Part shown: positions 1-64,000 of the stretch, piece after piece | Layout: each line of letters opens with the position of its first letter | Numbering within the stretch: position 1 is the stretch's first letter | Source: Pseudoxanthomonas sp. CF125 | GTDB lineage: Bacteria > Pseudomonadota > Gammaproteobacteria > Xanthomonadales > Xanthomonadaceae | Direction of reading: 5' to 3' | Assembly: GCF_900104085.1 (NCBI RefSeq) | Contig: NZ_FNLD01000002.1 | Location: 434,001 to 498,000 of the forward strand | Length of the DNA: 64,000 bases | The notes under the pieces: model-generated | What the model was told of the DNA's origin: nothing | Database searches by the model: none | Seen by the model: only the letters and a program-made list of their open reading frames with translations | Made by a program: the position numbers and the translations under genes

Positions 1-1169
1 GCGCGGCTGCCGGAGAAACTGTTGGCGTCGGTGGCGGTGACGGTGAAGTTGAAAATGCCGCCCGCCGTCGGCGTGCCGCTCAACGCGCCGGTGCCGCTGA
101 GGCTGAGTCCCGCGGGCAACGCGCCAGCGGTGATCGCTAAGGTGTACGGCGCGGTGCCGCCGCCGCCGGTGATGGTCTGGCTGTACGCGGCGCCGACGGT
201 CGCGGCAGGAACCGTGGTCGGGTTGACCGTGATGGTCGGCGGCGGATTGACCACCAGGGTGACGCTTTCGACTTCGAAGTAGCTGCCCGGCCCCGTGCTG
301 CTGTCGGTGACCCGGATGCCGAACGTATAGCTGCCCACTGCGCTTGGCGTGCCGCTGAGGGTCGCCCCGCTCAGGCTCAGGCCCGGCGGCAGCGAACCGC
401 TCACGACTTCGTGCGCCAGCGTATAGGGCGCCACGCCGCCGACCGCTGTGAAGGTGAAGCTGTAAGCCACGCCGTTCACCGCGGCGGTCGGGTTGGGGGG
501 CGACAGGCTCAAGGTCGGATTGGCGACGGTGAGGGTGTAGGACTTGGTCGCGGTCAGCGACGTATTGTCGGTGGCCTGGACGGTGAAGGTATGGTTGCCA
601 CGTGCGGTCGGCGTGCCAGCGAGCAGACCGCTGGCGTTGAACGTGAGCCCTGCAGGCAACGCGCCGCTGGCGAGCGTCCAGGCGTAGGGCGCGGTACCGC
701 CGGCGGCGGTCAGCTGCTGACTGAAGGGCGTGCCGGCGGTCATGCTCAGCGTGCCGGGCGAGATCGTGATCGGCGACGCCGCTCCGATGGTGACGTTGAC
801 CGTGACTTCGTTGTTGAGTCCATCGTCGAAGACGAAGCTGTCGCTGGTCGCGGTATCGCCGCCGCCGGCATGCGCGTAAGTGACCGTCTGGGCCAGCGTG
901 TTGATGGTGACGGTACCGTGCGCCGGCGGAACTTCCAGCAGACCGATGCCGAAGTCGTCCGGCCCGTCGCAGGCGCTGGCGTCGATGACTTGCGAACCGC
1001 CGTGCGCGACCGTGATGTTGAAAGGTCCGCAATTCGGTGAAGGCGCGGCCATCGCGGCGCCGGGCCAGAACCAAGCCGCGCACGTCAATGCCAGCAGTCC
1101 GAACCAGGAAATGAAACCGACGCGCGCGGCACGCGATGGCCTCGCGCTATGCGCATTCTGCTGATGCAT
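1..1169 (-). CDS. Secreted Ig-like repeat protein, N-terminal part (runs off left edge)
   Basis: The minus strand is open from an ATG at 1167-1169 to the window edge (about 389 codons, no stop). The N-terminus has basic residues, a hydrophobic stretch and an Ala-x-Ala cleavage site near residue 42, which fits a Sec signal peptide. About 90 residues follow with a Cys-containing lead, then at least three repeats of roughly 85 residues. Each repeat has the putative-Ig (He_PIG) signature: GGTAPY, a LPAGL(S/T)(L/F) step, then LSGTP(T/S) and F-T-V-x-A-T-D. Such repeats occur in large exported or surface proteins of cadherin-like fold. The product is probably a cell-surface or secreted adhesin-like protein; the C-terminal anchor is outside the window. 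A GGGGCAGGA stretch lies just before the ATG. Family assignment is from motif reading only. Confidence 0.8.
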   Translation of the reverse strand, partial: MHQQNAHSARPSRAARVGFISWFGLLALTCAAWFWPGAAMAAPSPNCGPFNITVAHGGSQVIDASACDGPDDFGIGLLEVPPAHGTVTINTLAQTVTYAHAGGGDTATSDSFVFDDGLNNEVTVNVTIGAASPITISPGTLSMTAGTPFSQQLTAAGGTAPYAWTLASGALPAGLTFNASGLLAGTPTARGNHTFTVQATDNTSLTATKSYTLTVANPTLSLSPPNPTAAVNGVAYSFTFTAVGGVAPYTLAHEVVSGSLPPGLSLSGATLSGTPSAVGSYTFGIRVTDSSTGPGSYFEVESVTLVVNPPPTITVNPTTVPAATVGAAYSQTITGGGGTAPYTLAITAGALPAGLSLSGTGALSGTPTAGGIFNFTVTATDANSFSGSR

Positions 1170-1375
1170 GTCCTGCCCCAAGTAGACGCCGCGCGCGCTT
1201 GGGCGGATGCCCTTTGTCTTCGCGACAGCGTAGATCCAATCCCCGTATCCGCTGTCAGCAGGCGATGCCCGGCCACGCTCCTTGCGAACTCTTGCGCATT
1301 CGAGCAGGAACCAGAGTCAAGAAAAGTGCTGCATCTCACACTTATTCATGCTGCAGCTACGTGGGGAAAATTTCT

Positions 1376-1425
1376 GCACAGGTGTAAATATTTCACACTG
1401 CATAGATGTAAATAATTCACTTGTG
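1376..1425. promoter_or_regulatory. Paired palindromic sites in the divergent intergenic region
   Basis: Two near-palindromic 15-mers, GTGTAAATATTTCAC at 1382-1396 and ATGTAAATAATTCAC at 1406-1420, are spaced 24 bp start to start. They lie between the Ig-repeat gene (start 1169) and the first Tail Collar gene (start 1505), in a stretch much richer in A+T than its surroundings. The layout fits tandem operators for a dimeric regulator or an AT-rich promoter. The regulator is unknown. Confidence 0.4.
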
Positions 1426-1504
1426 CCGCACGCATGCGGTAAGAGAGAGTAGCCTTCGCATCTCACATTAACGTGCGGTGCCACCATCCTTGGGGGGAAC
1501 AAAA

Positions 1505-2035
1505 ATGACCGAAGTATTCTTGGGGCAGATCATGCTCACGGGCTTCGCCTTTGCGCCGAAGGGGTTCGCCCTCTGCAACGGACAGCTGCTGTCGATCAGT
1601 CAGAACCAGGCGCTGTTTTCGTTGTTGGGAACGACCTACGGCGGCAATGGCCAAACCACATTCGCGCTGCCCAACATGCAGGGCCGCACGCCGGTCGCTT
1701 TCGGCACGTCCGCCGATCCCGGGTGGCAACCCACGGCTTATCAACTGGGCGAAACGGGCGGGGCCGAGAATGTGACTGTGCTGACCACGCAGTTGCCCCT
1801 GCACAACCATCAGTGCAGCGGGACCACCGCCACCGGCAGCCAGCGCAACCCGACCAACGCGCTTTATGGAACCAACACCGCCGCGCTCTACGCACCCGCC
1901 AACGGCGCCCAAGTGCCGTTGTCGCCGCAGAGCATCGCGCCGGCGGGCGGCACCCAGCCGCATCCCAACATGCAGCCCTTCGACGTGATCAATTACTGCA
2001 TCGCGTTGGCCGGCATCTTCCCTTCGCGCAACTGA
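1505..2035 (+). CDS. Phage Tail Collar domain protein (MdpB-like), copy 1
   Basis: A 176-residue protein with the hallmarks of the phage Tail Collar domain family, also called microcystin-dependent protein MdpB. These are F-L-G-Q-I near the N-terminus, a W/F-x-x-C-[ND]-G-Q-L-L motif, S-L-L-G-T-T-Y-G-G-[ND]-G, F-x-L-P-[ND]-[ML]-x-G-R, a late PH-x-N-M-x-P motif and the C-terminal I-x-Y-C-I-A-L-x-G-I-[FY]-P. The start at 1505 was chosen over the in-frame upstream start at 1478 because a strong TGGGGGG ribosome-binding site lies 5-10 bases upstream and homologous copies begin with the same M-T/S-x-P/V-(F/Y) segment. It is the first of three tandem paralogues. The cellular role of this family is not established. 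Confidence 0.9.
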   Translation: MTEVFLGQIMLTGFAFAPKGFALCNGQLLSISQNQALFSLLGTTYGGNGQTTFALPNMQGRTPVAFGTSADPGWQPTAYQLGETGGAENVTVLTTQLPLHNHQCSGTTATGSQRNPTNALYGTNTAALYAPANGAQVPLSPQSIAPAGGTQPHPNMQPFDVINYCIALAGIFPSRN

Positions 2036-2069
2036 CGCGCGGCCACCCACTCACTGCACGGAGTTCCCT

Positions 2070-2600
2070 ATGAGCACCCCGTATGTCGGAGAGATCCGTC
2101 TGTTCGGTTTCCCCCGCGTCCCCAATGGCTGGTTTCCTTGCGACGGCTCGCTGCAGTCGATCTCGGAATACGAGGTGCTGTTCACTCTGATCGGCACCAC
2201 TTACGGCGGCGACGGCCAGACCACGTTCGCCGTGCCCAATCTTAGCGGGCGCGTGCCGATGCACTGGGGCAACGGCCCCGGCCTGAGCCAGCGCGTCATC
2301 GGCGAGCTCGGCGGCAGCGAGACGGTCGTCCTGACCGCCAACCAGATGCCCGCGCACAGCCATACGATGAGCGCGACCACGGCGGTGGCCAACGCCACGG
2401 CGATCGGCAACACGGTCGAACTGGGCGCGTTGTCCGGCGACACCATGTACGCCACCGACGTCACCGGCGCCAACGGCTACGCCACCTCCGCGGCATCGAC
2501 CACCATGTCCGGCAGCAACCAGCCGCACGACAACCTCATGCCGACGCTGACGGTGCAGTACTGCATCGCCTGGGCCGGTATTTTCCCGCAACAGAACTGA
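2070..2600 (+). CDS. Phage Tail Collar domain protein (MdpB-like), copy 2
   Basis: A 176-residue paralogue of the preceding gene, 34 bases downstream. It shows the same ordered motifs: GEIRLFGF, PCDG, LIGTTYGGDGQTTF, VPNLSGRVP, P-H-D-N-L-M-P, and a C-terminal QYCIAWAGIFP. The middle loop (around residues 100-150) differs strongly from copy 1 and is rich in Ala, Thr and Ser. Variation in this segment between otherwise conserved copies is typical of the family. Likely co-transcribed with copies 1 and 3. Confidence 0.9.
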   Translation: MSTPYVGEIRLFGFPRVPNGWFPCDGSLQSISEYEVLFTLIGTTYGGDGQTTFAVPNLSGRVPMHWGNGPGLSQRVIGELGGSETVVLTANQMPAHSHTMSATTAVANATAIGNTVELGALSGDTMYATDVTGANGYATSAASTTMSGSNQPHDNLMPTLTVQYCIAWAGIFPQQN

Positions 2601-2663
2601 CTTCCGATTCGCGCCGTCCGTTGCGCGCGAGCCCGCACGTCCACCAGTTCCGAGGACCTCTCC

Positions 2664-3197
2664 GTGACCGAACCCTTTATAGGCGAAATCCAGCTTTTCG
2701 GTTTCAACTTCCCGCCCCGCCAGTGGGCTTTCTGCAATGGCGCGACCTTGTCGATCCAGCAGAACACCGCGCTGTTCTCGTTGCTGGGCACCCAGTACGG
2801 CGGCAATGGAACGACCAGTTTCCAGCTGCCCAATTTCACCGGTCGTGCAGGCTGCAACCAGGGCGCGGGGCCGGGCCTGAGCCAACGCGTCATCGGTGAG
2901 ACCTTCGGCGAGAACAGCGTGACGTTGACCCAGGGCGAAATGCCGATGCATTCGCATCCGTTCACCGTCTATAACCAGAACGACACGAGCAAGCGCGCGA
3001 GTTCGCCCAGTCCCGGCAATTCGTTGGCCGTTCCCAGTCTCAGCGCGCCGTTCGTCACCGGCGGACAGGCGAACGCGCAGTTCGCTCCGGGCATGTGCGG
3101 CGTCAGCGGCGGCGGTCAGCCGCACGAAAACCGGCAGCCCTATCTGGCGGTGAACTTCTGCATCGCGCTCAGCGGCCTGTATCCCAGCTTCAACTGA
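2664..3197 (+). CDS. Phage Tail Collar domain protein (MdpB-like), copy 3
   Basis: A 177-residue third paralogue that starts with GTG, preceded by GAGGA. Motifs seen are GEIQLFGFNFPP, W-A-F-C-N-G, SLLGTQYGGNGTTSF, LPNFTGR, GQPHENRQP and FCIALSGLYP. The central loop again diverges from its siblings. Three-gene Tail Collar clusters next to a GNAT gene recur in Xanthomonadaceae from general knowledge; what the trio assembles into is unknown. Confidence 0.9.
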   Translation: MTEPFIGEIQLFGFNFPPRQWAFCNGATLSIQQNTALFSLLGTQYGGNGTTSFQLPNFTGRAGCNQGAGPGLSQRVIGETFGENSVTLTQGEMPMHSHPFTVYNQNDTSKRASSPSPGNSLAVPSLSAPFVTGGQANAQFAPGMCGVSGGGQPHENRQPYLAVNFCIALSGLYPSFN

Positions 3198-3205
3198 GAG
3201 TCCGC

Positions 3206-3769
3206 ATGTCCGCCGTTCTTGCGCCGTCGCGTCCGCCGTTTCCGGCCGGGCGCGACGTCCGACTGGCGACGCCCGGCTTCCTGCGCGCGCGCGGCATTAC
3301 GCTGCGGCCCGCGCGCGACGACGATCTGCCCTGGTTGCGCACGCTCTATGCGAGTACGCGCACCGAGGAACTCGCGCGGGTGCCTTGGCCGGATGCGGCC
3401 AAACGCGATTTCCTGGATAGTCAGTTCGCGCTGCAGCACCTGCACTATCTGAGCCATTACGATGCGGCGGATTTCCTGGTCATCGAAAGCGACGGCATAC
3501 CGCTGGGACGCTATTACCTGCATCGCGGCGAACCGGACTACCTGATCATCGACATCAGCATCGATCCGGCCGCCCGCAGACAGGGCATCGCCGGCGCGCT
3601 GATCGCGCAGACGCAGCGCGAGGCCGCCGGGCTTGGGCGTGGCGTGCAGTTGCACGTCCAGGTCGATAATCCGCGCGCGCAGCGCCTCTACGAGCGCCTG
3701 GGATTCGCCGCAGCCGAGGAGTCGGGCAGCCACCGGCGCATGCGCTGGGCGGCCGGCCGGGAGGGCTGA
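3206..3769 (+). CDS. GNAT family N-acetyltransferase
   Basis: A 187-residue protein that begins 8 bases after the third Tail Collar gene, so it is probably in the same operon. The N-terminus (ITLRPARDDDLPWLRTLY) is the first strand and helix of the GNAT fold. The acetyl-CoA pyrophosphate loop is R-R-Q-G-I-A-G-A-L (motif A, R/Q-x-x-G-x-G/A), and the C-terminal L-Y-E-R-L-G-F is the usual GNAT beta-6 segment. It transfers an acetyl group from acetyl-CoA to an unknown amine. Its position suggests a link to the Tail Collar proteins, but this is inference. Confidence 0.85.
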   Translation: MSAVLAPSRPPFPAGRDVRLATPGFLRARGITLRPARDDDLPWLRTLYASTRTEELARVPWPDAAKRDFLDSQFALQHLHYLSHYDAADFLVIESDGIPLGRYYLHRGEPDYLIIDISIDPAARRQGIAGALIAQTQREAAGLGRGVQLHVQVDNPRAQRLYERLGFAAAEESGSHRRMRWAAGREG

Positions 3770-3803
3770 AGGAATCCAGCCGAACGGTTCGATTGAAACC
3801 GGT

Positions 3804-4097
3804 TCAATTGAAAATGGCCTGGTAGAGGAAGCCCTCGCGTTCGCGGGCGATCGGTACCAGGAAAATTCCGACTTCGCCGATCCCGTCGTGGCGCATGCGA
3901 TACAGCTGTTGCGGAAACAGGAAAGACGAGGCGTTGCGGAACAGCAGCGAGAACGGCGAACGCATCGTCCCTGGCGCCGGGCTGTCCTGCAGCGCACGCG
4001 CCTCGACCAGCACGAACGGCACCTCGCCATCGCTCATGGTGGCGGCGAACGTTTCGTTTACGTATGGAGCGAAATGCTGCAGCGTCAACAATTCCAT
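3804..4097 (-). CDS. DUF6916-like small protein
   Basis: A 97-residue cytoplasmic protein with no signal peptide or membrane segment. Its layout (L-x-x-F-x-P-Y-V-x-x-x-F near the start, then L-V-E-A, F-S-L-L-F, and a C-terminal M-R-H-D-G-I-G-x-x-G-I-F-L-V-P-I) matches my recollection of DUF6916, a family found beside Tail Collar/MdpB genes. It converges with the GNAT gene; 34 bases separate their ends. Function unknown. Confidence 0.7.
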   Translation of the reverse strand: MELLTLQHFAPYVNETFAATMSDGEVPFVLVEARALQDSPAPGTMRSPFSLLFRNASSFLFPQQLYRMRHDGIGEVGIFLVPIAREREGFLYQAIFN

Positions 4098-4428
4098 GTG
4101 GTCTCCCCCGGCCAGCAGGAATGGTGGCCGGCCCGTAGGTACGATGCAAGCGCGACGTTGTATGGCGGGTCTCGCCCCGCCTGACGGTGTATCCGTTGGG
4201 CAGATGTCTCGATTGGGAATGCCCGGAATCCGAAAGCGGCATCAACGGATTCGGTGTTGCATGTGGGATACCAAAAGCGCACCACGTCTTGGAGCGCGTG
4301 CAAGTTCCCGTAGTTCTTGGCGTGACCTAGGCGATTCGGGAAAAACTGAAACCGTGCGCGACGTCCGCACTTTGACGCCGGTGGATAAGTAGGCTTCGCG
4401 CGCATCCCACGATCAAGGAAAGATCCTC
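4098..4428. other. Intergenic stretch between divergent genes
   Basis: About 330 bases between the DUF6916-like gene (minus strand) and the lipase gene (plus strand). It should carry both promoters. A minus-strand ORF crosses part of it (4085-4405) but overlaps the DUF6916-like start and has no recognisable domain, so it was not called. No repeats, RNA genes or clear hairpins were seen. Confidence 0.4.
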
Positions 4429-5376
4429 ATGGCCGCGAACATCGCCAGCCCCACCCAGCCGACCCTCGACACTGCGCTCACCCTGGCTCTGGCAATCGCC
4501 TCCAAGGCCGCCTACAACTACTACAGTGGCGATCCCATCACGCCTCCGGACGGCTACACCCAGGCGGACGGATGGACGGGCTGGGACGCGTTCCTGGACA
4601 CCGGCTCCGAAGAGAAATACGGACTGGTATTCCAGTCGCAGACCGATCCGGGCACCTTCATCTTCGCGTTCCGCGGCACCGACTCGGATCTGGATGGTTG
4701 GGAGGACGCGCACTTCTTCACCACCGACTTCGAGCCGAGCCGGGGCAGCATCAGCCCGATCCCGCGCGTAGCCTCGGGCTTTTACGGAATCTACGACAGC
4801 ATGGGCGGCGGCATGGCCCAGTCGATGCGGCAGCAACTGTTCTCGCTGCTCGGAAAGTACAAGCCGCAACAGCTCTACGTCACCGGACACAGCCTGGGCG
4901 CGGCACTGAGTCAATTGTTTTCGCTGGATCTGGCGATCAGCCAGCCGGCCGCCTCGACCAACATCAATTTCGCCAGCCCCATGGTGGGCACCGACAGTTG
5001 GCAGACAGCCTACGGCGCGACGATCGCGACCGGCAACAGCATCCGCATCTACAACTATTGGGACTACGTGCCCACGCTGCCGCCGGATGCGTTCGGATAC
5101 GGTACGGTCGGCGAGGGTTTCGTCACCTCGTTCTACGTAAAGGGCGAATGGTTCCCGCACGAACTGTCGCGGCATTCCATCGTCAATCTGACGACCGTGC
5201 TGAGCAATGCGCTGCCGCTGAATCCGCAGCAATGGGTAGGGGGATTTCCCGACTATGTCGACCCCAAGCGGACGATGAAAAGCACTCTGCCTCCGGCGAC
5301 GGCGCCAGTGCGCTGGGTCGAAAAGATCGGCCAGCACATGGCGTTCGAGCATTCGCTGCGCGCCGCCGCGGCGTGA
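4429..5376 (+). CDS. Lipase class 3 family alpha/beta hydrolase
   Basis: A 315-residue protein of the fungal-lipase-like (class 3) fold. The oxyanion-hole strand F-A-F-R-G-T is at residues 79-84 and the nucleophile elbow G-H-S-L-G at 153-157 with Ser155. A later Y-W-D-Y-V-P supplies the likely catalytic Asp, and H in E-L-S-R-H-S-I the likely His. It presumably hydrolyses acylglycerol or phospholipid esters. No clear signal peptide is seen (N-terminus MAANIASPTQ), so any export would be by another route. An AAGGAAAGA ribosome-binding site precedes the ATG. Confidence 0.88.
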   Translation: MAANIASPTQPTLDTALTLALAIASKAAYNYYSGDPITPPDGYTQADGWTGWDAFLDTGSEEKYGLVFQSQTDPGTFIFAFRGTDSDLDGWEDAHFFTTDFEPSRGSISPIPRVASGFYGIYDSMGGGMAQSMRQQLFSLLGKYKPQQLYVTGHSLGAALSQLFSLDLAISQPAASTNINFASPMVGTDSWQTAYGATIATGNSIRIYNYWDYVPTLPPDAFGYGTVGEGFVTSFYVKGEWFPHELSRHSIVNLTTVLSNALPLNPQQWVGGFPDYVDPKRTMKSTLPPATAPVRWVEKIGQHMAFEHSLRAAAA

Positions 5377-5513
5377 TCGCAGCGCGCGTGCGCAGGGTGG
5401 AATCCGCACGACGGCTTCCGCCGCCCGCTTGGTATCGATCCCGACCTGCCGGGGAAATGGCATAGAGTACGTTTCGCTTCGCCCTTGCCCTTGCTTCGAA
5501 GGATCGGCACGCA

Positions 5514-6152
5514 ATGAAACTGCTCTTCAGCCGCAATCCCAACCCGCGCCTCGCAGTAGCGGTGGCGCGCCACTTGAACGCGAAGGTCGATTTCGAGTTC
5601 GCCGCGCCAATGGCACCGGGCCAGAGCGAGCGGTACCGCGCGCTGAATCCGAACCTGCTGCTGCCCATATTGCAAGGCCCGGGGAAAAGCCTCTGGGAAG
5701 CCGACGCCATCGCCTGCCGGCTGTCGCGCGAGGCGGGTTCGGATTTCTGGCGCACCGGCGACGACGAGCCCGAGATGGTGCAATGGCTCAGCTGGGGCAA
5801 GGAGAACTTCGCAAGAGCCTGCGACATGGTGCATTTCGAGCGCGGTACGAAACAGCGGTACGGGCTTGGCGCGGTGGACCGGCAGCGGGTGGAGGAAGGG
5901 TTCAGGCGTTTCGGCACCTCCGCTGCGCTCCTCGATGCCGAGCTTTCCAGGAAGACATGGCTGGTCGGGGACTCGGTGTCCTATGCCGACTTCCGGATGG
6001 CGGCGTTCCTGCCTTTCAACGATGTCGCGAGGCTACCGCTGAGCAACTACCCGTTCCTCGAGCGGTGGTATGGCCAGCTGGAAGAACTCGACGCCTGGCG
6101 CGATCCCTTCAAGGGGCTCGAAGCGCCCGCGCTGCCGCGGATACCGGGTTGA
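5514..6152 (+). CDS. Glutathione S-transferase family protein
   Basis: A 212-residue cytosolic protein with a thioredoxin-like N-terminal domain (MKLLFSRNPNPRLAVAVARHL) and the N-P-N-L-L-L-P-I-L loop containing the cis-Pro that contacts glutathione. An E-A-D-A-I-A-C-R-L element follows at the domain boundary, then an all-helical C-terminal domain with the N-capping motif S-Y-A-D-F-R. The usual N-terminal catalytic Ser/Tyr/Cys is uncertain; Ser6 is a candidate. It probably conjugates glutathione to electrophiles; the substrate is unknown. Confidence 0.85.
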   Translation: MKLLFSRNPNPRLAVAVARHLNAKVDFEFAAPMAPGQSERYRALNPNLLLPILQGPGKSLWEADAIACRLSREAGSDFWRTGDDEPEMVQWLSWGKENFARACDMVHFERGTKQRYGLGAVDRQRVEEGFRRFGTSAALLDAELSRKTWLVGDSVSYADFRMAAFLPFNDVARLPLSNYPFLERWYGQLEELDAWRDPFKGLEAPALPRIPG

Positions 6153-6247
6153 TTTTTCTCCCGCGGGACGAGTTTTCCCCTTGGTTTAACCCGGTCTGCC
6201 GCCTCATCGGGCACACTAAGCGGGTGGGGAAAGGCCGGGGGGCTGAA

Positions 6248-6763
6248 GTGCACGAAGAAGTCGAAGTAAATGAATTGGACGGCCTGTGGGGTTGGCTGCT
6301 GCTGTTCACCGGATTTGTGATTCTGAAGATGGTCAGGATCGGCTTCCTGATCCTTGCCACCTTCCTGCCCTTGTTTCGCGACGGCACCTGGCAAGCGCTT
6401 ACCAGTCCGGGTTCGCCTGCCTACCATCCGCTGTGGGAACGCGTCCTTATCTTCGAGCTGGCCGGCCATATTGTCATCGGGGCCATGGCCATGGTCGCCC
6501 TTGCATTGCTGGTCGTGCGTTCCTCGTACGCCCCGAAGTTCTCCATCGGCCTGGTGACGGCAAGTTTTGCGGTGGCCGCCGCCAATTACTTCATCGCGGC
6601 GCAAATTCCCTCGATTCCCGACCAGGGGACCGGTTACGAAAACCTCGCCGTACTGGTTCGCGCAACCATAGCGATGCTGATCTGGGTGCCGTACTTTCTG
6701 GTGTCCAGGCGCGTCAGGGCGACGTTCTACAGTCCACGTCTGCTCGACGAACCGTCGCCGTAA
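6248..6763 (+). CDS. DUF2569-like membrane protein
   Basis: A 171-residue integral membrane protein. The N-terminal L-x-G-W-L-L-L-F motif and four hydrophobic segments (roughly residues 10-35, 65-90, 98-120 and 140-160) match DUF2569. The frame stays open upstream across the GST gene, but the GTG at 6248 follows a GGCCGGGGGG ribosome-binding-like stretch and gives the family's usual length. Function unknown. Confidence 0.7.
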   Translation: MHEEVEVNELDGLWGWLLLFTGFVILKMVRIGFLILATFLPLFRDGTWQALTSPGSPAYHPLWERVLIFELAGHIVIGAMAMVALALLVVRSSYAPKFSIGLVTASFAVAAANYFIAAQIPSIPDQGTGYENLAVLVRATIAMLIWVPYFLVSRRVRATFYSPRLLDEPSP

Positions 6764-6781
6764 CCCTGGATTGCGGCTGCT

Positions 6782-8893
6782 TCAATTGCGGACCTGCAGC
6801 GACACCTGGCCGTTGTCGTCCGAGTCGATGAAGACGGCCACCCGGTCTCCTATGGCACGGAATACCAGATCCACGCGGTGTTCCCCCACCATGAGACCGG
6901 TGATGACGGCATCCTGTATACCCGGCGGAAGTTCGGGGCGATGCACATGGATGGTCTGCGTACCGCCATCGATTTCCACGCCCAGGCACGCCTGCAGCAG
7001 CATCAGTCCGGATCCCGCTGCCCAAGCCTGGGGCAGGCAGGCCACCGGATAGGCGACCGGCGGCGCACCCTGCGTCCGCGCGAAGCCGCAGAACAGTTCC
7101 GGCACGCGCATGTCGAAATGGACGGCGGCCTCGAACGCGCCGCGCAGCAGCCGCGTGGCGGCTCCGCGTACGCCTTGGCGCGCCATGCCGAAGGCGCACA
7201 AGGCCGAATCGTGCGGCCACACCGAGCCATTGTGGTAGGAGATGGGGTTGAAGCGCGATTCGCCGCGCGCCACCGTGCGTATTCCCCAGCCCGTATAGAA
7301 CGCCGGCGACATCAGCTGTTGCGCGACGCTTGCGGCGCGCTCCGGAGACGGCAGGTCGACGAAGAGCAGGTGGCCCGCATTGCTCGTGCGTACGGCGCAG
7401 AGTTCGCCTGCGCCGTCTATGGCCATGCCGTAGTAACCGGAGCCCTCCATCCAGAACTGGCTTTCCACGGCGGTGCGCAGCTTGTCTGCGCGGCTGCTCC
7501 ATCGCGCCGCCGCGCTCGGATCCCAGCGTTCGCCCAGCTCGGCCATGGTGCGCAGGGCGGCGTATACGTAGCCTTGCACTTCCACCAACGCGATCGGGCC
7601 TTGCGCAAGGCGGCCATCGGCGTGGAAGACGGAGTCGCCGCTGTCTTTCCAGCCCTGGTTGGCCAGGCCCCGGTCGCTGGCGCGTGCATAGACAAGAAAG
7701 CCATTCGGGTCCGAATCGCAAACGCGCTCTATCCATTGCACGGCTGCCGACAACGCGGGCCACAACGATTGGACGGTCGCCACGTCTCCGGTACGCCGCA
7801 GGTAGGCGCCGGCCAGTGCGATGAACAGTGGCGTGGTGTCGACGCCGCCGTAGTAGAGACCGTAGGGAAGCTCCTTCAGCGCGGACATTTCGCCCTTGCG
7901 TGTTTCGTGCAGGATCTTGCCGGGTGCCGCGTCGAGAAATGGCGACTCCTCCTGCGCCTGATGCTTGGCCAGGAAACTGAGCACTCCTTTGGCCAGCGCG
8001 GGGTCCAGCCACAGGGTCTGCAGCGCCGTGATCACCGCATCGCGTCCGAACGGTGTGGAGAACCAGGGAATTCCGGCGTACGGATAAGGGCCGGTCTCCA
8101 GTTCGCTGGTGAGCAGGGCCAGGTCGGATCGGGACCGCCGCATCCACTGGTCGAACAGCGGACCGCCGCTGGCCACGCGCGCGCCGCGGCGCTGGCGCCG
8201 CCGCATCCGCCGGCGGGCGGTGGAAGCTTCATTGCGGTAGCGTTCGCGCGTCGGCTGGCCTTCCGGCACCGCGCCGATCTCGATATACAGCTCGTCGCTC
8301 GCCCCCGGCCCAAGCGACACAATCAGTTCCAGCAGGCCGGGTTCCAAAAACCGCGGCGGACGGGAAAATTGCACCGATGACGTGCGCACCACGCTATCCA
8401 GGCCTTCGTAGCGGAAGCCATAGCCCCAGTCGCCGGTCTCCGATTCGAACAGGCGTCCACGCGCGGAACGCTTGCTGCCGCGCACTTCGAACATGTCCAC
8501 GAAGTCGGCGGCCAGACGGAACCGCAACGGCAAGCGCGTGGGCCGGTCTCCGTAATTGACGCAAGAGATCCGTTCGAACATGCGTTCCTTGCACAGGAAT
8601 CTGCTGCGGGTCAGGTGAATAAGGCCCTCGGGCGCGCCCATCTCGTCGATCGCCGACAGCGCGCGGTTGGTCATGTGAGCGACGAACAGCACATTGTCCT
8701 GGGTGACCGCTGCGCTGAGCAGGGCCGGCTCCTCATCGCCGAGCAGCAATTGGTAGGCCGATACGATGCGCGTGTCCTGGATGAAGAAGCCCTCGCTGGG
8801 GGAGACGACATCGCCCAGGCTGTTGGCGACCATGAAGCTGTCGCCATCCTTGAGTACGTAGCGCGTCTGCAGCGCGGCGCCGGCCGATTCCAT
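6782..8893 (-). CDS. Amylo-alpha-1,6-glucosidase / glycogen debranching-type glycosidase
   Basis: A 703-residue protein with the two-part layout of the bacterial debranching family. An N-terminal beta-rich domain (about residues 10-220, GDE_N_bis-like) includes F-F-I-Q-D-T-R. An (alpha/alpha)6 catalytic domain follows (about 250-690), with G-I-P-W-F-S-T-P-F-G-R-D-A, Y-G-G-V-D-T-T-P-L-F and Y-H-N-G-S-V-W-P-H-D-S. It probably cleaves alpha-1,6 or related alpha-glucosidic bonds in glucans or trehalose-related oligosaccharides. It is the last gene of the otsB-otsA-GT4 run; 4 bases separate it from the GT4 stop. Confidence 0.85.
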   Translation of the reverse strand: MESAGAALQTRYVLKDGDSFMVANSLGDVVSPSEGFFIQDTRIVSAYQLLLGDEEPALLSAAVTQDNVLFVAHMTNRALSAIDEMGAPEGLIHLTRSRFLCKERMFERISCVNYGDRPTRLPLRFRLAADFVDMFEVRGSKRSARGRLFESETGDWGYGFRYEGLDSVVRTSSVQFSRPPRFLEPGLLELIVSLGPGASDELYIEIGAVPEGQPTRERYRNEASTARRRMRRRQRRGARVASGGPLFDQWMRRSRSDLALLTSELETGPYPYAGIPWFSTPFGRDAVITALQTLWLDPALAKGVLSFLAKHQAQEESPFLDAAPGKILHETRKGEMSALKELPYGLYYGGVDTTPLFIALAGAYLRRTGDVATVQSLWPALSAAVQWIERVCDSDPNGFLVYARASDRGLANQGWKDSGDSVFHADGRLAQGPIALVEVQGYVYAALRTMAELGERWDPSAAARWSSRADKLRTAVESQFWMEGSGYYGMAIDGAGELCAVRTSNAGHLLFVDLPSPERAASVAQQLMSPAFYTGWGIRTVARGESRFNPISYHNGSVWPHDSALCAFGMARQGVRGAATRLLRGAFEAAVHFDMRVPELFCGFARTQGAPPVAYPVACLPQAWAAGSGLMLLQACLGVEIDGGTQTIHVHRPELPPGIQDAVITGLMVGEHRVDLVFRAIGDRVAVFIDSDDNGQVSLQVRN

Positions 8894-8897
8894 CGGG

Positions 8898-9950
8898 TCA
8901 GGCCTTCCTCAGGATCGGCTGCTCTTCGGTCAGGCGCAGGTACAGCGCCTCGTAACGGGCCGCCATGCGGGAGGCGTCGAAGCGCCGTTCGAAGCAGGCG
9001 CGGATGCGGCCACGGTCGTATCCGCGCACCTCGGCCACCGCGGCCACCGCTTCGTCCATGCCGCCTACGACACGGCCGCTGATGCCGTCGTCGATGACTT
9101 CCGGTACCGACCCTTCGCGCCAGGCCACCACCGGGGTGCCGCAGGCCATCGCTTCGATCATGACCAGACCGAACGGTTCGGGCCAATCGATAGGGAACAG
9201 CAGGGCTGCGGCGTTGCCGAGGAATTCGCTCTTCTGCGAATCGTCTATCTCGCCGATGAATTCCACATCCGCGCCTTCCAGCATGGGCTCGATAGTCTCG
9301 TGGAAATAGCGCCGGTCTCCCGCGCCCACTTTGGCGGCGATCTTCAGCGGCATGCCGATTCTCCGCGCGATCTCTATGGCGCGGTCCGGGCGTTTTTCGC
9401 GTGAAAGACGCCCCAGGAAGGCGAGGTAGTCGCATGTCGGCCGGGACGGAGGAACGCACAAGGCGGGCGGCAGTCCGTGGTGGATCGTATCGAGCCAGTT
9501 GGCCCATGGCATGGGCTTGCGCTGGTTGTCGGAAATGGAAACCAGCGGGAAGCCGGGCCAGCGGCGGTAAACCTGCGCCAGGTCCTGCTTGTCCTGGCGG
9601 CCATGCAGGGTGGTGACGGTCTTGTGCGCTACCGTTTCGAATATAGGGAAGGGAAGCAGGTCGATATGGAAGTGCAGCACATCGAAATCGTCGACGCGCT
9701 GGCGGATGCTGTGCAGCATCGACAAATGCGCGGCAAGGATCGATTTGTGCGGTGCCGGGTCCAGGCGCAGGGCCTGTTCCCTGAAACTGGTCAGATCGCC
9801 TGAGGTAGTCGAATCCCCCGAGGCGAACAGCGTCACCTTGTGTCCGCGCTCCACCAGCGCCTCGGTCAGGTACGACACGATGCGTTCGGTTCCTCCATAC
9901 AGGCGCGGCGGTACCGATTCAAGCAAAGGCGCGATCTGCGCGATTCTCAT
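8898..9950 (-). CDS. Glycosyltransferase family 4 protein
   Basis: A 350-residue GT-B fold transferase. The N-terminus MRIAQIAPLLESVPP-x-x-Y-G-G-T-E-R carries the acceptor-side Gly-rich loop. The C-terminal domain has F-L-G-R-L-S-R-E-K-R-P-D and the donor-binding E-P-F-G-L-V-M-I-E-A-M-A-C-G-T-P-V (EX7E motif) near residues 255-275. It transfers a sugar from an activated donor to an unknown acceptor. The position between otsA and a debranching-type enzyme suggests a role in alpha-glucan or compatible-solute metabolism. Confidence 0.88.
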   Translation of the reverse strand: MRIAQIAPLLESVPPRLYGGTERIVSYLTEALVERGHKVTLFASGDSTTSGDLTSFREQALRLDPAPHKSILAAHLSMLHSIRQRVDDFDVLHFHIDLLPFPIFETVAHKTVTTLHGRQDKQDLAQVYRRWPGFPLVSISDNQRKPMPWANWLDTIHHGLPPALCVPPSRPTCDYLAFLGRLSREKRPDRAIEIARRIGMPLKIAAKVGAGDRRYFHETIEPMLEGADVEFIGEIDDSQKSEFLGNAAALLFPIDWPEPFGLVMIEAMACGTPVVAWREGSVPEVIDDGISGRVVGGMDEAVAAVAEVRGYDRGRIRACFERRFDASRMAARYEALYLRLTEEQPILRKA

Positions 9951-10014
9951 GGGTTCTCCTTTGATGCTCTTAAGGCGGCTGATCTTAAGGCGCTTGCGGC
10001 GTTCCTGGCTGTCA

Positions 10015-11448
10015 TCAGGTGCGCGTCGCCAGCACCAGGGCCGGTTTGCGCGATGCCGCGCCTTCCCGTGCCGGCATCAGTATCGCGTTGGTGGGCGAGG
10101 AGCGGCTGGCGGGCTCACCGCCAGGGATGGGCCCGTGAAGGCGTTCGAGGAACTCCGATGCCCAGCGATTGATGTCGTGCAGTTTCAAGTTGGTCATCAT
10201 CGACTCCCAGCGCTGGCGACGTTCGGAAACAGGCATCGCCAAGGCGGTGTCGATGGCGTTGGCCACATCGTCCACATCGTGCGGATTGACCAGCAATGCC
10301 TCGGGCAACCCTTCGGCAGCGCCCGTCAGCCGGGAGAGCACCAGGACGCCGGGCGAGGAGGGATCCTGGGATGCGACGTACTCTTTGGCCACCAGGTTCA
10401 TGCCATCGCGCAGCGGCGTTACCAGCGCCATGTCGGCCGCGCGGTAGAAGCCGGTGAGGATGCGGTGCGAATAGCTGCGGTTGACGTAGCGGATCGGCGT
10501 CCAATCCGGGCGCGAATGCAGGCCGTTGATGTGGCCTGCCAGACCTTCCAGTTCCTTGCGCAAGGTTTGATACTCGGGAACCGCTGCGCGCGTCGGCGGA
10601 GCGATCTGCAGATAGGTCAGCGGCTCATGGCGTACCTTCTTGCGCTCGAGATGGCGTGCGAAAGCGCGGAAACGTTCCGGCAAGCCCTTGGAGTAGTCGA
10701 GGCGGTCCACCCCTATGGCAAGGCGCTTGCCGGACAGGCTGGCTCTCAATCCGCTGGCTGCCGATATCGCCGCCGGTGCAGCGGCGACCTGCGCGACCGC
10801 CCGGGCGTCGATGCCGATAGGGAATGTCGCCAACTCGCAACGGACCTGCTTCTTGCCGATCGCTTCCAGGGAGTGGCGGAGGTTTTCCGTGTCGCCCGCG
10901 GTCTGCAGGCCAACCAGATCGTATTCGGTGAGGAAGCCCAACAGCTCTTCATGGCCCGGCAGCATGGACAGCACGTCCCAGGACGGCATCGGGATATGCA
11001 GAAAAAAACCGATGCGCTGGCCGAGGCCCAGCTTGCGCATTTCGTGCGCCAGCGGAATCAGATGGTAGTCGTGTATCCAGACCACGTCGTCCGGTCCAAG
11101 CTCTTGGGCGAGCGCGCGGGCGAAGCGTTTGTTGACGTCCCGGTAGCCTTCGTAGGCCTCGCGCCGGTAATCCACCAAGTCGACGCGATAGTGGAATAGC
11201 GGCCACAAGGTGCGGTTGGCGAAGTGGTGGTAGTACGCATTGAACTCGGGCTTGGGAATGTCCAGCGTGCAATAGCGGATGCCGTCGCCTATGTGGACGT
11301 GCGCAGGTCCTTCGCCGTGCTTTCCGCTCCATCCCATCCATACTCCGCGGTGCTCGCGCAGAACGGTCTGCAACGCCGTCGCCAGGCCGCCGGTCTGGAC
11401 GTCGCCCGGTTGGGCTACCCGGTTGGATACCACGAATAATCTTCCCAC
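10015..11448 (-). CDS. otsA: Alpha,alpha-trehalose-phosphate synthase (UDP-forming)
   Basis: A 477-residue GT20 enzyme that joins UDP-glucose (or another NDP-glucose) and glucose-6-phosphate to make trehalose-6-phosphate. Visible motifs are the N-terminal R-L-F-V-V-S-N-R-V, W-I-H-D-Y-H-L-I-P-L, F-F-L-H-I-P-M-P, V-D-R-L-D-Y-S-K-G-L-P-E-R and R-D-G-M-N-L-V-A-K-E-Y. All are characteristic OtsA donor/acceptor-site segments. It lies 9 bases downstream of otsB on the same strand, so the two are almost certainly co-transcribed. Confidence 0.95.
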   Translation of the reverse strand: MGRLFVVSNRVAQPGDVQTGGLATALQTVLREHRGVWMGWSGKHGEGPAHVHIGDGIRYCTLDIPKPEFNAYYHHFANRTLWPLFHYRVDLVDYRREAYEGYRDVNKRFARALAQELGPDDVVWIHDYHLIPLAHEMRKLGLGQRIGFFLHIPMPSWDVLSMLPGHEELLGFLTEYDLVGLQTAGDTENLRHSLEAIGKKQVRCELATFPIGIDARAVAQVAAAPAAISAASGLRASLSGKRLAIGVDRLDYSKGLPERFRAFARHLERKKVRHEPLTYLQIAPPTRAAVPEYQTLRKELEGLAGHINGLHSRPDWTPIRYVNRSYSHRILTGFYRAADMALVTPLRDGMNLVAKEYVASQDPSSPGVLVLSRLTGAAEGLPEALLVNPHDVDDVANAIDTALAMPVSERRQRWESMMTNLKLHDINRWASEFLERLHGPIPGGEPASRSSPTNAILMPAREGAASRKPALVLATRT

Positions 11449-11457
11449 TGTGTTCTC

Positions 11458-12270
11458 CTACGTGAACTCTTCCGCGAAGCGGACTTCATGCTCCGACGGC
11501 TCATGCTTAGCCAGCCATGCCAGAACGGCATCGACATCGGGCAACCCGAAACGGGCCGCCGTCTCTCTTGGGCTGCCGACCAATACGCTGATCCCTCCCA
11601 TTTCGTTGACCGCGGCGAAGCCGGGCTCATCGGCGGGATCGTCGCCCGCATATACAGGGCGTCTTCCTGCGAACGGCGGGCTGGCCATGAAGTGGCGGAT
11701 AGCCTGGCCTTTGTCGATGCCAGCCGGCCGGATCTCGATCCCGTGCTGTCCGCGGTGCAGGCGATGCGAGGGCAGGGCGCTTTCTACTTCTTCGGCAAGG
11801 CAGATCAGCGCCGGAGCGGCGTCGGGCGCTGCACGCCAGTGCAGGTAGAGACAGGGACCGTTGTGTTCGATGCTGGCTCCCGGGAAACGGGCGACCAAAG
11901 CGCTGGCGTGTTCCGCGTAGACCGCAAGCGCGTCATCGTCCCATTCGCCGGCGTGTTGCTGGCTCCCCTGCGCCGTCCGGCGCTGCACGCCATGCAGGCC
12001 CGACAGCCAAACGAGTTCGAGCGGATGCAGCAAAGCGTCGAGCGAAGCGATGCTGCGGCCACTCACCAAGGCCAATGCGCCGCCAAGACGGTCGGAAAGG
12101 GTAGTCAGCAGACCACGCAACGTATCGTCGAACGTCACACCATCGGGTCGCTCGATATGCGGCACTAGCGTTCCATCTACATCCAGGAACAACGCCAGAT
12201 TGCGGCTTATCGAGGGGGGAGCTCGAGAGCCATCATCGTTATCCATGGCAGCCATGCTACGCAAACGCAT
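11458..12270 (-). CDS. otsB: Trehalose-6-phosphate phosphatase
   Basis: A HAD-superfamily phosphatase of 262-270 residues that removes the phosphate from trehalose-6-phosphate made by OtsA. HAD motif I is L-F-L-D-V-D-G-T-L, with both aspartates. Motif II is L-V-S-G-R-S. The later K-G-Q-A-I-R and Y-A-G-D-D-P-A-D-E supply the Lys and the acidic pair. There are three possible in-frame ATGs (12270, 12255, 12246) and none has a convincing ribosome-binding site; the shortest begins MDNDDGS. First gene of the trehalose/glucan operon. Confidence 0.93.
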   Translation of the reverse strand: MRLRSMAAMDNDDGSRAPPSISRNLALFLDVDGTLVPHIERPDGVTFDDTLRGLLTTLSDRLGGALALVSGRSIASLDALLHPLELVWLSGLHGVQRRTAQGSQQHAGEWDDDALAVYAEHASALVARFPGASIEHNGPCLYLHWRAAPDAAPALICLAEEVESALPSHRLHRGQHGIEIRPAGIDKGQAIRHFMASPPFAGRRPVYAGDDPADEPGFAAVNEMGGISVLVGSPRETAARFGLPDVDAVLAWLAKHEPSEHEVRFAEEFT

Positions 12271-12456
12271 GTAATCGATTTGTGCACTGCGATGTATGGA
12301 AGGTTAGCGGTACGCTGCGTTCTGTTAATTATTCTGGAAAGTGTTTATGAATGTGTGGAGGATGCGACGCGTGGAATTACCGAGGTTTAACGGCAGGTTG
12401 ACGGGCTTTTGATCGCAAACGAGAGAGGATCGAGCGCCCCGGCCTAGGAAAGATCC

Positions 12457-12876
12457 GTGAAAGTCAGAACCGTAATGACGCAGAATCCCGTTGTCGCCGC
12501 CGCGTCCACCTATCTAAGCGAAGTGGCCCGCAAGATGCTGGACAACGATATCGGGGAAATCCCGATCGTGCACGAGGGAAAACCGATCGGCGTCGTCACC
12601 GATCGCGACATCGTGGTCCGCCTGGTGGCGCACGGACAGGATCCGAAACAGGTACGGGCAGAAGACTGCATGACGAGCCCGGCGCTGACTTTCGAACAGA
12701 ACGCCGACTTGAAGGAATGCGCCGAACTGATGGCTCGGGAGAGGATCCGCCGCGTCCCGGTCGTCGATGCAGGCGGAAGCCTGTGCGGCATCGTCGCTTT
12801 GGCCGATCTGGAACGCAGAGCCGATACGCGATCGATGAAGGCGGAGGTTTCCCGGCATGTTTCGCAGCCGCACTAG
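12457..12876 (+). CDS. CBS-domain pair protein
   Basis: A 139-residue stand-alone CBS pair (Bateman module) starting at GTG with an AGGAAAGA site upstream. Both repeats show the family pattern V-x-T-x-x-P-x-x-x-x-x-x-x-x and G-x-V-T-D-R-D-I-V (first repeat), then R-I-R-R-V-P-V-V-D-x-x-G-x-L-x-G-I-V-A-L-A-D-L (second repeat). Such proteins bind adenine nucleotides and act as energy or stress sensors. It is divergent from otsB and shares the 12271-12456 intergenic region, so co-regulation with trehalose synthesis is possible. Confidence 0.9.
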   Translation: MKVRTVMTQNPVVAAASTYLSEVARKMLDNDIGEIPIVHEGKPIGVVTDRDIVVRLVAHGQDPKQVRAEDCMTSPALTFEQNADLKECAELMARERIRRVPVVDAGGSLCGIVALADLERRADTRSMKAEVSRHVSQPH

Positions 12877-13169
12877 CCGGTTGCCGCGCTGAAAGTCCGG
12901 CTGCGCGCTGAGCAGCGTGCGGCGGATAACGTAAATTGGGATGGCCCAGTGCCAGGAATGGGGCGCTCCGGCGACTGGACCTTCTACACCTGATTCACGC
13001 TTTGGACTGCATCGGTATGGATCTCCGGCGCGTAAAGCTTAGAGGGCTGCGTAGGCGTCCAGCGTGTCACGCACCATGCGCGATTGCGTAAAGAGTCTGC
13101 GTTCCCACCAAGATTCTCCCGGCTTCAGAAATGGCCCCGTTCGAAGCCGCCGCGGGTTAGCCTGTGGCC

Positions 13170-14390
13170 ATGGATTCCCTGATCGCTGCGGCCGCACGCG
13201 CCCTGGCCGCCGGCGACGCCCTCGGCGCGCTCAAGCGGGTCGCTCTGCGCGAGGACCCGCCGGCACTGGCGCTGCGAGGCATCGCCATGGCCCAGCTGGG
13301 CGAACACCCGCGTGCGCGCGAGTTGCTGCGCCGCGCTGCCCGCGGCTTCGGCGCTCATGAGGCGTTGGCGCGTGCGCGTTGCGTCGTTGCCGAAGCCGAG
13401 GTGGCGCTGGCCATGCGCGATCTGGGGTGGTCGCCGCGCACGCTGACGGCGGCGTCGGCCACGCTCGAGGCGCGCGCCGATCGCGCCAACGCGATGCAGG
13501 CGCGCGTGATTGCAGCACGCCGGCTGCTGCTGTTGGGTCGCCTGCACGAAGCCGAAGTGGTCATGGAACGGATCGATGCGCACGGCTTGCCGCCGGCGCT
13601 GGCGGCGGTGGCCGAGCTGACCCGGGTGGAACTCGCATTGCGTTCGCTGCGCATCGGCCCGGCGCGGGTGGCGCTGGCCAGGGCGCACGAAGCGGCCGAG
13701 CGCGCGCGCGTACCCGCGCTGATGTCCGAAGTGGCCGAGGCGCGCACTACGCTCGATAGTCCCGCTGCACGGCGCTTGTCCGCCGACGGCGAGCAGACCT
13801 TGCGTCTCGACGAAGTCGCGGCTCTGCTGGCCTCCGGCGCGCTGGTGATAGACGGTTGCCGTCGCGGGCTGCGCGTTGGCGGCCAATGGCGGTCGCTGGC
13901 GCGCCGGCCCGTGTTGTTCGCATTGGCGCACGCGCTCGCTCAAGCATGGCCGAACGATGCCGATCGGGAAGACCTGATCGCAGACGCATTCCGCATGAGC
14001 CGCCCCGACGACACGCATCGTGCGCGCCTGCGCGTGGAGATCGGCCGCCTGCGCACGCTGGTGCGGGGCATGGCGCATATCGAAGCCACGCCCCGGGGTT
14101 TCATCTTCATGCCGTGCGGCGCGCAAGACGTCGTCGTACTGGCGCCGCCCATCGATGGCGACCAGGCCTCGCTGCTGGCATTGCTCTCCGACGGCGCCGC
14201 GTGGTCCACCTCCGCCTTGGCGCTGGCCCTGGGCGACAGCCAGCGCACAGTCCAGCGCGCGCTGGCCGAACTGGAGGCCGCCGAACGGGTGCGCTCGATC
14301 GGGCGCGCGCGGGCGCGCCGCTGGCTGGCGCCGCCGCTGGCGGGATTCACGACGATCTTGTTACTCCCTGCTGCGCTGCCGATTGAATAG
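13170..14390 (+). CDS. Putative transcriptional regulator with helical repeats and winged-helix-like C-terminus
   Basis: A protein of about 406 residues, very rich in Ala, Arg and Leu. The first ~210 residues look like an all-helical TPR-like array (A-L-x-G-I-A-M-A-Q-L-G-E-H-P-R-A-R-E-L-L is TPR-like). Two helix-turn-helix-like segments follow: one around residues 240-300, with R-L-R-V-E-I-G-R-L-R-T-L as in OmpR/SARP winged helices, and one near 350-385 (S-A-L-A-L-A-L-G-D-S-Q-R-T-V-Q-R-A-L-A-E-L). The ATG at 13170 is preferred over the GTG at 13164. It sits upstream of a beta-propeller and two SRPBCC proteins and may control them. Confidence 0.7.
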   Translation: MDSLIAAAARALAAGDALGALKRVALREDPPALALRGIAMAQLGEHPRARELLRRAARGFGAHEALARARCVVAEAEVALAMRDLGWSPRTLTAASATLEARADRANAMQARVIAARRLLLLGRLHEAEVVMERIDAHGLPPALAAVAELTRVELALRSLRIGPARVALARAHEAAERARVPALMSEVAEARTTLDSPAARRLSADGEQTLRLDEVAALLASGALVIDGCRRGLRVGGQWRSLARRPVLFALAHALAQAWPNDADREDLIADAFRMSRPDDTHRARLRVEIGRLRTLVRGMAHIEATPRGFIFMPCGAQDVVVLAPPIDGDQASLLALLSDGAAWSTSALALALGDSQRTVQRALAELEAAERVRSIGRARARRWLAPPLAGFTTILLLPAALPIE

Positions 14391-14434
14391 AGTTGTCCCA
14401 CGCCGCCGATCCAAGGCGAGCACAGGAGACGACG

Positions 14435-15112
14435 ATGACAAGTTCCGCAAACAAAACCGCCCAGCAGCCCGCGCTACGCCCGGCCGAAATCGTGCGCGAA
14501 TACGGGCCCTTCAGCGACGCCGGGAAAGTGCACGGCGTGACCCACGACGGCCGCCGCGTCTGGGCCGCCACCGGCGCCAGTCTGATCGCCTTCGATCCCG
14601 AAAGCGGCGAGCCCACGCGCACGCTGGACGTCGCTTGCGATGCCGGCACCGCTTTCGACGGCACCCATTTCTATCAAATCGCCGAAGCGCGTATCGACAA
14701 GATCGATCCGGCCACCGGCAAGGTGGTGGCCTCCATCCCAGCCCCGGGCCATGGTTCCGATTCCGGACTCACCTGGGCCGAGGGCAGTCTGTGGGTGGGC
14801 CAGTACCGCGACCGCAAGATCCGTCAGATCGACCCTGCCACCGGCGCGGTCAAGCGCACTATCGAATCCAACCGCTTCGTCACCGGCGTGACCTGGGTCG
14901 ATGGCGAGCTATGGCACGGCACCTGGGAAGGCGAAGAAAGCGAACTTCGCCGCATTGATCCGGATAGCGGCCAAGTGCTCGAACGGCTGGAAATGCCTGC
15001 AGGTACCGGCATCAGCGGCCTCGAGTCAGACGGCGAAAACCTTTTCTACTGCGGCGGTGGGGCCAGCGGGAAAGTACGCGCGGTGCGGCGTCCGAAAACA
15101 GCCGTCGCCTGA
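14435..15112 (+). CDS. Beta-propeller protein (glutamine cyclotransferase / virginiamycin B lyase-like fold)
   Basis: A 225-residue protein made of repeated blades of the type G-x-x-x-W-A-A-T-x-A-x-L-I-A-F-D-P-x-S-G-E. Others are I-D-K-I-D-P-A-T-G-K-V-V and I-R-Q-I-D-P-A-T-G-A-V-K, seen at least five times. Start chosen at the ATG with an ACAGGAGA site 6 bases upstream. No signal peptide is visible. The enzyme activity cannot be settled from blades alone. It is 44 bases after the regulator gene and 64 before the SRPBCC gene, so probably one transcription unit. Confidence 0.75.
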   Translation: MTSSANKTAQQPALRPAEIVREYGPFSDAGKVHGVTHDGRRVWAATGASLIAFDPESGEPTRTLDVACDAGTAFDGTHFYQIAEARIDKIDPATGKVVASIPAPGHGSDSGLTWAEGSLWVGQYRDRKIRQIDPATGAVKRTIESNRFVTGVTWVDGELWHGTWEGEESELRRIDPDSGQVLERLEMPAGTGISGLESDGENLFYCGGGASGKVRAVRRPKTAVA

Positions 15113-15176
15113 TCGCGCCGGCGCAGCCGCAGCCGCGGTTGCCTATTCGAATTCAAACAGTGGAAGGAGCAGGAAC

Positions 15177-15635
15177 ATGACCGACATCATTCATCGCGTC
15201 GGAATAAAGGCGCCCCTGTCCAAGGTCTATGCGGCGCTATCGACGATCGAGGGCGTTGCGGGCTGGTGGACGGCGGCCACGACCGGAGTTTCCGAACCCG
15301 GCGAAACGATCGACTTCGAATTCATGACGCCAGGCGGGGAAAGAATCGGCGCCATGGCCATGCGAGTGGTGGCCATGGATCCCGACAAGCAGGTGCACTG
15401 GCGCTGCACGGCGGGACCGGACGAATGGATAGGCACCGACGTGGTCTTCAGGCTGGTGCACGAAGACGACTACACGATCGTCCGCTTCGGGCACAGGAAC
15501 TGGCGCGAGGCGGTCGAATTCACCGAACACTGCAGCATGAAGTGGGCGATATTCCTGTTGAGCCTGAAGCAACTGGTCGAAACAGGCGAGGGCAGGCCTT
15601 CGCCCAACGATATCAAGATCGACAACTGGAACTGA
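15177..15635 (+). CDS. SRPBCC (START-like) domain protein
   Basis: A 152-residue AHSA1/SRPBCC-type protein. The first strand (DIIHRVGIKAPLSKVYAALS) followed by G-V-A-G-W-W-T-A and the long C-terminal helix (M-K-W-A-I-F-L-L-S-L-K-Q-L-V-E-T-G-E-G) are typical of the helix-grip fold that binds hydrophobic ligands. An AAGGAGCAGGAAC site precedes the ATG. The partner or ligand is unknown. Confidence 0.85.
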   Translation: MTDIIHRVGIKAPLSKVYAALSTIEGVAGWWTAATTGVSEPGETIDFEFMTPGGERIGAMAMRVVAMDPDKQVHWRCTAGPDEWIGTDVVFRLVHEDDYTIVRFGHRNWREAVEFTEHCSMKWAIFLLSLKQLVETGEGRPSPNDIKIDNWN

Positions 15636-15748
15636 CCGCAAGATGGCTTGAGCGAAGCGGCAGCCATCGTTAGCATGCAGCCTGGACAGAAACCAATCAC
15701 AAGCCGGCGGGTCGAGACCCGCCCTACGGCACCTCGCCAGATCCGCCG

Positions 15749-16189
15749 ATGAGCCAAACCTTCCGGCAAACCATCCTCATCGACGCTCCGATCGAGGTTG
15801 TTTGGGACAGCCTGTCGATTCCCGGACGGATGAAGGCATGGATGGGCGAGCCGGAACTGGAAATCGGGATAGACACCGATTGGAGCGTAGGCGGTCCGAT
15901 CGTGATCCGTGGGCATCACCATGTGTGGTTCGAGAATCGCGGTACGGTATTGGAGTTCGATCCTCGCACCAGGCTGAGCTACACCCACCTGAGCTCGTTA
16001 TCGCGGCTTTCCGCAGATGAGCACGCAAACTACGCCACGCTGGAGTTCAGCCTGGCGCCGATGGACGACACGACTTCGTTGACCTTGGCGATCACCGGCT
16101 TCCCGACCGAGAGCATCTTCCGGCATATGGACCTGTACTGGAGAGGCACATTGGAAGTATTGCGGCTGCATGCGGAACAGCATTGCTGA
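15749..16189 (+). CDS. SRPBCC (START-like) domain protein
   Basis: A 146-residue second SRPBCC protein (F-R-Q-T-I-L-I-D-A-P-I-E-V-V-W-D-S-L at the start; late Y-W-R-G-T-L-E-V-L-R at the C-terminal helix). It lies 113 bases after the previous SRPBCC gene. Sequence similarity between the two is limited to the fold signature, so this is not a recent duplication. Confidence 0.85.
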   Translation: MSQTFRQTILIDAPIEVVWDSLSIPGRMKAWMGEPELEIGIDTDWSVGGPIVIRGHHHVWFENRGTVLEFDPRTRLSYTHLSSLSRLSADEHANYATLEFSLAPMDDTTSLTLAITGFPTESIFRHMDLYWRGTLEVLRLHAEQHC

Positions 16190-16221
16190 GCATGAAACCC
16201 GGTCGGGTCGCCTAGGCGGAT

Positions 16222-17022
16222 TCAGAACCGGCGCGATACACCGATGAAGAGGAGCGAGACGCTGTCGGCGCCTTGTTCCACCAGAGGACTGTCCTGAATC
16301 TCATCCGGCAGCGAACGGAGCTGGGCGTTGCCGATGAACAACCATCGCTCGGCGAACGGAACCATCACCGAGACGCCGATATGCGGAATGGTGGAGCGGC
16401 CAGGCTTGTAGTCGACCACGCCGCGAGCCACTTCTTCGTCCAGCGTGCCGTAATAGTAGTTGGCCATGTCGTCCGACAGCATCGTCGCGCCGATACCGGG
16501 TTTCACGGTGACGCGGCCTATCCGGAAAGGGTAGCGATAGTCGACAGCGATCTGGTATCCCTCGCTGGTGCCGGTGATATCGGCCCTGGCATCGAGTTCG
16601 ATTTCTCCCGCAGCGCCCTTCCAGGTGGCGGACAGTCCGGCGTCCGCGCTATGGTCGCGGTCCTCCAGTAAATCGCGGTCGATGCCTCGTTCGGCAAGTT
16701 CAGCGACGCCGAAGTCGTCTGCATCGATGCCGTCCAGGCGCGCGGCGATGAAACCATCCACGCTGAAGTGGTCCGTCTTGGCGAGACGGTAACCCAGGGT
16801 GGCGCCGCGCCAATAGAACCATTCCCCTTCATAGGACACGCTGGGGACGACGAGGGTCCGATTGCCTTCGCCGGCGTATTCGCTGTCCCTGAGCACGCCG
16901 GCAATGCCGAGGCTCCAGTGCGATGCGGGTTCGTCCATCGTTTCGGATTCAAGCGGTTCTTGCGCGTACGAGACGAACGGAGCGAGCGACACGAGGCATA
17001 GCGAAGCGCGGACGGCTTTCAT
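16222..17022 (-). CDS. MipA/OmpV family outer-membrane protein
   Basis: A 266-residue protein with a signal peptide (MKAVRASLCLVSLAPFVSYA) and an outer-membrane beta-barrel pattern of alternating residues ending in Phe (...LLFIGVSRRF). The W-S-L-G-I-A-G-V-L-R-D-S-E-Y-A-G opening and V-V-P-S-V-S-Y-E-G-E-W-F-Y-W-R-G segment match the MipA/OmpV family of scaffolding or antimicrobial-response porin-like proteins. MipA genes are often controlled by PmrA/QseB-type two-component systems, and one lies just upstream here. Confidence 0.88.
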   Translation of the reverse strand: MKAVRASLCLVSLAPFVSYAQEPLESETMDEPASHWSLGIAGVLRDSEYAGEGNRTLVVPSVSYEGEWFYWRGATLGYRLAKTDHFSVDGFIAARLDGIDADDFGVAELAERGIDRDLLEDRDHSADAGLSATWKGAAGEIELDARADITGTSEGYQIAVDYRYPFRIGRVTVKPGIGATMLSDDMANYYYGTLDEEVARGVVDYKPGRSTIPHIGVSVMVPFAERWLFIGNAQLRSLPDEIQDSPLVEQGADSVSLLFIGVSRRF

Positions 17023-17095
17023 TGGAATTCCTTGCAGTGGGGAGGATAGTCGGCGCTGCGATTCCTTCCTTCATGCGCGAAGGAGCAGCGTTCTT

Positions 17096-17668
17096 TTAGG
17101 AAGTGCATCGGTCGTCGGCGGGAAGTTGCGTTTCGCTCGCCGCAGTCGGCGTCGCACAAAGGGATTGGCTGGCCGGAGCCGGAAGGACGTACCGCACCAT
17201 CTCGACGCGGCTCGCGCTGGAGGCGGCCTGCAACCGGGCGGCATGGACTTTCCAGGTCGGGGTCTGCGATTGGAGGTAGCGGCATCCGGTGTTCGCCGCC
17301 AGAACGAGCGCCTGTTGGAACAGATGTGTCTCCACGCCCATATGCCGCCAGGCGGGCCGTACGAACGGAGCTTCGAGGTTGGCGTAGTAGCCACGCTCCA
17401 GAATCGAGAAATCCACCGTTGCGCAGACGTAGCCCACCAATTCCCCGGCGAATTCGGCGACCCAGACCCAAGCGCGACGGGGCGTGTCGAACAAAGCTTC
17501 CACCAGTTCCAGCGTGTCGGCCTGCGCGCCAACGTCTGGCAGGCGCTCGTAGGCGAGACTTTCTGCATGTTCGGCGCACAGGACGAGCAGACGGGGCAGG
17601 TCTTCGAGCACGGCGGGCCTGACGGTTACCGGGGCTATATCGGGCAAGCGAAGCGGTTGAACGCTCAT
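17096..17668 (-). CDS. GNAT family N-acetyltransferase
   Basis: A 190-residue GNAT protein with the N-terminal V-T-V-R-P-A-V-L-E-D-L-P-R-L-L, the central strand W-V-W-V-A-E-F-A-G-E-L-V-G-Y-V and a motif-A-like R-x-x-x-G-V-E-T-H-L-F. The pyrophosphate loop is less canonical than in the gene at 3206. It diverges from the response regulator gene and shares its promoter region with the PmrA-type box. Confidence 0.78.
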   Translation of the reverse strand: MSVQPLRLPDIAPVTVRPAVLEDLPRLLVLCAEHAESLAYERLPDVGAQADTLELVEALFDTPRRAWVWVAEFAGELVGYVCATVDFSILERGYYANLEAPFVRPAWRHMGVETHLFQQALVLAANTGCRYLQSQTPTWKVHAARLQAASSASRVEMVRYVLPAPASQSLCATPTAASETQLPADDRCTS

Positions 17669-17721
17669 TCGAAAGGAATCCTTCTGCCATGCGGCGGCTG
17701 GAGGTATCCTGTGGCGTCGTT

Positions 17722-17738
17722 TTTAAGAATTCTTTAAT
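17722..17738. promoter_or_regulatory. PmrA/QseB-type box
   Basis: TTTAAG-AATTC-TTTAAT is a perfect match to the YTTAAK-N5-YTTAAK direct repeat bound by PmrA/BasR and QseB-family response regulators. It lies 50 bases upstream of the response regulator start (17788) and 54 bases from the divergent GNAT start (17668). This suggests autoregulation and control of the GNAT gene. Confidence 0.65.
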
Positions 17739-17787
17739 CGCTTCCCAGCAAGCTCGCGCCAGGCGTCGAAGACTTGAGACTACGGTC

Positions 17788-18453
17788 ATGAACTTGTTGC
17801 TGGTGGAAGACGATGAAATGCTGGCCGAGGCCGTGCGCGCGGGTCTGGAACAGAATGGCTGGCATGTGGACTGGGTGGCGGATGCCGGAGCGGCCAGGGC
17901 CATTCTGGTCGACCATCCCTACGATGCGGTGTTGCTCGACCTGGGCCTGCCCGGCGGTTCGGGACTGAGCGTGCTCTCGAATCTGCGGGCCCGCTACGAC
18001 GCAACGCCGGTGCTCATCATCACCGCGCGCGACAAACTGACCGACCGCATCGGCGGGCTCGATGCCGGGGCCGACGACTACATCGTCAAGCCCTTCCAAT
18101 TGGACGAACTGTTCGCAAGATTGCGGGCCGTGATCAGGCGCAGCCAGGGCCGGGTGTCGCCGGTGCTGACCTTCAACGGGATCAAGCTGGACCCGGCGCA
18201 ACGGCGAGTGACGCACCGGGACGAATCGGTGGCGCTGAGCGTGCACGAGTACCGCACGCTGATGCTGCTGATGGAGCGGCAGGGCCGGGTCGTCACCCGC
18301 GAGCAACTCGAGGAGGGCATATACGGTTCCTCCGGTACGATCGAGAGCAACACGATCGCGGTGTATATCCACCAATTGCGGCGAAAGCTGGGCGAAGAGG
18401 CGATCGTGACCGTGCATGGATTCGGCTACCGGATGGGCGGCAACGGCGCATGA
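17788..18453 (+). CDS. OmpR-family response regulator (PmrA/QseB-like)
   Basis: A 221-residue regulator. The receiver domain has acidic residues E7-D8-D9 in M-N-L-L-L-V-E-D-D-E, phospho-acceptor Asp51 in V-L-L-D-L-G-L-P-G-G, T/A in I-I-T-A-R-D and the K in Y-I-V-K-P-F. A winged-helix DNA-binding domain (about residues 125-218) contains S-V-H-E-Y-R-T-L-M-L-L and the recognition region S-N-T-I-A-V-Y-I-H-Q-L-R-R-K-L. The ATG at 17788 is preferred over an upstream in-frame start. It overlaps the kinase gene by 4 bases. Confidence 0.93.
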   Translation: MNLLLVEDDEMLAEAVRAGLEQNGWHVDWVADAGAARAILVDHPYDAVLLDLGLPGGSGLSVLSNLRARYDATPVLIITARDKLTDRIGGLDAGADDYIVKPFQLDELFARLRAVIRRSQGRVSPVLTFNGIKLDPAQRRVTHRDESVALSVHEYRTLMLLMERQGRVVTREQLEEGIYGSSGTIESNTIAVYIHQLRRKLGEEAIVTVHGFGYRMGGNGA

Positions 18454-19805
18454 ATTCCATTCGCGGGCGCCTGACCCTCGCATTGCTGTTGTGCATCGTG
18501 CTGTCGTGGATGACCTGGCTGTGCTGGCAGGCCATGCAAATGAATCGCGAACAGACCGGTCTGTGGGACGCCTCTTTGCGCGATATCGGAACGCAAGTGC
18601 TGCGGTCCATGCCGGACAGCGTTACCCAGCTGCCCAATGCTCCGACGCAACCGCAGCCGTCCAGGTTCCAGGACGGGAAAATGAGTTTTCAGGTCTGGGT
18701 GGACGGACGCAACGTGGTGCATTCTCCGGCCGCGCCCGCTGGACCGTTGAAGCCGGATTTCCGCGACGGTTTCGGCACTCATCGGATCGGCGACGATATG
18801 TGGCGCGTCTACAGCATCACCGACCGTAAACGGGGCATCGTGGCGCAGGTCGGGCGCACCCAGGCCACGTTGAACCGCGAGCTGCACAACTTGAAACGCC
18901 TCAGCCTGGCCGTGGCCGCGCTGATCTTCTCGCTGCTGGGATTGATGATCTGGATAGTGGTGCGCTGGTCGCTGGCGCCGGTGACCGCTTTGCACGACAG
19001 TTTGCTGGCACGGCGGCCGTTGGATCTGACTCCCTTGCCGACCGAGGCCATGCCTACCGAAGTGCGCCCGCTGGTGGATTCGTTCAATAAGCTGCTTGCG
19101 CGCGTCGACGCGGCCGTGCAGAACGAGCGCCGTTTCACCGCCGACGCCGCGCACGAACTGCGGACGCCTTTGGCGGTGCTGGCCGCGCATACCGATGTCG
19201 CCCTGCGCGCCACCACCATCGAGGAAAAGGATGCCGCGTTGCGGCGTTTGAGCAGCGGCGTGCAACGCAGCGCCCGCTTGTCCGAACAACTGTTGGATCT
19301 GGCCAGGCTGGATGCCGGCGCCAGTACGGAAGGGTTCGGCCAGGTCGATCTGTCGGAGCTGGTGGTGCTGGTCGTTCGCGACTTCGAAGCGCTGGCCCGG
19401 GACCGTGGGCAGCATATTTCGCTGCAGACCGAGCCGGGCGCGATCCTGGGCGATATCGATCAACTGGGCATCCTGTTGCGCAATGTGATCGACAACGCGG
19501 TGTGCTACGCCGGCGAAGGCGGGCAGATCGCGGTGTCGTGCCGGCCCGGGCGGTCGAACGATATCCGCGGCATGCGTCTGGAGGTGGCTGACGATGGCCC
19601 CGGTGTCGCGGAAGAAGATCGTGCCCGCATTTTCGACCGCTTCTATCGAGCGCCCCGCAGCACGGGCCGCGGCAGCGGAATCGGTTTGTCGCTGGTCGCG
19701 CAGATCGCGCAATCGCATGGCGCATGCATCGAGGTGGGGCCAGGACTCAAAGGCCGCGGCTTTGCTATCTCCGTTTTCTTCGCCGGTGCAGCTGCGGAAC
19801 ACTAA
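18450..19805 (+). CDS. Two-component sensor histidine kinase (QseC/PmrB-like)
   Basis: A 451-residue inner-membrane kinase. The first membrane helix is at residues 8-26, then a periplasmic sensor of about 120 residues and a second helix at 150-171. A HAMP-like linker leads to the HisKA motif F-T-A-D-A-A-H-E-L-R-T-P with His235. The ATPase domain has N in N-V-I-D-N-A, D-D-G-P-G-V and G-S-G-I-G-L-S-L. Start overlaps the response regulator stop (ATGA), indicating translational coupling. The stop lies against the decayed integron integrase on the opposite strand. Confidence 0.93.
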   Translation: MNSIRGRLTLALLLCIVLSWMTWLCWQAMQMNREQTGLWDASLRDIGTQVLRSMPDSVTQLPNAPTQPQPSRFQDGKMSFQVWVDGRNVVHSPAAPAGPLKPDFRDGFGTHRIGDDMWRVYSITDRKRGIVAQVGRTQATLNRELHNLKRLSLAVAALIFSLLGLMIWIVVRWSLAPVTALHDSLLARRPLDLTPLPTEAMPTEVRPLVDSFNKLLARVDAAVQNERRFTADAAHELRTPLAVLAAHTDVALRATTIEEKDAALRRLSSGVQRSARLSEQLLDLARLDAGASTEGFGQVDLSELVVLVVRDFEALARDRGQHISLQTEPGAILGDIDQLGILLRNVIDNAVCYAGEGGQIAVSCRPGRSNDIRGMRLEVADDGPGVAEEDRARIFDRFYRAPRSTGRGSGIGLSLVAQIAQSHGACIEVGPGLKGRGFAISVFFAGAAAEH

Positions 19806-20182
19806 GCAACTGGATATGGCCGCCAAATCAACTGGAAACCTCTGTCAGCAGAACTGAACAGCGGCACCAGCCTGGACAGGCGAGAGCCTAGGCCTTGAGT
19901 CCAGCATGTGGTTGGAACGAGATCCAGGGCCAGCACCTCCCGGTACAAGAACAGCAAGGCGGCCAAGACCTGATTCTGGGTGCTAGGGGCAACTCGGTGC
20001 CGCTGGACCAGATCGCTCGGAAAATATTCGATGTCCTTGCCGCCTAATTCGTGTGGGTGCCGGCATCCGTTGATCTGGATATACCGGCGAACCCAATACG
20101 GATAGGCCTGTTCCGCCCACAAACTGTAGTGCTTCACCCGCAATCTGCGCCGAACTTCATCGAACAGTCTGGGCCGGTGGCA
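19802..20182 (-). pseudogene. intI: Integron integrase remnant (N-terminal domain only)
   Basis: The minus-strand reading frame from 20182 down gives R-P-R-L-F-D-E-V-R-R-R-L-R-V-K-H-Y-S-L, then E-Q-A-Y-x-Y-W-V-R-R-Y-I, R-H-P-H-E-L-G and A-P-S-T-Q-N-Q-V-L-A-A-L-L-F-L-Y-R-E-V-L. These are the SAM-like N-terminal core-binding domain of IntI tyrosine recombinases. A TAG at 20183-20185 interrupts the frame upstream with no proper start left. Similarity ends near 19918; the catalytic domain with its R-H-R-Y residues and the IntI-specific patch are missing. Orientation away from the array and position just before it are those of a genuine integron integrase. Confidence 0.85.
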
Positions 20183-20382
20183 CTACGGATCCTGGTTTGC
20201 TTATGACCGCGACATCTTCCACCGTGGGAATTAGACGGCCTTCTTGCCGTTAAACACCCGCATTGCCCCATGCCCTGCCGATCCGAGAAATCGCCGCAAC
20301 CTTTTTTGTCGTATGGGGAAAGCCTGATTGACGAGCCCCCAGGCCACACCCACAATCCGCGCTACACCCCACTTTGGGGTCT

Positions 20383-20396
20383 AATCATAGTTAGGC
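20383..20396 (+). other. attI-like insertion point at the head of the cassette array
   Basis: A G^TTAGGC core (20390-20396) lies between the integrase remnant and the first cassette, with no full attC upstream of it. This is where attI x attC recombination would place the first cassette. The stretch 20183-20389 holds no gene; it is the usual position of the attI region and the integrase and cassette promoters. Confidence 0.55.
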
Positions 20397-20406
20397 CGCA
20401 GAAACA

Positions 20407-20649
20407 ATGAGACGCGAGACTGTCCTTGCCATACTTCGTTTTCAGCTTCTCGCGGGCATAGTCTTTGCCATCTTTGGCTCTGCATTCGGATTTCTTATCT
20501 ACTTCCAATTTCATGATTCGGGCGTACCCAATGGCATAAACGAACCGCCGAGCGCTACGAGCGTTGCCTTGATTGTCGCAGGCATTTCTATCGTCGTCGG
20601 AGGCTTGGCTTCTTATGTGGCAAGAGCGTGCATCAAGAGGTTCCGCTAG
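20407..20649 (+). CDS. Cassette 1: two-TM small membrane protein
   Basis: An 80-residue protein with two strongly hydrophobic segments (about residues 10-33 and 51-72) separated by a short polar loop, and a basic C-terminus. It starts 11 bases after the attI junction core. Not recognised; the layout fits a small inner-membrane protein. Confidence 0.7.
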   Translation: MRRETVLAILRFQLLAGIVFAIFGSAFGFLIYFQFHDSGVPNGINEPPSATSVALIVAGISIVVGGLASYVARACIKRFR

Positions 20650-20655
20650 GCTGCG

Positions 20656-20715
20656 GCCTAACAATTCATTCAAGCCGAACCCGCTTCGCGGGTCGGCTTA
20701 ATTCAGGCGTTAGGC
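20656..20715 (+). repeat. attC1
   Basis: A 60-base site with GCCTAAC and GTTAGGC ends and a CCCGCTTCGCGGG terminal hairpin between the AAGCCGA and TCGGCTT arms. Confidence 0.93.
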
Positions 20716-20728
20716 CGCTAGGGACACT

Positions 20729-21052
20729 GTGAGCAATCCTTATAAAGCCTCGCCCAGCAAATTACCTGAGTCGCCCGGCAGTGGGCCGCGCGTCGTCACC
20801 TCCATGTTTAGATTCCTCGCTTTCGCACTGACAGGGCTGGCTTCATTCCTGCTCGGCTGCCTTGCGACAGTCTTTGCTCTGTTGCGTGTGTTCGCGCCAC
20901 CGGCAAACTGTCCATCACCATGCGATGCGCCCGCCTACGTTGCATTGGGTGTCGCAATGTTCGTGGCACCGGTAGTCGGTGTACTGTTCTCTGCTGGAGG
21001 CATCTATGCTTTATCCCGGCTTTGGCGTCGCAAGTCCGGCGCAGCGGCCTAA
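20729..21052 (+). CDS. Cassette 2: two-TM membrane protein
   Basis: A 107-residue protein starting at GTG. A Pro/Ser-rich cytoplasmic-like N-terminus is followed by hydrophobic segments at about 27-53 and 70-97, with a Cys pair (N-C-P-S-P-C) in the loop between. The TAA stop lies inside attC2. Not recognised. Confidence 0.65.
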   Translation: MSNPYKASPSKLPESPGSGPRVVTSMFRFLAFALTGLASFLLGCLATVFALLRVFAPPANCPSPCDAPAYVALGVAMFVAPVVGVLFSAGGIYALSRLWRRKSGAAA

Positions 21053-21106
21053 CAATTCATTCAAGCCGAAGCCGCTTCGCGGCTCGGCTTAATTCAGGCG
21101 TTAGGC
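21047..21106 (+). repeat. attC2
   Basis: A 60-base site, nearly identical to attC1 and attC8, with a GCCGCTTCGCGGC tip. The cassette 2 stop codon overlaps its first bases. Confidence 0.93.
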
Positions 21107-21107
21107 A

Positions 21108-21419
21108 ATGTATTTCAGCATCAGCGAGTACCCAGGTCTCAAAGGCATGAGCAAAGCTGATCAGCGTCAGTTGATCACGAGCGCGGCCCGCGAGTTCGAT
21201 AAGGGGGCACGTTTCAGATTCTGGGCAGCGGCGGCCATCTTGTTCGTGCTACCAACCGTCTTCGTCATATCAAGCCTGGCTCCAGCTTGGCTTGGGGCAC
21301 GGCCGTGGCTGGCAGGAGTATTGGGGGGACTTGGCTTTTACATATTCTTGCTATGGGACATAAACGGTCCCACTCTAAGAGCGGTCAAACGGCATGTAGC
21401 TCAACGACCCATTCCCTAA
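21108..21419 (+). CDS. Cassette 3: two-TM membrane protein
   Basis: A 103-residue protein whose ATG lies 2 bases after the attC2 core, so the ribosome-binding site would have to come from the attC sequence. The N-terminus is soluble and charged. Hydrophobic segments are at about 36-60 and 66-83. Its stop TAA overlaps attC3. Not recognised. Confidence 0.62.
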   Translation: MYFSISEYPGLKGMSKADQRQLITSAAREFDKGARFRFWAAAAILFVLPTVFVISSLAPAWLGARPWLAGVLGGLGFYIFLLWDINGPTLRAVKRHVAQRPIP

Positions 21420-21502
21420 CAATTCATTCAAGCCGAGCCCGCATCGTTACGGCACCGAGCGGGCAGTTGGTCGGGCGGGCCGGCTTAATTCAGGCGTTAG
21501 GC
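21414..21502 (+). repeat. attC3
   Basis: An 89-base site with CCCTAAC and GTTAGGC ends. Its central hairpin is longer than in attC1 and carries GC-rich complementary arms. Confidence 0.88.
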
Positions 21503-21507
21503 CCCTT

Positions 21508-21855
21508 ATGAAGCTCCGTAATGCGTTGTGGGCAGAAATCGTAAGGAGTCACCTTTGCTGGCTCGGGGCGTGCCTTCTCGTATTCGCAGGCCTCGCACTT
21601 CTACCCAAGGATTTCTCGCGGATTATCTGGATTCCACTGGCCTGCCTGGCTATCGCCATTCCGTACGGGCTATTAGTGGGGCGGATTGTGTGTCCGCTTT
21701 GCGAGTATCCGTTTTACAAGGTTGGCTTCTTTCGCATCAAGTTCGGTAGCGGCAAGTACCGCATCAATTATTGTCCCCACTGTGGCGTCAGCTTAGACAC
21801 TGTGGCGGGCCCTAACAATTCATTCAAGCCGAGCCCACATCAGGGCGGCGCCTAA
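21508..21855 (+). CDS. Cassette 4: membrane protein with zinc-ribbon-like cysteines
   Basis: A 115-residue protein with two hydrophobic segments (about 15-33 and 39-58) followed by C-P-L-C and, 26 residues later, C-P-H-C, a four-Cys zinc-ribbon spacing. The reading frame runs through the left half of attC4, so the last residues (N-N-S-F-K-P-S-P-H) are encoded by the recombination site. Not recognised. Confidence 0.68.
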   Translation: MKLRNALWAEIVRSHLCWLGACLLVFAGLALLPKDFSRIIWIPLACLAIAIPYGLLVGRIVCPLCEYPFYKVGFFRIKFGSGKYRINYCPHCGVSLDTVAGPNNSFKPSPHQGGA

Positions 21856-21925
21856 GTGCGCGCCTTCGGCTATATTTGCACCCAGTCGCCGCCTGCTGCG
21901 AGCCGGCTTAATTCAGGCGTTAGGT
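21810..21925 (+). repeat. attC4
   Basis: A 116-base site with CCCTAAC and GTTAGGT ends; the arms are conserved but the central loop is long and unrelated to the other sites. Confidence 0.85.
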
Positions 21926-21930
21926 TTCAC

Positions 21931-22443
21931 ATGAGACTTCTGTTGCTCTTCATTGCCTTATTCACCATGCCGTCGGCCTTTGCTGGTAAAGCCATGCCAT
22001 TAACTATCCCGAATATTGTCGAGAATGATCGTTGGTCATTGGCTGAGGGCACGCACAACGACAAACCTCTTGTAATCCGGTTCCGCGATGAGTTTCTCAA
22101 TAAGCCAGACCTAAGCTCTCACCCTCGCCTTGTTAGGGTGGTTTGGTCATATCAGGCCAACACCAGCGGTATGCCGGGTTCTGATGCAAGCGATCAAATG
22201 GGAGTCTTTGAGGACCGACTAGTTGCAGCCGTAGAGCCGAGCCAAACAGCTGTGCTTGTTGCCGTCCTCACCAATGACGGACAAAGAGAGTGGCTCTTCT
22301 ACACGCCGGATGTCTCTGAGTTCGGTCGTCGTCTTACCGAAATGCCTCAAGAGAAAGACCGCTACCCAATCGATATATCTACGGAGAGCGACCCAGAGTG
22401 GTCTACTTTCTACGACAACATTCTTCCCGGTGTCGCGGAGTGA
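21931..22443 (+). CDS. Cassette 5: secreted DUF695 protein
   Basis: A 170-residue protein with a clear signal peptide (MRLLLLFIALFTMPSAFA). The mature part shows the DUF695 layout: W-S-L-A-E-G near the start, L-V-I-R-F-R, G-M-P near the middle, F-E-D-R-L, a strand ending T-N-D-G-Q-R-E-W-L-F-Y, and a late D-P-E-W-S-T-F-Y-D. DUF695 is of unknown function. The ATG is 5 bases after attC4. Confidence 0.78.
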   Translation: MRLLLLFIALFTMPSAFAGKAMPLTIPNIVENDRWSLAEGTHNDKPLVIRFRDEFLNKPDLSSHPRLVRVVWSYQANTSGMPGSDASDQMGVFEDRLVAAVEPSQTAVLVAVLTNDGQREWLFYTPDVSEFGRRLTEMPQEKDRYPIDISTESDPEWSTFYDNILPGVAE

Positions 22444-22444
22444 A

Positions 22445-22504
22445 ACCTAACAATTCATTCAAGCCGAAGCCGCTTCGCGGGCCGGCTTAATTCAAGCGTT
22501 AGGC
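22445..22504 (+). repeat. attC5
   Basis: A 60-base site with ACCTAAC and GTTAGGC ends. It has one change in the conserved right arm (TTCAAGC instead of TTCAGGC). Confidence 0.92.
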
Positions 22505-22507
22505 GGC

Positions 22508-23038
22508 ATGGACGAGTTAATCGCTGAGCTCAAAGAGAGAAAAGCTGCGGCTTCGCTTTACGCAGATGATTCTCTGCTTGGCGGACTGGCTCCACCACTT
22601 AGTCTCAGCGAGATTGAGCTTGCTGAAGCATCTTTAGGTTTCAAGCTTCCAGACTCACTTCGGCGCATCTATTCCGAGGTCGCAAATGGCGGGTTTGGAT
22701 ACTCATACGGCCTACTTGGACTAAATGGCGGCCCTCGCAACGAGGATGGCCAAGACGCAGTTGGCCTCTACATGACCTACCGGGAGAGCGATCCAGATGA
22801 TCCGCTCTGGCAATGGCCATTTGGCCTCCTTCCCATTGGGCATCTTGGTTGCGCAATGTTCCACTGCATTGACTGTTCTGACCCAGCCGGGGCTGTTGTT
22901 TGGTTCGAGCCGAATCCACATGAGCCAGGGCAGTCCTGGAGCGATTCATTTATTCCGTTTGCTCCCTCGTTGGTCACTTACTTTCAGGCATGGCTAGACG
23001 GCAAAGATTTATTCGAGGTGTTCGCGGATGGCACCTAG
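22508..23038 (+). CDS. Cassette 6: SMI1/KNR4 (SUKH) family protein
   Basis: A 176-residue protein with the SUKH signature. The helix L-S-L-S-E-I-E-L-A-E-A-S-L-G-F-K-L-P-D-S-L-R-R-I-Y is followed by the V-A-N-G-G-F-G turn, the W-P-F-G-L-L-P-I-G strand and the C-terminal S-F-I-P-F-A-P-S-L-V-T-Y-F-Q-A-W-L. Many SUKH proteins are immunity proteins against contact-dependent or secreted toxins. No toxin gene is adjacent, so this would be an orphan immunity gene. The stop TAG overlaps attC6. Confidence 0.85.
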   Translation: MDELIAELKERKAAASLYADDSLLGGLAPPLSLSEIELAEASLGFKLPDSLRRIYSEVANGGFGYSYGLLGLNGGPRNEDGQDAVGLYMTYRESDPDDPLWQWPFGLLPIGHLGCAMFHCIDCSDPAGAVVWFEPNPHEPGQSWSDSFIPFAPSLVTYFQAWLDGKDLFEVFADGT

Positions 23039-23147
23039 CAATTCATACAAGCCGAGCCCGCATCAGGTTCGATAACTTCGGTTGATTCTGGGTATTATCG
23101 GCTTCGGGACCGGTCCATTGCGGGCCGGTTTAATTCAGGCGTTAGGC
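23033..23147 (+). repeat. attC6
   Basis: A 115-base site with ACCTAGC and GTTAGGC ends and a long central region; the left arm carries ATTCATACAAGCCGA. Confidence 0.82.
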
Positions 23148-23150
23148 CAT

Positions 23151-23456
23151 ATGTTCGAGCTTGCATGCCCCCACTGCGCTACCAAACTGACACCGAAGCA
23201 GGCACTAGAATTCGGCACCGTAGCTCTCCCAATACCAGGCTCTTGGTGGCTACGTTGTCCTGGGTGCGGAAAAGGTAGTAATTTTCGAGCCGTCGATGGA
23301 GCCGTGTCCCAATACCAAGTTGACGGAGCACCTGGTCCCGACTGGCACGATTTGGGCACGGTTGCAGTCCCAGGACTGACCACGCGAATCGATCCAAGCT
23401 TTCTCCACGTTTGGTATCTTGGGGTCCACTACGAGTTCCCTTGCGGGCCGCCCTAG
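23151..23456 (+). CDS. Cassette 7: zinc-ribbon-like protein
   Basis: A 101-residue soluble protein with C-P-H-C at residues 6-9 and C-P-G-C about 30 residues on, a four-Cys metal-binding arrangement, then an acidic and aromatic C-terminal half. Start ATG is 3 bases after attC6. Not recognised beyond the ribbon. Confidence 0.68.
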   Translation: MFELACPHCATKLTPKQALEFGTVALPIPGSWWLRCPGCGKGSNFRAVDGAVSQYQVDGAPGPDWHDLGTVAVPGLTTRIDPSFLHVWYLGVHYEFPCGPP

Positions 23457-23470
23457 AGTCGGCTAGGCAG

Positions 23471-23538
23471 CCCTAACTATTCATTCAAGGGGAACAGCCA
23501 TCGTGCCGATGTCTGTCCCCTTAACTCAGGCGTTAGGC
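23471..23538 (+). repeat. attC7
   Basis: A 68-base site with CCCTAAC and GTTAGGC ends. Its arms (AAGGGGAACAG and CTGTCCCCTT) differ from the AAGCCGA/TCGGCTT arms of the other seven sites. Confidence 0.88.
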
Positions 23539-23557
23539 GCGTTTAGGAGGTAATCGC

Positions 23558-24004
23558 ATGTCACGGAAAGTATCCGCAATCATTGCCATTGCAATCGGCG
23601 GCGGGCTGGCGCTCCTACTTACCTGGTGCTGGGCATATATCGCAGCGATGAATCCACTTCCCAGCCTGCTGGCCAAGAGCGGGCTGAGAGGTGCTGGCTT
23701 CTGGACGGTCATCGCGTCAACCGACTTTCTTATCAACGTGATCTTGTGCCTTCCGGCAGCTTGGGCGCTATGGCGGCTTGGGGCACGTCACATCCAGGCC
23801 AATACGCTGCTGGCGCTTGTGTCATTTGCCATTGCGGGCGCGGTGACGGTTGGTCTGCCAGCCTTCTCATACGGTCTCCTCATCTGGATTACTTACCTAC
23901 TACTTCTTGCCTCATTGCCAGTTGCCGTGTGGATGCTGTCAAAGTTCATAGGCAACGCGCCTGACAATTCATTCAAGCCGAAGCCGCTTCGCGGCTCGGC
24001 TTAA
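23558..24004 (+). CDS. Cassette 8: four-TM membrane protein
   Basis: A 148-residue protein with hydrophobic segments at about 6-30, 50-72, 83-105 and 108-130. The frame runs into attC8, which encodes the last residues (D-N-S-F-K-P-K-P-L-R-G-S-A). A GGAGGTAA ribosome-binding site precedes the ATG. Not recognised. Confidence 0.7.
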   Translation: MSRKVSAIIAIAIGGGLALLLTWCWAYIAAMNPLPSLLAKSGLRGAGFWTVIASTDFLINVILCLPAAWALWRLGARHIQANTLLALVSFAIAGAVTVGLPAFSYGLLIWITYLLLLASLPVAVWMLSKFIGNAPDNSFKPKPLRGSA

Positions 24005-24018
24005 TTCAGGCGTTAAAT
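23959..24018 (+). repeat. attC8 (terminal)
   Basis: A 60-base site like attC1 and attC2, but the R'' box is GCCTGAC and the R' end is GTTAAAT. The array stops here; 24019-24287 holds no gene or further attC that I can see. Confidence 0.88.
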
Positions 24019-24287
24019 GACTGCTTCTGGCCGGAGGCGGTTATTGAACTGCTAGCCAAAAGCTGAACTCAGGGTGTGGGTTCTCGCCTGTCCCGCCTAA
24101 CGCGGCTGTTCGGTTCATTTGGCGCCCGTGTGCAGTTGATTGCCGTTTATTAGTGCAGGCTGGGTGGCGAGAGCGCCATCGCTAGATGCGCATCGGGCAA
24201 TCTGCGGTGCGAAACCTTGGCTATCGCCTCAATGCAGCGTTCCAGCAACGGGCTCGACCAGTTTGCTGCGACGCAGCATAATGCCGT

Positions 24288-25547
24288 ATGGCCCAAGATT
24301 CCCTCATCCCCAATACCGGTGCGCCCAATACCAATACAGATCTGACGCCACGCCAAGTGGGGCTGATCCTGTTCGCGCTGACCCTGGGCGGCTTCGCCAT
24401 CGGCACCAGCGAATTCGCCAGCATGGGCTTGATGCCCAACATGGTGGCCTCGCTCGGTGTGACCGAACCGCAAGTGGGCCACCTGATCAGCGCCTACGCG
24501 CTGGGCGTGGTGGTCGGCGCGCCGTTGCTGGCCATCCTGGGCGCCGGCTGGACACGCAAGACGTTGCTGCTGTCGCTGATGGGTTTCTATGCGCTTGGCA
24601 ATCTGGCCAGCGCGTTGGGTCCGACCTACCACAGCTTGCTGCTGTTCCGTTTCATCGCCGGCCTGCCGCATGGCGCCTACTTCGGCGTGGCGGCGTTGAC
24701 GGCGGTGGCGATCAGCCCGCCGCACCGGCGCGGCCGTGCGGTCAGCATCGTGATGCTGGGCCTGACCCTGGCGATCCTGATCGGCAATCCGCTGGCGACG
24801 TGGGTGGGGCAACTGGTCGATTGGCGCTGGATCTATGCTGCGGTGTCGATGATCGCGGTGGCTACTGCTGTACTGCTTGCGGTATGGCTGCCGGCGCATG
24901 TCGATGGCCCGAAGGCGAAACCGCTGGACGAATTGCGTGCGTTCAACCGGCTGCCCGTGTGGCAAGCGTTGGGAATAGGCGCGATCGGTTTCGCCGGCAT
25001 GTTCGCCGTCTTCAGTTATCTGGCACCGACGATGCTGGAAGTGACGCGGGTGTCGGCGGCATGGATTCCGTTGGGGCTGGTCGGATTCGGCGTCGGCGGG
25101 GTGATCGGCAATTTCGCCGGCGGCTGGCTGTTCGACCGTTTCAAACTGCGCGGCGCGTGGGTGGTGCTGGCATGGGCCCTGGCGATGCTGCTGTTGTTCC
25201 CGCTGATGGCGAAGTGGCTGCCGACCCTGCTGCTGGCGACCGTCGCCATAGGCCTGATGGGCGCGCTGGGGCCGATCCTGCAGTCGCATCTGATGGACGT
25301 GGCCGGCGATGCGCAGACGCTGGCGGCGGCCTCGCACCATGCCGCGTTCAACACCGCCAACGCGCTGGGCCCCTGGCTGGGCGGCATGGCCATCGTCGCC
25401 GGCTATGGTTGGACATCGACAGGTTATGTCGGCGCCGCCACGGCAGTGATCGGACTGTTGATCTATGTGTGGGCCAGCAAGACAGCGCACGCAGCGCGCG
25501 CGCTTGCCGACGAGCCGCCGGCTCCGGTCGCCTGCGAGTCGTCCTGA
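24288..25547 (+). CDS. MFS transporter (DHA1 / AraJ-like exporter)
   Basis: A 419-residue inner-membrane protein with twelve hydrophobic segments. Near the start it has the DHA1-type motif G-T-S-E-F-A-S-M-G-L-M-P, and the loop motif A-Y-A-L-G-V-V-V-G-A-P. The loop-2/3 basic motif is partly degenerate (G-A-G-W-T-R-K). Similar proteins export arabinose, nucleosides or drugs by proton antiport; the substrate is unknown. It is the first gene beyond the integron array. Confidence 0.88.
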   Translation: MAQDSLIPNTGAPNTNTDLTPRQVGLILFALTLGGFAIGTSEFASMGLMPNMVASLGVTEPQVGHLISAYALGVVVGAPLLAILGAGWTRKTLLLSLMGFYALGNLASALGPTYHSLLLFRFIAGLPHGAYFGVAALTAVAISPPHRRGRAVSIVMLGLTLAILIGNPLATWVGQLVDWRWIYAAVSMIAVATAVLLAVWLPAHVDGPKAKPLDELRAFNRLPVWQALGIGAIGFAGMFAVFSYLAPTMLEVTRVSAAWIPLGLVGFGVGGVIGNFAGGWLFDRFKLRGAWVVLAWALAMLLLFPLMAKWLPTLLLATVAIGLMGALGPILQSHLMDVAGDAQTLAAASHHAAFNTANALGPWLGGMAIVAGYGWTSTGYVGAATAVIGLLIYVWASKTAHAARALADEPPAPVACESS

Positions 25548-25702
25548 CGACGCCAACGGACCACAGCGCGACGTAAACCGATCTTCCGTCGCGGCTCCCC
25601 GCGTTATATCCCAGCACACCTGAGGGTGAGTGACTTTCGCCACGTCCTGGCGCCGACCCGATGCTCTAGTCTGCGGGAATTCCGCCTCGGGAGACTACGT
25701 CA

Positions 25703-26137
25703 ATGAATGCGTCGAAAGTGGGGAAGACGGTTCTGGAAGATCAGAAAGTCAACGTGAAAACGAAGCTGTCCGCGTTGTGGGCTTCGGTCATGTTCTGCTA
25801 CGTGTACGGCGACTATTTCGGTCTCTATGGCAACGGCAAGCTCGCCGAAATGATGGAAGGGAAGATCGGGCCGCTGGGCGAAGCTACGCAGGGCGTGTTG
25901 GTGGGCGTCTCGGCGATGATGGCCGTTCCCAGCGTGATGGTGTTCCTGTCGCTGGCGATGCCGCCAGTCTTGAATCGCTGGCTCAATCTTCTGCTTGGCC
26001 TGGCGTATACCGCGATCATGCTGATGACCATGCGCGGCGCGCCGACCTTCTACATCTTCATGGGTGTGATCGAAGTACTGCTCACTCTGCTGATCGTCTG
26101 GCATGCGTGGACCTGGCCCCGGCGGCAGACGCCGTAG
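25703..26137 (+). CDS. DUF6326-like four-TM membrane protein
   Basis: A 144-residue membrane protein. A short soluble N-terminus with K-x-K-L-S-A-L-W leads into hydrophobic segments at about 27-45, 65-88, 92-108 and 113-136. The pattern W-A-S-V-M-F-C-Y-V-Y-G-D-Y-F-G-L-Y matches DUF6326 as I recall it. Function unknown. Confidence 0.7.
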   Translation: MNASKVGKTVLEDQKVNVKTKLSALWASVMFCYVYGDYFGLYGNGKLAEMMEGKIGPLGEATQGVLVGVSAMMAVPSVMVFLSLAMPPVLNRWLNLLLGLAYTAIMLMTMRGAPTFYIFMGVIEVLLTLLIVWHAWTWPRRQTP

Positions 26138-26288
26138 AGAGCCGAACCAAGCGGTAATCCGAAAACGGTAAGCGGATACCGGCTGAACCATTGCCTTCGC
26201 GCGGTGGTGCGAGAACCGTTTTTTTCACGCGCTGTTGTCGATTGCAGGCGAACAATGCCGTTTCGTACACGAGTGGCGAGGTCGGGAC

Positions 26289-26648
26289 ATGAAGACGATA
26301 CGTACGGTTCTGCTGGCTGGCGCGATGCTGCTTTCGGCCAACGCGTTCGCCCAGCAATACGGTCCGCAGGACGAAGGCCGCCGTTTCAACGACGGCAGCA
26401 AGGTGGTGTGCAAGAACGTCGAAGTCCAGCGCAGCAGCAAGGATTCCAACCGCATCCTGGGTACCGCCACCGGCGCGGTGGTGGGTGGTCTGCTCGGCAA
26501 TCAGGTCGGCAAAGGCAACGGCAAGAAAGTCGCCACGGTCGGCGGTGCGGTGGCCGGTGGTCTGATCGGACGCAAGGTGCAGGGTAACGCCCAGGAAAAA
26601 AAGGGCGACCGCGTAGTCGAGCGTCAATGCGAGCGCGTTTACCGCTGA
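26289..26648 (+). CDS. Glycine-zipper 2TM domain protein
   Basis: A 119-residue exported protein with a signal peptide (MKTIRTVLLAGAMLLSANAFA). The central G-A-V-V-G-G-L-L-G-N-Q-V-G-K-G-N-G repeat and second G-A-V-A-G-G-L-I-G-R form the glycine-zipper 2TM/SlyB-like domain. A Cys pair (V-C-K-N and Q-C-E-R) may form a disulfide. Such proteins sit in the outer membrane or periplasm and help envelope stability. Confidence 0.87.
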   Translation: MKTIRTVLLAGAMLLSANAFAQQYGPQDEGRRFNDGSKVVCKNVEVQRSSKDSNRILGTATGAVVGGLLGNQVGKGNGKKVATVGGAVAGGLIGRKVQGNAQEKKGDRVVERQCERVYR

Positions 26649-26688
26649 GTTTCAGCGCCGGAGTCCCATGGCCAGCGGTTGCAATCAG

Positions 26689-26714
26689 GGAAGGGCGGGC
26701 GCACCCGCCCTTCC
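26689..26714 (+). terminator. GC-rich hairpin, probable terminator
   Basis: An 11-base perfect stem (GGAAGGGCGGG / CCCGCCCTTCC) with a CGCA loop, 40 bases after the glycine-zipper stop. There is no T-run, so it is a hairpin-only terminator candidate. Confidence 0.5.
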
Positions 26715-26759
26715 GTGCCGCCGTTACAATCCCTGCATCGCTGTTTGTATGAGGGACGT

Positions 26760-27227
26760 ATGAAACGACTGCATTCCGCCGCCCGATCTGTTCCGACCAT
26801 CGCACTGCTTCTGGCGACGCTATGCGCTGGGTGCGCCGCGGGCGACGCGCGTCAGAAACCGTCGCCTTCTTCTCCGGCCGCCTCAACGTCGCAGCCTTCG
26901 CCATCATCCACTTCGTTGCCCGAATGGCTCCGCGTCAAGATCGGACAGTACCAAGCGTTGCCGGCCGATCGCGCGCCGCTCGGCATCTGGCGGATCACCC
27001 ACAACGGCCAGGCTGCCTACTATTTGTATTCGCCCTGTTGCGATCAGTACAACCCGTTGTTCGACGCGGGCGGAACCGAGATCTGCAATCCTTCGGGCGG
27101 CTTCACCGGCAGGGGCGACGGCAAATGCCCGCAGCCGATGGACCGGGGAACGAAAGCCGCACTGGTTTGGTCGCATCCCGCTTCGACTTCCCAGACCGAC
27201 GACCCGCCTGGCCTGATGCGTAACTGA
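26760..27227 (+). CDS. DUF6970-like lipoprotein
   Basis: A 155-residue protein with a lipoprotein signal (A-L-L-L-A-T-L-C-A-G-C, lipidation at Cys25), a Ser/Pro linker, and a C-terminal domain. That domain has Y-Y-L-Y-S-P-C-C-D-Q-Y-N-P-L-F and I-C-N-P-S-G-G-F-T-G-R-G-D-G-K-C-P, four conserved-looking cysteines typical of DUF6970. Periplasmic face, function unknown. Confidence 0.72.
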   Translation: MKRLHSAARSVPTIALLLATLCAGCAAGDARQKPSPSSPAASTSQPSPSSTSLPEWLRVKIGQYQALPADRAPLGIWRITHNGQAAYYLYSPCCDQYNPLFDAGGTEICNPSGGFTGRGDGKCPQPMDRGTKAALVWSHPASTSQTDDPPGLMRN

Positions 27228-27285
27228 AGCCCGGTCATCGGTCGCACAGGCGACATGGGCGACGCCGGCTTAGTGTTCGTGCGAT

Positions 27286-28179
27286 CTACTTCCCGGCGGC
27301 GAGTTCGAAGTCCACCACCACCGGGAAATGATCCGAGGGATAACGGCCACGGCGATGGGTGGTTACGGTTTTGGCCGACTTGGCCTGCAGTCCGCGGAAC
27401 AGGATCCAGTCGATGCGCTGGTCGGCTTTGCCGGTGAAGTTGTGGAACGTGTCCGGTGGGCCAAGACGCCGCGGTGCCGCCGTCCAGGCGTCGGTGAGCA
27501 CGGTGGTCAACAAGGAATGCGTGGGACCCTCCGGCGCGGTGTTGAAGTCGCCGGTAAGAATGATCGGCTCATCGGCGGACAGTTGCCGCAAGCGCGCAAG
27601 AATGAGCGCCGCGCCGCGTTCGCGGGCGGGCTCGTCTTCCTCGCGGTAGGGCAGGTGTGTGTTGTAGAGGACGAAGGTCGCGCCATCGGCGATGCGCTGG
27701 AAGCGCGCCCAGGTCACCATGCGCGGGTACAGGTTGCCCCAGCTGATGCTGCCCACCGTTTCTGGCGTGTCGGACAGCCAGAAATCCCCGGTGGTCAGCA
27801 TCCGCAGCCGATCCTTGCGATAGAACACGCCCATGTGCTCATCCCCGCTGCCGCCACGGCGACCTTGGCCGAACCACGCGTACTGCGGTAACCGCGCCAC
27901 CAGTTCGTCGCCCTGGCGCTGGAAAAGCTCCTGGGTGCCGATGAGGTCCGGGTTCTCGTGCGCTATCACCTTCGCCATCAATGCGCGCCTGGCCTCCCAG
28001 CGGTTGGCGCCATCGCTGTCGGTCAGCAGGCGCACATTGAAAGTCATCACCCGAAGCGGCTGCGACATCGCCGGCCCGCAGGCCAACAACCAGACCGACA
28101 GGCACATCAGCAAGCGCAACCCGATCCGGTTGCCGGTGGTATTGCGGGGTGCATGCGAAGCGCGAAAGAAAAGAGACAT
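27286..28179 (-). CDS. Endonuclease/exonuclease/phosphatase (EEP) family protein
   Basis: A 297-residue protein with an N-terminal hydrophobic export signal (residues 21-39, ending A-M-S-Q). EEP motifs follow in order: M-T-F-N-V-R, L-I-G-T-Q-E (metal-binding Glu), Y-N-T-H-L, L-T-G-D-F-N and S-D-H-F-P-V (catalytic Asp-His). It is an exported metal-dependent phosphodiesterase; nucleic acid, sphingomyelin or inositol phosphate substrates cannot be told apart here. Confidence 0.88.
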   Translation of the reverse strand: MSLFFRASHAPRNTTGNRIGLRLLMCLSVWLLACGPAMSQPLRVMTFNVRLLTDSDGANRWEARRALMAKVIAHENPDLIGTQELFQRQGDELVARLPQYAWFGQGRRGGSGDEHMGVFYRKDRLRMLTTGDFWLSDTPETVGSISWGNLYPRMVTWARFQRIADGATFVLYNTHLPYREEDEPARERGAALILARLRQLSADEPIILTGDFNTAPEGPTHSLLTTVLTDAWTAAPRRLGPPDTFHNFTGKADQRIDWILFRGLQAKSAKTVTTHRRGRYPSDHFPVVVDFELAAGK

Positions 28180-28299
28180 GCGAGCAACCGAAGCGGCGGG
28201 GATCGACGGGAGTCTAGTACACGTGCCGTCAGGAAAAAGGGGCGCAACGCACGTGCCGCATCGCAGTACAGCCCAAGCAGTGGACGATGCGTCTTGTCT

Positions 28300-28728
28300 T
28301 TAGAACGTCACCTTGACCGAGGGCGCGCTCCGTTGCGCTTCTCCGTGATACACGGCTTCTATATTGTTGCCGTCCGGATCCAGCACGAAGGCGCCGTAGT
28401 AGCCCGGATGGTAAGGGCGCAGGCCGGGCGCGCCGTTGTCGCGTCCACCGTTCTTCAATGCGGCCCGATGGAACGCCTCGACCATGGCCCTGTCCTTCGC
28501 TTGGAAGGCCAGGTGGTGGCGGCCGGTCAGTTCGCCCTGCGCCGCTTCGCTGTCCGGTGTGGAAATGAACAACTCGTCGGCCCAGAAGAAATCCTCGCCC
28601 GAGCCGCTCATGGGGATGTTGAGTTCCGCGAATACGGCCTCGTAGAACTTCCGGCTTGCCGCAAGATCCTTCACTACGAGTTGGATATGGTCGATCAGTC
28701 TTCCGCGGTGCAGTTCCTGCGTTTCCAT
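28300..28728 (-). CDS. VOC family protein (glyoxalase/bleomycin-resistance fold)
   Basis: A 142-residue single-module VOC protein: I-D-H-I-Q-L-V-V-K-D-L-A-A-S-R-K-F-Y at the start, H-H-L-A-F-Q-A-K-D in the middle and Y-Y-G-A-F-V-L-D-P-D-G-N-N-I-E-A-V at the end. The His and Glu residues are those that usually bind the metal. Substrate unknown. Confidence 0.88.
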   Translation of the reverse strand: METQELHRGRLIDHIQLVVKDLAASRKFYEAVFAELNIPMSGSGEDFFWADELFISTPDSEAAQGELTGRHHLAFQAKDRAMVEAFHRAALKNGGRDNGAPGLRPYHPGYYGAFVLDPDGNNIEAVYHGEAQRSAPSVKVTF

Positions 28729-28814
28729 GAGCGCTCCTGGGCATTAGAGGGGGAGCAAATCTTAGACGCGGGCATGGACGAATTCCTTCACGGAATTTTG
28801 ACCCCGCCACGGCC

Positions 28815-30059
28815 TCAGACGGGCTGGCTGCTGGATTGCGTCTGCTCGCCCCTGCGGCCCAGCATGAAACGAAAAAACGGGCCGGTGAGCAGGGTGGAAA
28901 GCACGGCCAGCGTGACCAGGGCCGCGAAGGCATGTTCGGAAAGCAATCCTTTGTCGCGCAGGATCGTGGCGGCCACGATTTCCATCAGTCCTTTGCACTG
29001 CAACAACGCGCCGATGGCAAGTGTTTCGCGTCGCGACAGCTTCGATGCAGGCGGACAGATCAGCACCGCCGCGAGTTTGGCGACCACCGACACCGCCAGC
29101 AACGCCAGCGATGCCTGCAGGGAAGCCCAGCCGAGCGCGTCGCCGTCGATCTTCAGGCCGCTATGGCCAAAGAACAGCGGCGCCAAGGCGAGCAGGGCGA
29201 ACCTGCCCATGCCTTCGACCGGCAACTTCCGCGTCCATGCCGGCGGCAGCATCGCGCCGGCGAAATACGCGCCGAGCAAGGCGTGCAGGCCGAGATGAGA
29301 ACTGGCCCAGGAACCGGCGATCAGATAGAGCGGCAGCACCAACCAGATCGCCCAGCTTGGCGGAACGAAGTGGTTGCGGCGGCTGGTTTCGCCCAGGACC
29401 ACCATCGCCACCGGCGCCGCAAGCGCCAGCAGGTGCAGCGGCGTTCCGCCGGACAGAGAAGCATCGCCGCCTGCCACCAGCAGCAATAAGGCCAGCCCGA
29501 CCCAAAGCACCGCATCGTCGATCACCGCGATGCGTACCGCCACCTGGGTGAGCGGGCGATGCAGCGGTCCCAGCTCGCGCACGATGCCAATCAGCACTGG
29601 CAAGGCGCTGACAGCTACGCAAAGACCGATGGCGACCGCGCCCAGCGTGCGGTCGCCATTGGGCGTGGCCCAGTTCGGCAACACCGCGAAGTAATGGTAG
29701 GCCGTCACCGCGCCGACCAGGAAAGGCAGCAGCAACGCGAGTGCCGCGCAGGCGACGAACCGGAACACCGAATTGCGCGACGCAACCGGCAGTCCGGCGG
29801 CTGAATCGACCTGGGCGAAATGACGCGTTTCCAGCCCGGCGGTGAACGCCAGCAACAATACGCCGGCCCAGCCGAGCTTGTCGCCGATCGCAGACGGCAC
29901 GCCCAGCGAGGCCGGCAACCAACCGGTGGCCGCCAATACCAGTCCGATGATGATCGGGACCACCGCTATCGGTATCGAGCGGCCGAGCAGGCGCCATAGC
30001 GTCCAGGCAAGCAGGATGAAGATCAGCGCGTCGGCGGCGGTGGCAATAATCGCGTGCAT
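28815..30059 (-). CDS. Kef-type cation:proton antiporter (CPA2 family)
   Basis: A 414-residue membrane protein with about twelve hydrophobic segments. The I-D-D-A-V-L-W motif in the middle carries the pair of acidic residues characteristic of CPA2 transport sites. No RCK/TrkA nucleotide-binding domain is present at the C-terminus. Its start is 4 bases downstream of the LacI regulator stop, so it may be read from the same transcript. Confidence 0.85.
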   Translation of the reverse strand: MHAIIATAADALIFILLAWTLWRLLGRSIPIAVVPIIIGLVLAATGWLPASLGVPSAIGDKLGWAGVLLLAFTAGLETRHFAQVDSAAGLPVASRNSVFRFVACAALALLLPFLVGAVTAYHYFAVLPNWATPNGDRTLGAVAIGLCVAVSALPVLIGIVRELGPLHRPLTQVAVRIAVIDDAVLWVGLALLLLVAGGDASLSGGTPLHLLALAAPVAMVVLGETSRRNHFVPPSWAIWLVLPLYLIAGSWASSHLGLHALLGAYFAGAMLPPAWTRKLPVEGMGRFALLALAPLFFGHSGLKIDGDALGWASLQASLALLAVSVVAKLAAVLICPPASKLSRRETLAIGALLQCKGLMEIVAATILRDKGLLSEHAFAALVTLAVLSTLLTGPFFRFMLGRRGEQTQSSSQPV

Positions 30060-30063
30060 GGGC

Positions 30064-31092
30064 TCAGCCTACAGGAACCGGCGCGGGTTGCTTCGGCGGC
30101 CTGGTCGATTCGCGGAACAGCAAGGTGTGTTCGACGTGGACCATGCGGCCGGCATTCGGCGCACGGATACGCTCGAGCAGCTGCAGAGTCGCAAGCCGGC
30201 CCATTTCCGCAGTCGGCTGCCGAACCGTGGTCAGGGCAGGGTAGATATGGCGCGCGATGGGGGTGTCGTCGAAACCGCAGACCGACAGATCGCGAGGCAC
30301 CGCAAGACCGCGTTCGCCAGCCGCCCGGATCACGCCTGCGGCCATGTCGTCGTTGGCGGCGAAAATCGCCGTGGGCGGATCGGCCAGATCGAGCAGCCGG
30401 TTGGCTCCGTCGATTCCGGATTCGAAAGAGAATTCGCCCTGTGTCACCAGCTGCGCGTCGTAGGCGATGCCGGCTTTGCGCAATGCCTCGCGGTATCCCG
30501 CATAGCGCCACTGGCAGGCGCCGTGCGAGCGTGGGCCCTTGATATGCCCGATACGCCTGTGGCCCAGCGCAATCAATCCCGCCAGGAGTTCGAGCACGGC
30601 GGCGGTTTCCTCCATCATCACGCCGATGCGCGTCTGCGGGTTCCGCGGAGCGATGCAGGCGAACGGCACCGCGTGCTGCTCCAGATAACCCAACACGACC
30701 TTGTCGTCGGTCAGCGGAGGAATCAGCACCACGCCGTCGGGACCGAAGTATTCGAAAAACCCCTTGATATCGTCCGCGATGCGCTGTTTGCCCGAACCCA
30801 CGGGGGCCAGGACCAGGTTGTAATGGTTGGCGCGGCAGGCTTCCAGCATGCCGCTTTGGATCTCCATCAGATAATTGCGCGAGGGATTGTTGTAGACCAG
30901 CGCCACCATATAGGAGCGCTGCCCGGCCAGGCTGCGGGCGGAAAGATTGGGCTTGTACTGCAACTGCTCGACCGCGCGCATGACGCGATCGCGCGTTTCC
31001 TCGCGCACATTGGGTTCGTGATTGAGCACCCGCGACACCGTTTTCATCGACACGCCGGCGGCGGCGGCCACATCCTCGATACGACTACGCAT
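30064..31092 (-). CDS. LacI family transcriptional regulator
   Basis: A 342-residue regulator. The helix-turn-helix is [20 protein letters not shown], followed by the hinge [13 protein letters not shown] periplasmic-binding-protein-like sensor domain follows. The start at 31092 is preferred over the longer frame (31164) because AGGAGAGG lies just upstream and the HTH begins at residue 4. The binding sites are probably the palindromes upstream of the GH30 gene and the receptor gene. Confidence 0.92.
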
Positions 31093-31197
31093 TTCCTGGC
31101 CCCTCTCCTTAAGTAAACCAGTCCCTGGACGGCCGGCACGGGTCAAGCGATTCTGCCAGCGCAAGGAGCGCTTGGGGATATTCGCGCTCGCTTGCGC

Positions 31198-32691
31198 TCA
31201 TGGCTGGCCGATGGAGCTAGGCCAGCGGAAGGTGGCGATGCTCTTGGCCGGAAGCGTGTAGCCGAAACGCCGGTCTTGCTGGCGTACCGAAAAGCTGCGC
31301 TCCCTGGAGTTGGTGTTGACAACTATCAGCACCACCGAGCCGTCGTCGGTATTCTGGAAGGCGACGTTGTCCAGGCCATCGCCGGTCGCAGTGGAAGCGA
31401 TGCGGTAGGCATCGCGGCGTACGAAGCGGCTGGCGTGGGCGAGCGCGTAATAACCGTTGTTGCGGCTGACACGGCCTGTCGCCGAATCGATGGTCACCAC
31501 TCCGATGCAGGTATCGCAGCCGCCCGCGTGCGGACCGCCGCGTTCGTCCAGGGCCAGGTTCCAGAACAATACGCCGCGTGCCCAGTCGCGAGTGGCTTGC
31601 ACGATCAGCTGCTTCGCCTGCAGAGGCAGGCCGCCGCTACGCACCGGTTCCCAGGTGCCGTCGGAACATTCGGTCATGTAGACGTCCTTGTCCGGGAACG
31701 CCGCATGCACGCTGGACTGCGCGGCCGGATCGCCGCCATAGCAATGCCAAGCCACTGCGGCTACGTAGGGGCCCGCGGCGGGATCTGACAATACGGCGGT
31801 CGGTTCCTGAGGCTTGTCCCAGTTGTGGTCCCAGTCGAAGATCAAAGGACCCTTGCCGCGTGCGGCGATCAATGGCCCCAGGTGGTCGCCGATCAGTCGT
31901 GCACGCGCGGGTGCGTTGAGACGCATGCCCGGATAATCGGCGGGCTCGAAATCGGGTTCGTTCTGCACCGTCAGGGCGAAGACGGGAATGCCCTCTGCCG
32001 CGTAGGCGTCGACGTATTCGAGCAGGTAACGCGCGAAGGCGTCGTAGTATTCGGGACGAAGGCCGCCCTTGATCAGGCTGCCGCTGTCCTTCATCCAGAC
32101 GGGCGCGCTCCACGGCGAGGCCATCACCTGCAGCCGCGGATTGACCGCAAGTGCCTGGCGCGTCACCGGCACCACGTCGGACAGATTGGGGCCGATACTG
32201 AAATGCCGCAGCTGTGGATCGGGCCTGCCGTCGGGAGGATCGTCCAGACTGTAGTGGTACCGCGAGAAATCCGATGCGCCGATGGTCAGACGGGTGAACT
32301 CCAGGCCGATGCCGTCCGCCGAGCGCCCGAACAGTTCCTGCAGCAGTGCTGTCCGTTGAGCGGAGCTCATCTTGTGCTGGATCAGCCAGGCGGAAGAGTC
32401 GGTGATGGAGGCGCCGAAGCCGAGCATGCGCTGGTACCGCTGGTCGGAGTCCACTTCGATCTCGGCAGGCGCGTCCGCCGATTCCATATGTTCCGCACGC
32501 ACTTCCACGGGCCGCAGCGCCCAGCGGTGGTCCGAAGTGGTGACCCAGGCTTGAACTTCCGCGGCGCCGCTCGAGATGCGTGAATCCGGAATTCGGGGTT
32601 GGCTGGCGCAGGCGGCATTGATCAGCGCCAGCGAAAGGAGCAACAAAACCGGCCCGGATCCTGTATTGCGGCTACGGTGCGAAACGTTCAT
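31198..32691 (-). CDS. GH30 family glycoside hydrolase lipoprotein (glucosylceramidase-like)
   Basis: A 497-residue protein with a lipoprotein signal ending L-I-N-A-A-C (Cys28). The (beta/alpha)8 domain starts with Q-R-M-L-G-F-G-A-S-I-T-D-S-S. The acid/base Glu245 is in T-V-Q-N-E-P-D-F, and the nucleophile Glu341 is in Y-M-T-E-C-S-D-G-T-W. A beta-sandwich C-terminus follows. It probably acts on beta-glucosides (subfamily 1-like) at the outer or periplasmic membrane face. It lies upstream of the LacI gene and is divergent from a TonB-dependent receptor. Confidence 0.9.
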   Translation of the reverse strand: MNVSHRSRNTGSGPVLLLLSLALINAACASQPRIPDSRISSGAAEVQAWVTTSDHRWALRPVEVRAEHMESADAPAEIEVDSDQRYQRMLGFGASITDSSAWLIQHKMSSAQRTALLQELFGRSADGIGLEFTRLTIGASDFSRYHYSLDDPPDGRPDPQLRHFSIGPNLSDVVPVTRQALAVNPRLQVMASPWSAPVWMKDSGSLIKGGLRPEYYDAFARYLLEYVDAYAAEGIPVFALTVQNEPDFEPADYPGMRLNAPARARLIGDHLGPLIAARGKGPLIFDWDHNWDKPQEPTAVLSDPAAGPYVAAVAWHCYGGDPAAQSSVHAAFPDKDVYMTECSDGTWEPVRSGGLPLQAKQLIVQATRDWARGVLFWNLALDERGGPHAGGCDTCIGVVTIDSATGRVSRNNGYYALAHASRFVRRDAYRIASTATGDGLDNVAFQNTDDGSVVLIVVNTNSRERSFSVRQQDRRFGYTLPAKSIATFRWPSSIGQP

Positions 32692-32714
32692 CGATTCTCC
32701 CGCGTGATGCGTTG

Positions 32715-32726
32715 TGTAACGTTACA
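32715..32726. promoter_or_regulatory. Palindrome near the GH30 start
   Basis: TGTAACGTTACA, a perfect 12-base palindrome with a central CG as in LacI-family operators, 24 bases upstream of the GH30 start codon. Confidence 0.45.
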
Positions 32727-32760
32727 TGTGCGCGCGCGTGCATGGTGCGTCGCAACGAAT

Positions 32761-32774
32761 AGATAGCGCTATCA
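32761..32774. promoter_or_regulatory. LacI-family operator 1
   Basis: AGATAGCGCTATCA, centred on AGCGCT, fits TGAYAGCGCTRTCA with one mismatch (A for T at the first base). It lies between the divergent GH30 and receptor genes. Confidence 0.55.
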
Positions 32775-32837
32775 CTATTGGAACGCCCGCTGCAGCGAGG
32801 TCTGCGCGCACAACGCCGCGCCATACTTAACCGATTG

Positions 32838-32866
32838 TTGACAAGCGCTTTCGCCGATTATATGAC
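32838..32866 (+). promoter_or_regulatory. Predicted sigma70 promoter of the TonB-dependent receptor
   Basis: A consensus TTGACA (32838-32843) is followed by a 17-base spacer and TATGAC (32861-32866). A third AGCGCT half-site-like sequence lies in the spacer. The second operator overlaps the -10 box, so a bound repressor would block initiation. Confidence 0.55.
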
Positions 32867-32876
32867 AGCGCTGTCA
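32863..32876. promoter_or_regulatory. LacI-family operator 2
   Basis: TGACAGCGCTGTCA, a perfect 14-base palindrome overlapping the predicted -10 of the receptor promoter and ending 20 bases before the start codon. This is the classic repression position. Confidence 0.65.
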
Positions 32877-32896
32877 GCTATGGCGGGAGAGGCCTA

Positions 32897-35704
32897 ATGA
32901 TTCTTGCAAGAGAAAATACGACGATGACTTCCGGCGTGCGCCAAACGGGCCCGCGCAAACGAATCCTGGTTACCGCCTGTTGCCTGGGACTGTTCGCTGC
33001 GCAATGGGCGCAGGCGCAGGAACAGCAGGCGACGACGACTGCCACAGAGAGCTCTGCGCAGGAGCAGGACGTCAATACGCTCGATGCGGTGGTGGTGACC
33101 GGCATCCGGCAGAGTATCGCCAAGTCGGTGGAAACCAAGAACGAATCCAACTCGATAGTGGAAGCCATTTCCGCCGAAGACATCGGCAAGCTTCCGGATC
33201 TGAGCATCGCCGATTCCATTTCCCGATTGCCTGGTCTGGCCACGCAGCGCGTGGACGGACGTTCGCAGGTGATCAACATCCGCGGCATGTCGGAGCAATT
33301 CGCCGGAACGCTGTTGAACGGACGCGAGCAGGTCAGCACCGGCGATAGCCGTGGCGTGGAATTCGACCAATATCCTGCCGAATTGATCAACGCGGTCACC
33401 GTTTACAAGACGCCCGATGCGGCATTGATCGGGCAGGGTCTGTCGGGCACCGTGGACCTGCAAACCATCCGTCCGCTGGATTTTGGTGAACGTCGTATCG
33501 TGTTCAGCGGCCATGGCGAGAAGAACTCGCTGGGCGAGGTCAGCGCCGACGGCGACGACAAGGGTTATCGTGCCAGCGCGTCCTATGTGGATCAGTTCGC
33601 CGACAACACCGTTGGCGTTGCCCTCGGCATCGCCCGGATCAGCTCGCCGTTTCAAGAAGAGCACTACAAGGCCTGGTGGTGGGCGGACCTGGATGCGGTG
33701 GACTGGGGCGATCCGCCGCAGGCCGGGCGTCCGGCCAACGCGATCGCTTTGCAGGGTTCGGAAGGCTGGGTGAAATCGCGAGACCTTACCCGCGACGGTG
33801 TGATGGGCGTGCTGGAATTCAAACCCAACGAAACCTATCACGGCATCCTGGACCTGTATTACTCCAAGTTCGATCAGGATGAGGTGATGCACGGGACCAT
33901 GTGGAGCAATGATCCCTGGTTCGTCGGCGAGAACGGCGCGGGCGTCACCTACAGCAACGCCACCACCACAACCATCGACGGCCACCAGGTGGTCACTGGC
34001 GGCACACTCAACAACGTGCAACCGATCGTACGCAACGACAGCAACACGCGCGAAGACAAACTGTACTCGGCCGGTTGGTCCAACACCTTCAAATGGGACA
34101 AGTACACGTTGGGCGCCGACTTGAGTTATTCGCGCGCCGAGCGCAACCAGTCGGTGCTGGAACTGTATGCAGGACGATTGGACGGCCAAAGCATCGATTT
34201 CAACCTGGGCGCTGGCCCTGGCTTCAATCAGTATTCGTTGCCAGACATGGCCGATCCCAACGCGGTGTATCTCTGGGATCCGCAGCACTACGGCCACGAC
34301 GGTCGCCTGGAGGACTCGCGCCAGGAAGACACCATCAAGGCATTCCGGCTGGCACTCAACCGCACCGTCGATTCGGATTTCCTGCGCAGTTACGACGTGG
34401 GTGTGAACTTCAACAAGCGCACCAAGGAAAAGGTGGCCACGGTCTACTTCGCCGATCTGCCCAATGGCCGCGCACCACAGCTGGTGGATCCTTCGGACTT
34501 GAACTCTCCGACGTCGTTGGGATTCGTCGGCATGGGTGATGTGCTGAGCTTCAATCCGCGACGACTGCTTAACGAGTACTACGACGTCTATGTCAGCGAA
34601 AGCAACGACGACCTGCGCAAGGACTTCACCGTCGAGGAAGACGTGAAGACGTTCTACTTCCGCGCTAACCTGGATATGGACCTCACCGACCGCATCCGCT
34701 TGCGCGGCAACGCCGGCGTGCAGTACATCCGCACGGATCAGGAATCAACTGGCTTCAACGCCGCCTCGACGCTGAGTTCGCAGACCCTGGGCACCAGCTA
34801 CGGCGACATCCTGCCCAGCTTGAATCTGGTCGCCGATTTCGGCGACGGCTGGATGCTCCGTTTCGGCGCAGCCAAGACTTTGATGCGCCCGCCGATCAAC
34901 TACCTGAGCGCGGACAGCAGCGCGGGCGTCAGCACTACCGCGCCCTTCGTATGGTCCGGTAGCGGCGGCAACCCGACGCTTGAGCCGTACCGTGCCCGCG
35001 CCTTCGACCTCTCTTTCGAGAAGTATTTCGGCGAAGGCAACTACGTGGGACTGGCTCTTTTCTACAAGGAGCTGGAAACTTACATCTACCGCCAGAACTT
35101 CCCGAATTGGGACTTCAGCGAGTACACACCGGACCCCAATGGCCCTGTACCGGTATCCAACTTCGGCAACTTCAGCACCTGGGCCAACGGTACCGGCGGA
35201 CTCATGCGCGGTGTCGAGTTGAGTACGGCGCTTTCGGGTAACACCTTCCATCCGGCTCTGGACGGCTTCGGTGCTCAGCTCAATGTGTCCTACACCGAGT
35301 CCTCCATTGATCCAGATCCGAACGACAGCAGTCTGGGCACCGACACCATCCCCGGCCTGTCCAAGATCGTGGCCAATGCGACGGTGTACTATGAGAAGCA
35401 CGGATTCTCGGCACGCTTGAGCCAGCGCTATCGCGACCGCTACCGTGGTGAGTACAGCGCTTTGTTCGGCCAGCGCCAGTATCGCTTCACGCTGAGCGAG
35501 CGCACGCTGGATCTGCAATTGAACTACGACTTCCCGGAAAGCAGCCCGCTCAGCGGACTATCGGTGCTGTTGCAGGCCAACAACCTGACCAACGAACCAT
35601 TCCGCACAGAGGTCAGCGAATCGACAGGTACCGGGTTGTTCTTCCCGGAGGAGTACACCGAGTACGGTCGTCAGTATCTGATCGGATTCCGCTACAAGCT
35701 GTAA
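32897..35704 (+). CDS. TonB-dependent receptor (carbohydrate-type)
   Basis: A 935-residue outer-membrane receptor. The signal peptide ends near A-Q-A at residue 40. The TonB box region is T-L-D-A-V-V-V-T-G-I-R. The plug domain has I-A-D-S-I-S-R-L-P-G-L and I-N-I-R-G-M. A 22-strand barrel follows, with the C-terminal aromatic-rich strand ending ...IGFRYKL. The layout matches the large Caulobacter/Xanthomonas-type receptors that import oligosaccharides. With GH30 and LacI next door it probably takes up a glycoside that GH30 processes. Confidence 0.93.
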   Translation: MILARENTTMTSGVRQTGPRKRILVTACCLGLFAAQWAQAQEQQATTTATESSAQEQDVNTLDAVVVTGIRQSIAKSVETKNESNSIVEAISAEDIGKLPDLSIADSISRLPGLATQRVDGRSQVINIRGMSEQFAGTLLNGREQVSTGDSRGVEFDQYPAELINAVTVYKTPDAALIGQGLSGTVDLQTIRPLDFGERRIVFSGHGEKNSLGEVSADGDDKGYRASASYVDQFADNTVGVALGIARISSPFQEEHYKAWWWADLDAVDWGDPPQAGRPANAIALQGSEGWVKSRDLTRDGVMGVLEFKPNETYHGILDLYYSKFDQDEVMHGTMWSNDPWFVGENGAGVTYSNATTTTIDGHQVVTGGTLNNVQPIVRNDSNTREDKLYSAGWSNTFKWDKYTLGADLSYSRAERNQSVLELYAGRLDGQSIDFNLGAGPGFNQYSLPDMADPNAVYLWDPQHYGHDGRLEDSRQEDTIKAFRLALNRTVDSDFLRSYDVGVNFNKRTKEKVATVYFADLPNGRAPQLVDPSDLNSPTSLGFVGMGDVLSFNPRRLLNEYYDVYVSESNDDLRKDFTVEEDVKTFYFRANLDMDLTDRIRLRGNAGVQYIRTDQESTGFNAASTLSSQTLGTSYGDILPSLNLVADFGDGWMLRFGAAKTLMRPPINYLSADSSAGVSTTAPFVWSGSGGNPTLEPYRARAFDLSFEKYFGEGNYVGLALFYKELETYIYRQNFPNWDFSEYTPDPNGPVPVSNFGNFSTWANGTGGLMRGVELSTALSGNTFHPALDGFGAQLNVSYTESSIDPDPNDSSLGTDTIPGLSKIVANATVYYEKHGFSARLSQRYRDRYRGEYSALFGQRQYRFTLSERTLDLQLNYDFPESSPLSGLSVLLQANNLTNEPFRTEVSESTGTGLFFPEEYTEYGRQYLIGFRYKL

Positions 35705-35715
35705 TCGGCCGCCTG

Positions 35716-35754
35716 CAGCTCGCCCGCAGACATTCGCTGTCTGCAGGCGAGCTG
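35716..35754 (+). terminator. Long hairpin after the TonB-dependent receptor
   Basis: CAGCTCGCC-C-GCAGAC / GTCTGC-A-GGCGAGCTG, a 15-pair stem with one mismatch and a 7-base loop, 11 bases after the stop. No T-run follows. Confidence 0.55.
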
Positions 35755-35808
35755 CCGTGAAGGACCTCCGGCAGCGCGACCCTTGAACGCAGCGGTAGAT
35801 CCGCCATT

Positions 35809-36174
35809 TCAGTATGAAGACGACAAAATCGCAGCCCTGCGCGCCTTGCTCAACGAATCCAGCGCTTTGCGATACGACCATTGCACCAGTTCGCACAGAT
35901 AGTCGTCCGGCACGCTAGCCACATCCACTATCGTGATCCAGCGGAAGCGGGCCAGCCAGCGTGCGGGCTTGATGCCGGGGACATCGGTCAGCTCCAGGAA
36001 GCGATCCGGCGAAACCTTGATGCTGAAACGCCATTGCTCGGGCTGGCTGGTCTTGAAATGGGCGAAGCGTTTTCCGCCCACGCTGTAGACCAGGATGTTG
36101 GCGGGCGCGTCATGCAGTTGCGAGGCGGCGCCGGGAAGCTGCGCGCAGAACTCTTTCAATTGCTTCGTGTCCAT
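35809..36174 (-). CDS. MmcQ/YjbR family protein
   Basis: A 121-residue protein with the YjbR fold (CyaY-like DNA-binding) pattern: L-P-G-A-A at the first turn, F-A-H-F-K-T on a strand, K-V-S-P-D-R-F-L-E-L, W-I-T-I-V-D-V and a C-terminal helix with S-Y-R-K-A-L. Homologues usually start near MDTKQLKEF, so 36174 was chosen. The frame is open to 36267 and neither start has a good ribosome-binding site. Confidence 0.82.
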   Translation of the reverse strand: MDTKQLKEFCAQLPGAASQLHDAPANILVYSVGGKRFAHFKTSQPEQWRFSIKVSPDRFLELTDVPGIKPARWLARFRWITIVDVASVPDDYLCELVQWSYRKALDSLSKARRAAILSSSY

Positions 36175-36322
36175 AAGAAAGGAAGCCGGAGTAAGGGATA
36201 CGTAATCAGTATGGCTTTCCCCGAACGACATCGCTTGCCTGGCCGAAGGCGTTGCGGTCCTCCGCAATAGGGCGTCGATTGACTCAAGCTACTGTCTTTT
36301 CCGGTCCGTTGGGAGCCGTTTC

Positions 36323-36713
36323 ATGTCGCTGAAGCGTGGTTTTTCGCTCGCGCTACGTTCGTTGCTGGCAATGGGATCGGCCTTGGCCGTGTTGCCGCTG
36401 GTCAATCTGGCCGGCGGCGCACTGGCCGATTCGACGGGATTTCCCGCGGGTGGTGAAGCCAGGTTGGCCTGGGATCTGGGCTGGGTCTTCATCGCCGGTT
36501 CGCTGGCGGCATGGGTGGTGGCGACGCTGGCCCCGCGCGCGGCGCGCGCATGCGGCAGTGCTCTTCGCGCTGATGCTCGTCATAGACGTACTGGCCGTGG
36601 TGTGGGTTGGCGACGACTGGCCGCATTGGTTCAACGCCGGAGTTCTGATCGCTTTGCCGTTGCAGGTGGGGCTTGGTGCGTGGTGGGCGCTGCGTGGCGG
36701 AAAGCGCACGTAG
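36323..36713 (+). pseudogene. Frameshifted small membrane protein
   Basis: One frame reads MSLKRGFSLALRSLLAMGSALAV..., three hydrophobic segments, to A-P-R-A-A-R-A near 36545. The protein then continues only in another frame: H-A-A-V-L-F-A-L-M-L-V-I-D-V-L-A-V-V-W-V-G to ...R-G-G-K-R-T and a stop at 36711. Joined, they give about 130 residues with four membrane segments. The break lies in an alternating GC run (36533-36552), suggesting slippage, a true mutation or a sequencing error. No family recognised. Confidence 0.7.
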
Positions 36714-36724
36714 AATCGCTGCCT

Positions 36725-37204
36725 TCACCTCCCTTGGTTGCCTCTGAAACGCACCGTCAACCCCTTGAGGAAGTTGCGGAGTATCTGGTCGCCGCAGGGG
36801 CGGTAGTGCTTGTGGTCGGCCTGGCGGAACAGAGCGGTAAGTTCCGGCTTGGTCAGCGGGAAACCCGCCATCGCGAACACCTCATGCATGTCCACATCCT
36901 TCAGCTGGAACGCGACACGCAGCTTCTTCAGCACCACATTGTTGGTGATGCGCGTTTCCACGGGACGCGGCGGCAGGCTTTCGTCCCGCCCGCGGTAGTA
37001 GAACACCAGTCCATCGAGGAAATGCGCGAGCACGCGGTCGCTGCAGGCGACGAACCCGTCTTCCTCCTCCTTCTTAAGCAGCGCGTGCACGTGCGCCTTC
37101 TCGATGGGGAAATCCGCATCGGCCAACTGGATGATCTCGGCCACCTTGCCATCGCCGAGGTCCAGCATGTAGCGGATGCTGCGCATCACATCGTTGTTGA
37201 TCAT
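36725..37204 (-). CDS. DUF1456 (YehS) family protein
   Basis: A 159-residue protein made of two copies of the DUF1456 module. Copy 1 has N-N-D-V-M-R-S-I-R-Y-M-L, F-P-I-E-K-A-H-V and F-L-D-G-L-V-F-Y-Y-R-G. Copy 2 has N-N-V-V-L-K-K-L-R-V-A, F-P-L-T-K-P-E-L and F-L-K-G-L-T-V-R-F-R-G. This matches YehS of enterobacteria. Function unknown. Confidence 0.9.
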   Translation of the reverse strand: MINNDVMRSIRYMLDLGDGKVAEIIQLADADFPIEKAHVHALLKKEEEDGFVACSDRVLAHFLDGLVFYYRGRDESLPPRPVETRITNNVVLKKLRVAFQLKDVDMHEVFAMAGFPLTKPELTALFRQADHKHYRPCGDQILRNFLKGLTVRFRGNQGR

Positions 37205-37285
37205 GTCCGTCCTGTGGGCCGCCCGGGCTACCCAGGCAGCGTACAGTTTACCGTCGGCCGCAGGACGGTGCAGGCGGCGATTTCC

Positions 37286-37765
37286 TCAGACGCAGCCGGC
37301 GGCCTCGGTGCACTTCAATCGGGAGGCCTCTTCCTTGAGCAGTTTCTCGTCGGCTTCTTTCCGTGCGCGGATCTCGGTGGGCGTGCGGCAGACGCGGGTG
37401 ACGTAATTGCTCCCGGTCCTGGCCTCCTGCGTGCAGACCAGGCGTTCGCCCTGGTTGTTGCTGATGGTCGCCTCGATCCGCGCCATCAATCTACGGACTT
37501 CGGCCTGATCGGCGGTCGCCAGTTGCGAAGTATCGGTCCTGCCTTCCAGCAGCTTCTCCAGTTTTTCCTGATCGGACAGAACGGATTTCTGCGCATCGCG
37601 CGGCAGTTTCGCGTAGCGATCCCGTTTGGCCTTCATGTCGGCGCGGATCGTCTGTTGCTGGGCAAGGATGTCTGCGGTCCGCGTCGGCGCATCGGCCGAC
37701 TTGGCGACAAGGGAGATGGTCAGCAGGGCGGTGCAAGCCAACGCGTACAGTCGGTGGGTCGTCAT
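37286..37765 (-). CDS. Exported helical hypothetical protein
   Basis: A 159-residue protein with a signal peptide (MTTHRLYALACTALLTISLVAKSADA) followed by a highly charged, probably coiled-coil region (Q-Q-Q-T-I-R-A-D-M-K-A-K-R-D-R-Y; K-L-E-K-L-L-E-G-R). The C-terminal part has the C-T-Q-E-A-R-T-G-S-N/Y-x-x-R-V-C-R-T motif seen in other xanthomonad exported proteins. Frame open upstream, but 37765 gives the signal peptide. Not recognised by name. Confidence 0.7.
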   Translation of the reverse strand: MTTHRLYALACTALLTISLVAKSADAPTRTADILAQQQTIRADMKAKRDRYAKLPRDAQKSVLSDQEKLEKLLEGRTDTSQLATADQAEVRRLMARIEATISNNQGERLVCTQEARTGSNYVTRVCRTPTEIRARKEADEKLLKEEASRLKCTEAAGCV

Positions 37766-37921
37766 ATCGTTCTTGTCCGGGGTCGTCTTTTCGAACGTAT
37801 CCGATCGGAGCAGCCGCTCCAATAGGCGAACGGCAAGCGGACAATTTGTGCAAAACAAAGCTTTTTGGGGCTGCCCGCAAAAGCTATAGTCGCTGCCGGG
37901 TCTTTCCGGAGGGAAGATGAA

Positions 37922-38320
37922 GTGAGCGCCCGCGCTACCGTCTCCGAACCGATCGTCTCCCGCCTGCGCGCGATCTGCCTGGAATTTCCAGAAGCCTGCG
38001 AAGAGCAGGCCTGGGTGGGCACGCGCTGGATGATCCGAAAGAAGAATTTCGCCCATGTGCTGGTGATCGATTCGGGCTGGCCGCCGGCCTATGCGCGCGC
38101 CGCGAAATCCGAAGGGCCCATGACCGTGCTGACGTTCCGCTCCAGCGCAAGACTCGAAGCGCCTCGGTTTTCCAAGCCGCCCTTCTTTAAGCCAGTGTGG
38201 TGGCCGGATATCGCCGGCGTGGCGATCGATGCGGAAACAGATTGGGACGAAGTGTCCGACCTCCTTGCCGCAAGCTATTGCCTGCTGGCGCCGAAGAAAC
38301 TGGCCGCGCAGGTCGGCTGA
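37922..38320 (+). CDS. MmcQ/YjbR family protein
   Basis: A 132-residue second YjbR protein in the window, starting at GTG after GGAGGGAAGA. Motifs are L-E-F-P-E-A-C-E-E, W-M-I-R-K-K-N-F-A-H-V-L-V-I-D, F-K-P-V-W-W-P-D-I-A-G-V-A-I and a C-terminal L-A-A-S-Y-C-L-L-A-P-K-K-L. It may bind DNA by its fold. Divergent from the preceding exported protein. Confidence 0.8.
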   Translation: MSARATVSEPIVSRLRAICLEFPEACEEQAWVGTRWMIRKKNFAHVLVIDSGWPPAYARAAKSEGPMTVLTFRSSARLEAPRFSKPPFFKPVWWPDIAGVAIDAETDWDEVSDLLAASYCLLAPKKLAAQVG

Positions 38321-38444
38321 GCCAGTTTCGGTACTGTTGCCGTGCGCGTGGATCCGCCGCTGCCACGGAAGGTAGCTTGGAAAGGGATGGCTTGAATCGG
38401 ACGGAAGCCTTGGTCAGGATGCGCCTAATAGCCAGGAGACCGGA

Positions 38445-38927
38445 ATGGATCGGAAAAGGCCACAGCTTCCATGCGCCGCAATGCTGCACACTGGCTTCAC
38501 ATCGCATAAGTCGCTGAAGACCGGCGCTGCGATTTCCGCACTCTCGGTCCTGTTCCTGCTCGGCGCATGTTCGCCTGCTGCCGACGCTCCCGCGACGTCC
38601 GCCGTTGCGCCCCCCTCTGCGGCGGACGCCGCAAAGCCCAACCCGGCGCAGACCGCGGCGCGCATGCAGGAGTGCCGTACCAAACTCGAAGCCGGCATCC
38701 CGTCGGGAATGGTGATCAATGCCTCCGCCGACAACGGCCGTCCGATACTCTGGGTCGGGCCCGAATGGGAAAAGAGCGCACGACAGGCAAAGGAATCGCT
38801 TGCGCGCGACACGGCCTGCTTCTTCCTGTCCGGCGACGAATCCAGGACGCTCAAGTTCTCGATCTACGACCAGGCCACGGACAGAGAGGTCGCGGTATGG
38901 GACCGCTCCCGATTGATCGAATGGTGA
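38445..38927 (+). CDS. Hypothetical lipoprotein
   Basis: A 160-residue protein with an unusually long N-terminal lead (residues 1-25) before a hydrophobic stretch ending L-F-L-L-G-A-C (lipidation candidate Cys42). An Ala/Pro linker and a small alpha/beta domain with two further cysteines (E-C-R-T, A-C-F-F) follow. An internal start at ATG 38481 would shorten the lead. Not recognised. Confidence 0.62.
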   Translation: MDRKRPQLPCAAMLHTGFTSHKSLKTGAAISALSVLFLLGACSPAADAPATSAVAPPSAADAAKPNPAQTAARMQECRTKLEAGIPSGMVINASADNGRPILWVGPEWEKSARQAKESLARDTACFFLSGDESRTLKFSIYDQATDREVAVWDRSRLIEW

Positions 38928-39055
38928 TCGCATTGTCCACGGCGATCCGTACGCAATCGAACGATGGACGGAGAACTACCCCCGCAGCGCAGCTTGTATA
39001 GCCGGTGAGACCTATGCACACTCCGGCACAGATCGCTCCGACTACGAGGTATTCC

Positions 39056-40048
39056 ATGCTGCGTTGCCTGCTGGTGCTCTTGTCCGCTTTCGTTCTGGCC
39101 GCTCCCGCGCTTGCCGCAAAAGCTCCGCCTTACACCTATCTACGCGTCGGCAATGCCGCCGATGTAGCGCCGGCCACTACTCCCGGCGTGGTGCTGATGG
39201 GCGGAGGGACCGACGTCGATCAGGCTTTCCAATGGCTGTGCGGTCTGGGCGGCAACGGCGACTTCCTGGTGATCCGCGCCACCGGCACCGATGCCTACAA
39301 CCCTTATGTGCGCGATCTGTGTCCGAATGCCAACTCGGTCGCCACGCTGATCATTCCCAGCGCTGCGGCCGCCAATCTGCCGGCGGTGGCGGCGATCATC
39401 GCCCAGGCCGAAGTGGTGTGGATCGCAGGCGGCGACCAGTCCAACTACATCGGCTTCTGGAAGAACACCCCGGTGCAGTCCACGCTCAACGCGCGCATCG
39501 CCCAAGGCGTGCCGGTGGGTGGAACAAGCGCCGGACTCAACGTGCTGACCCAGTTCGTCTACACCGCACAGGCCAGTCAGGGCGTGACCAGCAGCCAGGC
39601 CGTGGCCGATCCATTCAACCGCTACATGACTTTCGATCGCGACTTCGCTGGCGTGCCGTCGCTGCAGGGCGTGATCGGAGATCCGCACTTCGCCGCGCGC
39701 GACCGCATGGGTCGCGACATCGCCTTCCTGTGCCGGGTGGCGGCCTACGGCTGGAGCGCCGCGCCGCGCGGCATCGCCGTGGACGAAATGACCGCGCTGC
39801 TGGTGGCCAATGGCGGCTACGCCAGCGTGGTGGGTTCGGGGAAGGTCTATTTCCTGCAGGCGCCGGGAATGCCGCAGGTTTGCGCAGCCAAGCAACCGCT
39901 GACTTACCGCAATATCGGCGTCGCGCGCATTGCCGCCGGCGACGGTTTCGATCTCTCCAACTGGATGCCGGTGGGCGGGACGACGTATATGGTGTCCGTC
40001 GAAGCCGGCGTGCTGGGTTCCTCCCAGGCGGGCGGCTCTCCTTATTGA
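39056..40048 (+). CDS. Cyanophycinase-like peptidase S51 protein
   Basis: A 330-residue exported protein with a signal peptide (MLRCLLVLLSAFVLAAPALA). The class I glutamine-amidotransferase-like fold carries V-V-L-M-G-G-G-T-D-V, V-W-I-A-G-G-D-Q-S-N-Y and the nucleophile elbow G-G-T-S-A-G with Ser158, then D-P-H-F near the expected His. Cyanophycinases and dipeptidase E use this Ser. The natural substrate in a non-cyanobacterium is uncertain. A GAGG site precedes the chosen ATG. Confidence 0.85.
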   Translation: MLRCLLVLLSAFVLAAPALAAKAPPYTYLRVGNAADVAPATTPGVVLMGGGTDVDQAFQWLCGLGGNGDFLVIRATGTDAYNPYVRDLCPNANSVATLIIPSAAAANLPAVAAIIAQAEVVWIAGGDQSNYIGFWKNTPVQSTLNARIAQGVPVGGTSAGLNVLTQFVYTAQASQGVTSSQAVADPFNRYMTFDRDFAGVPSLQGVIGDPHFAARDRMGRDIAFLCRVAAYGWSAAPRGIAVDEMTALLVANGGYASVVGSGKVYFLQAPGMPQVCAAKQPLTYRNIGVARIAAGDGFDLSNWMPVGGTTYMVSVEAGVLGSSQAGGSPY

Positions 40049-40063
40049 GGCTCTCCTTATTGA
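40034..40063 (+). repeat. Tandem 15-bp duplication at the 3' end of the cyanophycinase gene
   Basis: GGCTCTCCTTATTGA is present twice, exactly adjacent. The first copy contains the stop codon. The second copy, with the following ATAAGGAG, forms an 8-base inverted repeat (40053-40060 / 40071-40078) without a T-run. Confidence 0.8.
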
Positions 40064-40205
40064 TGAATTGATAAGGAGGAGCGGCTGGGCAGGTGTGGCG
40101 CTTGCTTAACCGCGTCCGTGGGCGATGAACGGATAACGATTCCGTAAGGTCCGATTCACCCGATGGCGCCGACACTTGCCTCACTTTCACAAGGAGGGAC
40201 GAGTG

Positions 40206-40859
40206 ATGAAGACATTGAAGAAGATAGGCTTGGCTGCCGCTCTGGCGGTGGGACTGGGTATCGGCGCAGCGGCGTCCGCGCAGACCGTGGGCTACAACAT
40301 CCGCACCGGCGATGTATGGGTGGACACGCGCCTGGGCGAAATCAACGACTACGGCCGGCGCTACCGCGATCCGTTCGTGGGCGAGATGACCGGCTATTAC
40401 GGCGCGCCGCGCAGCCTGATCGTCGAGTTGCTCGATAATCGTCGCTGGGCACCTGCAGACGTTTATTACGCCTGCGCATTGGCCCATTCGCTGGGCGTTC
40501 CTTGCGTAAACGTAGTGCGCGAGTACGACCGCAATCCCGGCCTGGGCTGGGGCAACGTGGCCAAGCACTACGGCATCAAGCCGGGTTCGCCGGCTTTCCA
40601 CGCCTTGAAGCGCGGCACGGCCTCCACCTACGGGCGCTGGGGCTACCCGGTCGCCGTCGACCGCCCCGTGCATGTCGACTGGTCCAAGCATGGTCCCGGC
40701 AAGTCGCAGGGCAAGGGCAACGCTCCGCGTCCTGCCGCCGATCATGGGCAGGGAAAGTCCGGTCATGACAGCGGCGATCATGGCGGCAAGGGCAAAGGCA
40801 AGGGTAAGGACCAAGGCAACGGAAGCGGCAAGGAAAAAGGCAACGGCAAGGGCAAGTAA
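40206..40859 (+). CDS. Exported protein with glycine/lysine-rich tail
   Basis: A 217-residue protein with a signal peptide (MKTLKKIGLAAALAVGLGIGAAASA). A compact domain of about 130 residues contains R-S-L-I-V-E-L-L and W-A-P-A-D-V-Y-Y-A-C-A-L-A. The last ~50 residues are a low-complexity G-K/G-N/D-H tail. A strong AAGGAGG site precedes the ATG. Periplasmic or surface location likely; function not recognised. A strong terminator follows. Confidence 0.75.
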   Translation: MKTLKKIGLAAALAVGLGIGAAASAQTVGYNIRTGDVWVDTRLGEINDYGRRYRDPFVGEMTGYYGAPRSLIVELLDNRRWAPADVYYACALAHSLGVPCVNVVREYDRNPGLGWGNVAKHYGIKPGSPAFHALKRGTASTYGRWGYPVAVDRPVHVDWSKHGPGKSQGKGNAPRPAADHGQGKSGHDSGDHGGKGKGKGKDQGNGSGKEKGNGKGK

Positions 40860-40884
40860 TCCGCTCGGTGCGATTGCAGGTACG

Positions 40885-40920
40885 AAGGACGGCGGCCGCA
40901 AGGCCGCCGTCCTTGTTTTG
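40885..40920 (+). terminator. Rho-independent terminator
   Basis: A 13-base perfect stem (AAGGACGGCGGCC / GGCCGCCGTCCTT) with a GCAA tetraloop, followed by GTTTTG, 25 bases after the stop of the Gly/Lys-rich protein gene. Confidence 0.9.
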
Positions 40921-41055
40921 CGATTCTTCGGAAGCCAGGCGCCGCGCTGCTGCGTCGCAGTACATACGAATTCATTTCCCGCCGGCGGCTCCGGCTTGTA
41001 GCCTCGCCGCATCCCGCGAATGCATCCGCCATTCGACGGCCCTCGGGAATTCCGT

Positions 41056-41115
41056 ATGCAAGCAGCCCGCATGCAAGCAGTCCGTATGAAAGCAGCCCGC
41101 ATGAAAGCAGCGGTC
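41056..41115 (+). repeat. In-frame 15-bp tandem repeat at the GH13 start
   Basis: Four adjacent 15-base units, each starting with ATG (41056, 41071, 41086, 41101), encode M-[QK]-A-[AV]-[RV] repeats. Units 1 and 2 have ATGCAAGCAG, units 3 and 4 ATGAAAGCAG. This multiplies potential start codons without changing the frame. Confidence 0.85.
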
Positions 41116-42948
41116 GCATTGTGTTTCGGCCTGATGCTCAGCGCGTCGGCGTCCGCACGCGACGTCGCCATCGATCGCCTGGAACCCGCCAGCTGGTGGG
41201 TGGGAATGAAGCATTCACGCATCGAACTGATAGTGCACGGCGACGCGATCGGACCATTGAAGCCCCGGTTGTCGCGGCCTGGCGTGAGCGTGGTCGACGT
41301 GCAGCGGGTGGACAACCCCAACTATCTGTTCGTCAGCCTGGAGATCGCGGACAGCGCCAGTCCAGGTACGTTCGATATCCAGTTCCTCGACGGCGACCGT
41401 GTGGCGGCGCGCCATCCGTTCCGCCTGGACGCGCGCGAGCCGGGGTCGGCGGCGCGCAAGGGCTTCGACACTTCGGATGCCATCTATCTGATCACCCCGG
41501 ACCGCTTCGCCAATGGCGATCCCGGCAACGACACGCTCGCAACCATGCGCGAGCCAGCCGATCGCGCTTCTCCCAACGGACGCCATGGCGGGGATATCGC
41601 GGGCATCGCGAAAAGCATCGACTACATCGCAGGGATGGGCTTCACCCAGCTCTGGCCGACGCCGCTGCTGGAAAACGACCAGCCTAAATTCTCCTATCAC
41701 GGCTACGCCATCACCGACCTGTACCGCGTCGACCCGCGCTTCGGCAGCAACGAGGACTACCGTGCGCTATCCCGCAGCGCGCGGGCCAAAGGCGTGGGCC
41801 TGATCATGGATGTGGTGCTGAACCACATCGGCTCCAACCACTGGTGGATGCGCGACCTGCCCACGCCGGACTGGATCAACCACGGCGGCAAGTTCGCGCC
41901 CACCAATCACCGCCGCACCACGGTGCAGGATCCGCATGCGGCACCGCAAGACCGCGCGGACTTCGTGGAAGGCTGGTTCTCGCCCGGGATGCCCGACCTC
42001 AACCAGCGCAATCCGCATCTGGCCACCTACCTGATCCAGAACAGCCTGTGGTGGATCGAATACGCCGGCCTGTCCGGTATCCGCGAGGACACTTTCGGTT
42101 ATGCCGATGCGCAATTCCTCAGCGCATGGGGCAAGGCGGTGCTCGACGAGTATCCGGATTTCAGCATGGTCGGCGAGGAGTGGAGCGCCAACCCCGCCAC
42201 GGTCGCGCACTGGCAACGCAGCAAGCTCAATCCGGACGGCCACGTTCCGTATATGCCCAGCATGATGGATTTCCCTGTCCACACTGCATTGCGCGATGCT
42301 TTGAACGAACCGGAGGGCGCGGACACGGGCTGGATACGGCTGTACGAGGCATTGGCCAACGATTACCTGTATCCGGACGCGGACCGTTTGGTCGTATTCG
42401 CCGAGAACCACGACACCACGCGCCTGCTCGCCAACGTGAAGGGAGACGTGGCTCTGTTCAAGATCGCGATGGCCTATCTGGCCACGGTGCGGGGCACGCC
42501 GCAGTTCTTCTATGGTTCGGAAATACTGATGGAGGGGCCGCGCGAACGCGAGGACGGAAAGATCCGCGCGGACATGCCGGGCGGTTGGGTGGGCGATGCG
42601 AAGAACGCCTTCACCGGCGCCGGTCTGTCGGCGGCCGAGCGCGACGCGCAGGACTACCTGCAGCGGCTGCTTCGCTGGCGCAGGAATACCCCGGTAGTGC
42701 AGCACGGCAAACTGCAGCATTTCGCACCGGCCGATGGCGTGTACGTCTACTTCCGCTACGACGGCAACGACACGGTGATGGTGGCTTTGAACCGGAATGC
42801 CACCTCCAAGCCGCTGGCGCTGGAACGCTTCGGCCGGTTCGTCAAGGCCGGCAGCAAGGGCCGCGACGTGATAAGCGGCAAAACCGTTGCGCTGGGGACG
42901 ATGCTGGAACTGGCCGGCAACGCGGCGACGATCATCAGCATCGAATAG
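41056..42948 (+). CDS. GH13 cyclomaltodextrinase-type alpha-glucan hydrolase, exported
   Basis: About 630 residues. A signal peptide (hydrophobic A-L-C-F-G-L-M-L-S-A-S-A-S-A) is preceded by a tandem-repeat lead. An N-terminal beta domain (about 36-130, Cyc-maltodext_N-like, I-D-R-L-E-P-A-S-W-W-V-G-M) follows. The GH13 barrel has D-V-V-L-N-H, the nucleophile Asp345 in G-I-R-E-D-T, acid/base Glu374 in V-G-E-E-W and stabiliser Asp453 in E-N-H-D-T. A C-terminal beta domain ends it. It cleaves alpha-1,4 bonds of cyclodextrins or maltodextrins. Four in-frame ATGs lie in the lead; the first has a GGGAA 8 bases upstream. Confidence 0.9.
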   Translation: MQAARMQAVRMKAARMKAAVALCFGLMLSASASARDVAIDRLEPASWWVGMKHSRIELIVHGDAIGPLKPRLSRPGVSVVDVQRVDNPNYLFVSLEIADSASPGTFDIQFLDGDRVAARHPFRLDAREPGSAARKGFDTSDAIYLITPDRFANGDPGNDTLATMREPADRASPNGRHGGDIAGIAKSIDYIAGMGFTQLWPTPLLENDQPKFSYHGYAITDLYRVDPRFGSNEDYRALSRSARAKGVGLIMDVVLNHIGSNHWWMRDLPTPDWINHGGKFAPTNHRRTTVQDPHAAPQDRADFVEGWFSPGMPDLNQRNPHLATYLIQNSLWWIEYAGLSGIREDTFGYADAQFLSAWGKAVLDEYPDFSMVGEEWSANPATVAHWQRSKLNPDGHVPYMPSMMDFPVHTALRDALNEPEGADTGWIRLYEALANDYLYPDADRLVVFAENHDTTRLLANVKGDVALFKIAMAYLATVRGTPQFFYGSEILMEGPREREDGKIRADMPGGWVGDAKNAFTGAGLSAAERDAQDYLQRLLRWRRNTPVVQHGKLQHFAPADGVYVYFRYDGNDTVMVALNRNATSKPLALERFGRFVKAGSKGRDVISGKTVALGTMLELAGNAATIISIE

Positions 42949-42988
42949 ACCGCATCCGCTGCCTTGCTCTAAGAAGGGCTGCCCCGCG

Positions 42989-43228
42989 CTAAGGCCCGCC
43001 GGGCTGGGCAGGATCGTTTGGCTGCGGGCCATCGGGATCCACGCCCGGATCGGGCGGGGGAGGGAACACCGGATCGCTGGGCTGCCAAGGTGGCGTGTCG
43101 CGCGCGGGATTCGGTGATTCGCCAGGCTTTGGAGCAGGGGGCTGGAAAGGTCCGCCGGGATTGGGATTGTGCTGGTTCAAGCCGTTCTCCTTGCATTGCT
43201 GCGGCAACCGCTGCCGCATCGCCAACAT
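42989..43228 (-). CDS. Small proline-rich hypothetical protein
   Basis: A minus-strand frame of up to 79 residues from ATG 43228 (alternative ATG 43219). The C-terminal two-thirds is Pro/Gly/Asp-rich (P-P-A-P-K-P-G-E-S-P-N-P-A-R-D; D-P-G-V-D-P-D-G-P). Proline-rich composition in one frame and a fitting GC pattern suggest a real small protein, but there is no domain and it could be a shadow. No ribosome-binding site stands out. Confidence 0.4.
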   Translation of the reverse strand: MLAMRQRLPQQCKENGLNQHNPNPGGPFQPPAPKPGESPNPARDTPPWQPSDPVFPPPPDPGVDPDGPQPNDPAQPGGP

Positions 43229-43557
43229 GCGCGGGCCGACGCTTGCCTTGCGTGAAAAACGCGGGTGCGCTTTTTCGCCTGGACGCAACTTCAGACAGTT
43301 TTGTCGATGCCGCAAACCAGGCTGATTCGGGCGATCGATTCGCTTTCTTCACGACAATGCCGCCCGGCTGTCTTTTCAAGCCGCTAGCCCGGAGGCCGGA
43401 TCCTGCGCTTCAATGGGTCCTGTCCGCTCCGGCCGGCCGATTCCAGTACCCGAATCGCCCGTTTCGTCGCGCCATCCCGCGTCCCGTCGCCGCCGCCGCC
43501 AAGACCGGCAAAGTGCCGACTATTCTCGCCGGCACTCCACACGGGCCGGGTGCCGCC
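43229..43557. other. Stretch without a supported gene
   Basis: Nothing firm is seen between the proline-rich frame and the small ORF at 43558. A plus-strand frame is open through it but shows no domain, and no repeats or hairpins stand out. Confidence 0.35.
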
Positions 43558-43845
43558 ATGAGCATTACCGACTTCCTGTTCTCTCTGCATAAGCTGCTCG
43601 CCTGGTTGTTCGCATTGCTGACGGTCCTGCTGCCCCAGCATCTTCTGGGCCCGTTGCCCGCTACGGACACTCCAGCGGCGGTGCCTGCTGCGGCGACAAC
43701 AACGCAGCTTTGCGTGCAGACTCCTGCGCCGCCGCGCAAGCTGGCCCGTGCGGTACTGCCGCCATCGAATACCGATGAAGCCGGCACAGCCGCAAACGCG
43801 TCCGATGGCTCCGAGCCAAGGTCTGCACCACGGACAAAACAGTGA
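43558..43845 (+). CDS. Small hypothetical protein with one hydrophobic segment
   Basis: A 95-residue frame starting at ATG 43558, with a hydrophobic segment at residues 6-32 (F-L-F-S-L-H-K-L-L-A-W-L-F-A-L-L-T-V) and a Pro/Ala-rich tail with a single Cys. The frame is open far upstream, so the start is a guess. A short stem (43847-43866) follows the stop. Weakly supported. Confidence 0.4.
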   Translation: MSITDFLFSLHKLLAWLFALLTVLLPQHLLGPLPATDTPAAVPAAATTTQLCVQTPAPPRKLARAVLPPSNTDEAGTAANASDGSEPRSAPRTKQ

Positions 43846-43923
43846 GGGCGGCTTTGCGCAGCCGCCTGTTCCGGACCGCAAAAAAAAGGAATGCGCCGGT
43901 ATCGCTTCGCAGCGGCGTCGGGG

Positions 43924-44481
43924 TTACAGATTTTCCGGTTTGAAGCGGCTGCGCCGCGAGATATCCGGCCCCGACACCATGAATTTGCCCTCGCCGCGAT
44001 AGTGCACGGTCTGCGGAATCCTGGGCACGGCGGCGACGTGAGCTTTCACTACTTCCCAGATGAACAGCCCGTGCTTACCCACCTGGCTGCCGTCGTAAAG
44101 CCGGCACTCGAAATTGGAATGGCATTCCGCCAGCAACGGCGCCTCCACCCTGCTGCCGCGTTGCGCGGTGAGCCCGAATTCCGCGAACTTGTCGGTATCG
44201 GCGCCGCTGCAGTTGCCTATGCCCACCACGGTGTCCAACAGATCCAGCGCGGGCAGATTGATCACGCACTGTTTGCTACGCCGGATCATTTCAAAACTGT
44301 GATTGGCTTCCCAGATGTAACAAGCCAGCAACGATGGCTCGAATCCCATCACCATGTGCCAGCCCAGGGTCATGATGTTGCGTTCTTCCTTCCATGCCGA
44401 ACTGACCAGGACGATGGGGCCTGGTTCCAGGAAGCGACGCACCTGGTCCGTCGGGAAATTTCTTTTGCGGAATTTATTCAT
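43924..44481 (-). CDS. Flavin reductase-like domain protein
   Basis: A 185-residue protein of the FMN-binding split-barrel flavin reductase family: P-G-P-I-V-L-V-S-S-A-W near the start, I-M-T-L-G-W-H, F-V/C-I-N-L-P-A-L-D-L and H-S-N-F-E-C-R-L. It probably uses NAD(P)H to reduce free flavin, or binds FMN. The frame extends to 44511, but 44481 (MNKFRKRNFP) gives the usual family start. Confidence 0.85.
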   Translation of the reverse strand: MNKFRKRNFPTDQVRRFLEPGPIVLVSSAWKEERNIMTLGWHMVMGFEPSLLACYIWEANHSFEMIRRSKQCVINLPALDLLDTVVGIGNCSGADTDKFAEFGLTAQRGSRVEAPLLAECHSNFECRLYDGSQVGKHGLFIWEVVKAHVAAVPRIPQTVHYRGEGKFMVSGPDISRRSRFKPENL

Positions 44482-44856
44482 GCGCTTGGCACGGCCAGAA
44501 AAGAGACCCACGGCACACTAACGGCGCACGCGTGAAAATAACGGCATGGAAACGATAGTGCTTCCATCAGTTCGCTGGATTATCGATTTCCTGTTTATGA
44601 GAGACGATGCACAGTTGTGCATTCGTGTCTTTCATCGCGAATCTCAAGATGACTTATGGGCGCAGGCTGTCGATCGAGCGTATTGAAATACCTGTAATCA
44701 CAGTTGTCCAAAAAAACGAAAGCTACCGATAGTCACCTCTCTGCCATAACACGGTTGTCGCCGTATCTCCGTTGCCACTGCGCCATTTGCACGAACGGAA
44801 TTCTCGATTCGATACTTCAAACTGAGACGCATGCAACACGCGCGCAATAGTAGTGC

Positions 44857-44886
44857 TTGACTATGCGTGTTGTATCGAGCTAGTTT
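44857..44886 (+). promoter_or_regulatory. Candidate promoter upstream of virB7
   Basis: TTGACT (44857-44862), 18-base spacer, TAGTTT (44881-44886). A moderate sigma70 match about 355 bases before the virB7 start. Confidence 0.35.
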
Positions 44887-44974
44887 CCCGCTTGATTGCT
44901 CGTCCGCCTGCTTAGGCGCGACCGCCATCCGCTTGCCGGATAGGGATGCAATTCACGGGGATAGATAAATGTTT

Positions 44975-44997
44975 CAGGGAGCGTTTCTGCCAGGGAG
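44975..44997 (+). promoter_or_regulatory. Paired CAGGGAG motifs in the virB7 leader (candidate RsmA/CsrA sites)
   Basis: CAGGGAG occurs at 44975-44981 and 44991-44997, 16 bases apart. Two more GGGAT elements lie at 44943-44947 and 44958-44962. CsrA/RsmA binds ANGGA motifs, often in pairs, and CsrA control of the X. citri T4SS through the virB7 leader is known. Confidence 0.4.
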
Positions 44998-45241
44998 GTG
45001 GGGTACTAGTGTCGCGATATTCCTCTGCGGTCATTACCGATGCGGTTCCGGGATGCGCCTGTCGCCACGACAGGCTGGCTCGTCCGGTTGGTTCTTTCGC
45101 CTTTCGCTTTTCAATGCGCACCGCGGGCCCCGGCCGCGTGCGTTCTCGCTTTTCGCTTGCCTGTCGTTCCCATCTTCATGCCGGCTGCGGAGCAGCACTG
45201 CCGCGCCGGCCGATCCTTCCAATCCCATCTGTTGGTGAAGC

Positions 45242-45676
45242 GTGAAACATAAGACTTTGGCCGGCCGCTGCTGGTACGTGTTGATCTTCTTGGTTATTGC
45301 GTTGTCCGGGTGCGCCACGCGTCCCGCGCCGGATTTCGGCGGCCGCTGGAAAACGGTGAACCATTACGCGGCATCGGCCGAGGCAATTCCCCTTTACCAG
45401 ACTTACGTGTTCCATGCCTCGCCCATGGACGGCACGCTCAAGAACATGCTCACGCGCTGGGCGAGCGACTCGAAGATGACCTTGTCGTACCTGCATCCTT
45501 CGGATTTCACGCTGTACGGACCGGTAGCGCAGATCCAGACCAACGACCTGCAAACGGCGGTTTCGCAACTGACCGCCGCCTATGCCGGACAACAGGTATC
45601 GGTCACTGCCAGCGACAACCAGATCGTCGTCCGCGTGGCCCAGGCCAGCGAGGACGCGCCGGCAGCCACACCCTGA
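45242..45676 (+). CDS. virB7: T4SS outer-membrane lipoprotein VirB7 with N0-like domain
   Basis: A 144-residue lipoprotein starting at GTG. The signal ends A-L-S-G-C with lipidation at Cys24. Unlike the ~50-residue VirB7 of Agrobacterium it has a C-terminal globular part (about 50-135), including G-T-L-K-N-M-L-T-R-W-A, L-Q-T-A-V-S-Q-L and V-S-V-T-A-S-D-N-Q-I-V-V. This resembles the N0 domain of secretins and of X. citri VirB7, which forms an extra ring on the outer-membrane core complex. It heads the virB operon. Confidence 0.92.
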   Translation: MKHKTLAGRCWYVLIFLVIALSGCATRPAPDFGGRWKTVNHYAASAEAIPLYQTYVFHASPMDGTLKNMLTRWASDSKMTLSYLHPSDFTLYGPVAQIQTNDLQTAVSQLTAAYAGQQVSVTASDNQIVVRVAQASEDAPAATP

Positions 45677-45734
45677 GCATGGCCGGAATTTTTTCGGGTC
45701 GGTGTTCCCATAACGGCTTCAAGGAATCAGATTG

Positions 45735-46670
45735 ATGTTCGGGAAGAAAGTTTCATCGCCGCAGATCGACAGCGCGGTTTCCAAATCGGTCAATTTCGAG
45801 ATCACTCTGGCCGACATGGCCCGGCGCAGCGAGCGCCGCGCCTGGCTGGTGGCGTCGGGCGCCATCGCGCTGTCGCTGATCCTGGCGGCGGGCTATTTCT
45901 ACATGCTGCCGCTCAAGGAAAAGGTGCCTTACCTGATCATGGCCGACGCCTACACCGGCACCAGCTCGGTAGCGCGTCTTACCCAGGACGCCGACCACCG
46001 CAGCATCACCACCAAGGAAGCGGTCAACCGCAGCAACGTGGCCCACTTCCTGCTCGCGCGTGAGTCCTACGACGTCGCATTGATGAACCTGCGCGACCGC
46101 ACCACCGTGTACACCATGTCCTCGCCGGATGTGGCGGCGGCCTATACCGGCCTGCATAACCCGAAAAGTCCCACCAGTCCGTTCAACGTCTACGGCAAGA
46201 ACAAGGCGATCCGGGTCAAGATCCTCAGCATTTCGCTCATAGGCGGGTCGGCCAAGACATGGCCTAAGGGCGCGACCGTCCGCTTCCAGCGCAGCCTCTA
46301 CGACAAGCCGACCGGCACGTCCAAGCCGCTGGACAGCAACATCGCCACCATGGAGTTCACCTACAAATCGAACCTGAAGATGGAAGAAAAATATCGCATC
46401 GAGAATCCGCTCGGGTTCCAGGTCACCAATTACCGCGTCGACAGGGATTACGACGACAGCGGCTTCACCGCCACTCCGCCGGACGAAATGGAAGTGCAGC
46501 CGCTTCCGCAGACGCCCAATCCGGCGATGCCCGCTGCGCAACCCGTCGTCCCAGGCGCAATCCCCGGCGATGCGGCCAATCCTGCGATCCAGCAAGGCTA
46601 CCCGGCGCCCGCTACGCCGCCGGCTGCCGCTCCTTCCTCCAACAATGCCAATGGGGCCATCAACCAATGA
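45735..46670 (+). CDS. virB8: T4SS inner-membrane protein VirB8
   Basis: A 311-residue bitopic protein. The N-terminal cytoplasmic segment has F-E-I-T-L-A-D-M-A-R-R-S-E-R-R-A-W, a membrane helix spans about 37-57, and a periplasmic NTF2-like domain (60-235) follows. A Pro/Ala/Gln/Asn-rich tail of about 65 residues comes after; standard VirB8 proteins lack such a long tail. VirB8 forms arches at the inner-membrane base of the channel. The ATG at 45735 follows AAGGAATCAG. Overlaps virB9 by 4 bases. Confidence 0.92.
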   Translation: MFGKKVSSPQIDSAVSKSVNFEITLADMARRSERRAWLVASGAIALSLILAAGYFYMLPLKEKVPYLIMADAYTGTSSVARLTQDADHRSITTKEAVNRSNVAHFLLARESYDVALMNLRDRTTVYTMSSPDVAAAYTGLHNPKSPTSPFNVYGKNKAIRVKILSISLIGGSAKTWPKGATVRFQRSLYDKPTGTSKPLDSNIATMEFTYKSNLKMEEKYRIENPLGFQVTNYRVDRDYDDSGFTATPPDEMEVQPLPQTPNPAMPAAQPVVPGAIPGDAANPAIQQGYPAPATPPAAAPSSNNANGAINQ

Positions 46671-47428
46671 ATCGCTTGAGCAAGCATTGTCTGGCAGTGA
46701 TCCTGCACGCTGCGATCATCGGCGTCGCGCTGCCGGCCAGCGCGCAGGTCGTGCAGCAGTATGAATACGAACCGGATCGGATCTATGAGGTGCGTACCGG
46801 CCTGGGCATCACCACCCAGATCGAGCTTAGCCCCAACGAGAAGATCCTGGACTTCAGCACGGGCTTCAGCGCGGGCTGGGACCTGACCCGGCGCGAGAAC
46901 GTGTTCTATCTCAAGCCGAAGAACGTGGACGTGGACACCAACATGGTGATCCGCACCGCCACGCATTCCTATATCTTCGAACTGAAGGTCGTGGCAACCG
47001 ACTGGACCGCGCTCAGCCAGGCCAAGCAGGCGGGCGTGCAGTACAAGATAACCTTCGCCTATCCCAACGATATCGAGTTCGTTTCCGAAGCCGACGAAAA
47101 AAGCGTGCCGCAGCTCAGCACCAAGCTGGACAAGGACAGGCGCTACAACTTCAACTACGACTATTCGACGCGCACCAAGCAGGCTTGGCTGATCCCCACC
47201 AACGTCTACGACGACGGCCAGTTCACCTACGTCAAGATGAGCGACCTCAAGGCCTTTCCTACCGGCAACTTCCCCGCGGTCTTCGGCCGCGAGCGCGAGG
47301 GCAGCGAAGATTTCGTGGTCAACACCACGGTAGAGAACAACACGCTGATCGTGCACGGCACCTATCCCTTCTTGGTCATCCGGCACGGCAAGAATGTCGT
47401 CGGCCTGCGTAGGAACAAAGCACAATGA
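46667..47428 (+). CDS. virB9: T4SS core complex protein VirB9
   Basis: A 253-residue periplasmic protein with a signal peptide (cleavage after L-P-A-S-A-Q). N-terminal beta-domain: Y-E-P-D-R-I-Y-E-V-R-T-G-L-G-I-T-T-Q-I-E-L. C-terminal domain: L-I-V-H-G-T-Y-P-F-L-V-I-R-H-G-K-N-V-V-G-L-R. VirB9 joins VirB7 and VirB10 in the outer-membrane core ring. Stop and virB10 start overlap (ATGA). Confidence 0.93.
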   Translation: MNRLSKHCLAVILHAAIIGVALPASAQVVQQYEYEPDRIYEVRTGLGITTQIELSPNEKILDFSTGFSAGWDLTRRENVFYLKPKNVDVDTNMVIRTATHSYIFELKVVATDWTALSQAKQAGVQYKITFAYPNDIEFVSEADEKSVPQLSTKLDKDRRYNFNYDYSTRTKQAWLIPTNVYDDGQFTYVKMSDLKAFPTGNFPAVFGREREGSEDFVVNTTVENNTLIVHGTYPFLVIRHGKNVVGLRRNKAQ

Positions 47429-48684
47429 ACCAGACTCCGCCGTCCAATCCTTCCGGCCGCCCTTACGACGACGGCGACCCCGATCCGCAACCCAATCGCG
47501 GTCCGGATGCGCCCGCGCAAAGCGGCAATCCCTATTACGCCAACCAGCAGAGCGCTGCGGCGCCTGATCTCGACGCGAACGCCCCGCAGCTGAGGTCCAA
47601 CGACCTGCAGAAGCTCAATCGCAAGGCGTTGCTGTTCCTGGCGGGTATCGTGCTGCTGTTGATCGTCGCCGCGGTATGGATGTTCAAGAGCGCTACCTCC
47701 AGCAAGGACGAAGTCGCCAAGCCACGCGAAGAGAAAGTGGTGATTCCCGAATTACCCGGCAACACGGAGCCGCAGGCAGCCGAGCCGGTCGCGCCGATCG
47801 AAATGCAGCAGTACGCCGCCGAACCGACGATGCCGCCGTTGCCGCCCGAGCCGGCGCAGCCCAACGCTTATCCCTCGGATGGATACGGGGCGGCACCGCA
47901 GCCGCGCGAACCCAGTTTGATGGAACGCAGGATGATGAACGGCGCTGGTGCCGGTGGTGGCGAAGGATCGGGTGGCGATCCGCAGGCGGCGAAGAAGGAA
48001 GCCTATATGCAAGCCATGATGGCCGGTATGCCGGGCCAAGCGCCGGCGCAACCGCCGCCGCAGGACGAAGTCGCTTCCGCGCAATACATCTACAGGCCCG
48101 ATGCCCTGCTGGTTCGTGGTACCTACATCCGCTGCGTGCTCGAGACCCGCATCGTCACCGATATCCCGGGCTTCACTTCGTGCGTCGTCACCGAACCCGT
48201 CTACTCCATCAACGGCCGCAGCCTGCTGCTGCCGAAGGGCTCCAAGATCTCCGGAAAATACAATAATTCCGGCGCCACGGGACCGCGGGTCGCGGTGATC
48301 TGGGACCGCATCACCACCCCCAACGGCATCGACGTCAACATGGCCAGCCCCGGCGTGGACAATCTTGGCGGCGCCGGCCATCCGGGCGACTACAACGCGC
48401 ATTGGGGCAGCCGCATCGCCTCGGCGCTGCTGATCAGCCTGATCAGCGACGCCTTCAGCTACGCGGCCGCCGAGAACGGTCCCCGCACCACCACCATCTC
48501 CAATGGCAACGTGCTCGAGACTCCTTTCGAAAGCAGCACCGCGCGGACCATGGAGCGTCTGGCCAACCAGGCGCTGGACAAGAGCATCAACCGTCCTCCC
48601 ACGGTCACCATCAACCAAGGGACCGTGGTCAATGTCTATGTTTCCAAGGACGTGGACTTCACCGGGGTACTGGCCCGCAACTGA
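47425..48684 (+). CDS. virB10: T4SS core complex protein VirB10
   Basis: A 419-residue protein that spans both membranes. A Pro-rich cytoplasmic N-terminus leads to an inner-membrane helix (about 68-87), then a Pro/Glu/Ala-rich periplasmic linker. The TrbI-like C-terminal domain has G-T-Y-I-R-C-V-L-E-T-R-I-V-T-D, L-L-L-P-K-G-S-K-I-S-G-K-Y and V-A-V-I-W-D-R-I-T-T-P. The antenna helix that forms the outer-membrane pore lies near A-S-A-L-L-I-S-L-I-S-D-A-F. It is the structural scaffold of the channel. Confidence 0.94.
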   Translation: MNQTPPSNPSGRPYDDGDPDPQPNRGPDAPAQSGNPYYANQQSAAAPDLDANAPQLRSNDLQKLNRKALLFLAGIVLLLIVAAVWMFKSATSSKDEVAKPREEKVVIPELPGNTEPQAAEPVAPIEMQQYAAEPTMPPLPPEPAQPNAYPSDGYGAAPQPREPSLMERRMMNGAGAGGGEGSGGDPQAAKKEAYMQAMMAGMPGQAPAQPPPQDEVASAQYIYRPDALLVRGTYIRCVLETRIVTDIPGFTSCVVTEPVYSINGRSLLLPKGSKISGKYNNSGATGPRVAVIWDRITTPNGIDVNMASPGVDNLGGAGHPGDYNAHWGSRIASALLISLISDAFSYAAAENGPRTTTISNGNVLETPFESSTARTMERLANQALDKSINRPPTVTINQGTVVNVYVSKDVDFTGVLARN

Positions 48685-48699
48685 CGCGGGCCACATGCC

Positions 48700-49737
48700 A
48701 TGGACATCGATAACTCACCGGTAGCGCGGGTCTCCAGCGAATTTCTGGACTACCAATACGAAGTATTGGGAATCCTGGAGTACATGAGCTCTCCGGACGT
48801 CACCGAGATCTGCATCAACAAGCCGGGCGAAATCTATCTGGAAACTCGGCAGGGCTGGCAGCGCATCGAGGTGCCCGGTCTGAATTTCGAACGCGCACGG
48901 CAGTTCTGCACCGCCGTGGTCAACGAAAGCAATACCGGCCAGCGCATCACCGACACCGATCCGGTCGTATCGCTGACCTTTCCCACCGGTCAGCGCGCCC
49001 AGTTCGTGATTCCGCCCGCCTGCGACGCCGGCAAGGTTTCCATCACCATCCGCCTGCCGTCCAAGCACACCAAGTCGCTGCAGCAGTATCAGGAAGACGG
49101 ATTCTTCGACCAGATCCTCGAGCAGGGCCACACGCTGGGCGAGCACGACCGGGAGCTGCTGGAGCTGAAGTATTCACGCAACTACGCCGAGTTCTTCAAG
49201 AAAGCGGTCCTGTACAAGAAGAACATAGTGGTTTCCGGCGCCACCGGCAGCGGCAAGACCACTTTCATGAAATCGCTGGTCAACCACATCCCCGGCGACG
49301 AGCGCCTGGTCACCATCGAGGATGCGCGCGAACTGTTCATCACCCAGCCCAATGCGGTGCACCTGCTTTATTCCAAAGGCGGACAGAGCACCAGCAACGT
49401 CACCGCCAAGAGTTGCATGGAAGCCTGCCTGCGCATGAAGCCGGATCGCATCATCCTGGCCGAGCTGCGCGGCGACGAATCCTTCTATTTCATCCGCAAC
49501 TGCGCCTCTGGCCACCCGGGTTCCATCACCAGCTGCCACGCCGGCAGCACCACCCAGACCTGGGACCAGCTGGCGTTGATGGTGAAAGCTTCTGCGGAAG
49601 GAGCGGGATTGGAGTTCGCCATCATCAAGCGTCTGCTCATGATGACCATCGACATCCTGGTGCATATCAAGGCTCACGCGGGCCAACGCAACATCACGGG
49701 CATCGATTTCAACCCGGAGAGAACGTTCGCGGAGTGA
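48700..49737 (+). CDS. virB11: T4SS traffic ATPase VirB11
   Basis: A 345-residue cytoplasmic hexameric ATPase. N-terminal domain about 15-155. The C-terminal RecA-like domain has Walker A G-A-T-G-S-G-K-T (180-187), the Asp box L-V-T-I-E-D-A-R-E-L and Walker B I-I-L-A-E-L-R-G-D-E. A G-H-P-G-S-I-T-S-C-H-A His box follows. It works with VirB4 (and VirD4) to drive pilus biogenesis and substrate transfer. Confidence 0.95.
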   Translation: MDIDNSPVARVSSEFLDYQYEVLGILEYMSSPDVTEICINKPGEIYLETRQGWQRIEVPGLNFERARQFCTAVVNESNTGQRITDTDPVVSLTFPTGQRAQFVIPPACDAGKVSITIRLPSKHTKSLQQYQEDGFFDQILEQGHTLGEHDRELLELKYSRNYAEFFKKAVLYKKNIVVSGATGSGKTTFMKSLVNHIPGDERLVTIEDARELFITQPNAVHLLYSKGGQSTSNVTAKSCMEACLRMKPDRIILAELRGDESFYFIRNCASGHPGSITSCHAGSTTQTWDQLALMVKASAEGAGLEFAIIKRLLMMTIDILVHIKAHAGQRNITGIDFNPERTFAE

Positions 49738-50029
49738 GATTGAAAACGTGTCCGCCGTCTCTAAAATCGGCCTAATCGGTTACCTATGTTGGCATTTTTT
49801 TTTAAGAACAGAAAATGCTACCAATAGCGGACGTTGGGGTAATGAGAGCATGTGGATATGTAATGTTTTTCCTACAGAATTTTGCGATGGTTTGTGAGTT
49901 GACAACACTAGGGTGCTCATGAAATATGGGTGCAGGGATATCGGTGATGAGCGCGAAGAGCTGTGGAATTCCACATGCTTTGTCGGATGATCGTCGAACA
50001 GCGTTAAGCGTGTAACGGAGGAGTACGCG
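49738..50029. promoter_or_regulatory. AT-rich gap between virB11 and virB1 with a candidate internal promoter
   Basis: The only long gap in the first eleven vir genes. It is AT-rich, with an 11-base T-run near 49794-49804. A consensus TTGACA at 49899-49904 is followed by TATGGG at 49925 (20-base spacer) or AAATAT at 49922 (17-base spacer). It could start a second transcript for virB1 to virB6. Confidence 0.35.
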
Positions 50030-50824
50030 GTGTTACCTGGCATGGAGCTAATGAGTTGCCCAGAACTGGCGGTTCCGCCGGAGGTCATGCATCACGTCGT
50101 GCGCGTGGAATCGTCGCACAACCCGTATGCCATCGGCGTGGTAGGCGGGCACTTGGTGCGCCAGCCGAAGAACCTGCCCGAGGCGCTCGCCACGGTACGC
50201 ATGCTGGAAAGCCGCGGCTTCAATTTCTCGCTGGGCGTCGCCCAGGTGAATCGCTACAACCTCGGCAAGTACGGCCTCAACTCCTACGAGAAGGCTTTCG
50301 AGGTCTGCCCCAACCTGCAAGCCGGCTCGCGCATTCTGGCCGAGTGCTACAGCCGTTCGGGCGGGGACTGGGGAAAATCGTTCAGCTGCTACTACTCCGG
50401 CAACTTCGTTACCGGCTATCGCCACGGTTATGTGCAGAAGATCTACGCCTCGATGCGCCAGACCGCGCCGGGGTCGGCCAGCGCGTCGCAGAGCCAGGCA
50501 ATTCCCGTGGTCAGCAAGCCGTCGCGGCGCACTGTCGGAGTGACCCGCTATCCCGTTTACGCCGCGCCGCCCGCACAGGTTCCCACGATGGCTGCGGCGC
50601 CAATCGCACGCCAGGCTCAGCCACAACCCATCGCTCCACCGGATGCCTCGCAGGCCGCATTGATGCGCATATCGGCTGCTACACCGCAGGAGCAGCCCGT
50701 AGTTCTGCAAAGCATGCAGGCAGGCGCCCAGCCGGCCCAAGCGTCTGCCGCAGCGGACAGCCCTGCCGTTTCCCAGGCGACTGCGGCGGAATTGCCCGCG
50801 GTCGATGCGGCATTCGTTTTTTAG
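50030..50824 (+). CDS. virB1: T4SS lytic transglycosylase VirB1
   Basis: A 264-residue protein starting at GTG with GGAGGAG 7 bases upstream. The SLT catalytic core has V-V-R-V-E-S-S-H-N-P-Y-A-I-G-V-V-G (catalytic Glu in V-E-S), L-G-V-A-Q-V-N-R-Y-N-L and C-Y-Y-S-G-N. A Pro/Ala/Gln-rich tail follows. It opens peptidoglycan for channel assembly. No typical signal peptide is seen at this start. Confidence 0.92.
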   Translation: MLPGMELMSCPELAVPPEVMHHVVRVESSHNPYAIGVVGGHLVRQPKNLPEALATVRMLESRGFNFSLGVAQVNRYNLGKYGLNSYEKAFEVCPNLQAGSRILAECYSRSGGDWGKSFSCYYSGNFVTGYRHGYVQKIYASMRQTAPGSASASQSQAIPVVSKPSRRTVGVTRYPVYAAPPAQVPTMAAAPIARQAQPQPIAPPDASQAALMRISAATPQEQPVVLQSMQAGAQPAQASAAADSPAVSQATAAELPAVDAAFVF

Positions 50825-50903
50825 CGTTTTTTGAATGGCGGAAATCATGGATACCCCCACCGCTTGTTTTCGTTTAGCAAATCAACCCAAGGAGATGACA
50901 CGC

Positions 50904-51296
50904 ATGAAACCAGTATTCTCGAAGGCCTCCAGCGATCAGGCCAAGAACTTCCTCTCGCCGCTGCTCATGGCGGTGGTGTTCGTCGGCATTCTGGCGATGC
51001 CGGGCATGGCGATGGCGCAGGAAGCTACCGACAGGGTCGAGGAGTTCTTCGGAAACCTCAATTCGCTGCTCAACATCGCTTCGATCGCTGTGGTCACCAT
51101 CGCTGTGATTTTCGCGGGCTATCAGATCGCTTTCGCCCACAAGCGGATTTCCGATGTGGCACCCGTTCTGATCGGCGGGTTCCTGATCGGCGCCGCGGCA
51201 CAGATCGCAAGAATGCTGCTGGGCGACAATACGCTTGAAGAGAATGGAGCGCCGGCCGGCATGCTGATCAACTCCCTCTTGATGCTCTATGCATAA
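50904..51296 (+). CDS. virB2: T4SS major pilin VirB2
   Basis: A 130-residue pro-pilin. The long signal sequence has a hydrophobic core about 16-34, with cleavage after M-A-M-A. The mature pilin has two membrane helices (about 52-73 and 83-103) joined by a basic loop (A-H-K-R). ATG 50904 lies 9 bases after AAGGAG and is preferred over the two upstream in-frame starts. The last 8 bases overlap virB3. Confidence 0.9.
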   Translation: MKPVFSKASSDQAKNFLSPLLMAVVFVGILAMPGMAMAQEATDRVEEFFGNLNSLLNIASIAVVTIAVIFAGYQIAFAHKRISDVAPVLIGGFLIGAAAQIARMLLGDNTLEENGAPAGMLINSLLMLYA

Positions 51297-51597
51297 GAAT
51301 GTGCTGTTCAGAGGTTGCACGCGCCCGGCCATGTTCATGGGCGTGCCCTACATGCCGTTCTTCCTCGCGGCCGGGACGTGCATCCTGCTGACCTTCTACA
51401 TCAACATGTTCTGTCTGCTGTTGTTGCCGCCGGTCATCTTCGTCATGCGACAGATGGCCAGGCGGGACGAGATGATCTTCCGCATGATCGGCCTGCGGCT
51501 GCAGTTCAAGTTCAAGGCCAGGAACCTGAAGCATCACTCGGGAATGTGGGTGTTCTCGCCCAACAGCTACCGTGCCAAGCCTGCGAAGGATCGCTAG
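51289..51597 (+). CDS. virB3: T4SS inner-membrane protein VirB3
   Basis: A 102-residue protein: L-F-R-G-C-T-R-P-A-M-F-M-G-V-P at the start (the VirB3 hallmark), hydrophobic segments about 19-52, then a basic cytoplasmic tail. VirB3 associates with VirB4 and VirB6 at the inner-membrane complex. Overlaps virB2. Confidence 0.92.
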   Translation: MHKNVLFRGCTRPAMFMGVPYMPFFLAAGTCILLTFYINMFCLLLLPPVIFVMRQMARRDEMIFRMIGLRLQFKFKARNLKHHSGMWVFSPNSYRAKPAKDR

Positions 51598-51643
51598 GCC
51601 TGGCCGCCTGCGTTTTCCCGTCGATCCAAATCCGTTGAAACTC

Positions 51644-51688
51644 AAGATCCGCCAAAACAAGATCCGCTAAAACAAGACCCGCTAAAAC
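51644..51688 (+). repeat. 15-bp tandem repeat abutting the virB4 start codon
   Basis: AAGATCCGCCAAAAC, AAGATCCGCTAAAAC and AAGACCCGCTAAAAC follow one another and end exactly at the virB4 ATG (51689). A more degenerate unit precedes them at 51628-51643. No Shine-Dalgarno is visible, so the repeat occupies the translation initiation region. Confidence 0.85.
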
Positions 51689-54151
51689 ATGTTCACTCCC
51701 GACACCTCCATCAGCGAATTCATCCCGCTATCCACCCACGTGTCGCCTTCGGTGATCAAGACCACTGGCGGCGACTATCTGCTGGTGTGGCATCTGGGCG
51801 GGTTGCCTTTCGTCGGACGGGACGAGTGGGAAATAGAACACCGGCACAACACCTTCAACCGCATGCTGCAGACGCTGCGCGCGCCGGACTTCGCCAACCT
51901 GGCGTTCTGGGTGCACGACGTGCGCCGCAAGCGGCGCATCAACGACCGCAGCAAGTTCGGCCAGGCCTTCAACCAGGACATGTCGGATGCTTACTTCGAG
52001 TCGTTGTCCTCGCAGAAGATCATGCAGAACGAGCTGTACCTGACCATGATCTACCGGCCGGTGGTGACGGGTAAGCGGCTGGTGGAAAAATCCACCAACA
52101 TCGCCCAGCTGCAGTCCGAGCAGGATCAGGCCATCGCCAAGATCCAGGAATTGGCGGGCAACCTGGAAGCGGTGTTGAAGGATTATTCGCCGTACCGGCT
52201 GGGCATGTACGAAGCCAGCAACGGGGTGGTGTTCTCCGAGGCGCTGGAATTCTTCGGCTACCTGCTGAACCGCATCGACGAGCCGGTGCCGGTGCTCAGT
52301 GCACCGGTGAACGGCTATTTGCCGGTCAGCCGGCACATGTTCTCGGACAAGACCGGCGACTTCATCATCAACACGCCCAACGGCGTCAATCATTTCGGCG
52401 CCATCCTCAATATCAAGGAATACACCGACGGTACCTACCCCGGCATTCTCAATGGGCTGAAGTACCTGGACTTCGATTACGTGATAACCCACTCGTTCAG
52501 TCCGATCGGCCGCCAGGATGCGCTGAAGGTGCTGGACCGCACCAAGGGCATGATGATTTCCTCGGGCGACAAGGCGGTCAGCCAGATCGTGGAGCTGGAC
52601 CATGCCATGGACCAGCTGGCTTCTGGCAACTTCGTGCTGGGCGAATACCATTTCACTCTGGCGCTGTACGCCGATTCCCAGGAAAAGCTCTCGCAGAACA
52701 CCGCAACCGCGCGCGCGGAGCTTTCCAATGCCGGGTTTGTCTCCACCAAGGAGGACCTGGCGATAGCGTCCTCGTTCTATTCGCAGATCCCGGGCAACTG
52801 GAAGAACCGCACCCGCCTGGCTAATGTCAGCTCGCTCAATTTCCTGGGCCTGTCGCCGCTGCACAACTTCGCTTCCGGGAAAAAGGAAAACAATCCCTGG
52901 GGCGAGTGCGTCACCACTTTGCAGACCACCAACGGGCAGCCTTATTACTTCAATTTCCACGCCACTCACCCGGCTGAGAATTCGCTGGGCGAGAAGGCAA
53001 TCGCCAACACCATGGTCATCGGCAAGTCCGGTACCGGCAAGACCGCGCTGATCAACTTCCTGCTCAGCCAGGTCCAGAAGCTGGACCCGTCGCCGACCAT
53101 TTTCTTCTTCGACAAGGACCGCGGCGCGGAGATCTTCGTGCGCGCCTGCGGCGGCAACTACCTGGCGCTGGAGAACGGCCGGCCTACCGGTTTCAATCCG
53201 TTCCAGTGCGAACGCAATGATGCCAACACTCAGTTCCTGGCCGATCTGATGAAGGTGCTGGCCGGAAAGACCGGCTACACCTCACGCGAAGAGGAAGACA
53301 TCTTCCGCGCGGTCGAGAACATGCTCGACACCCCCATGCATCTGCGCAACATGACCAATTTCCAGAAAAGCCTGCCCAACATGGGCGACGACGGCTTGTT
53401 CGCGCGCATGCGCAAGTGGACCGCGGGAAATTCGCACGGCTGGGTCTTCGACAATCCGGTGGACACCATCGACCTGCAGAAAGCCAACATCATCGGCTTC
53501 GACTACACCGACATCATCGACAACCCCGAAGTGCGCGTGCCAGTCATCAACTACCTGCTGCACCGCCTGGAGGCGCTGATCGACGGCCGCCGCCTGATCT
53601 ACGTGATGGACGAATTCTGGAAGATCCTCGACGGCAAGGGCGGGCTCAAGGAGTTCGCCAAGAACAAGCAGAAGACCATCCGTAAGCAGAACGGCCTGGG
53701 CATCTTCGCCACGCAGAGTCCGGAAGACGCGCTGGCCAGCGACATCGCCGCAGCGTTGATCGAGCAGACCGCAACCATGATCCTGCTGCCCAATCCGAAT
53801 GCCAGCCGCGACGACTACATCAATGGCCTGAAGCTGACCGAGGCCGAATACCAGGTAGTAGTCAGCCTGGACGAACGTTCGCGCTGCTTCCTGGTCAAGC
53901 AGGGCCATGCGTCCAGCGTCTGCCAGCTTAATCTACGGGGTATGGACGATGCGCTGGCGGTGATATCGGCGTCTACCGACAACATCGAGATCATGCATGA
54001 AGTATTGGAGGAGCAGGCGCGGAACCAGGGCGTTCTATCCAACGAACTACGCCCCGAGCAATGGCTTAACGAGTTCTATGCGCAGCGCAAGGGTTCGGGA
54101 AAAGGTGGCGGCAAATCGTCCGGCGCGCGCTCCGGCATGGCCAGGGCGTGA
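51689..54151 (+). CDS. virB4: T4SS ATPase VirB4
   Basis: An 820-residue ATPase. The N-terminal VirB4-type domain (CagE/TrbE-like) reaches about residue 400. The C-terminal motor has Walker A G-K-S-G-T-G-K-T (445-452), Walker B L-I-Y-V-M-D-E-F-W-K and F-A-T-Q-S-P-E-D-A. It powers pilus assembly and transfer at the inner-membrane base. Start ATG directly follows the 15-bp repeats. Confidence 0.95.
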   Translation: MFTPDTSISEFIPLSTHVSPSVIKTTGGDYLLVWHLGGLPFVGRDEWEIEHRHNTFNRMLQTLRAPDFANLAFWVHDVRRKRRINDRSKFGQAFNQDMSDAYFESLSSQKIMQNELYLTMIYRPVVTGKRLVEKSTNIAQLQSEQDQAIAKIQELAGNLEAVLKDYSPYRLGMYEASNGVVFSEALEFFGYLLNRIDEPVPVLSAPVNGYLPVSRHMFSDKTGDFIINTPNGVNHFGAILNIKEYTDGTYPGILNGLKYLDFDYVITHSFSPIGRQDALKVLDRTKGMMISSGDKAVSQIVELDHAMDQLASGNFVLGEYHFTLALYADSQEKLSQNTATARAELSNAGFVSTKEDLAIASSFYSQIPGNWKNRTRLANVSSLNFLGLSPLHNFASGKKENNPWGECVTTLQTTNGQPYYFNFHATHPAENSLGEKAIANTMVIGKSGTGKTALINFLLSQVQKLDPSPTIFFFDKDRGAEIFVRACGGNYLALENGRPTGFNPFQCERNDANTQFLADLMKVLAGKTGYTSREEEDIFRAVENMLDTPMHLRNMTNFQKSLPNMGDDGLFARMRKWTAGNSHGWVFDNPVDTIDLQKANIIGFDYTDIIDNPEVRVPVINYLLHRLEALIDGRRLIYVMDEFWKILDGKGGLKEFAKNKQKTIRKQNGLGIFATQSPEDALASDIAAALIEQTATMILLPNPNASRDDYINGLKLTEAEYQVVVSLDERSRCFLVKQGHASSVCQLNLRGMDDALAVISASTDNIEIMHEVLEEQARNQGVLSNELRPEQWLNEFYAQRKGSGKGGGKSSGARSGMARA

Positions 54152-54258
54152 GAACAGGCGATCTCATCGTCCGCGATGAGGTCGTCGAGCGAAGTTGTAC
54201 GGCTCGGTCCAGGCCGAGGTGTTGTCAGTGCGGTACCAGCCCATAACGGAGGTGAGGA

Positions 54259-55038
54259 ATGAACGTGAAGAATGCAGCGATTTCAAAGAAGCCAAAATCC
54301 AGGTACGTCAATTTCACCGCCGGGCTGGTGCTTGGCTGCGGACTGGCGGTCGTCGGGGTCGGTAGAGCCGGGATGCCAGTGGTGGATATCCCGCATACGT
54401 TCCTGACGCAATTCGGCTGGCTAGCCGACTACGGTGAACAGGTGGACCAACTCGCGAAGTTGAAGGAGCAGTACGACAAGCTTCAGGAGCAGTACCAAGC
54501 GCAGCTGGAGCAGATGAAACAGCTCCAGATCGGCGCCACCGGCGGCTACAACGGCAAGCCTGGCAAGAAGGCCGAATTGCCGCCCAAGCGCGACCGTTAT
54601 GCCGGCGAGGACGCCGCCTGCCCTGAAGTGAAGAAGGCGCCGGTCCCCGGCCAACGCGCCGTATGCAAGAACATAGTCCGCTTCCAGAACGATCAGTACA
54701 ACCAGCTGGTCGATGTGCTTGAGCTGGAGGAAAAGCGCACCCAGGAGTTGGAGGCGATCTACGCCGAGCGTGCGGGCATCAGAAAGGACGAGCCCGGCCG
54801 TTTGCAGGACAACACCAACAAGCTCAACGCCCTGCAGGCCCGCTCGCAGTTGGATATGCAGGCCGCCAAGACCACGCTGGATGCCTATCAGAGCGTAGTG
54901 GTTTCTCTAGAGCAGGAGCAGGCTAGGAGCACGCAGATGGCCCTGGAAGGTCGCAAGAACGGCAATCTGGTGGCGGGCCTGGTGCGTGGCGCAAGCTTGG
55001 GCCTGGCGCTGGAGGGCGCTCGCGCACGTGATCGCTAA
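54259..55038 (+). CDS. virB5: T4SS pilus-tip component VirB5
   Basis: A 259-residue exported helical protein. Hydrophobic segment about 18-36; mature part rich in coiled coil (Q-V-D-Q-L-A-K-L-K-E-Q-Y-D-K-L-Q-E-Q-Y). The late L-N-A-L-Q-A-R-S-Q-L-D-M-Q-A-A-K-T helix is typical of VirB5/TraC. Two Cys (A-C-P-E, V-C-K-N) may pair. GGAGGTGAGG precedes the ATG. VirB5 caps the pilus and contributes to contact. Confidence 0.9.
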   Translation: MNVKNAAISKKPKSRYVNFTAGLVLGCGLAVVGVGRAGMPVVDIPHTFLTQFGWLADYGEQVDQLAKLKEQYDKLQEQYQAQLEQMKQLQIGATGGYNGKPGKKAELPPKRDRYAGEDAACPEVKKAPVPGQRAVCKNIVRFQNDQYNQLVDVLELEEKRTQELEAIYAERAGIRKDEPGRLQDNTNKLNALQARSQLDMQAAKTTLDAYQSVVVSLEQEQARSTQMALEGRKNGNLVAGLVRGASLGLALEGARARDR

Positions 55039-55062
55039 AGCATCCGCTTTTATGCAAGAACG

Positions 55063-55090
55063 GGCAGCCCGCATCGCATTGCGGGCTGTC
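55063..55090 (+). terminator. Hairpin between virB5 and virB6
   Basis: GGCAGCCCGCA / TGCGGGCTGTC, an 11-pair stem with one G-T pair and a 6-base loop, 24 bases after virB5. No T-run; it may attenuate rather than end transcription. Confidence 0.45.
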
Positions 55091-55209
55091 TGGTGTTCAG
55101 GCAATAACGAAATGTGAGATGAAAAGTCGGTTGGACTGAGTATTGTGGGAACCGCAGGCAGGGATCTGCTTGTGTGTACGGAATCTATAGGGGCAGGACA
55201 GTGGGCACG

Positions 55210-56358
55210 ATGCAAGATCTGTTGGCAGGGGTGCAGAAAGCGCAGGGTCTGGGTGAAGAAGCCAGCAACATGGTCTTCTTCCAACAGATCAACAGTTTCT
55301 TGCGCGATGAAATCGGCGAGTTCATGGGCAACCTGCTGGAACGAACGGCAGGCATCCTGGGCTTCGCCGCCCTCTCTCTTTTAACCATCTGGGTGCTGAT
55401 CCAGGGTTACCGCATCGTGACCGGGCAGTCGCGCGACTCGATGATGGCGCTGGTCACCAATTCCCTGCGCGCCTCGCTGATCGTGGGTATCGCCATCGGG
55501 GCCGCGGCGGGTTCGACTTCGATCTATAACACGTTGACCGAAGGGCTGAGTTCAGTGATCACCCAGACCGTCACCGGTGAGGACGACGATCCTTACGACA
55601 GTATCGACAGAAGCCTGGCGCTGATGCAGATCGCGCTGACCAGCATCGATTCGCTGGATGTGGGCGGGGACGAAATCCTCAATGACAAGAAAGACCGGGC
55701 CATGTGGTTCACCGGCATCGGCGCGGGTGGCCCGGCGGTAACCGCCGGCACCATGCTGTTGCTGAACAAGATCGCCATGGCGCTGTTCGTGGGCCTGGGG
55801 CCGTTGTTCATACTTTGCCTGTTGTTCGAGCAGACCAAGCAGTTGTTCGGCAAGTGGCTCTACTACGGCATCGGCACGATGTTCTCGCTGGCGGTACTGA
55901 GCGTGATGGTGACGCTGGCCATGGATATGGTGATCGCGGTCGCTGGTTCGTTCTGGGCCGGCGATCTGGTGGGCGACCTGATGGGCGATGCGGGCACCGA
56001 AGGCATCACCAGCCGGGCGATGCAGCAGGGCGGCCTGGGGTTGATCCTGACCATGCTGATCATCAGTGCACCGCCGATGGCTGCTGCATTCTTCCAGGGG
56101 ACATTGGGGCATTTCACACCTGGGTCGGTATTCGGTATGGGTGGCTCTGCAGGTGGAATGCGTGACGTATCGGGTAGACAGCCTGGCCAACCGGGCTACT
56201 TGCCACCTTCCCCTGCTTCGAACCAACAGACAACCGTGAATACTAGTGCGCCGAATCAGGTAGTCGGTCCAAGGAACACTGAATCAGTGTCAGGAGTAGT
56301 AGCTGGGCAAAGGGGTCAGGCAAATGTTCCTAGGACTGGACCCATCGAAGGAGCATAG
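55210..56358 (+). CDS. virB6: T4SS inner-membrane protein VirB6
   Basis: A 382-residue polytopic protein with at least five hydrophobic segments (about 45-65, 82-100, 165-195, 205-235, 270-295). The conserved VirB6 Trp lies in L-L-T-I-W-V-L-I-Q-G-Y. A hydrophilic Gly/Pro/Gln/Asn-rich tail (300-382) follows. ATG 55210 follows GGGGCAGGA; GTG 55201 and GTG 55174 are alternatives. It forms the inner-membrane channel with VirB3 and VirB8. Confidence 0.9.
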   Translation: MQDLLAGVQKAQGLGEEASNMVFFQQINSFLRDEIGEFMGNLLERTAGILGFAALSLLTIWVLIQGYRIVTGQSRDSMMALVTNSLRASLIVGIAIGAAAGSTSIYNTLTEGLSSVITQTVTGEDDDPYDSIDRSLALMQIALTSIDSLDVGGDEILNDKKDRAMWFTGIGAGGPAVTAGTMLLLNKIAMALFVGLGPLFILCLLFEQTKQLFGKWLYYGIGTMFSLAVLSVMVTLAMDMVIAVAGSFWAGDLVGDLMGDAGTEGITSRAMQQGGLGLILTMLIISAPPMAAAFFQGTLGHFTPGSVFGMGGSAGGMRDVSGRQPGQPGYLPPSPASNQQTTVNTSAPNQVVGPRNTESVSGVVAGQRGQANVPRTGPIEGA

Positions 56359-56421
56359 TCAGCACAGGTTGTGATTGAGAATTCATTATGCTCGCGTCAT
56401 CCGGCGCGCCCGAGGTTCTGT

Positions 56422-56955
56422 ATGAAGCACAAGATTTTGGCGGCTGTATCGCTGCTGCTTATTGCCGATAGCGCGTTTGCTCAGTATGTAATCGGAGATA
56501 CAAAATACACTTGCCCAGTAGGCGCAGCTTGGAATGACCCAAGATGTATAAGAGAACCTGCTGAGCAAGGGGCGAATGGTAGTCAGGGTCAGGTCAATTC
56601 AAGTTCTCCGAAACCACTAGGCAAGTGGGAAACTACATGGGGCGCAATTGCAGTCGATCCGGTAGTTGGAGACATGGGAACATCAGTGGGTAAGAGAACC
56701 GAGCGTGAAGCCAAGCGTGAAGCGGCCAGGCTTTGTGCAAAGCACGGCGCAACCCGCTGTGAGGTCACGTCGTACCACAACCAATGCGGAGTGGTGGCTT
56801 GGCCTTCCGTGGTAGGAGCTAGAGTGACCACGCAGAGTGGGCCGACGATTGAGGTCGCCAGTCAACTAGCTCTTTCGGAATGCAATTCACATACCGGTGC
56901 TAATTGTAGAATTGTCTATTCGGATTGCACTAGGCCTGAGTTCAAAAGGTTCTAG
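56422..56955 (+). CDS. DUF4189 exported protein, copy 1
   Basis: A 177-residue protein with a signal peptide (MKHKILAAVSLLLIADSAFA). The DUF4189 domain has W-G-A-I-A-V-D, E-A-K-R-E-A-A-R-L-C, R-C-E-V, N-Q-C-G-V-V-A-W, a second S-E-C and R-I-V-Y-S-D-C, with six cysteines likely paired. DUF4189 genes commonly sit downstream of virB6 in xanthomonads. Function unknown. Confidence 0.85.
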   Translation: MKHKILAAVSLLLIADSAFAQYVIGDTKYTCPVGAAWNDPRCIREPAEQGANGSQGQVNSSSPKPLGKWETTWGAIAVDPVVGDMGTSVGKRTEREAKREAARLCAKHGATRCEVTSYHNQCGVVAWPSVVGARVTTQSGPTIEVASQLALSECNSHTGANCRIVYSDCTRPEFKRF

Positions 56956-57076
56956 AGGCCGGATTCTGAGGCGACATTGAAGGTATTCGTGCTATTAATT
57001 TTTGGCCTAAGAGTTGCAAAGAGAGCCGCTATTGCGGATTGTCATGCTTAAGGCGAAAGTAAGGACCGTGCGATAA

Positions 57077-57250
57077 ATTTGGCGTATCGAAATCAGCGCG
57101 CAATTGTTGTATCAGGCGATAATTCCAGTGGTGCAGTACGCGCAGAATGTTGAAACTGCAACCAAGATTGCAATTGGCCGATGCGCTAATGACGGTGATG
57201 GCAATTGCCAAGTGTTCTATTCGGCTTGCCGCGTGCCAATTCGTATCTAG
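57077..57250 (+). pseudogene. DUF4189 relic (C-terminal fragment)
   Basis: In one short frame, 57131-57250 encodes V-Q-Y-A-Q-N-V-E-T-A, then A-I-G-R-C-A-N-D-G-D-G-N-C-Q-V-F-Y-S-A-C and a stop. It aligns residue for residue with the end of the copy 1 domain (A-L-S-E-C ... N-C-R-I-V-Y-S-D-C). It has no start, and a stop sits upstream at 57074-57076. The fragment is the tail of a third, decayed copy. Confidence 0.75.
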
Positions 57251-57346
57251 TAGTTTTATGTGGCGTATGCACTGCTACGAAAACCGTAGTGCAACAAGGG
57301 ACGCTAAAAGCTAATATTAGTTGGAGTCAGGGAGAGGTGACGTGCG

Positions 57347-57916
57347 ATGAGGACATGGATTGTTTTGGCTTTCTGCTTAATGGGCTTTAGTAACGTTCTA
57401 TTGGCGCAAGTATGTCCATACGGAGCATATCCAGGACGTCTTGATGAACCGCAGACTTGTAGGCCGCCGCCTGATGATGTGAGCGACCAAGAATCCGGCC
57501 CTCCCACCCGGCGAGATAATTCTTATTGGGCGAGCAACTATGTCGCTGTGGCGTGGCATCCCAATGCTTCCGATGTCTGGGCGATATGGAATGCTCAATC
57601 CGAAGAGCAGGCGAAAGAGGGGGCGTTGAGGCTCTGTGCAGCGGCGATGAGCAAGGGCTGCACTATTGCAAATGCTGCTAGCAATTCATCGATTGCGATC
57701 GCGCGCGCATCCGACGGAACATTATGGTCCGGTTGGGGAGAGACGCCGAGAAAGGCAAAAAATGAGGTTCTCGCATCCTGCAAAAAACAAGGCGTCCGAT
57801 GCCTTCATGAAAGGACGTTCACTGGAAAACCTTATCGGGATGCGGCGGGTACCATGCCCACTGCCACGCTGGAATACTATGCTCCTCCTTTCGAGGCGTT
57901 CCTCCGCAATCGGTAA
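57347..57916 (+). CDS. DUF4189 exported protein, copy 2
   Basis: A 189-residue protein with a signal peptide (MRTWIVLAFCLMGFSNVLLA), a Cys/Pro-rich lead and a DUF4189 domain: Y-V-A-V-A-W, E-E-Q-A-K-E-G-A-L-R-L-C, G-C-T-I-A-N, I-A-I-A-R and V-L-A-S-C-K-K-Q-G-V-R-C. GGGAGAGGTGA precedes the ATG. Lower GC than the vir genes. Function unknown. Confidence 0.83.
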   Translation: MRTWIVLAFCLMGFSNVLLAQVCPYGAYPGRLDEPQTCRPPPDDVSDQESGPPTRRDNSYWASNYVAVAWHPNASDVWAIWNAQSEEQAKEGALRLCAAAMSKGCTIANAASNSSIAIARASDGTLWSGWGETPRKAKNEVLASCKKQGVRCLHERTFTGKPYRDAAGTMPTATLEYYAPPFEAFLRNR

Positions 57917-57982
57917 GGCGCATTGGTCCGGATTGGAGCAGCGGAAGCGTGCTGGAATGCGGATATCAACTATGGAGTCGGA

Positions 57983-58894
57983 ATGACAATGAAACACGGA
58001 AGAAAGCTACTCCTAATGCTGATGGTGCTGCTGATCGGCGCCTGTAACGCGAAGACGCCAGAGAACGTCTCCGGGGAAACAGCGAATCCCCCCGCCAAGC
58101 CGACCGATAAGGAAGTCCCAGCCATGAACAACGAATCCCAGAAAGCAACCGAAGTCCAGCCGCCGTCGCCCAGCAGCGTGCTGTATTTCATCTATCAGAA
58201 AGACGGCGACGGCGCCTTGTCGTATGAAGTAGAAAACGGCAGCTGGACGACGTACTGGTACGGCTATCGGTTCGAATTGGACGGCAAGCAGTACTACACC
58301 GGGTTTGCCTACGACACGCCGTTCAAGTTCAGCAAGGCCGAACAAGAAAGCGATCCGGCGCCGGATGCAAAAGCGACCATCACTCAATCCACATTCGTGC
58401 TGACGGCGCCGGGGACCGAAAGCCCTTGGACTTTTCAGGGCTCGGATCGGGCTGTCGGCGAGTTCGGCGCATATGAGAAAGGCAATGAGATCGACAAGAC
58501 GCGTGAGCCGCAGAGCTATCGCACGCCGGGCGGAAACCTGGTGTTAGCCATTCCGACCTGGTATCTGGCGGGCGGCACGCGGGTAAGTTCCTTCGATCTG
58601 TTGGTCTTCAACCCGCACGAGCTGAAGGTCGACGAGCAACGCTGGGTTTACCTGGGAAATATCGTGGCCGGAGAAGACAATAGCGCGGCCTGCGATGAAG
58701 AAGACGGCGGAAAGATCGCCTGTGTCAAAAGCTCCGGGACGCTGAGCTTTGTGCCGAAGGAAGGCAGCGACCTGCCGCTGCTGCGGGTCGCACGGAGCGG
58801 AACGGAAGTCGTTTCTCCCGGGAAAACCCGTGTGCTAGGTCCGGCCGACGCCACCGATTACAATTACGACCCGGTTAAAAAGCAGTACCAGTAA
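57983..58894 (+). CDS. Lipoprotein, candidate immunity protein for the downstream effector
   Basis: A 303-residue protein (301 if it starts at ATG 57989). Lipobox L-L-I-G-A-C (lipidation near residue 22), a Pro/Glu-rich linker, and a soluble domain of about 230 residues rich in aromatic residues. A Cys pair (A-A-C-D, I-A-C-V) lies near residues 235-246. It is 105 bases upstream of the peptidoglycan-attacking effector gene. In X. citri the effector XAC2609 is paired with an upstream lipoprotein inhibitor (XAC2610), so a periplasmic immunity role is a fair inference. Not recognised by sequence. Confidence 0.6.
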   Translation: MTMKHGRKLLLMLMVLLIGACNAKTPENVSGETANPPAKPTDKEVPAMNNESQKATEVQPPSPSSVLYFIYQKDGDGALSYEVENGSWTTYWYGYRFELDGKQYYTGFAYDTPFKFSKAEQESDPAPDAKATITQSTFVLTAPGTESPWTFQGSDRAVGEFGAYEKGNEIDKTREPQSYRTPGGNLVLAIPTWYLAGGTRVSSFDLLVFNPHELKVDEQRWVYLGNIVAGEDNSAACDEEDGGKIACVKSSGTLSFVPKEGSDLPLLRVARSGTEVVSPGKTRVLGPADATDYNYDPVKKQYQ

Positions 58895-58999
58895 CAGAAT
58901 CACAGCATCTGTTGACCGAGAACACAGGACTCAAGGACGAGTCCGGTTGACGAACCACGGCACATCCTGCCGTAACTCAACCTGGAAGGAGATCCAATC

Positions 59000-60880
59000 A
59001 TGGAACGTGATTACAGCCGAGCGGAAGTTCTCGATATCATCGAGAGGGAAGCAAGGGAACGGAATATCCCGCGCGACGATTTCATGCGTTTCGCCTACAT
59101 AGAGACCGGGGGCACGTTCAACGAACAGGCTTCGCGGGGCGAGCGTGGGGCCAAGGGCCTGTTTCAATTCGTGCCGGATACGGCTCAGGCTTACGGCATA
59201 CGCGGCCAAGAGCTCGACGCAGTAGCCAATACCGACGCAGCAGCGCGGCTTTACTTGGACAATCGGCAGATCCTGGTCAATCGCCACGAGCGCGATGGCC
59301 GGCCTTATCTGTCGGGCAAAGCCGAGCCCGATGGGCTGGATATGTATATGGCTCACCAACAGGGTGGGGCGGGCTACCGCTCGATCCAGACGGCCATTGC
59401 CACGGGTCAGTTCAGCCGCGAGGACACGCGCAGCAACATACTGAATAACGTCAGCTCACGCGATTTCGAGGCGGTGACGGGCAAGAAGTACGCCGATTTC
59501 CGGACCATGTCGGATCGCGACATGGCGACGACTTTCACGCAATACTGGGATACGAAGTTCGATCGGGTACGCATTCCGGAAAAAGGGATCGAGCCGACGA
59601 CCGACGCGCGCCAGACCACTCCGGTGCAGACCACACCCGTTCAGAGCCAGACCGCACCAGCGACGGGAATCGCGCTGACCGCCGCCCATGATCTGAGTGT
59701 GAAATACGATCATGTGAAATACGCCATGAGTGGAAAATACCCGGGCGTCGACGGCAAGCATCCAGACCAGGGCTATGTGGATTGCTCAGGCTGGGTGACG
59801 GCCATGCAGAATGCGACGATGGCCGAGATAAATGCGAAGGCCGGTCGTGTGGTGTTCGACAAGGGCGAATTGTTCAAACCCGGCACCGACGGCGCAGCAA
59901 TGATCGTCGATAAAGCCCAATCCCGCTCCGGAGTGATGATCGAAGGCAAGGCGGTCACCCGCGACGTGCTGAAGGAAGGCATGATCATCGGCGAGGACAA
60001 TGGCCCGACCAAGTGGGACGGCGGCCGCTACAAGGGCATCGACCACATCACCATGGTAGTGAAAGACCCCAAGAGCGGCGAGTTGATGATCAGCCAGTCG
60101 CGCGGCGGCGAAGGCGTGGAACTGAGCTCGCTGGACAGGTACTTGGAGCGCAAGCAGGCCAACGGCGTGAAGCTGTACGCCACGGACCCGCTGGCCGAGG
60201 CGCGCACGTTGCTGCAGGACAAGCAGCATGCCCGCACTCAGACCGAAGCGCAGACGCCTCAGACACAGCGCGCTGCACTGCCCGAAGGCGCGTTGAAGCA
60301 CGGCGAGAAGAACGAGGAAATCCGCAAGCTGCAAGACACCTTGAACGCCTACGGCTATCGCGACAAGGAAGGCCGTGCGCTGAAGGAAGACGGCAGTTTC
60401 GGCGACCGTACCAAGGAAGCCCTGCAGGCCTACCAGCAGGCTCACGGCTTGAAGGCCGATGGCATAGTCGGTCCCCAAACCTTGGATGCGTTGAAGAAAT
60501 CCAAGGAAGCGCCGCTGCTCTCGGATACTCGCCATCCCGACAATGCGCTGTTCCAGCAGACGGTCAAGAGCATGGAACAACTCGGCCCGCAGGCCTTCAA
60601 GAGCCGGCAGGACCTTGAGAATGCGGCGGCGGCCGGCGTGTTCGAAGCCAAGGCCAGCGGCCTGACCCGGATCGACCATGTGCTGCCCAACACCAACGGC
60701 ACCGGTGTGTTCCTGGTGCAGGGCGAACCCGGCGACCCGGCCAACCGCCGCGTCTATATGGACAAGGGACAGGCCGTCGCCGAGCCGATCGAAAAGAGCA
60801 CCGCGCAAGTGCAGCAGGAAACGCAGAACCAACCGCAGGCGCAGCAGGAGCGCGAGCAGCGACGCACGCAAAGCATCTGA
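59000..60880 (+). CDS. X-Tfe effector candidate: SLT + NlpC/P60-like + PG-binding + XVIPCD
   Basis: A 626-residue protein with no signal peptide. Domain 1 (about 5-190) is a lytic transglycosylase: Glu35 in Y-I-E-T-G-G, then G-A-K-G-L-F-Q-F-V-P-D-T-A and Y-M-A-H-Q-Q-G. Domain 2 (about 225-400) is NlpC/P60-like: Cys262 in Y-V-D-C-S-G-W-V and His349 in G-I-D-H-I-T-M-V-V. Domain 3 (431-498) is a PG_binding_1 repeat (I-R-K-L-Q-D-T-L; D-G-I-V-G-P-Q-T-L). Domain 4 (508-626) is XVIPCD-like: D-T-R-H-P-D-N-A-L-F-Q-Q, I-D-H-V, then a Gln-rich end. XVIPCD is the VirD4-docking signal of X-T4SS killing effectors. Confidence 0.85.
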   Translation: MERDYSRAEVLDIIEREARERNIPRDDFMRFAYIETGGTFNEQASRGERGAKGLFQFVPDTAQAYGIRGQELDAVANTDAAARLYLDNRQILVNRHERDGRPYLSGKAEPDGLDMYMAHQQGGAGYRSIQTAIATGQFSREDTRSNILNNVSSRDFEAVTGKKYADFRTMSDRDMATTFTQYWDTKFDRVRIPEKGIEPTTDARQTTPVQTTPVQSQTAPATGIALTAAHDLSVKYDHVKYAMSGKYPGVDGKHPDQGYVDCSGWVTAMQNATMAEINAKAGRVVFDKGELFKPGTDGAAMIVDKAQSRSGVMIEGKAVTRDVLKEGMIIGEDNGPTKWDGGRYKGIDHITMVVKDPKSGELMISQSRGGEGVELSSLDRYLERKQANGVKLYATDPLAEARTLLQDKQHARTQTEAQTPQTQRAALPEGALKHGEKNEEIRKLQDTLNAYGYRDKEGRALKEDGSFGDRTKEALQAYQQAHGLKADGIVGPQTLDALKKSKEAPLLSDTRHPDNALFQQTVKSMEQLGPQAFKSRQDLENAAAAGVFEAKASGLTRIDHVLPNTNGTGVFLVQGEPGDPANRRVYMDKGQAVAEPIEKSTAQVQQETQNQPQAQQEREQRRTQSI

Positions 60881-60899
60881 TCGATCCGCCTGACCATAG

Positions 60900-60930
60900 G
60901 AAGCCCCGCGACTGCGGGGCTTCTTCTTTA
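60900..60930 (+). terminator. Rho-independent terminator after the effector
   Basis: GAAGCCCCGC / GCGGGGCTTC, a 10-base perfect stem with a GACT loop followed by TTCTTTA, 20 bases after the effector stop. It separates the first effector module from the next genes; 60931-61226 holds no gene that I can support. Confidence 0.85.
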
Positions 60931-61226
60931 AGGAATCGGTTGGAGTTTGCCTCTCCCGAAAGCTGTAAAAGACCCGTGCCTTATCCGTAGTCTTTCGGAG
61001 TTCCCCTTCCGTTCGCCCGAAGCCGCGCGTCCGATTTCGGACCCGCTACCTCGTGGGCAACGTTCCTGGCGGCACATACACCAGCCCTCGACGCGGCCGC
61101 AGCAACGAGAACGCTAGCAACGACGACCGATTGTGTATAACCAACCTTGCGGGCTGGATGCAAATGTGAGTTGAACGTGATCAAAAAATGACCTAGATTG
61201 AAATCGACCATTGGCAGGATGCCCTT

Positions 61227-62015
61227 ATGAAAAGATGTTCTGGAGTACTTCGTGCTTTATCTAGCTCCGTGTCGCTTTCTCTTGAACTGACGGGGCGTCG
61301 ATTAGTGAGATCTACGCGCGGTCGGGGCTCAGCGCTTCTTGCTGGTGCGATTATGTTCGCCCCCCAAGGTTTGGCAGCGGCAGAATACGAATTCTCGTAT
61401 GGACCTAGTGGCGTGAATCTGGAGGGAAACGGATGGCCCGGCCGTCATTCATTTCTAGATGTGTACTGCGTTGATTTTCCCGACCCAGGATCTGTTACCC
61501 GTCTAGACGAAGGCCTGCTAAACGGGAACGCAATTTCCTATTTTCGAGCCACCTACAAGGGCCCGATACTAGCTTTCATCGTCACTTCTACCGTGCCGAA
61601 AGGGCGGTCGGAAGCCCAGGATTTTACGGCGCTGCTGGACAACGAATACCGCGCAGCACGTACCGTTAACGCGGATCCTCCGGGCAATAGATATAGGATG
61701 GAAACAGGGAAGTCCGCTTGGGGTCCAGTGATACGCCTGCAGCTTACCGATATCGCGGAGAACACTCCTGCCGGACCTTTCCCTTTGTCCAGAGCCTTCT
61801 ACTCTGGTGAGGGCGAAGGGCAACGTCTGCACTCGGTGCATAGAATCTTCGTAAAAGGATCGAATCGGTTTGAGATTGCGGTGATCGGGGCTTTGGAAGC
61901 GTCGGACACCACAGAGGCGAAAATCGCATTGGAAGGTCGGCTGGGAAAGCTCGCGGATAAGCTGGTTGCCTCCCTACAGCGGTGCAAGGCCGACAACAGT
62001 GCCGCTTCTCAATAA
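61227..62015 (+). CDS. Exported protein of unknown function, candidate immunity protein
   Basis: A 262-residue protein with a long basic N-terminus and a hydrophobic core (residues 34-50, A-L-L-A-G-A-I-M-F-A-P-Q-G-L-A-A-A), suggesting export with cleavage near Ala52. The mature part has single Cys residues near each end (V-Y-C-V-D, Q-R-C-K-A), F-T-A-L-L-D-N-E-Y and a long C-terminal helix. GCAGGAT precedes the ATG. It lies between two effector genes, so immunity is plausible; no family recognised. Confidence 0.6.
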   Translation: MKRCSGVLRALSSSVSLSLELTGRRLVRSTRGRGSALLAGAIMFAPQGLAAAEYEFSYGPSGVNLEGNGWPGRHSFLDVYCVDFPDPGSVTRLDEGLLNGNAISYFRATYKGPILAFIVTSTVPKGRSEAQDFTALLDNEYRAARTVNADPPGNRYRMETGKSAWGPVIRLQLTDIAENTPAGPFPLSRAFYSGEGEGQRLHSVHRIFVKGSNRFEIAVIGALEASDTTEAKIALEGRLGKLADKLVASLQRCKADNSAASQ

Positions 62016-62063
62016 TGCGGGATGAAGTAGGTTCGTTTTGGGATACGGGTGCAGGACGCAAAG

Positions 62064-62681
62064 ATGAGAATATTTTCCAGTGAACAGCGGCTTGCATCGA
62101 TCGTTCTGCTGCTTTGCTTGTTATCAACAGGATGCCAATCGGCCATGTCTTCACCTTCAAACATGACACCTCCGCCTGGGCACGGACCGTTCACAGGAAC
62201 GGCGGCCGATTGGCCGTTGTGGTTCATCGCGCACAACTTTGATGTTTCGACGTACAGCACTTACGGTTGCAAAGTCCGCTATGGAAGCTATCGTGTTGAT
62301 GAGGCCGACAACATACTTCAGAGTTCGTCGGATGCCATAGGTGTCAATTATCCTGACAACATGAGTGCCGGTTACGGACCAATACGTAACTTTCCGTCTC
62401 CGGCTACCGTCACTTGGCGTTCCAAGGACGGTGCTTCACACCAAGCTGAAATAGACATTGGCGAGATATTTAAAGACAAGATGATTCGTCACAATGTGGC
62501 GCGTGAGGATATTTCAGAAGCCAGCTACGTTCCCACCCCAGGAATCATCCTTGAAGTCAATGATCGAACCATCAATGTCTACATGCGAGCGATGATTTTC
62601 TTGAGGAAACCAAGGTTTCCTGATAGGCCCCACAGCGATTATCGGGATGATTTAATCAAAGTATTTAGCCGCACCTACTGA
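62064..62681 (+). CDS. Lipoprotein, candidate immunity protein for the lipase effector
   Basis: A 205-residue lipoprotein (lipobox L-L-S-T-G-C, lipidation near residue 21) with a beta-rich domain: W-P-L-W-F-I-A-H-N-F, G-C-K-V-R-Y-G-S-Y, A-T-V-T-W-R-S-K-D-G and I-N-V-Y-M-R-A-M-I. The layout recalls periplasmic lipoproteins of the DUF3304/DUF2931 type that protect against Tle1-like lipases; I am not certain of the family. ATG 62064 follows GCAGGACG; a GTG at 62049 is possible. Its stop is 16 bases before the lipase gene. Confidence 0.68.
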   Translation: MRIFSSEQRLASIVLLLCLLSTGCQSAMSSPSNMTPPPGHGPFTGTAADWPLWFIAHNFDVSTYSTYGCKVRYGSYRVDEADNILQSSSDAIGVNYPDNMSAGYGPIRNFPSPATVTWRSKDGASHQAEIDIGEIFKDKMIRHNVAREDISEASYVPTPGIILEVNDRTINVYMRAMIFLRKPRFPDRPHSDYRDDLIKVFSRTY

Positions 62682-62697
62682 GCAAGGAGCGCTGGAA

Positions 62698-64000
62698 ATG
62701 GGTACGCTCGACAATAATCCTGATGGAGTGGATGCTCCACTTGCGAATGAAAGTGATCTCGACAGCTATCGGCAGGCCGAAGAAGCAATCGGAAAAATGC
62801 AAGTTCCGATGTTGCTGAATGCTGCCAATCCACACGAACGGATGTATGTTGCTGCCTTGGATGGTACCGGCAATAGCATGTCCAAGGATTCGCCGGAAAA
62901 CTGGAGCGTAGTGGCAAAGACCTATGAGCAAGTTCGTGCTCTGAAGGATCAAGGTGTCCGTAACATCGCTGGGGGCTACGTTGAAGGTACCTTTACCCAA
63001 GACAATCCAGTAACGCGCAACATCGATGGGCTTACTGGGTTTACCTTTGAGCGGCGTGTGGAAACGGCTTACCTGCAGTTCTGCGAGCAGGCAAAAAAGT
63101 GGATAGATGAAGACCCCCAGGCGCAAATCCGTGTGGCGGGTGTCGGATTCAGCCGCGGTGCGGAGGAGGTAGCGGCGCTTACTCGCATGATTGAGGAGCG
63201 TGGAATCCAGGATCCGCGAGGTGCCAGAGTTGTCCGGGATGGCGAGGATCTGGTCACGCAGGTCAAGTACACCAATCCTCCGTTGGTCGCGCCGGGCAAG
63301 ACAATGCAGGCCGTGCTGCTCTATGACCCGGTGGCGACTGGTGTGAAAGAGCACGACCGCCGCTTACCGCCTTCGGTGGTATCGGTGCTGCAGATTACCG
63401 CAGAGGACGAGGCCCGGGATCCGTTCAAGTCCACCAATCATATTCCGCCGGGCTGGAGCGATGGCATGAGCTCGCTCAACTTGACCGTTGCTGGGTGCCA
63501 TAGCGATATCGGCGATACCTATCGGCTCAATGGTCTGGGTATCCGCAGTTTCAACCTGGGCGTGGACTATTTGAATGCGTTGAGCGATCGTCCTTTCCTG
63601 CAGAAGCGTGCGGTGCCGGATGATCCTGCCATGAGCGTGATTCATCGGTCGGAGCAACATATGAGTGGGCTATACACCACTTTCGGTTACCGCGACGGCG
63701 TTCGCGACCGCCACAACGATCTAGGTCCTTCCGTACTTTGTCAGCGTGGGGAGGTGCGCGATTGCACCCTGCGCCAACCGATCGATCCTGAATTGGAGAA
63801 GCAACTGGAGCGTCGCGCCGTGCCAGTAGCGCCGACGCCAACGCTTCCGCAGCACACAGAGTCCTGGGCTCCCTTAGACCAGCCGCCGTCGCGGCAGGCG
63901 GCTCATACTCAATCGAAGGCCAGCGCGCTGGACGCCAGCATCGACCAACTCTACGCAGCAACGAAGAGTATTGATGGCGCAGCCTGGCTTAAGGAATCGC
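62698..64000 (+). CDS. Tle1/DUF2235-like lipase effector candidate (runs off right edge)
   Basis: At least 434 residues with no stop in the window. ATG follows AAGGAG at 9 bases. The alpha/beta-hydrolase of DUF2235/Tle1 type has a Y-V-A-A-L-D-G-T-G-N start, G-V-G-F-S-R-G-A (nucleophile Ser152), L-L-Y-D-P-V-A-T-G (Asp210) and A-G-C-H-S-D-I-G-D-T-Y (His268). Tle1 proteins are phospholipases that damage target membranes. A linker rich in Pro/Gln and Ala begins near residue 372, where an XVIPCD could follow outside the window. Paired with the lipoprotein just upstream. Confidence 0.85.
   Translation, partial: MGTLDNNPDGVDAPLANESDLDSYRQAEEAIGKMQVPMLLNAANPHERMYVAALDGTGNSMSKDSPENWSVVAKTYEQVRALKDQGVRNIAGGYVEGTFTQDNPVTRNIDGLTGFTFERRVETAYLQFCEQAKKWIDEDPQAQIRVAGVGFSRGAEEVAALTRMIEERGIQDPRGARVVRDGEDLVTQVKYTNPPLVAPGKTMQAVLLYDPVATGVKEHDRRLPPSVVSVLQITAEDEARDPFKSTNHIPPGWSDGMSSLNLTVAGCHSDIGDTYRLNGLGIRSFNLGVDYLNALSDRPFLQKRAVPDDPAMSVIHRSEQHMSGLYTTFGYRDGVRDRHNDLGPSVLCQRGEVRDCTLRQPIDPELEKQLERRAVPVAPTPTLPQHTESWAPLDQPPSRQAAHTQSKASALDASIDQLYAATKSIDGAAWLKES

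Follow-up and report, generated by a model that had tools for sequence, protein, structure and literature searches.

An orphaned attI-headed cassette array in Pseudoxanthomonas and a possible distributed integron

Most integrons possess a single landing site consisting of a promoter and attI, and integrase-less integron arrays have been suggested to represent degraded integrons. For Xanthomonas, the consulted parts of one study describe sedentary chromosomal integrons whose intI is often truncated or absent and, two exceptions aside, is located downstream of ilvD; about half of the genomes carry CALINs at a distance from the intI locus (PMC12444791). The arrays described here resemble these integrons in that intI is broken or absent and arrays are found away from the intI locus. 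However, this locus adjoins an AlkZ-like gene in Pseudoxanthomonas instead of ilvD, and many arrays are headed by attI and a promoter-like leader, whereas attI is not reported for the Xanthomonas CALINs in the text consulted (PMC12444791). Like CALINs as described in the consulted sections on IntegronFinder 2.0 (PMC9024848), they comprise attC sites while a functional intI is absent nearby. The sole printed precedent that we found for an integrase-less array with its own attI, located beside a complete integron, is a Shewanella prophage (PMC9892861). That case is a single inactive prophage, whereas the sites studied here are chromosomal, multi-copy, promoter-bearing and distributed genus-wide. 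Delta-attI-type gene cassettes of mobile integrons also feature attI sequence out of its usual place, but according to the consulted part of the report a truncated attI substitutes for attC in these cassettes, while here the whole attI with its leader precedes the arrays (PMC12901181). A report on orphan or multiple attI sites in integrons was not found in a literature search that covered few subscription journals. For attI-like sites, inversions between secondary sites are on record.

Array structure and the fate of the integrase

The window, i.e., the whole stretch of 64,000 nucleotides that was analyzed, belongs to a Pseudoxanthomonas strain near P. sacheonensis. Between 19.9 and 24.0 kb, the three hallmarks on which the original prediction of an integron was built, an intI remnant, an attI and eight attC sites, were each borne out by the sequence; the attI crossover falls at 20390. 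On the left, the array adjoins a gene for a putative sensor histidine kinase-like protein (18450..19805, plus strand; 97% at the amino acid level to P. sacheonensis), which flanks the corresponding interval in P. sacheonensis as well. A close orthologue of this gene is absent among 40 relatives (best match 47%), a set that does not contain P. sacheonensis. At the left junction (19917..19920), homology to the P. sacheonensis flank stops at 19917 and homology to the P. sacheonensis intI starts at about 19920. Flank homology picks up again at 24043..25592 on the plus strand, where an ORF for a putative MFS-type transporter resides (24288-25547). The corresponding P. sacheonensis interval is occupied by other genes and is not a clean empty site; comparison of the array with close relatives is one between species.

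The intI remnant (19916..20164, minus strand) covers residues 2-84 of the 315 in TIGR02249, in agreement with the predicted loss of the catalytic half, and Pfam recognizes only the N-terminal SAM-like domain. Its frame is also interrupted by stops upstream of RPRLFDEV, so that neither end of the gene is intact. The genome-wide search for an intact intI that had been proposed as a check did not yield any TIGR02249 match above cut-off. Together with the catalytically dead remnant, this means that present-day capture is not expected, in line with the description of the array as frozen. Every intI copy found in the genome is broken, with remnants in the window, at 78 kb and at 814 kb. The ancestral intI locus appears to lie not in the window but next to a gene for an AlkZ-like glycosylase at C5:78 kb, and P. 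sacheonensis retains a full-length intI frame at the equivalent locus.

The eight attC sites are located on the plus strand at 20652..20719, 21043..21110, 21410..21506, 21806..21929, 22441..22508, 23029..23151, 23467..23542 and 23955..24022, the terminal one with the R' box GTTAAAT. Their scores of 77.4-90.0 bits are circular, as the model was trained on these same eight sites. Failure of an attC model had been named in advance as grounds for abandoning the prediction. It did not occur: an HMM rebuilt from 133 matches at five loci in five other genomes recovered all eight sites with E values from 8.7e-24 to 7.2e-8, a confirmation that is only partly independent because the training matches were gathered with the window-trained HMM. 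As single-stranded DNA, the bottom strand folds with z <= -2.5 at six of the eight sites and more weakly at attC3 (z -1.7) and attC6 (z -1.4). Rfam gave zero matches across 19-25 kb at E 0.1. With an E-value limit of 0.001, attC was matched 31 times at sites dispersed over the genome, all on the plus strand in C5 and on the minus strand in C6 and C3. A link of this orientation to replication is not claimed, since GC skew in the fetched stretches is slight and changes sign (-0.054 to +0.021) and single-contig relatives have arrays on both strands.

All eight cassette ORFs lie on the plus strand and encode 80-176 amino acids with the starts as chosen. No family was assigned above cut-off to cassette 1 (20407..20649, 80 aa), and none to cassettes 3 (21108..21419, 103 aa) and 8 (23558..24004, 148 aa), the latter overlapping attC8. 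Cassette 2 (20729..21052, 107 aa) resembles part of L285, a solo-attI array in genome G008, with 74% over 86 codons by tblastx. Zinc-ribbon matches under the cut-offs were obtained for cassette 4 (21508..21855, 115 aa), which contains CxxC pairs, and for cassette 7 (23151..23456, 101 aa). Cassette 5 (21931..22443, 170 aa) encodes a DUF695 protein (E 9.5e-26) and cassette 6 (22508..23038, 176 aa) an SMI1/KNR4 (SUKH-1) protein, a relative of which (45% over 77 codons) is encoded in the intI-linked array of genome G007. None of the eight proteins matched in PADLOC at E 0.01, nor did either of the two tried against NCBIfam.

Promoter-attI modules in the genome and the genus

At the head of the array, a promoter-attI module (20324..20396, plus strand; 71.5 bits with model R2) comprises a -35 box TTGACG (20328-20333), a -10-like box CACAAT (20351-20356) at a 17-bp spacing, an ACCCC/GGGGT stem and the crossover between G20390 and TT, within the attI sequence GTTAGGC (20390-20396) that follows the conserved leader. 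The multiplied unit thus measures about 74 bp, from the -35 TTGAC box via the -10-like box and the short stem to the G/TT crossover. In the copies inspected the spacer is 17-18 bp, and the nearest copies have CACAAT or CAGAAT as the -10-like box, others an ATACT-like sequence. Conservation peaks between the -35 box and the crossover and stops there, while the spacer is variable. Taken by itself, the match to a promoter does not exceed chance (3 matches against 2.5 expected); support for a promoter comes from conservation. An active Pc promoter is predicted on the basis of consensus match and conservation.

The 74-position model R2 matches nine times in the window genome, and an attC follows eight of these modules, the exception being the one at 402,553. 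The prediction of an eight-cassette integron is partly supported: array, attI and dead intI stand, but this is not the single array of its genome, and the term is too narrow for what is probably an orphaned head within a dispersed system. In terms of the established classes, the window offers an array of eight attC-closed cassettes and an attI module beside the intI remnant, as a complete sedentary chromosomal integron does, but lacks functional intI; with at least two attC and no intact integrase nearby, it is a CALIN. As in the distributed integron proposed here, its genome contains more than one attI, each ahead of its own attC.

Across the genus, R2, for whose training some of the modules that it then found had been used, yielded 89 matches, which are distributed over 31 of the 38 genomes; it found nothing in G014, an intI-bearing genome. 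Fifty-nine of the 89 are solo attI sites, i.e., matches without an intI N-terminal match within 700 bp. Among the 57 solo sites with more than 300 bp of downstream sequence, 55 are followed by an attC on the same strand, and near none of the 59 did an attC turn up on the opposite strand. At ten of the 59, the TTGAC box was not seen in exact form and position, in four cases for want of a mapped crossover. Under stricter filters, a class-wide scan detected the module in three of 274 genomes, the window genome and two of its family. In five genomes, nine of 30 integrase-less attC clusters, holding 32 of 68 attC, are headed by a recognized solo attI (9/31 and 32/69 if attC C3:691780 is included, as only 30 of the 31 attC of the window genome were used), with the 814-kb head counted as solo despite its intI trace. 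Other routes must therefore exist for the remainder.

Origin and use of the solo attI sites

In principle, ordinary decay could have generated the solo sites: several complete integrons were once present, and after each had lost its intI, the attI heads remained as relics without later capture. The intI remnants at three loci of the window genome fit this, as do intI traces adjoining five of the 59 solo sites in tblastn with six IntI proteins, which derive from six of the 17 loci chosen for extraction. However, 13 species have an orthologous solo attI downstream of an NahK/ErcS-type kinase gene; this site has no intI trace by tblastn and its -35 box and core are still recognizable, yet none of 66 first-cassette pairs is in common. 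The same is true for all seven pairs from smaller orthologous clusters (four of the 59 solo sites, with unmapped crossovers, are omitted from these comparisons). Decay may account for the origin of the heads but not for later turnover, and we regard it as an unlikely full explanation. The differing first cassettes suggest that solo attI sites may gain and lose cassettes while intI resides elsewhere. At L097/L136, homology between the window genome and P. sacheonensis breaks at the attI crossover and returns beyond the cassettes, and the cassette that follows the solo attI at 407 kb shares 89% identity with one in another array of P. sacheonensis. Some heads are quiet, as both species carry the same cassette (96%) at the solo attI of L105/L137.

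The module may instead have spread by ordinary duplication or by homologous recombination via repeated neighbours such as XAC0095-family genes, its position ahead of attC being a by-product. Such a gene or homologues lie just upstream of the solo attI in L097, L136 and L137 (the NCBIfam match was tested in L097), and P. sacheonensis contains a tandem duplication of upstream region, attI and cassette. But the 13-species site adjoins a kinase gene and not an XAC0095 gene, and the near-constant presence of attC downstream also speaks against a by-product. Duplication or recombination would account for copying and not for use, and is very improbable as the whole explanation. Even less credible is insertion of cassettes by IntI at attG-like chromosomal sites without involvement of attI. 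Such insertion has been reported for E. coli (Loot et al. 2024, via the consulted parts of PMC12444791 and PMC12690207), and a recognized attI is absent from 21 of the 30 integrase-less clusters. Yet arrays headed by a promoter-attI module are left unexplained and contradict it: that in the window begins at the attI crossover and not directly at a non-attI site.

Considering module multiplicity, position ahead of attC, conservation and orthologous heads with differing first cassettes, the window array is probably one head of a distributed integron, in which one IntI serves several promoter-attI heads in trans. IntI made at one locus would act in trans on solo attI sites and insert circular cassettes there, a capture that we infer from these sequence features; the local module promoter would transcribe the inserted cassettes, and each site would grow its own array. 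The data suggest that one integrase formerly filled many gene-capture sites at a distance. With every intI copy found broken, the heads of the window genome, including that in the window, are orphaned. After loss of intI, cassettes could disappear or persist, but their exchange would require an IntI from outside.

If many integrase-less arrays carry a landing site and promoter, they would constitute live expression sites that a distant integrase supplies. The first position could then be occupied by several cassettes at a time, one per array, which would relieve the expression limit of a single array. Surveys without an attI search would misclassify such arrays, and the origin and continued usefulness of CALINs would become directly testable.

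On a broader scale, it is somewhat likely that Pseudoxanthomonas and several related genera possess a genome-wide integron network, in which a single integrase gene is accompanied by several promoter-attI heads that are inherited. Each head would be an independent expression site with cassette turnover in trans, and the attI cores would co-evolve with the IntI of their genome; the window genome would represent this network after integrase loss. Also in favour of a distributed integron, solo cores differ from the intI-linked attI of their own genome by 0.95 mismatches of 6 against a permuted mean of 2.56, and none of 20000 permutations was as low, although shared descent is uncontrolled. This comparison left out the window genome and the four solo sites without mapped crossover, and kept a few visibly misplaced crossovers (G011, G052). 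Of the 12 solo sites in the orthologous set, only three show strictly greater similarity to the intI-linked attI of their genome than to the nearest orthologue, and two tie.

The cassette array and its integrase remnant

According to the original prediction, 19802-24018 holds the remnant of an intI gene, a junction resembling attI and eight cassettes closed by attC. All three are present, and the eight-cassette array is real. The remnant (19916-20164, minus strand) corresponds to residues 2-84 of 315 of the TIGR02249 profile; Pfam recognizes the N-terminal SAM-like domain only, and the frame carries stops upstream as well. The eight attC sites scored 77.4-90.0 bits with a covariance model trained on the same eight, which is circular. 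An attC HMM was therefore rebuilt from 133 matches at five loci in five other genomes, first gathered with the window-trained HMM, and it found all eight sites (E values from 8.7e-24 to 7.2e-8). When the bottom strands were folded as ssDNA, six sites lay well beyond shuffled sequences and attC3 and attC6 did so weakly. Pfam assigned one cassette protein to DUF695 and one to SMI1/KNR4; the remaining six gave no match over the cut-off, and none of the eight matched PADLOC at E 0.01. Among the stretches fetched to that point, arrays of other species contain relatives of cassettes 2 and 6. An imperfect inverted repeat, TGACTGCTTC...GGCGGTTA, was noted by eye directly 3' of the last attC (24019-24050).

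A promoter-attI module in many copies

BLAST comparison of the window's attI region (module at 20324-20396, plus strand) with 13 other attC-bearing stretches of the same genome yielded seven copies in six stretches. In the alignment, the conserved part extends from a TTGAC box to the G|TT crossover and includes a CACAAT box and a short stem; the copies diverge past the crossover, and several have a further ~25-30 bp in common upstream. The layout is identical in Pseudoxanthomonas sacheonensis, in genome G042 and in more distant species. All 32 aligned copies have TTGAC unchanged; the extraction demanded this box 58-72 bp ahead of a GTT, and every one of the 32 inputs passed it. Pairing in the stem holds in 98% of cells, and two pairs show two-sided change. 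In the window, a consensus promoter scan by itself gave three matches versus 2.5 expected and was thus not above chance. The ACCCC/GGGGT stem (columns 45-60 of the module alignment A3) follows the -10-like box and precedes the crossover; it would sit near the 5' end of a putative cassette transcript.

R2, a sequence-only model of the module counted at E 0.01 or better, gave 89 matches in 31 of 38 genomes of the genus; the window's genome has nine of these. For 30, an intI N-terminal match lies at a distance of 175-202 bp; the other 59, in 29 genomes, have none within 700 bp and are termed solo attI. All 59 solo stretches were fetched, and two with at most 300 bp of downstream sequence were excluded from the attC count. 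Behind 55 of the remaining 57, attC follows on the same strand, first at 175-1185 bp in 54 cases and at 3465 bp in one. The 59 stretches gave no attC on the opposite strand; same-strand attC also occurs upstream in four, and five carry an intI trace. The exact TTGAC box is in place at 49 of the 59 sites, six lack it and four lack a mapped crossover. Under stricter filters, R2 matched 19 of 151 genomes in an order-wide sample and 3 of 274 in a class-wide sample, the latter three being the window's genome and two others of its family. Beyond the genus, several matches precede attC in stretches that gave no intI (e.g., L229, L235, L241 and L248). One module, L275 (C5:402553-402623), has no attC within 3.5 kb behind it and is apparently an empty head.

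Inherited heads and their cassettes

Clustering of solo sites by upstream flank revealed one locus common to 13 species. In the two species inspected, a hybrid kinase gene lies ~310-340 bp upstream of it; the kinase product matches the NahK/ErcS family (tested for G048). Among the 12 species with a delimited first cassette at this locus, 0 of 66 pairs share at least 100 bp. Smaller clusters likewise had none of seven first-cassette pairs in common, and all 51 delimited first cassettes contain two sharing pairs only: the C4 site of the window's genome with a P. sacheonensis site (96%, with 1.7 kb around and beyond attI also common) and two sites inside G011 (83% over 190 bp). The head at 391 kb of contig C5 is 93% identical to its P. 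sacheonensis counterpart up to the crossover; the cassettes differ and the downstream gene is the same. The cassette behind the 407-kb solo head of the window's genome is 89% identical to one in another P. sacheonensis array.

The six bases that directly precede the crossover were compared for 41 pairs from 22 genomes, the window's genome being absent. Solo sites differed from the intI-linked attI of their own genome at a mean of 0.95 positions versus 2.56 when permuted, with 0 of 20000 permutations as low; the figure for an orthologous set of 12 was 18 of 20000, both without ancestry correction. Over the 3' 34 alignment columns of the orthologous set, the mean distance was 0.129 to the own intI-linked attI versus 0.198 to orthologous solo sites, and the solo site was strictly closer to the former than to its nearest orthologue in only 3 of 12 genomes, with two ties. 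These sequence comparisons hint at concerted evolution or co-adaptation.

Integrase loci and the distributed-integron reading

The window's genome (4.2 Mb, six contigs, completeness estimate 100%) gave no TIGR02249 match over the cut-off; below it, the best matches were the two remnants of the N-terminal part and incomplete hits to other tyrosine recombinases. P. sacheonensis, of the same genus, has a full-length intI frame (359 aa between stops) adjoining an AlkZ-like gene. The position orthologous to this locus is C5:78 kb in the window's genome, where 4.6 kb of upstream flank is common to both (94%) and ~750 bp holding most of intI are lacking; the ancestral integrase locus was therefore probably C5:78 kb and not that of the window. 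The left-flank kinase gene of the array has a 97% identical counterpart in P. sacheonensis, where the interval of the array holds other genes and gave no attC match. The interval, 19917-24043 between kinase-like and transporter-like genes, may be an insertion hotspot, because the P. sacheonensis genes there (L038, 11468-16684) are unrelated. The intI remnants in the window and at C5:78 kb break within ~12 bp of the same place (window 19910-19940 and L095 5010-5040), both with GGTTGGAA(T/C)GAGA immediately before the break, and are only 79% identical; an unproved duplication that carried the end of the AlkZ-like gene with it would account for the near-identical breaks. G048 (contig C1) and G052 each carry two diverged intI matches, 49% and 57-68% identical to the window remnant, and may each hold two integron systems.

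Judged from sequence, the window array is best read as one orphaned head of a distributed integron, in which one IntI would serve several heads in trans. The parts of the literature covered include Xanthomonas integrons with frequently dead intI and additional CALINs, i.e., attC clusters without integrase (PMC12444791), a Shewanella prophage CALIN with its own attI adjoining a complete integron (PMC9892861), and strains with CALINs bearing accessory peptide deformylase genes that also hold an integrase able to mobilize their cassettes (PMC12690207); these parts do not describe a multi-copy chromosomal module of promoter and attI. Across the window's genome, with one of its attC omitted, and four single-contig relatives, a recognized solo attI heads only 9 of 30 attC clusters lacking intI or a remnant (32 of 68 attC), and the model therefore leaves some CALINs uncovered. 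Diverged attI escape R2, which found no match in G014, a genome with intI.

The module may have been copied by IntI-mediated attI-attI reactions, by duplication together with XAC0095-family neighbours or through decay of whole integrons. Several solo attI (L097, L136 and L137) are immediately preceded by an XAC0095-family gene, with family membership tested in L097, or by a homologue of it; L101 has a homologue and no R2 match. P. sacheonensis carries two such units, each of upstream sequence, attI and cassette, in tandem.
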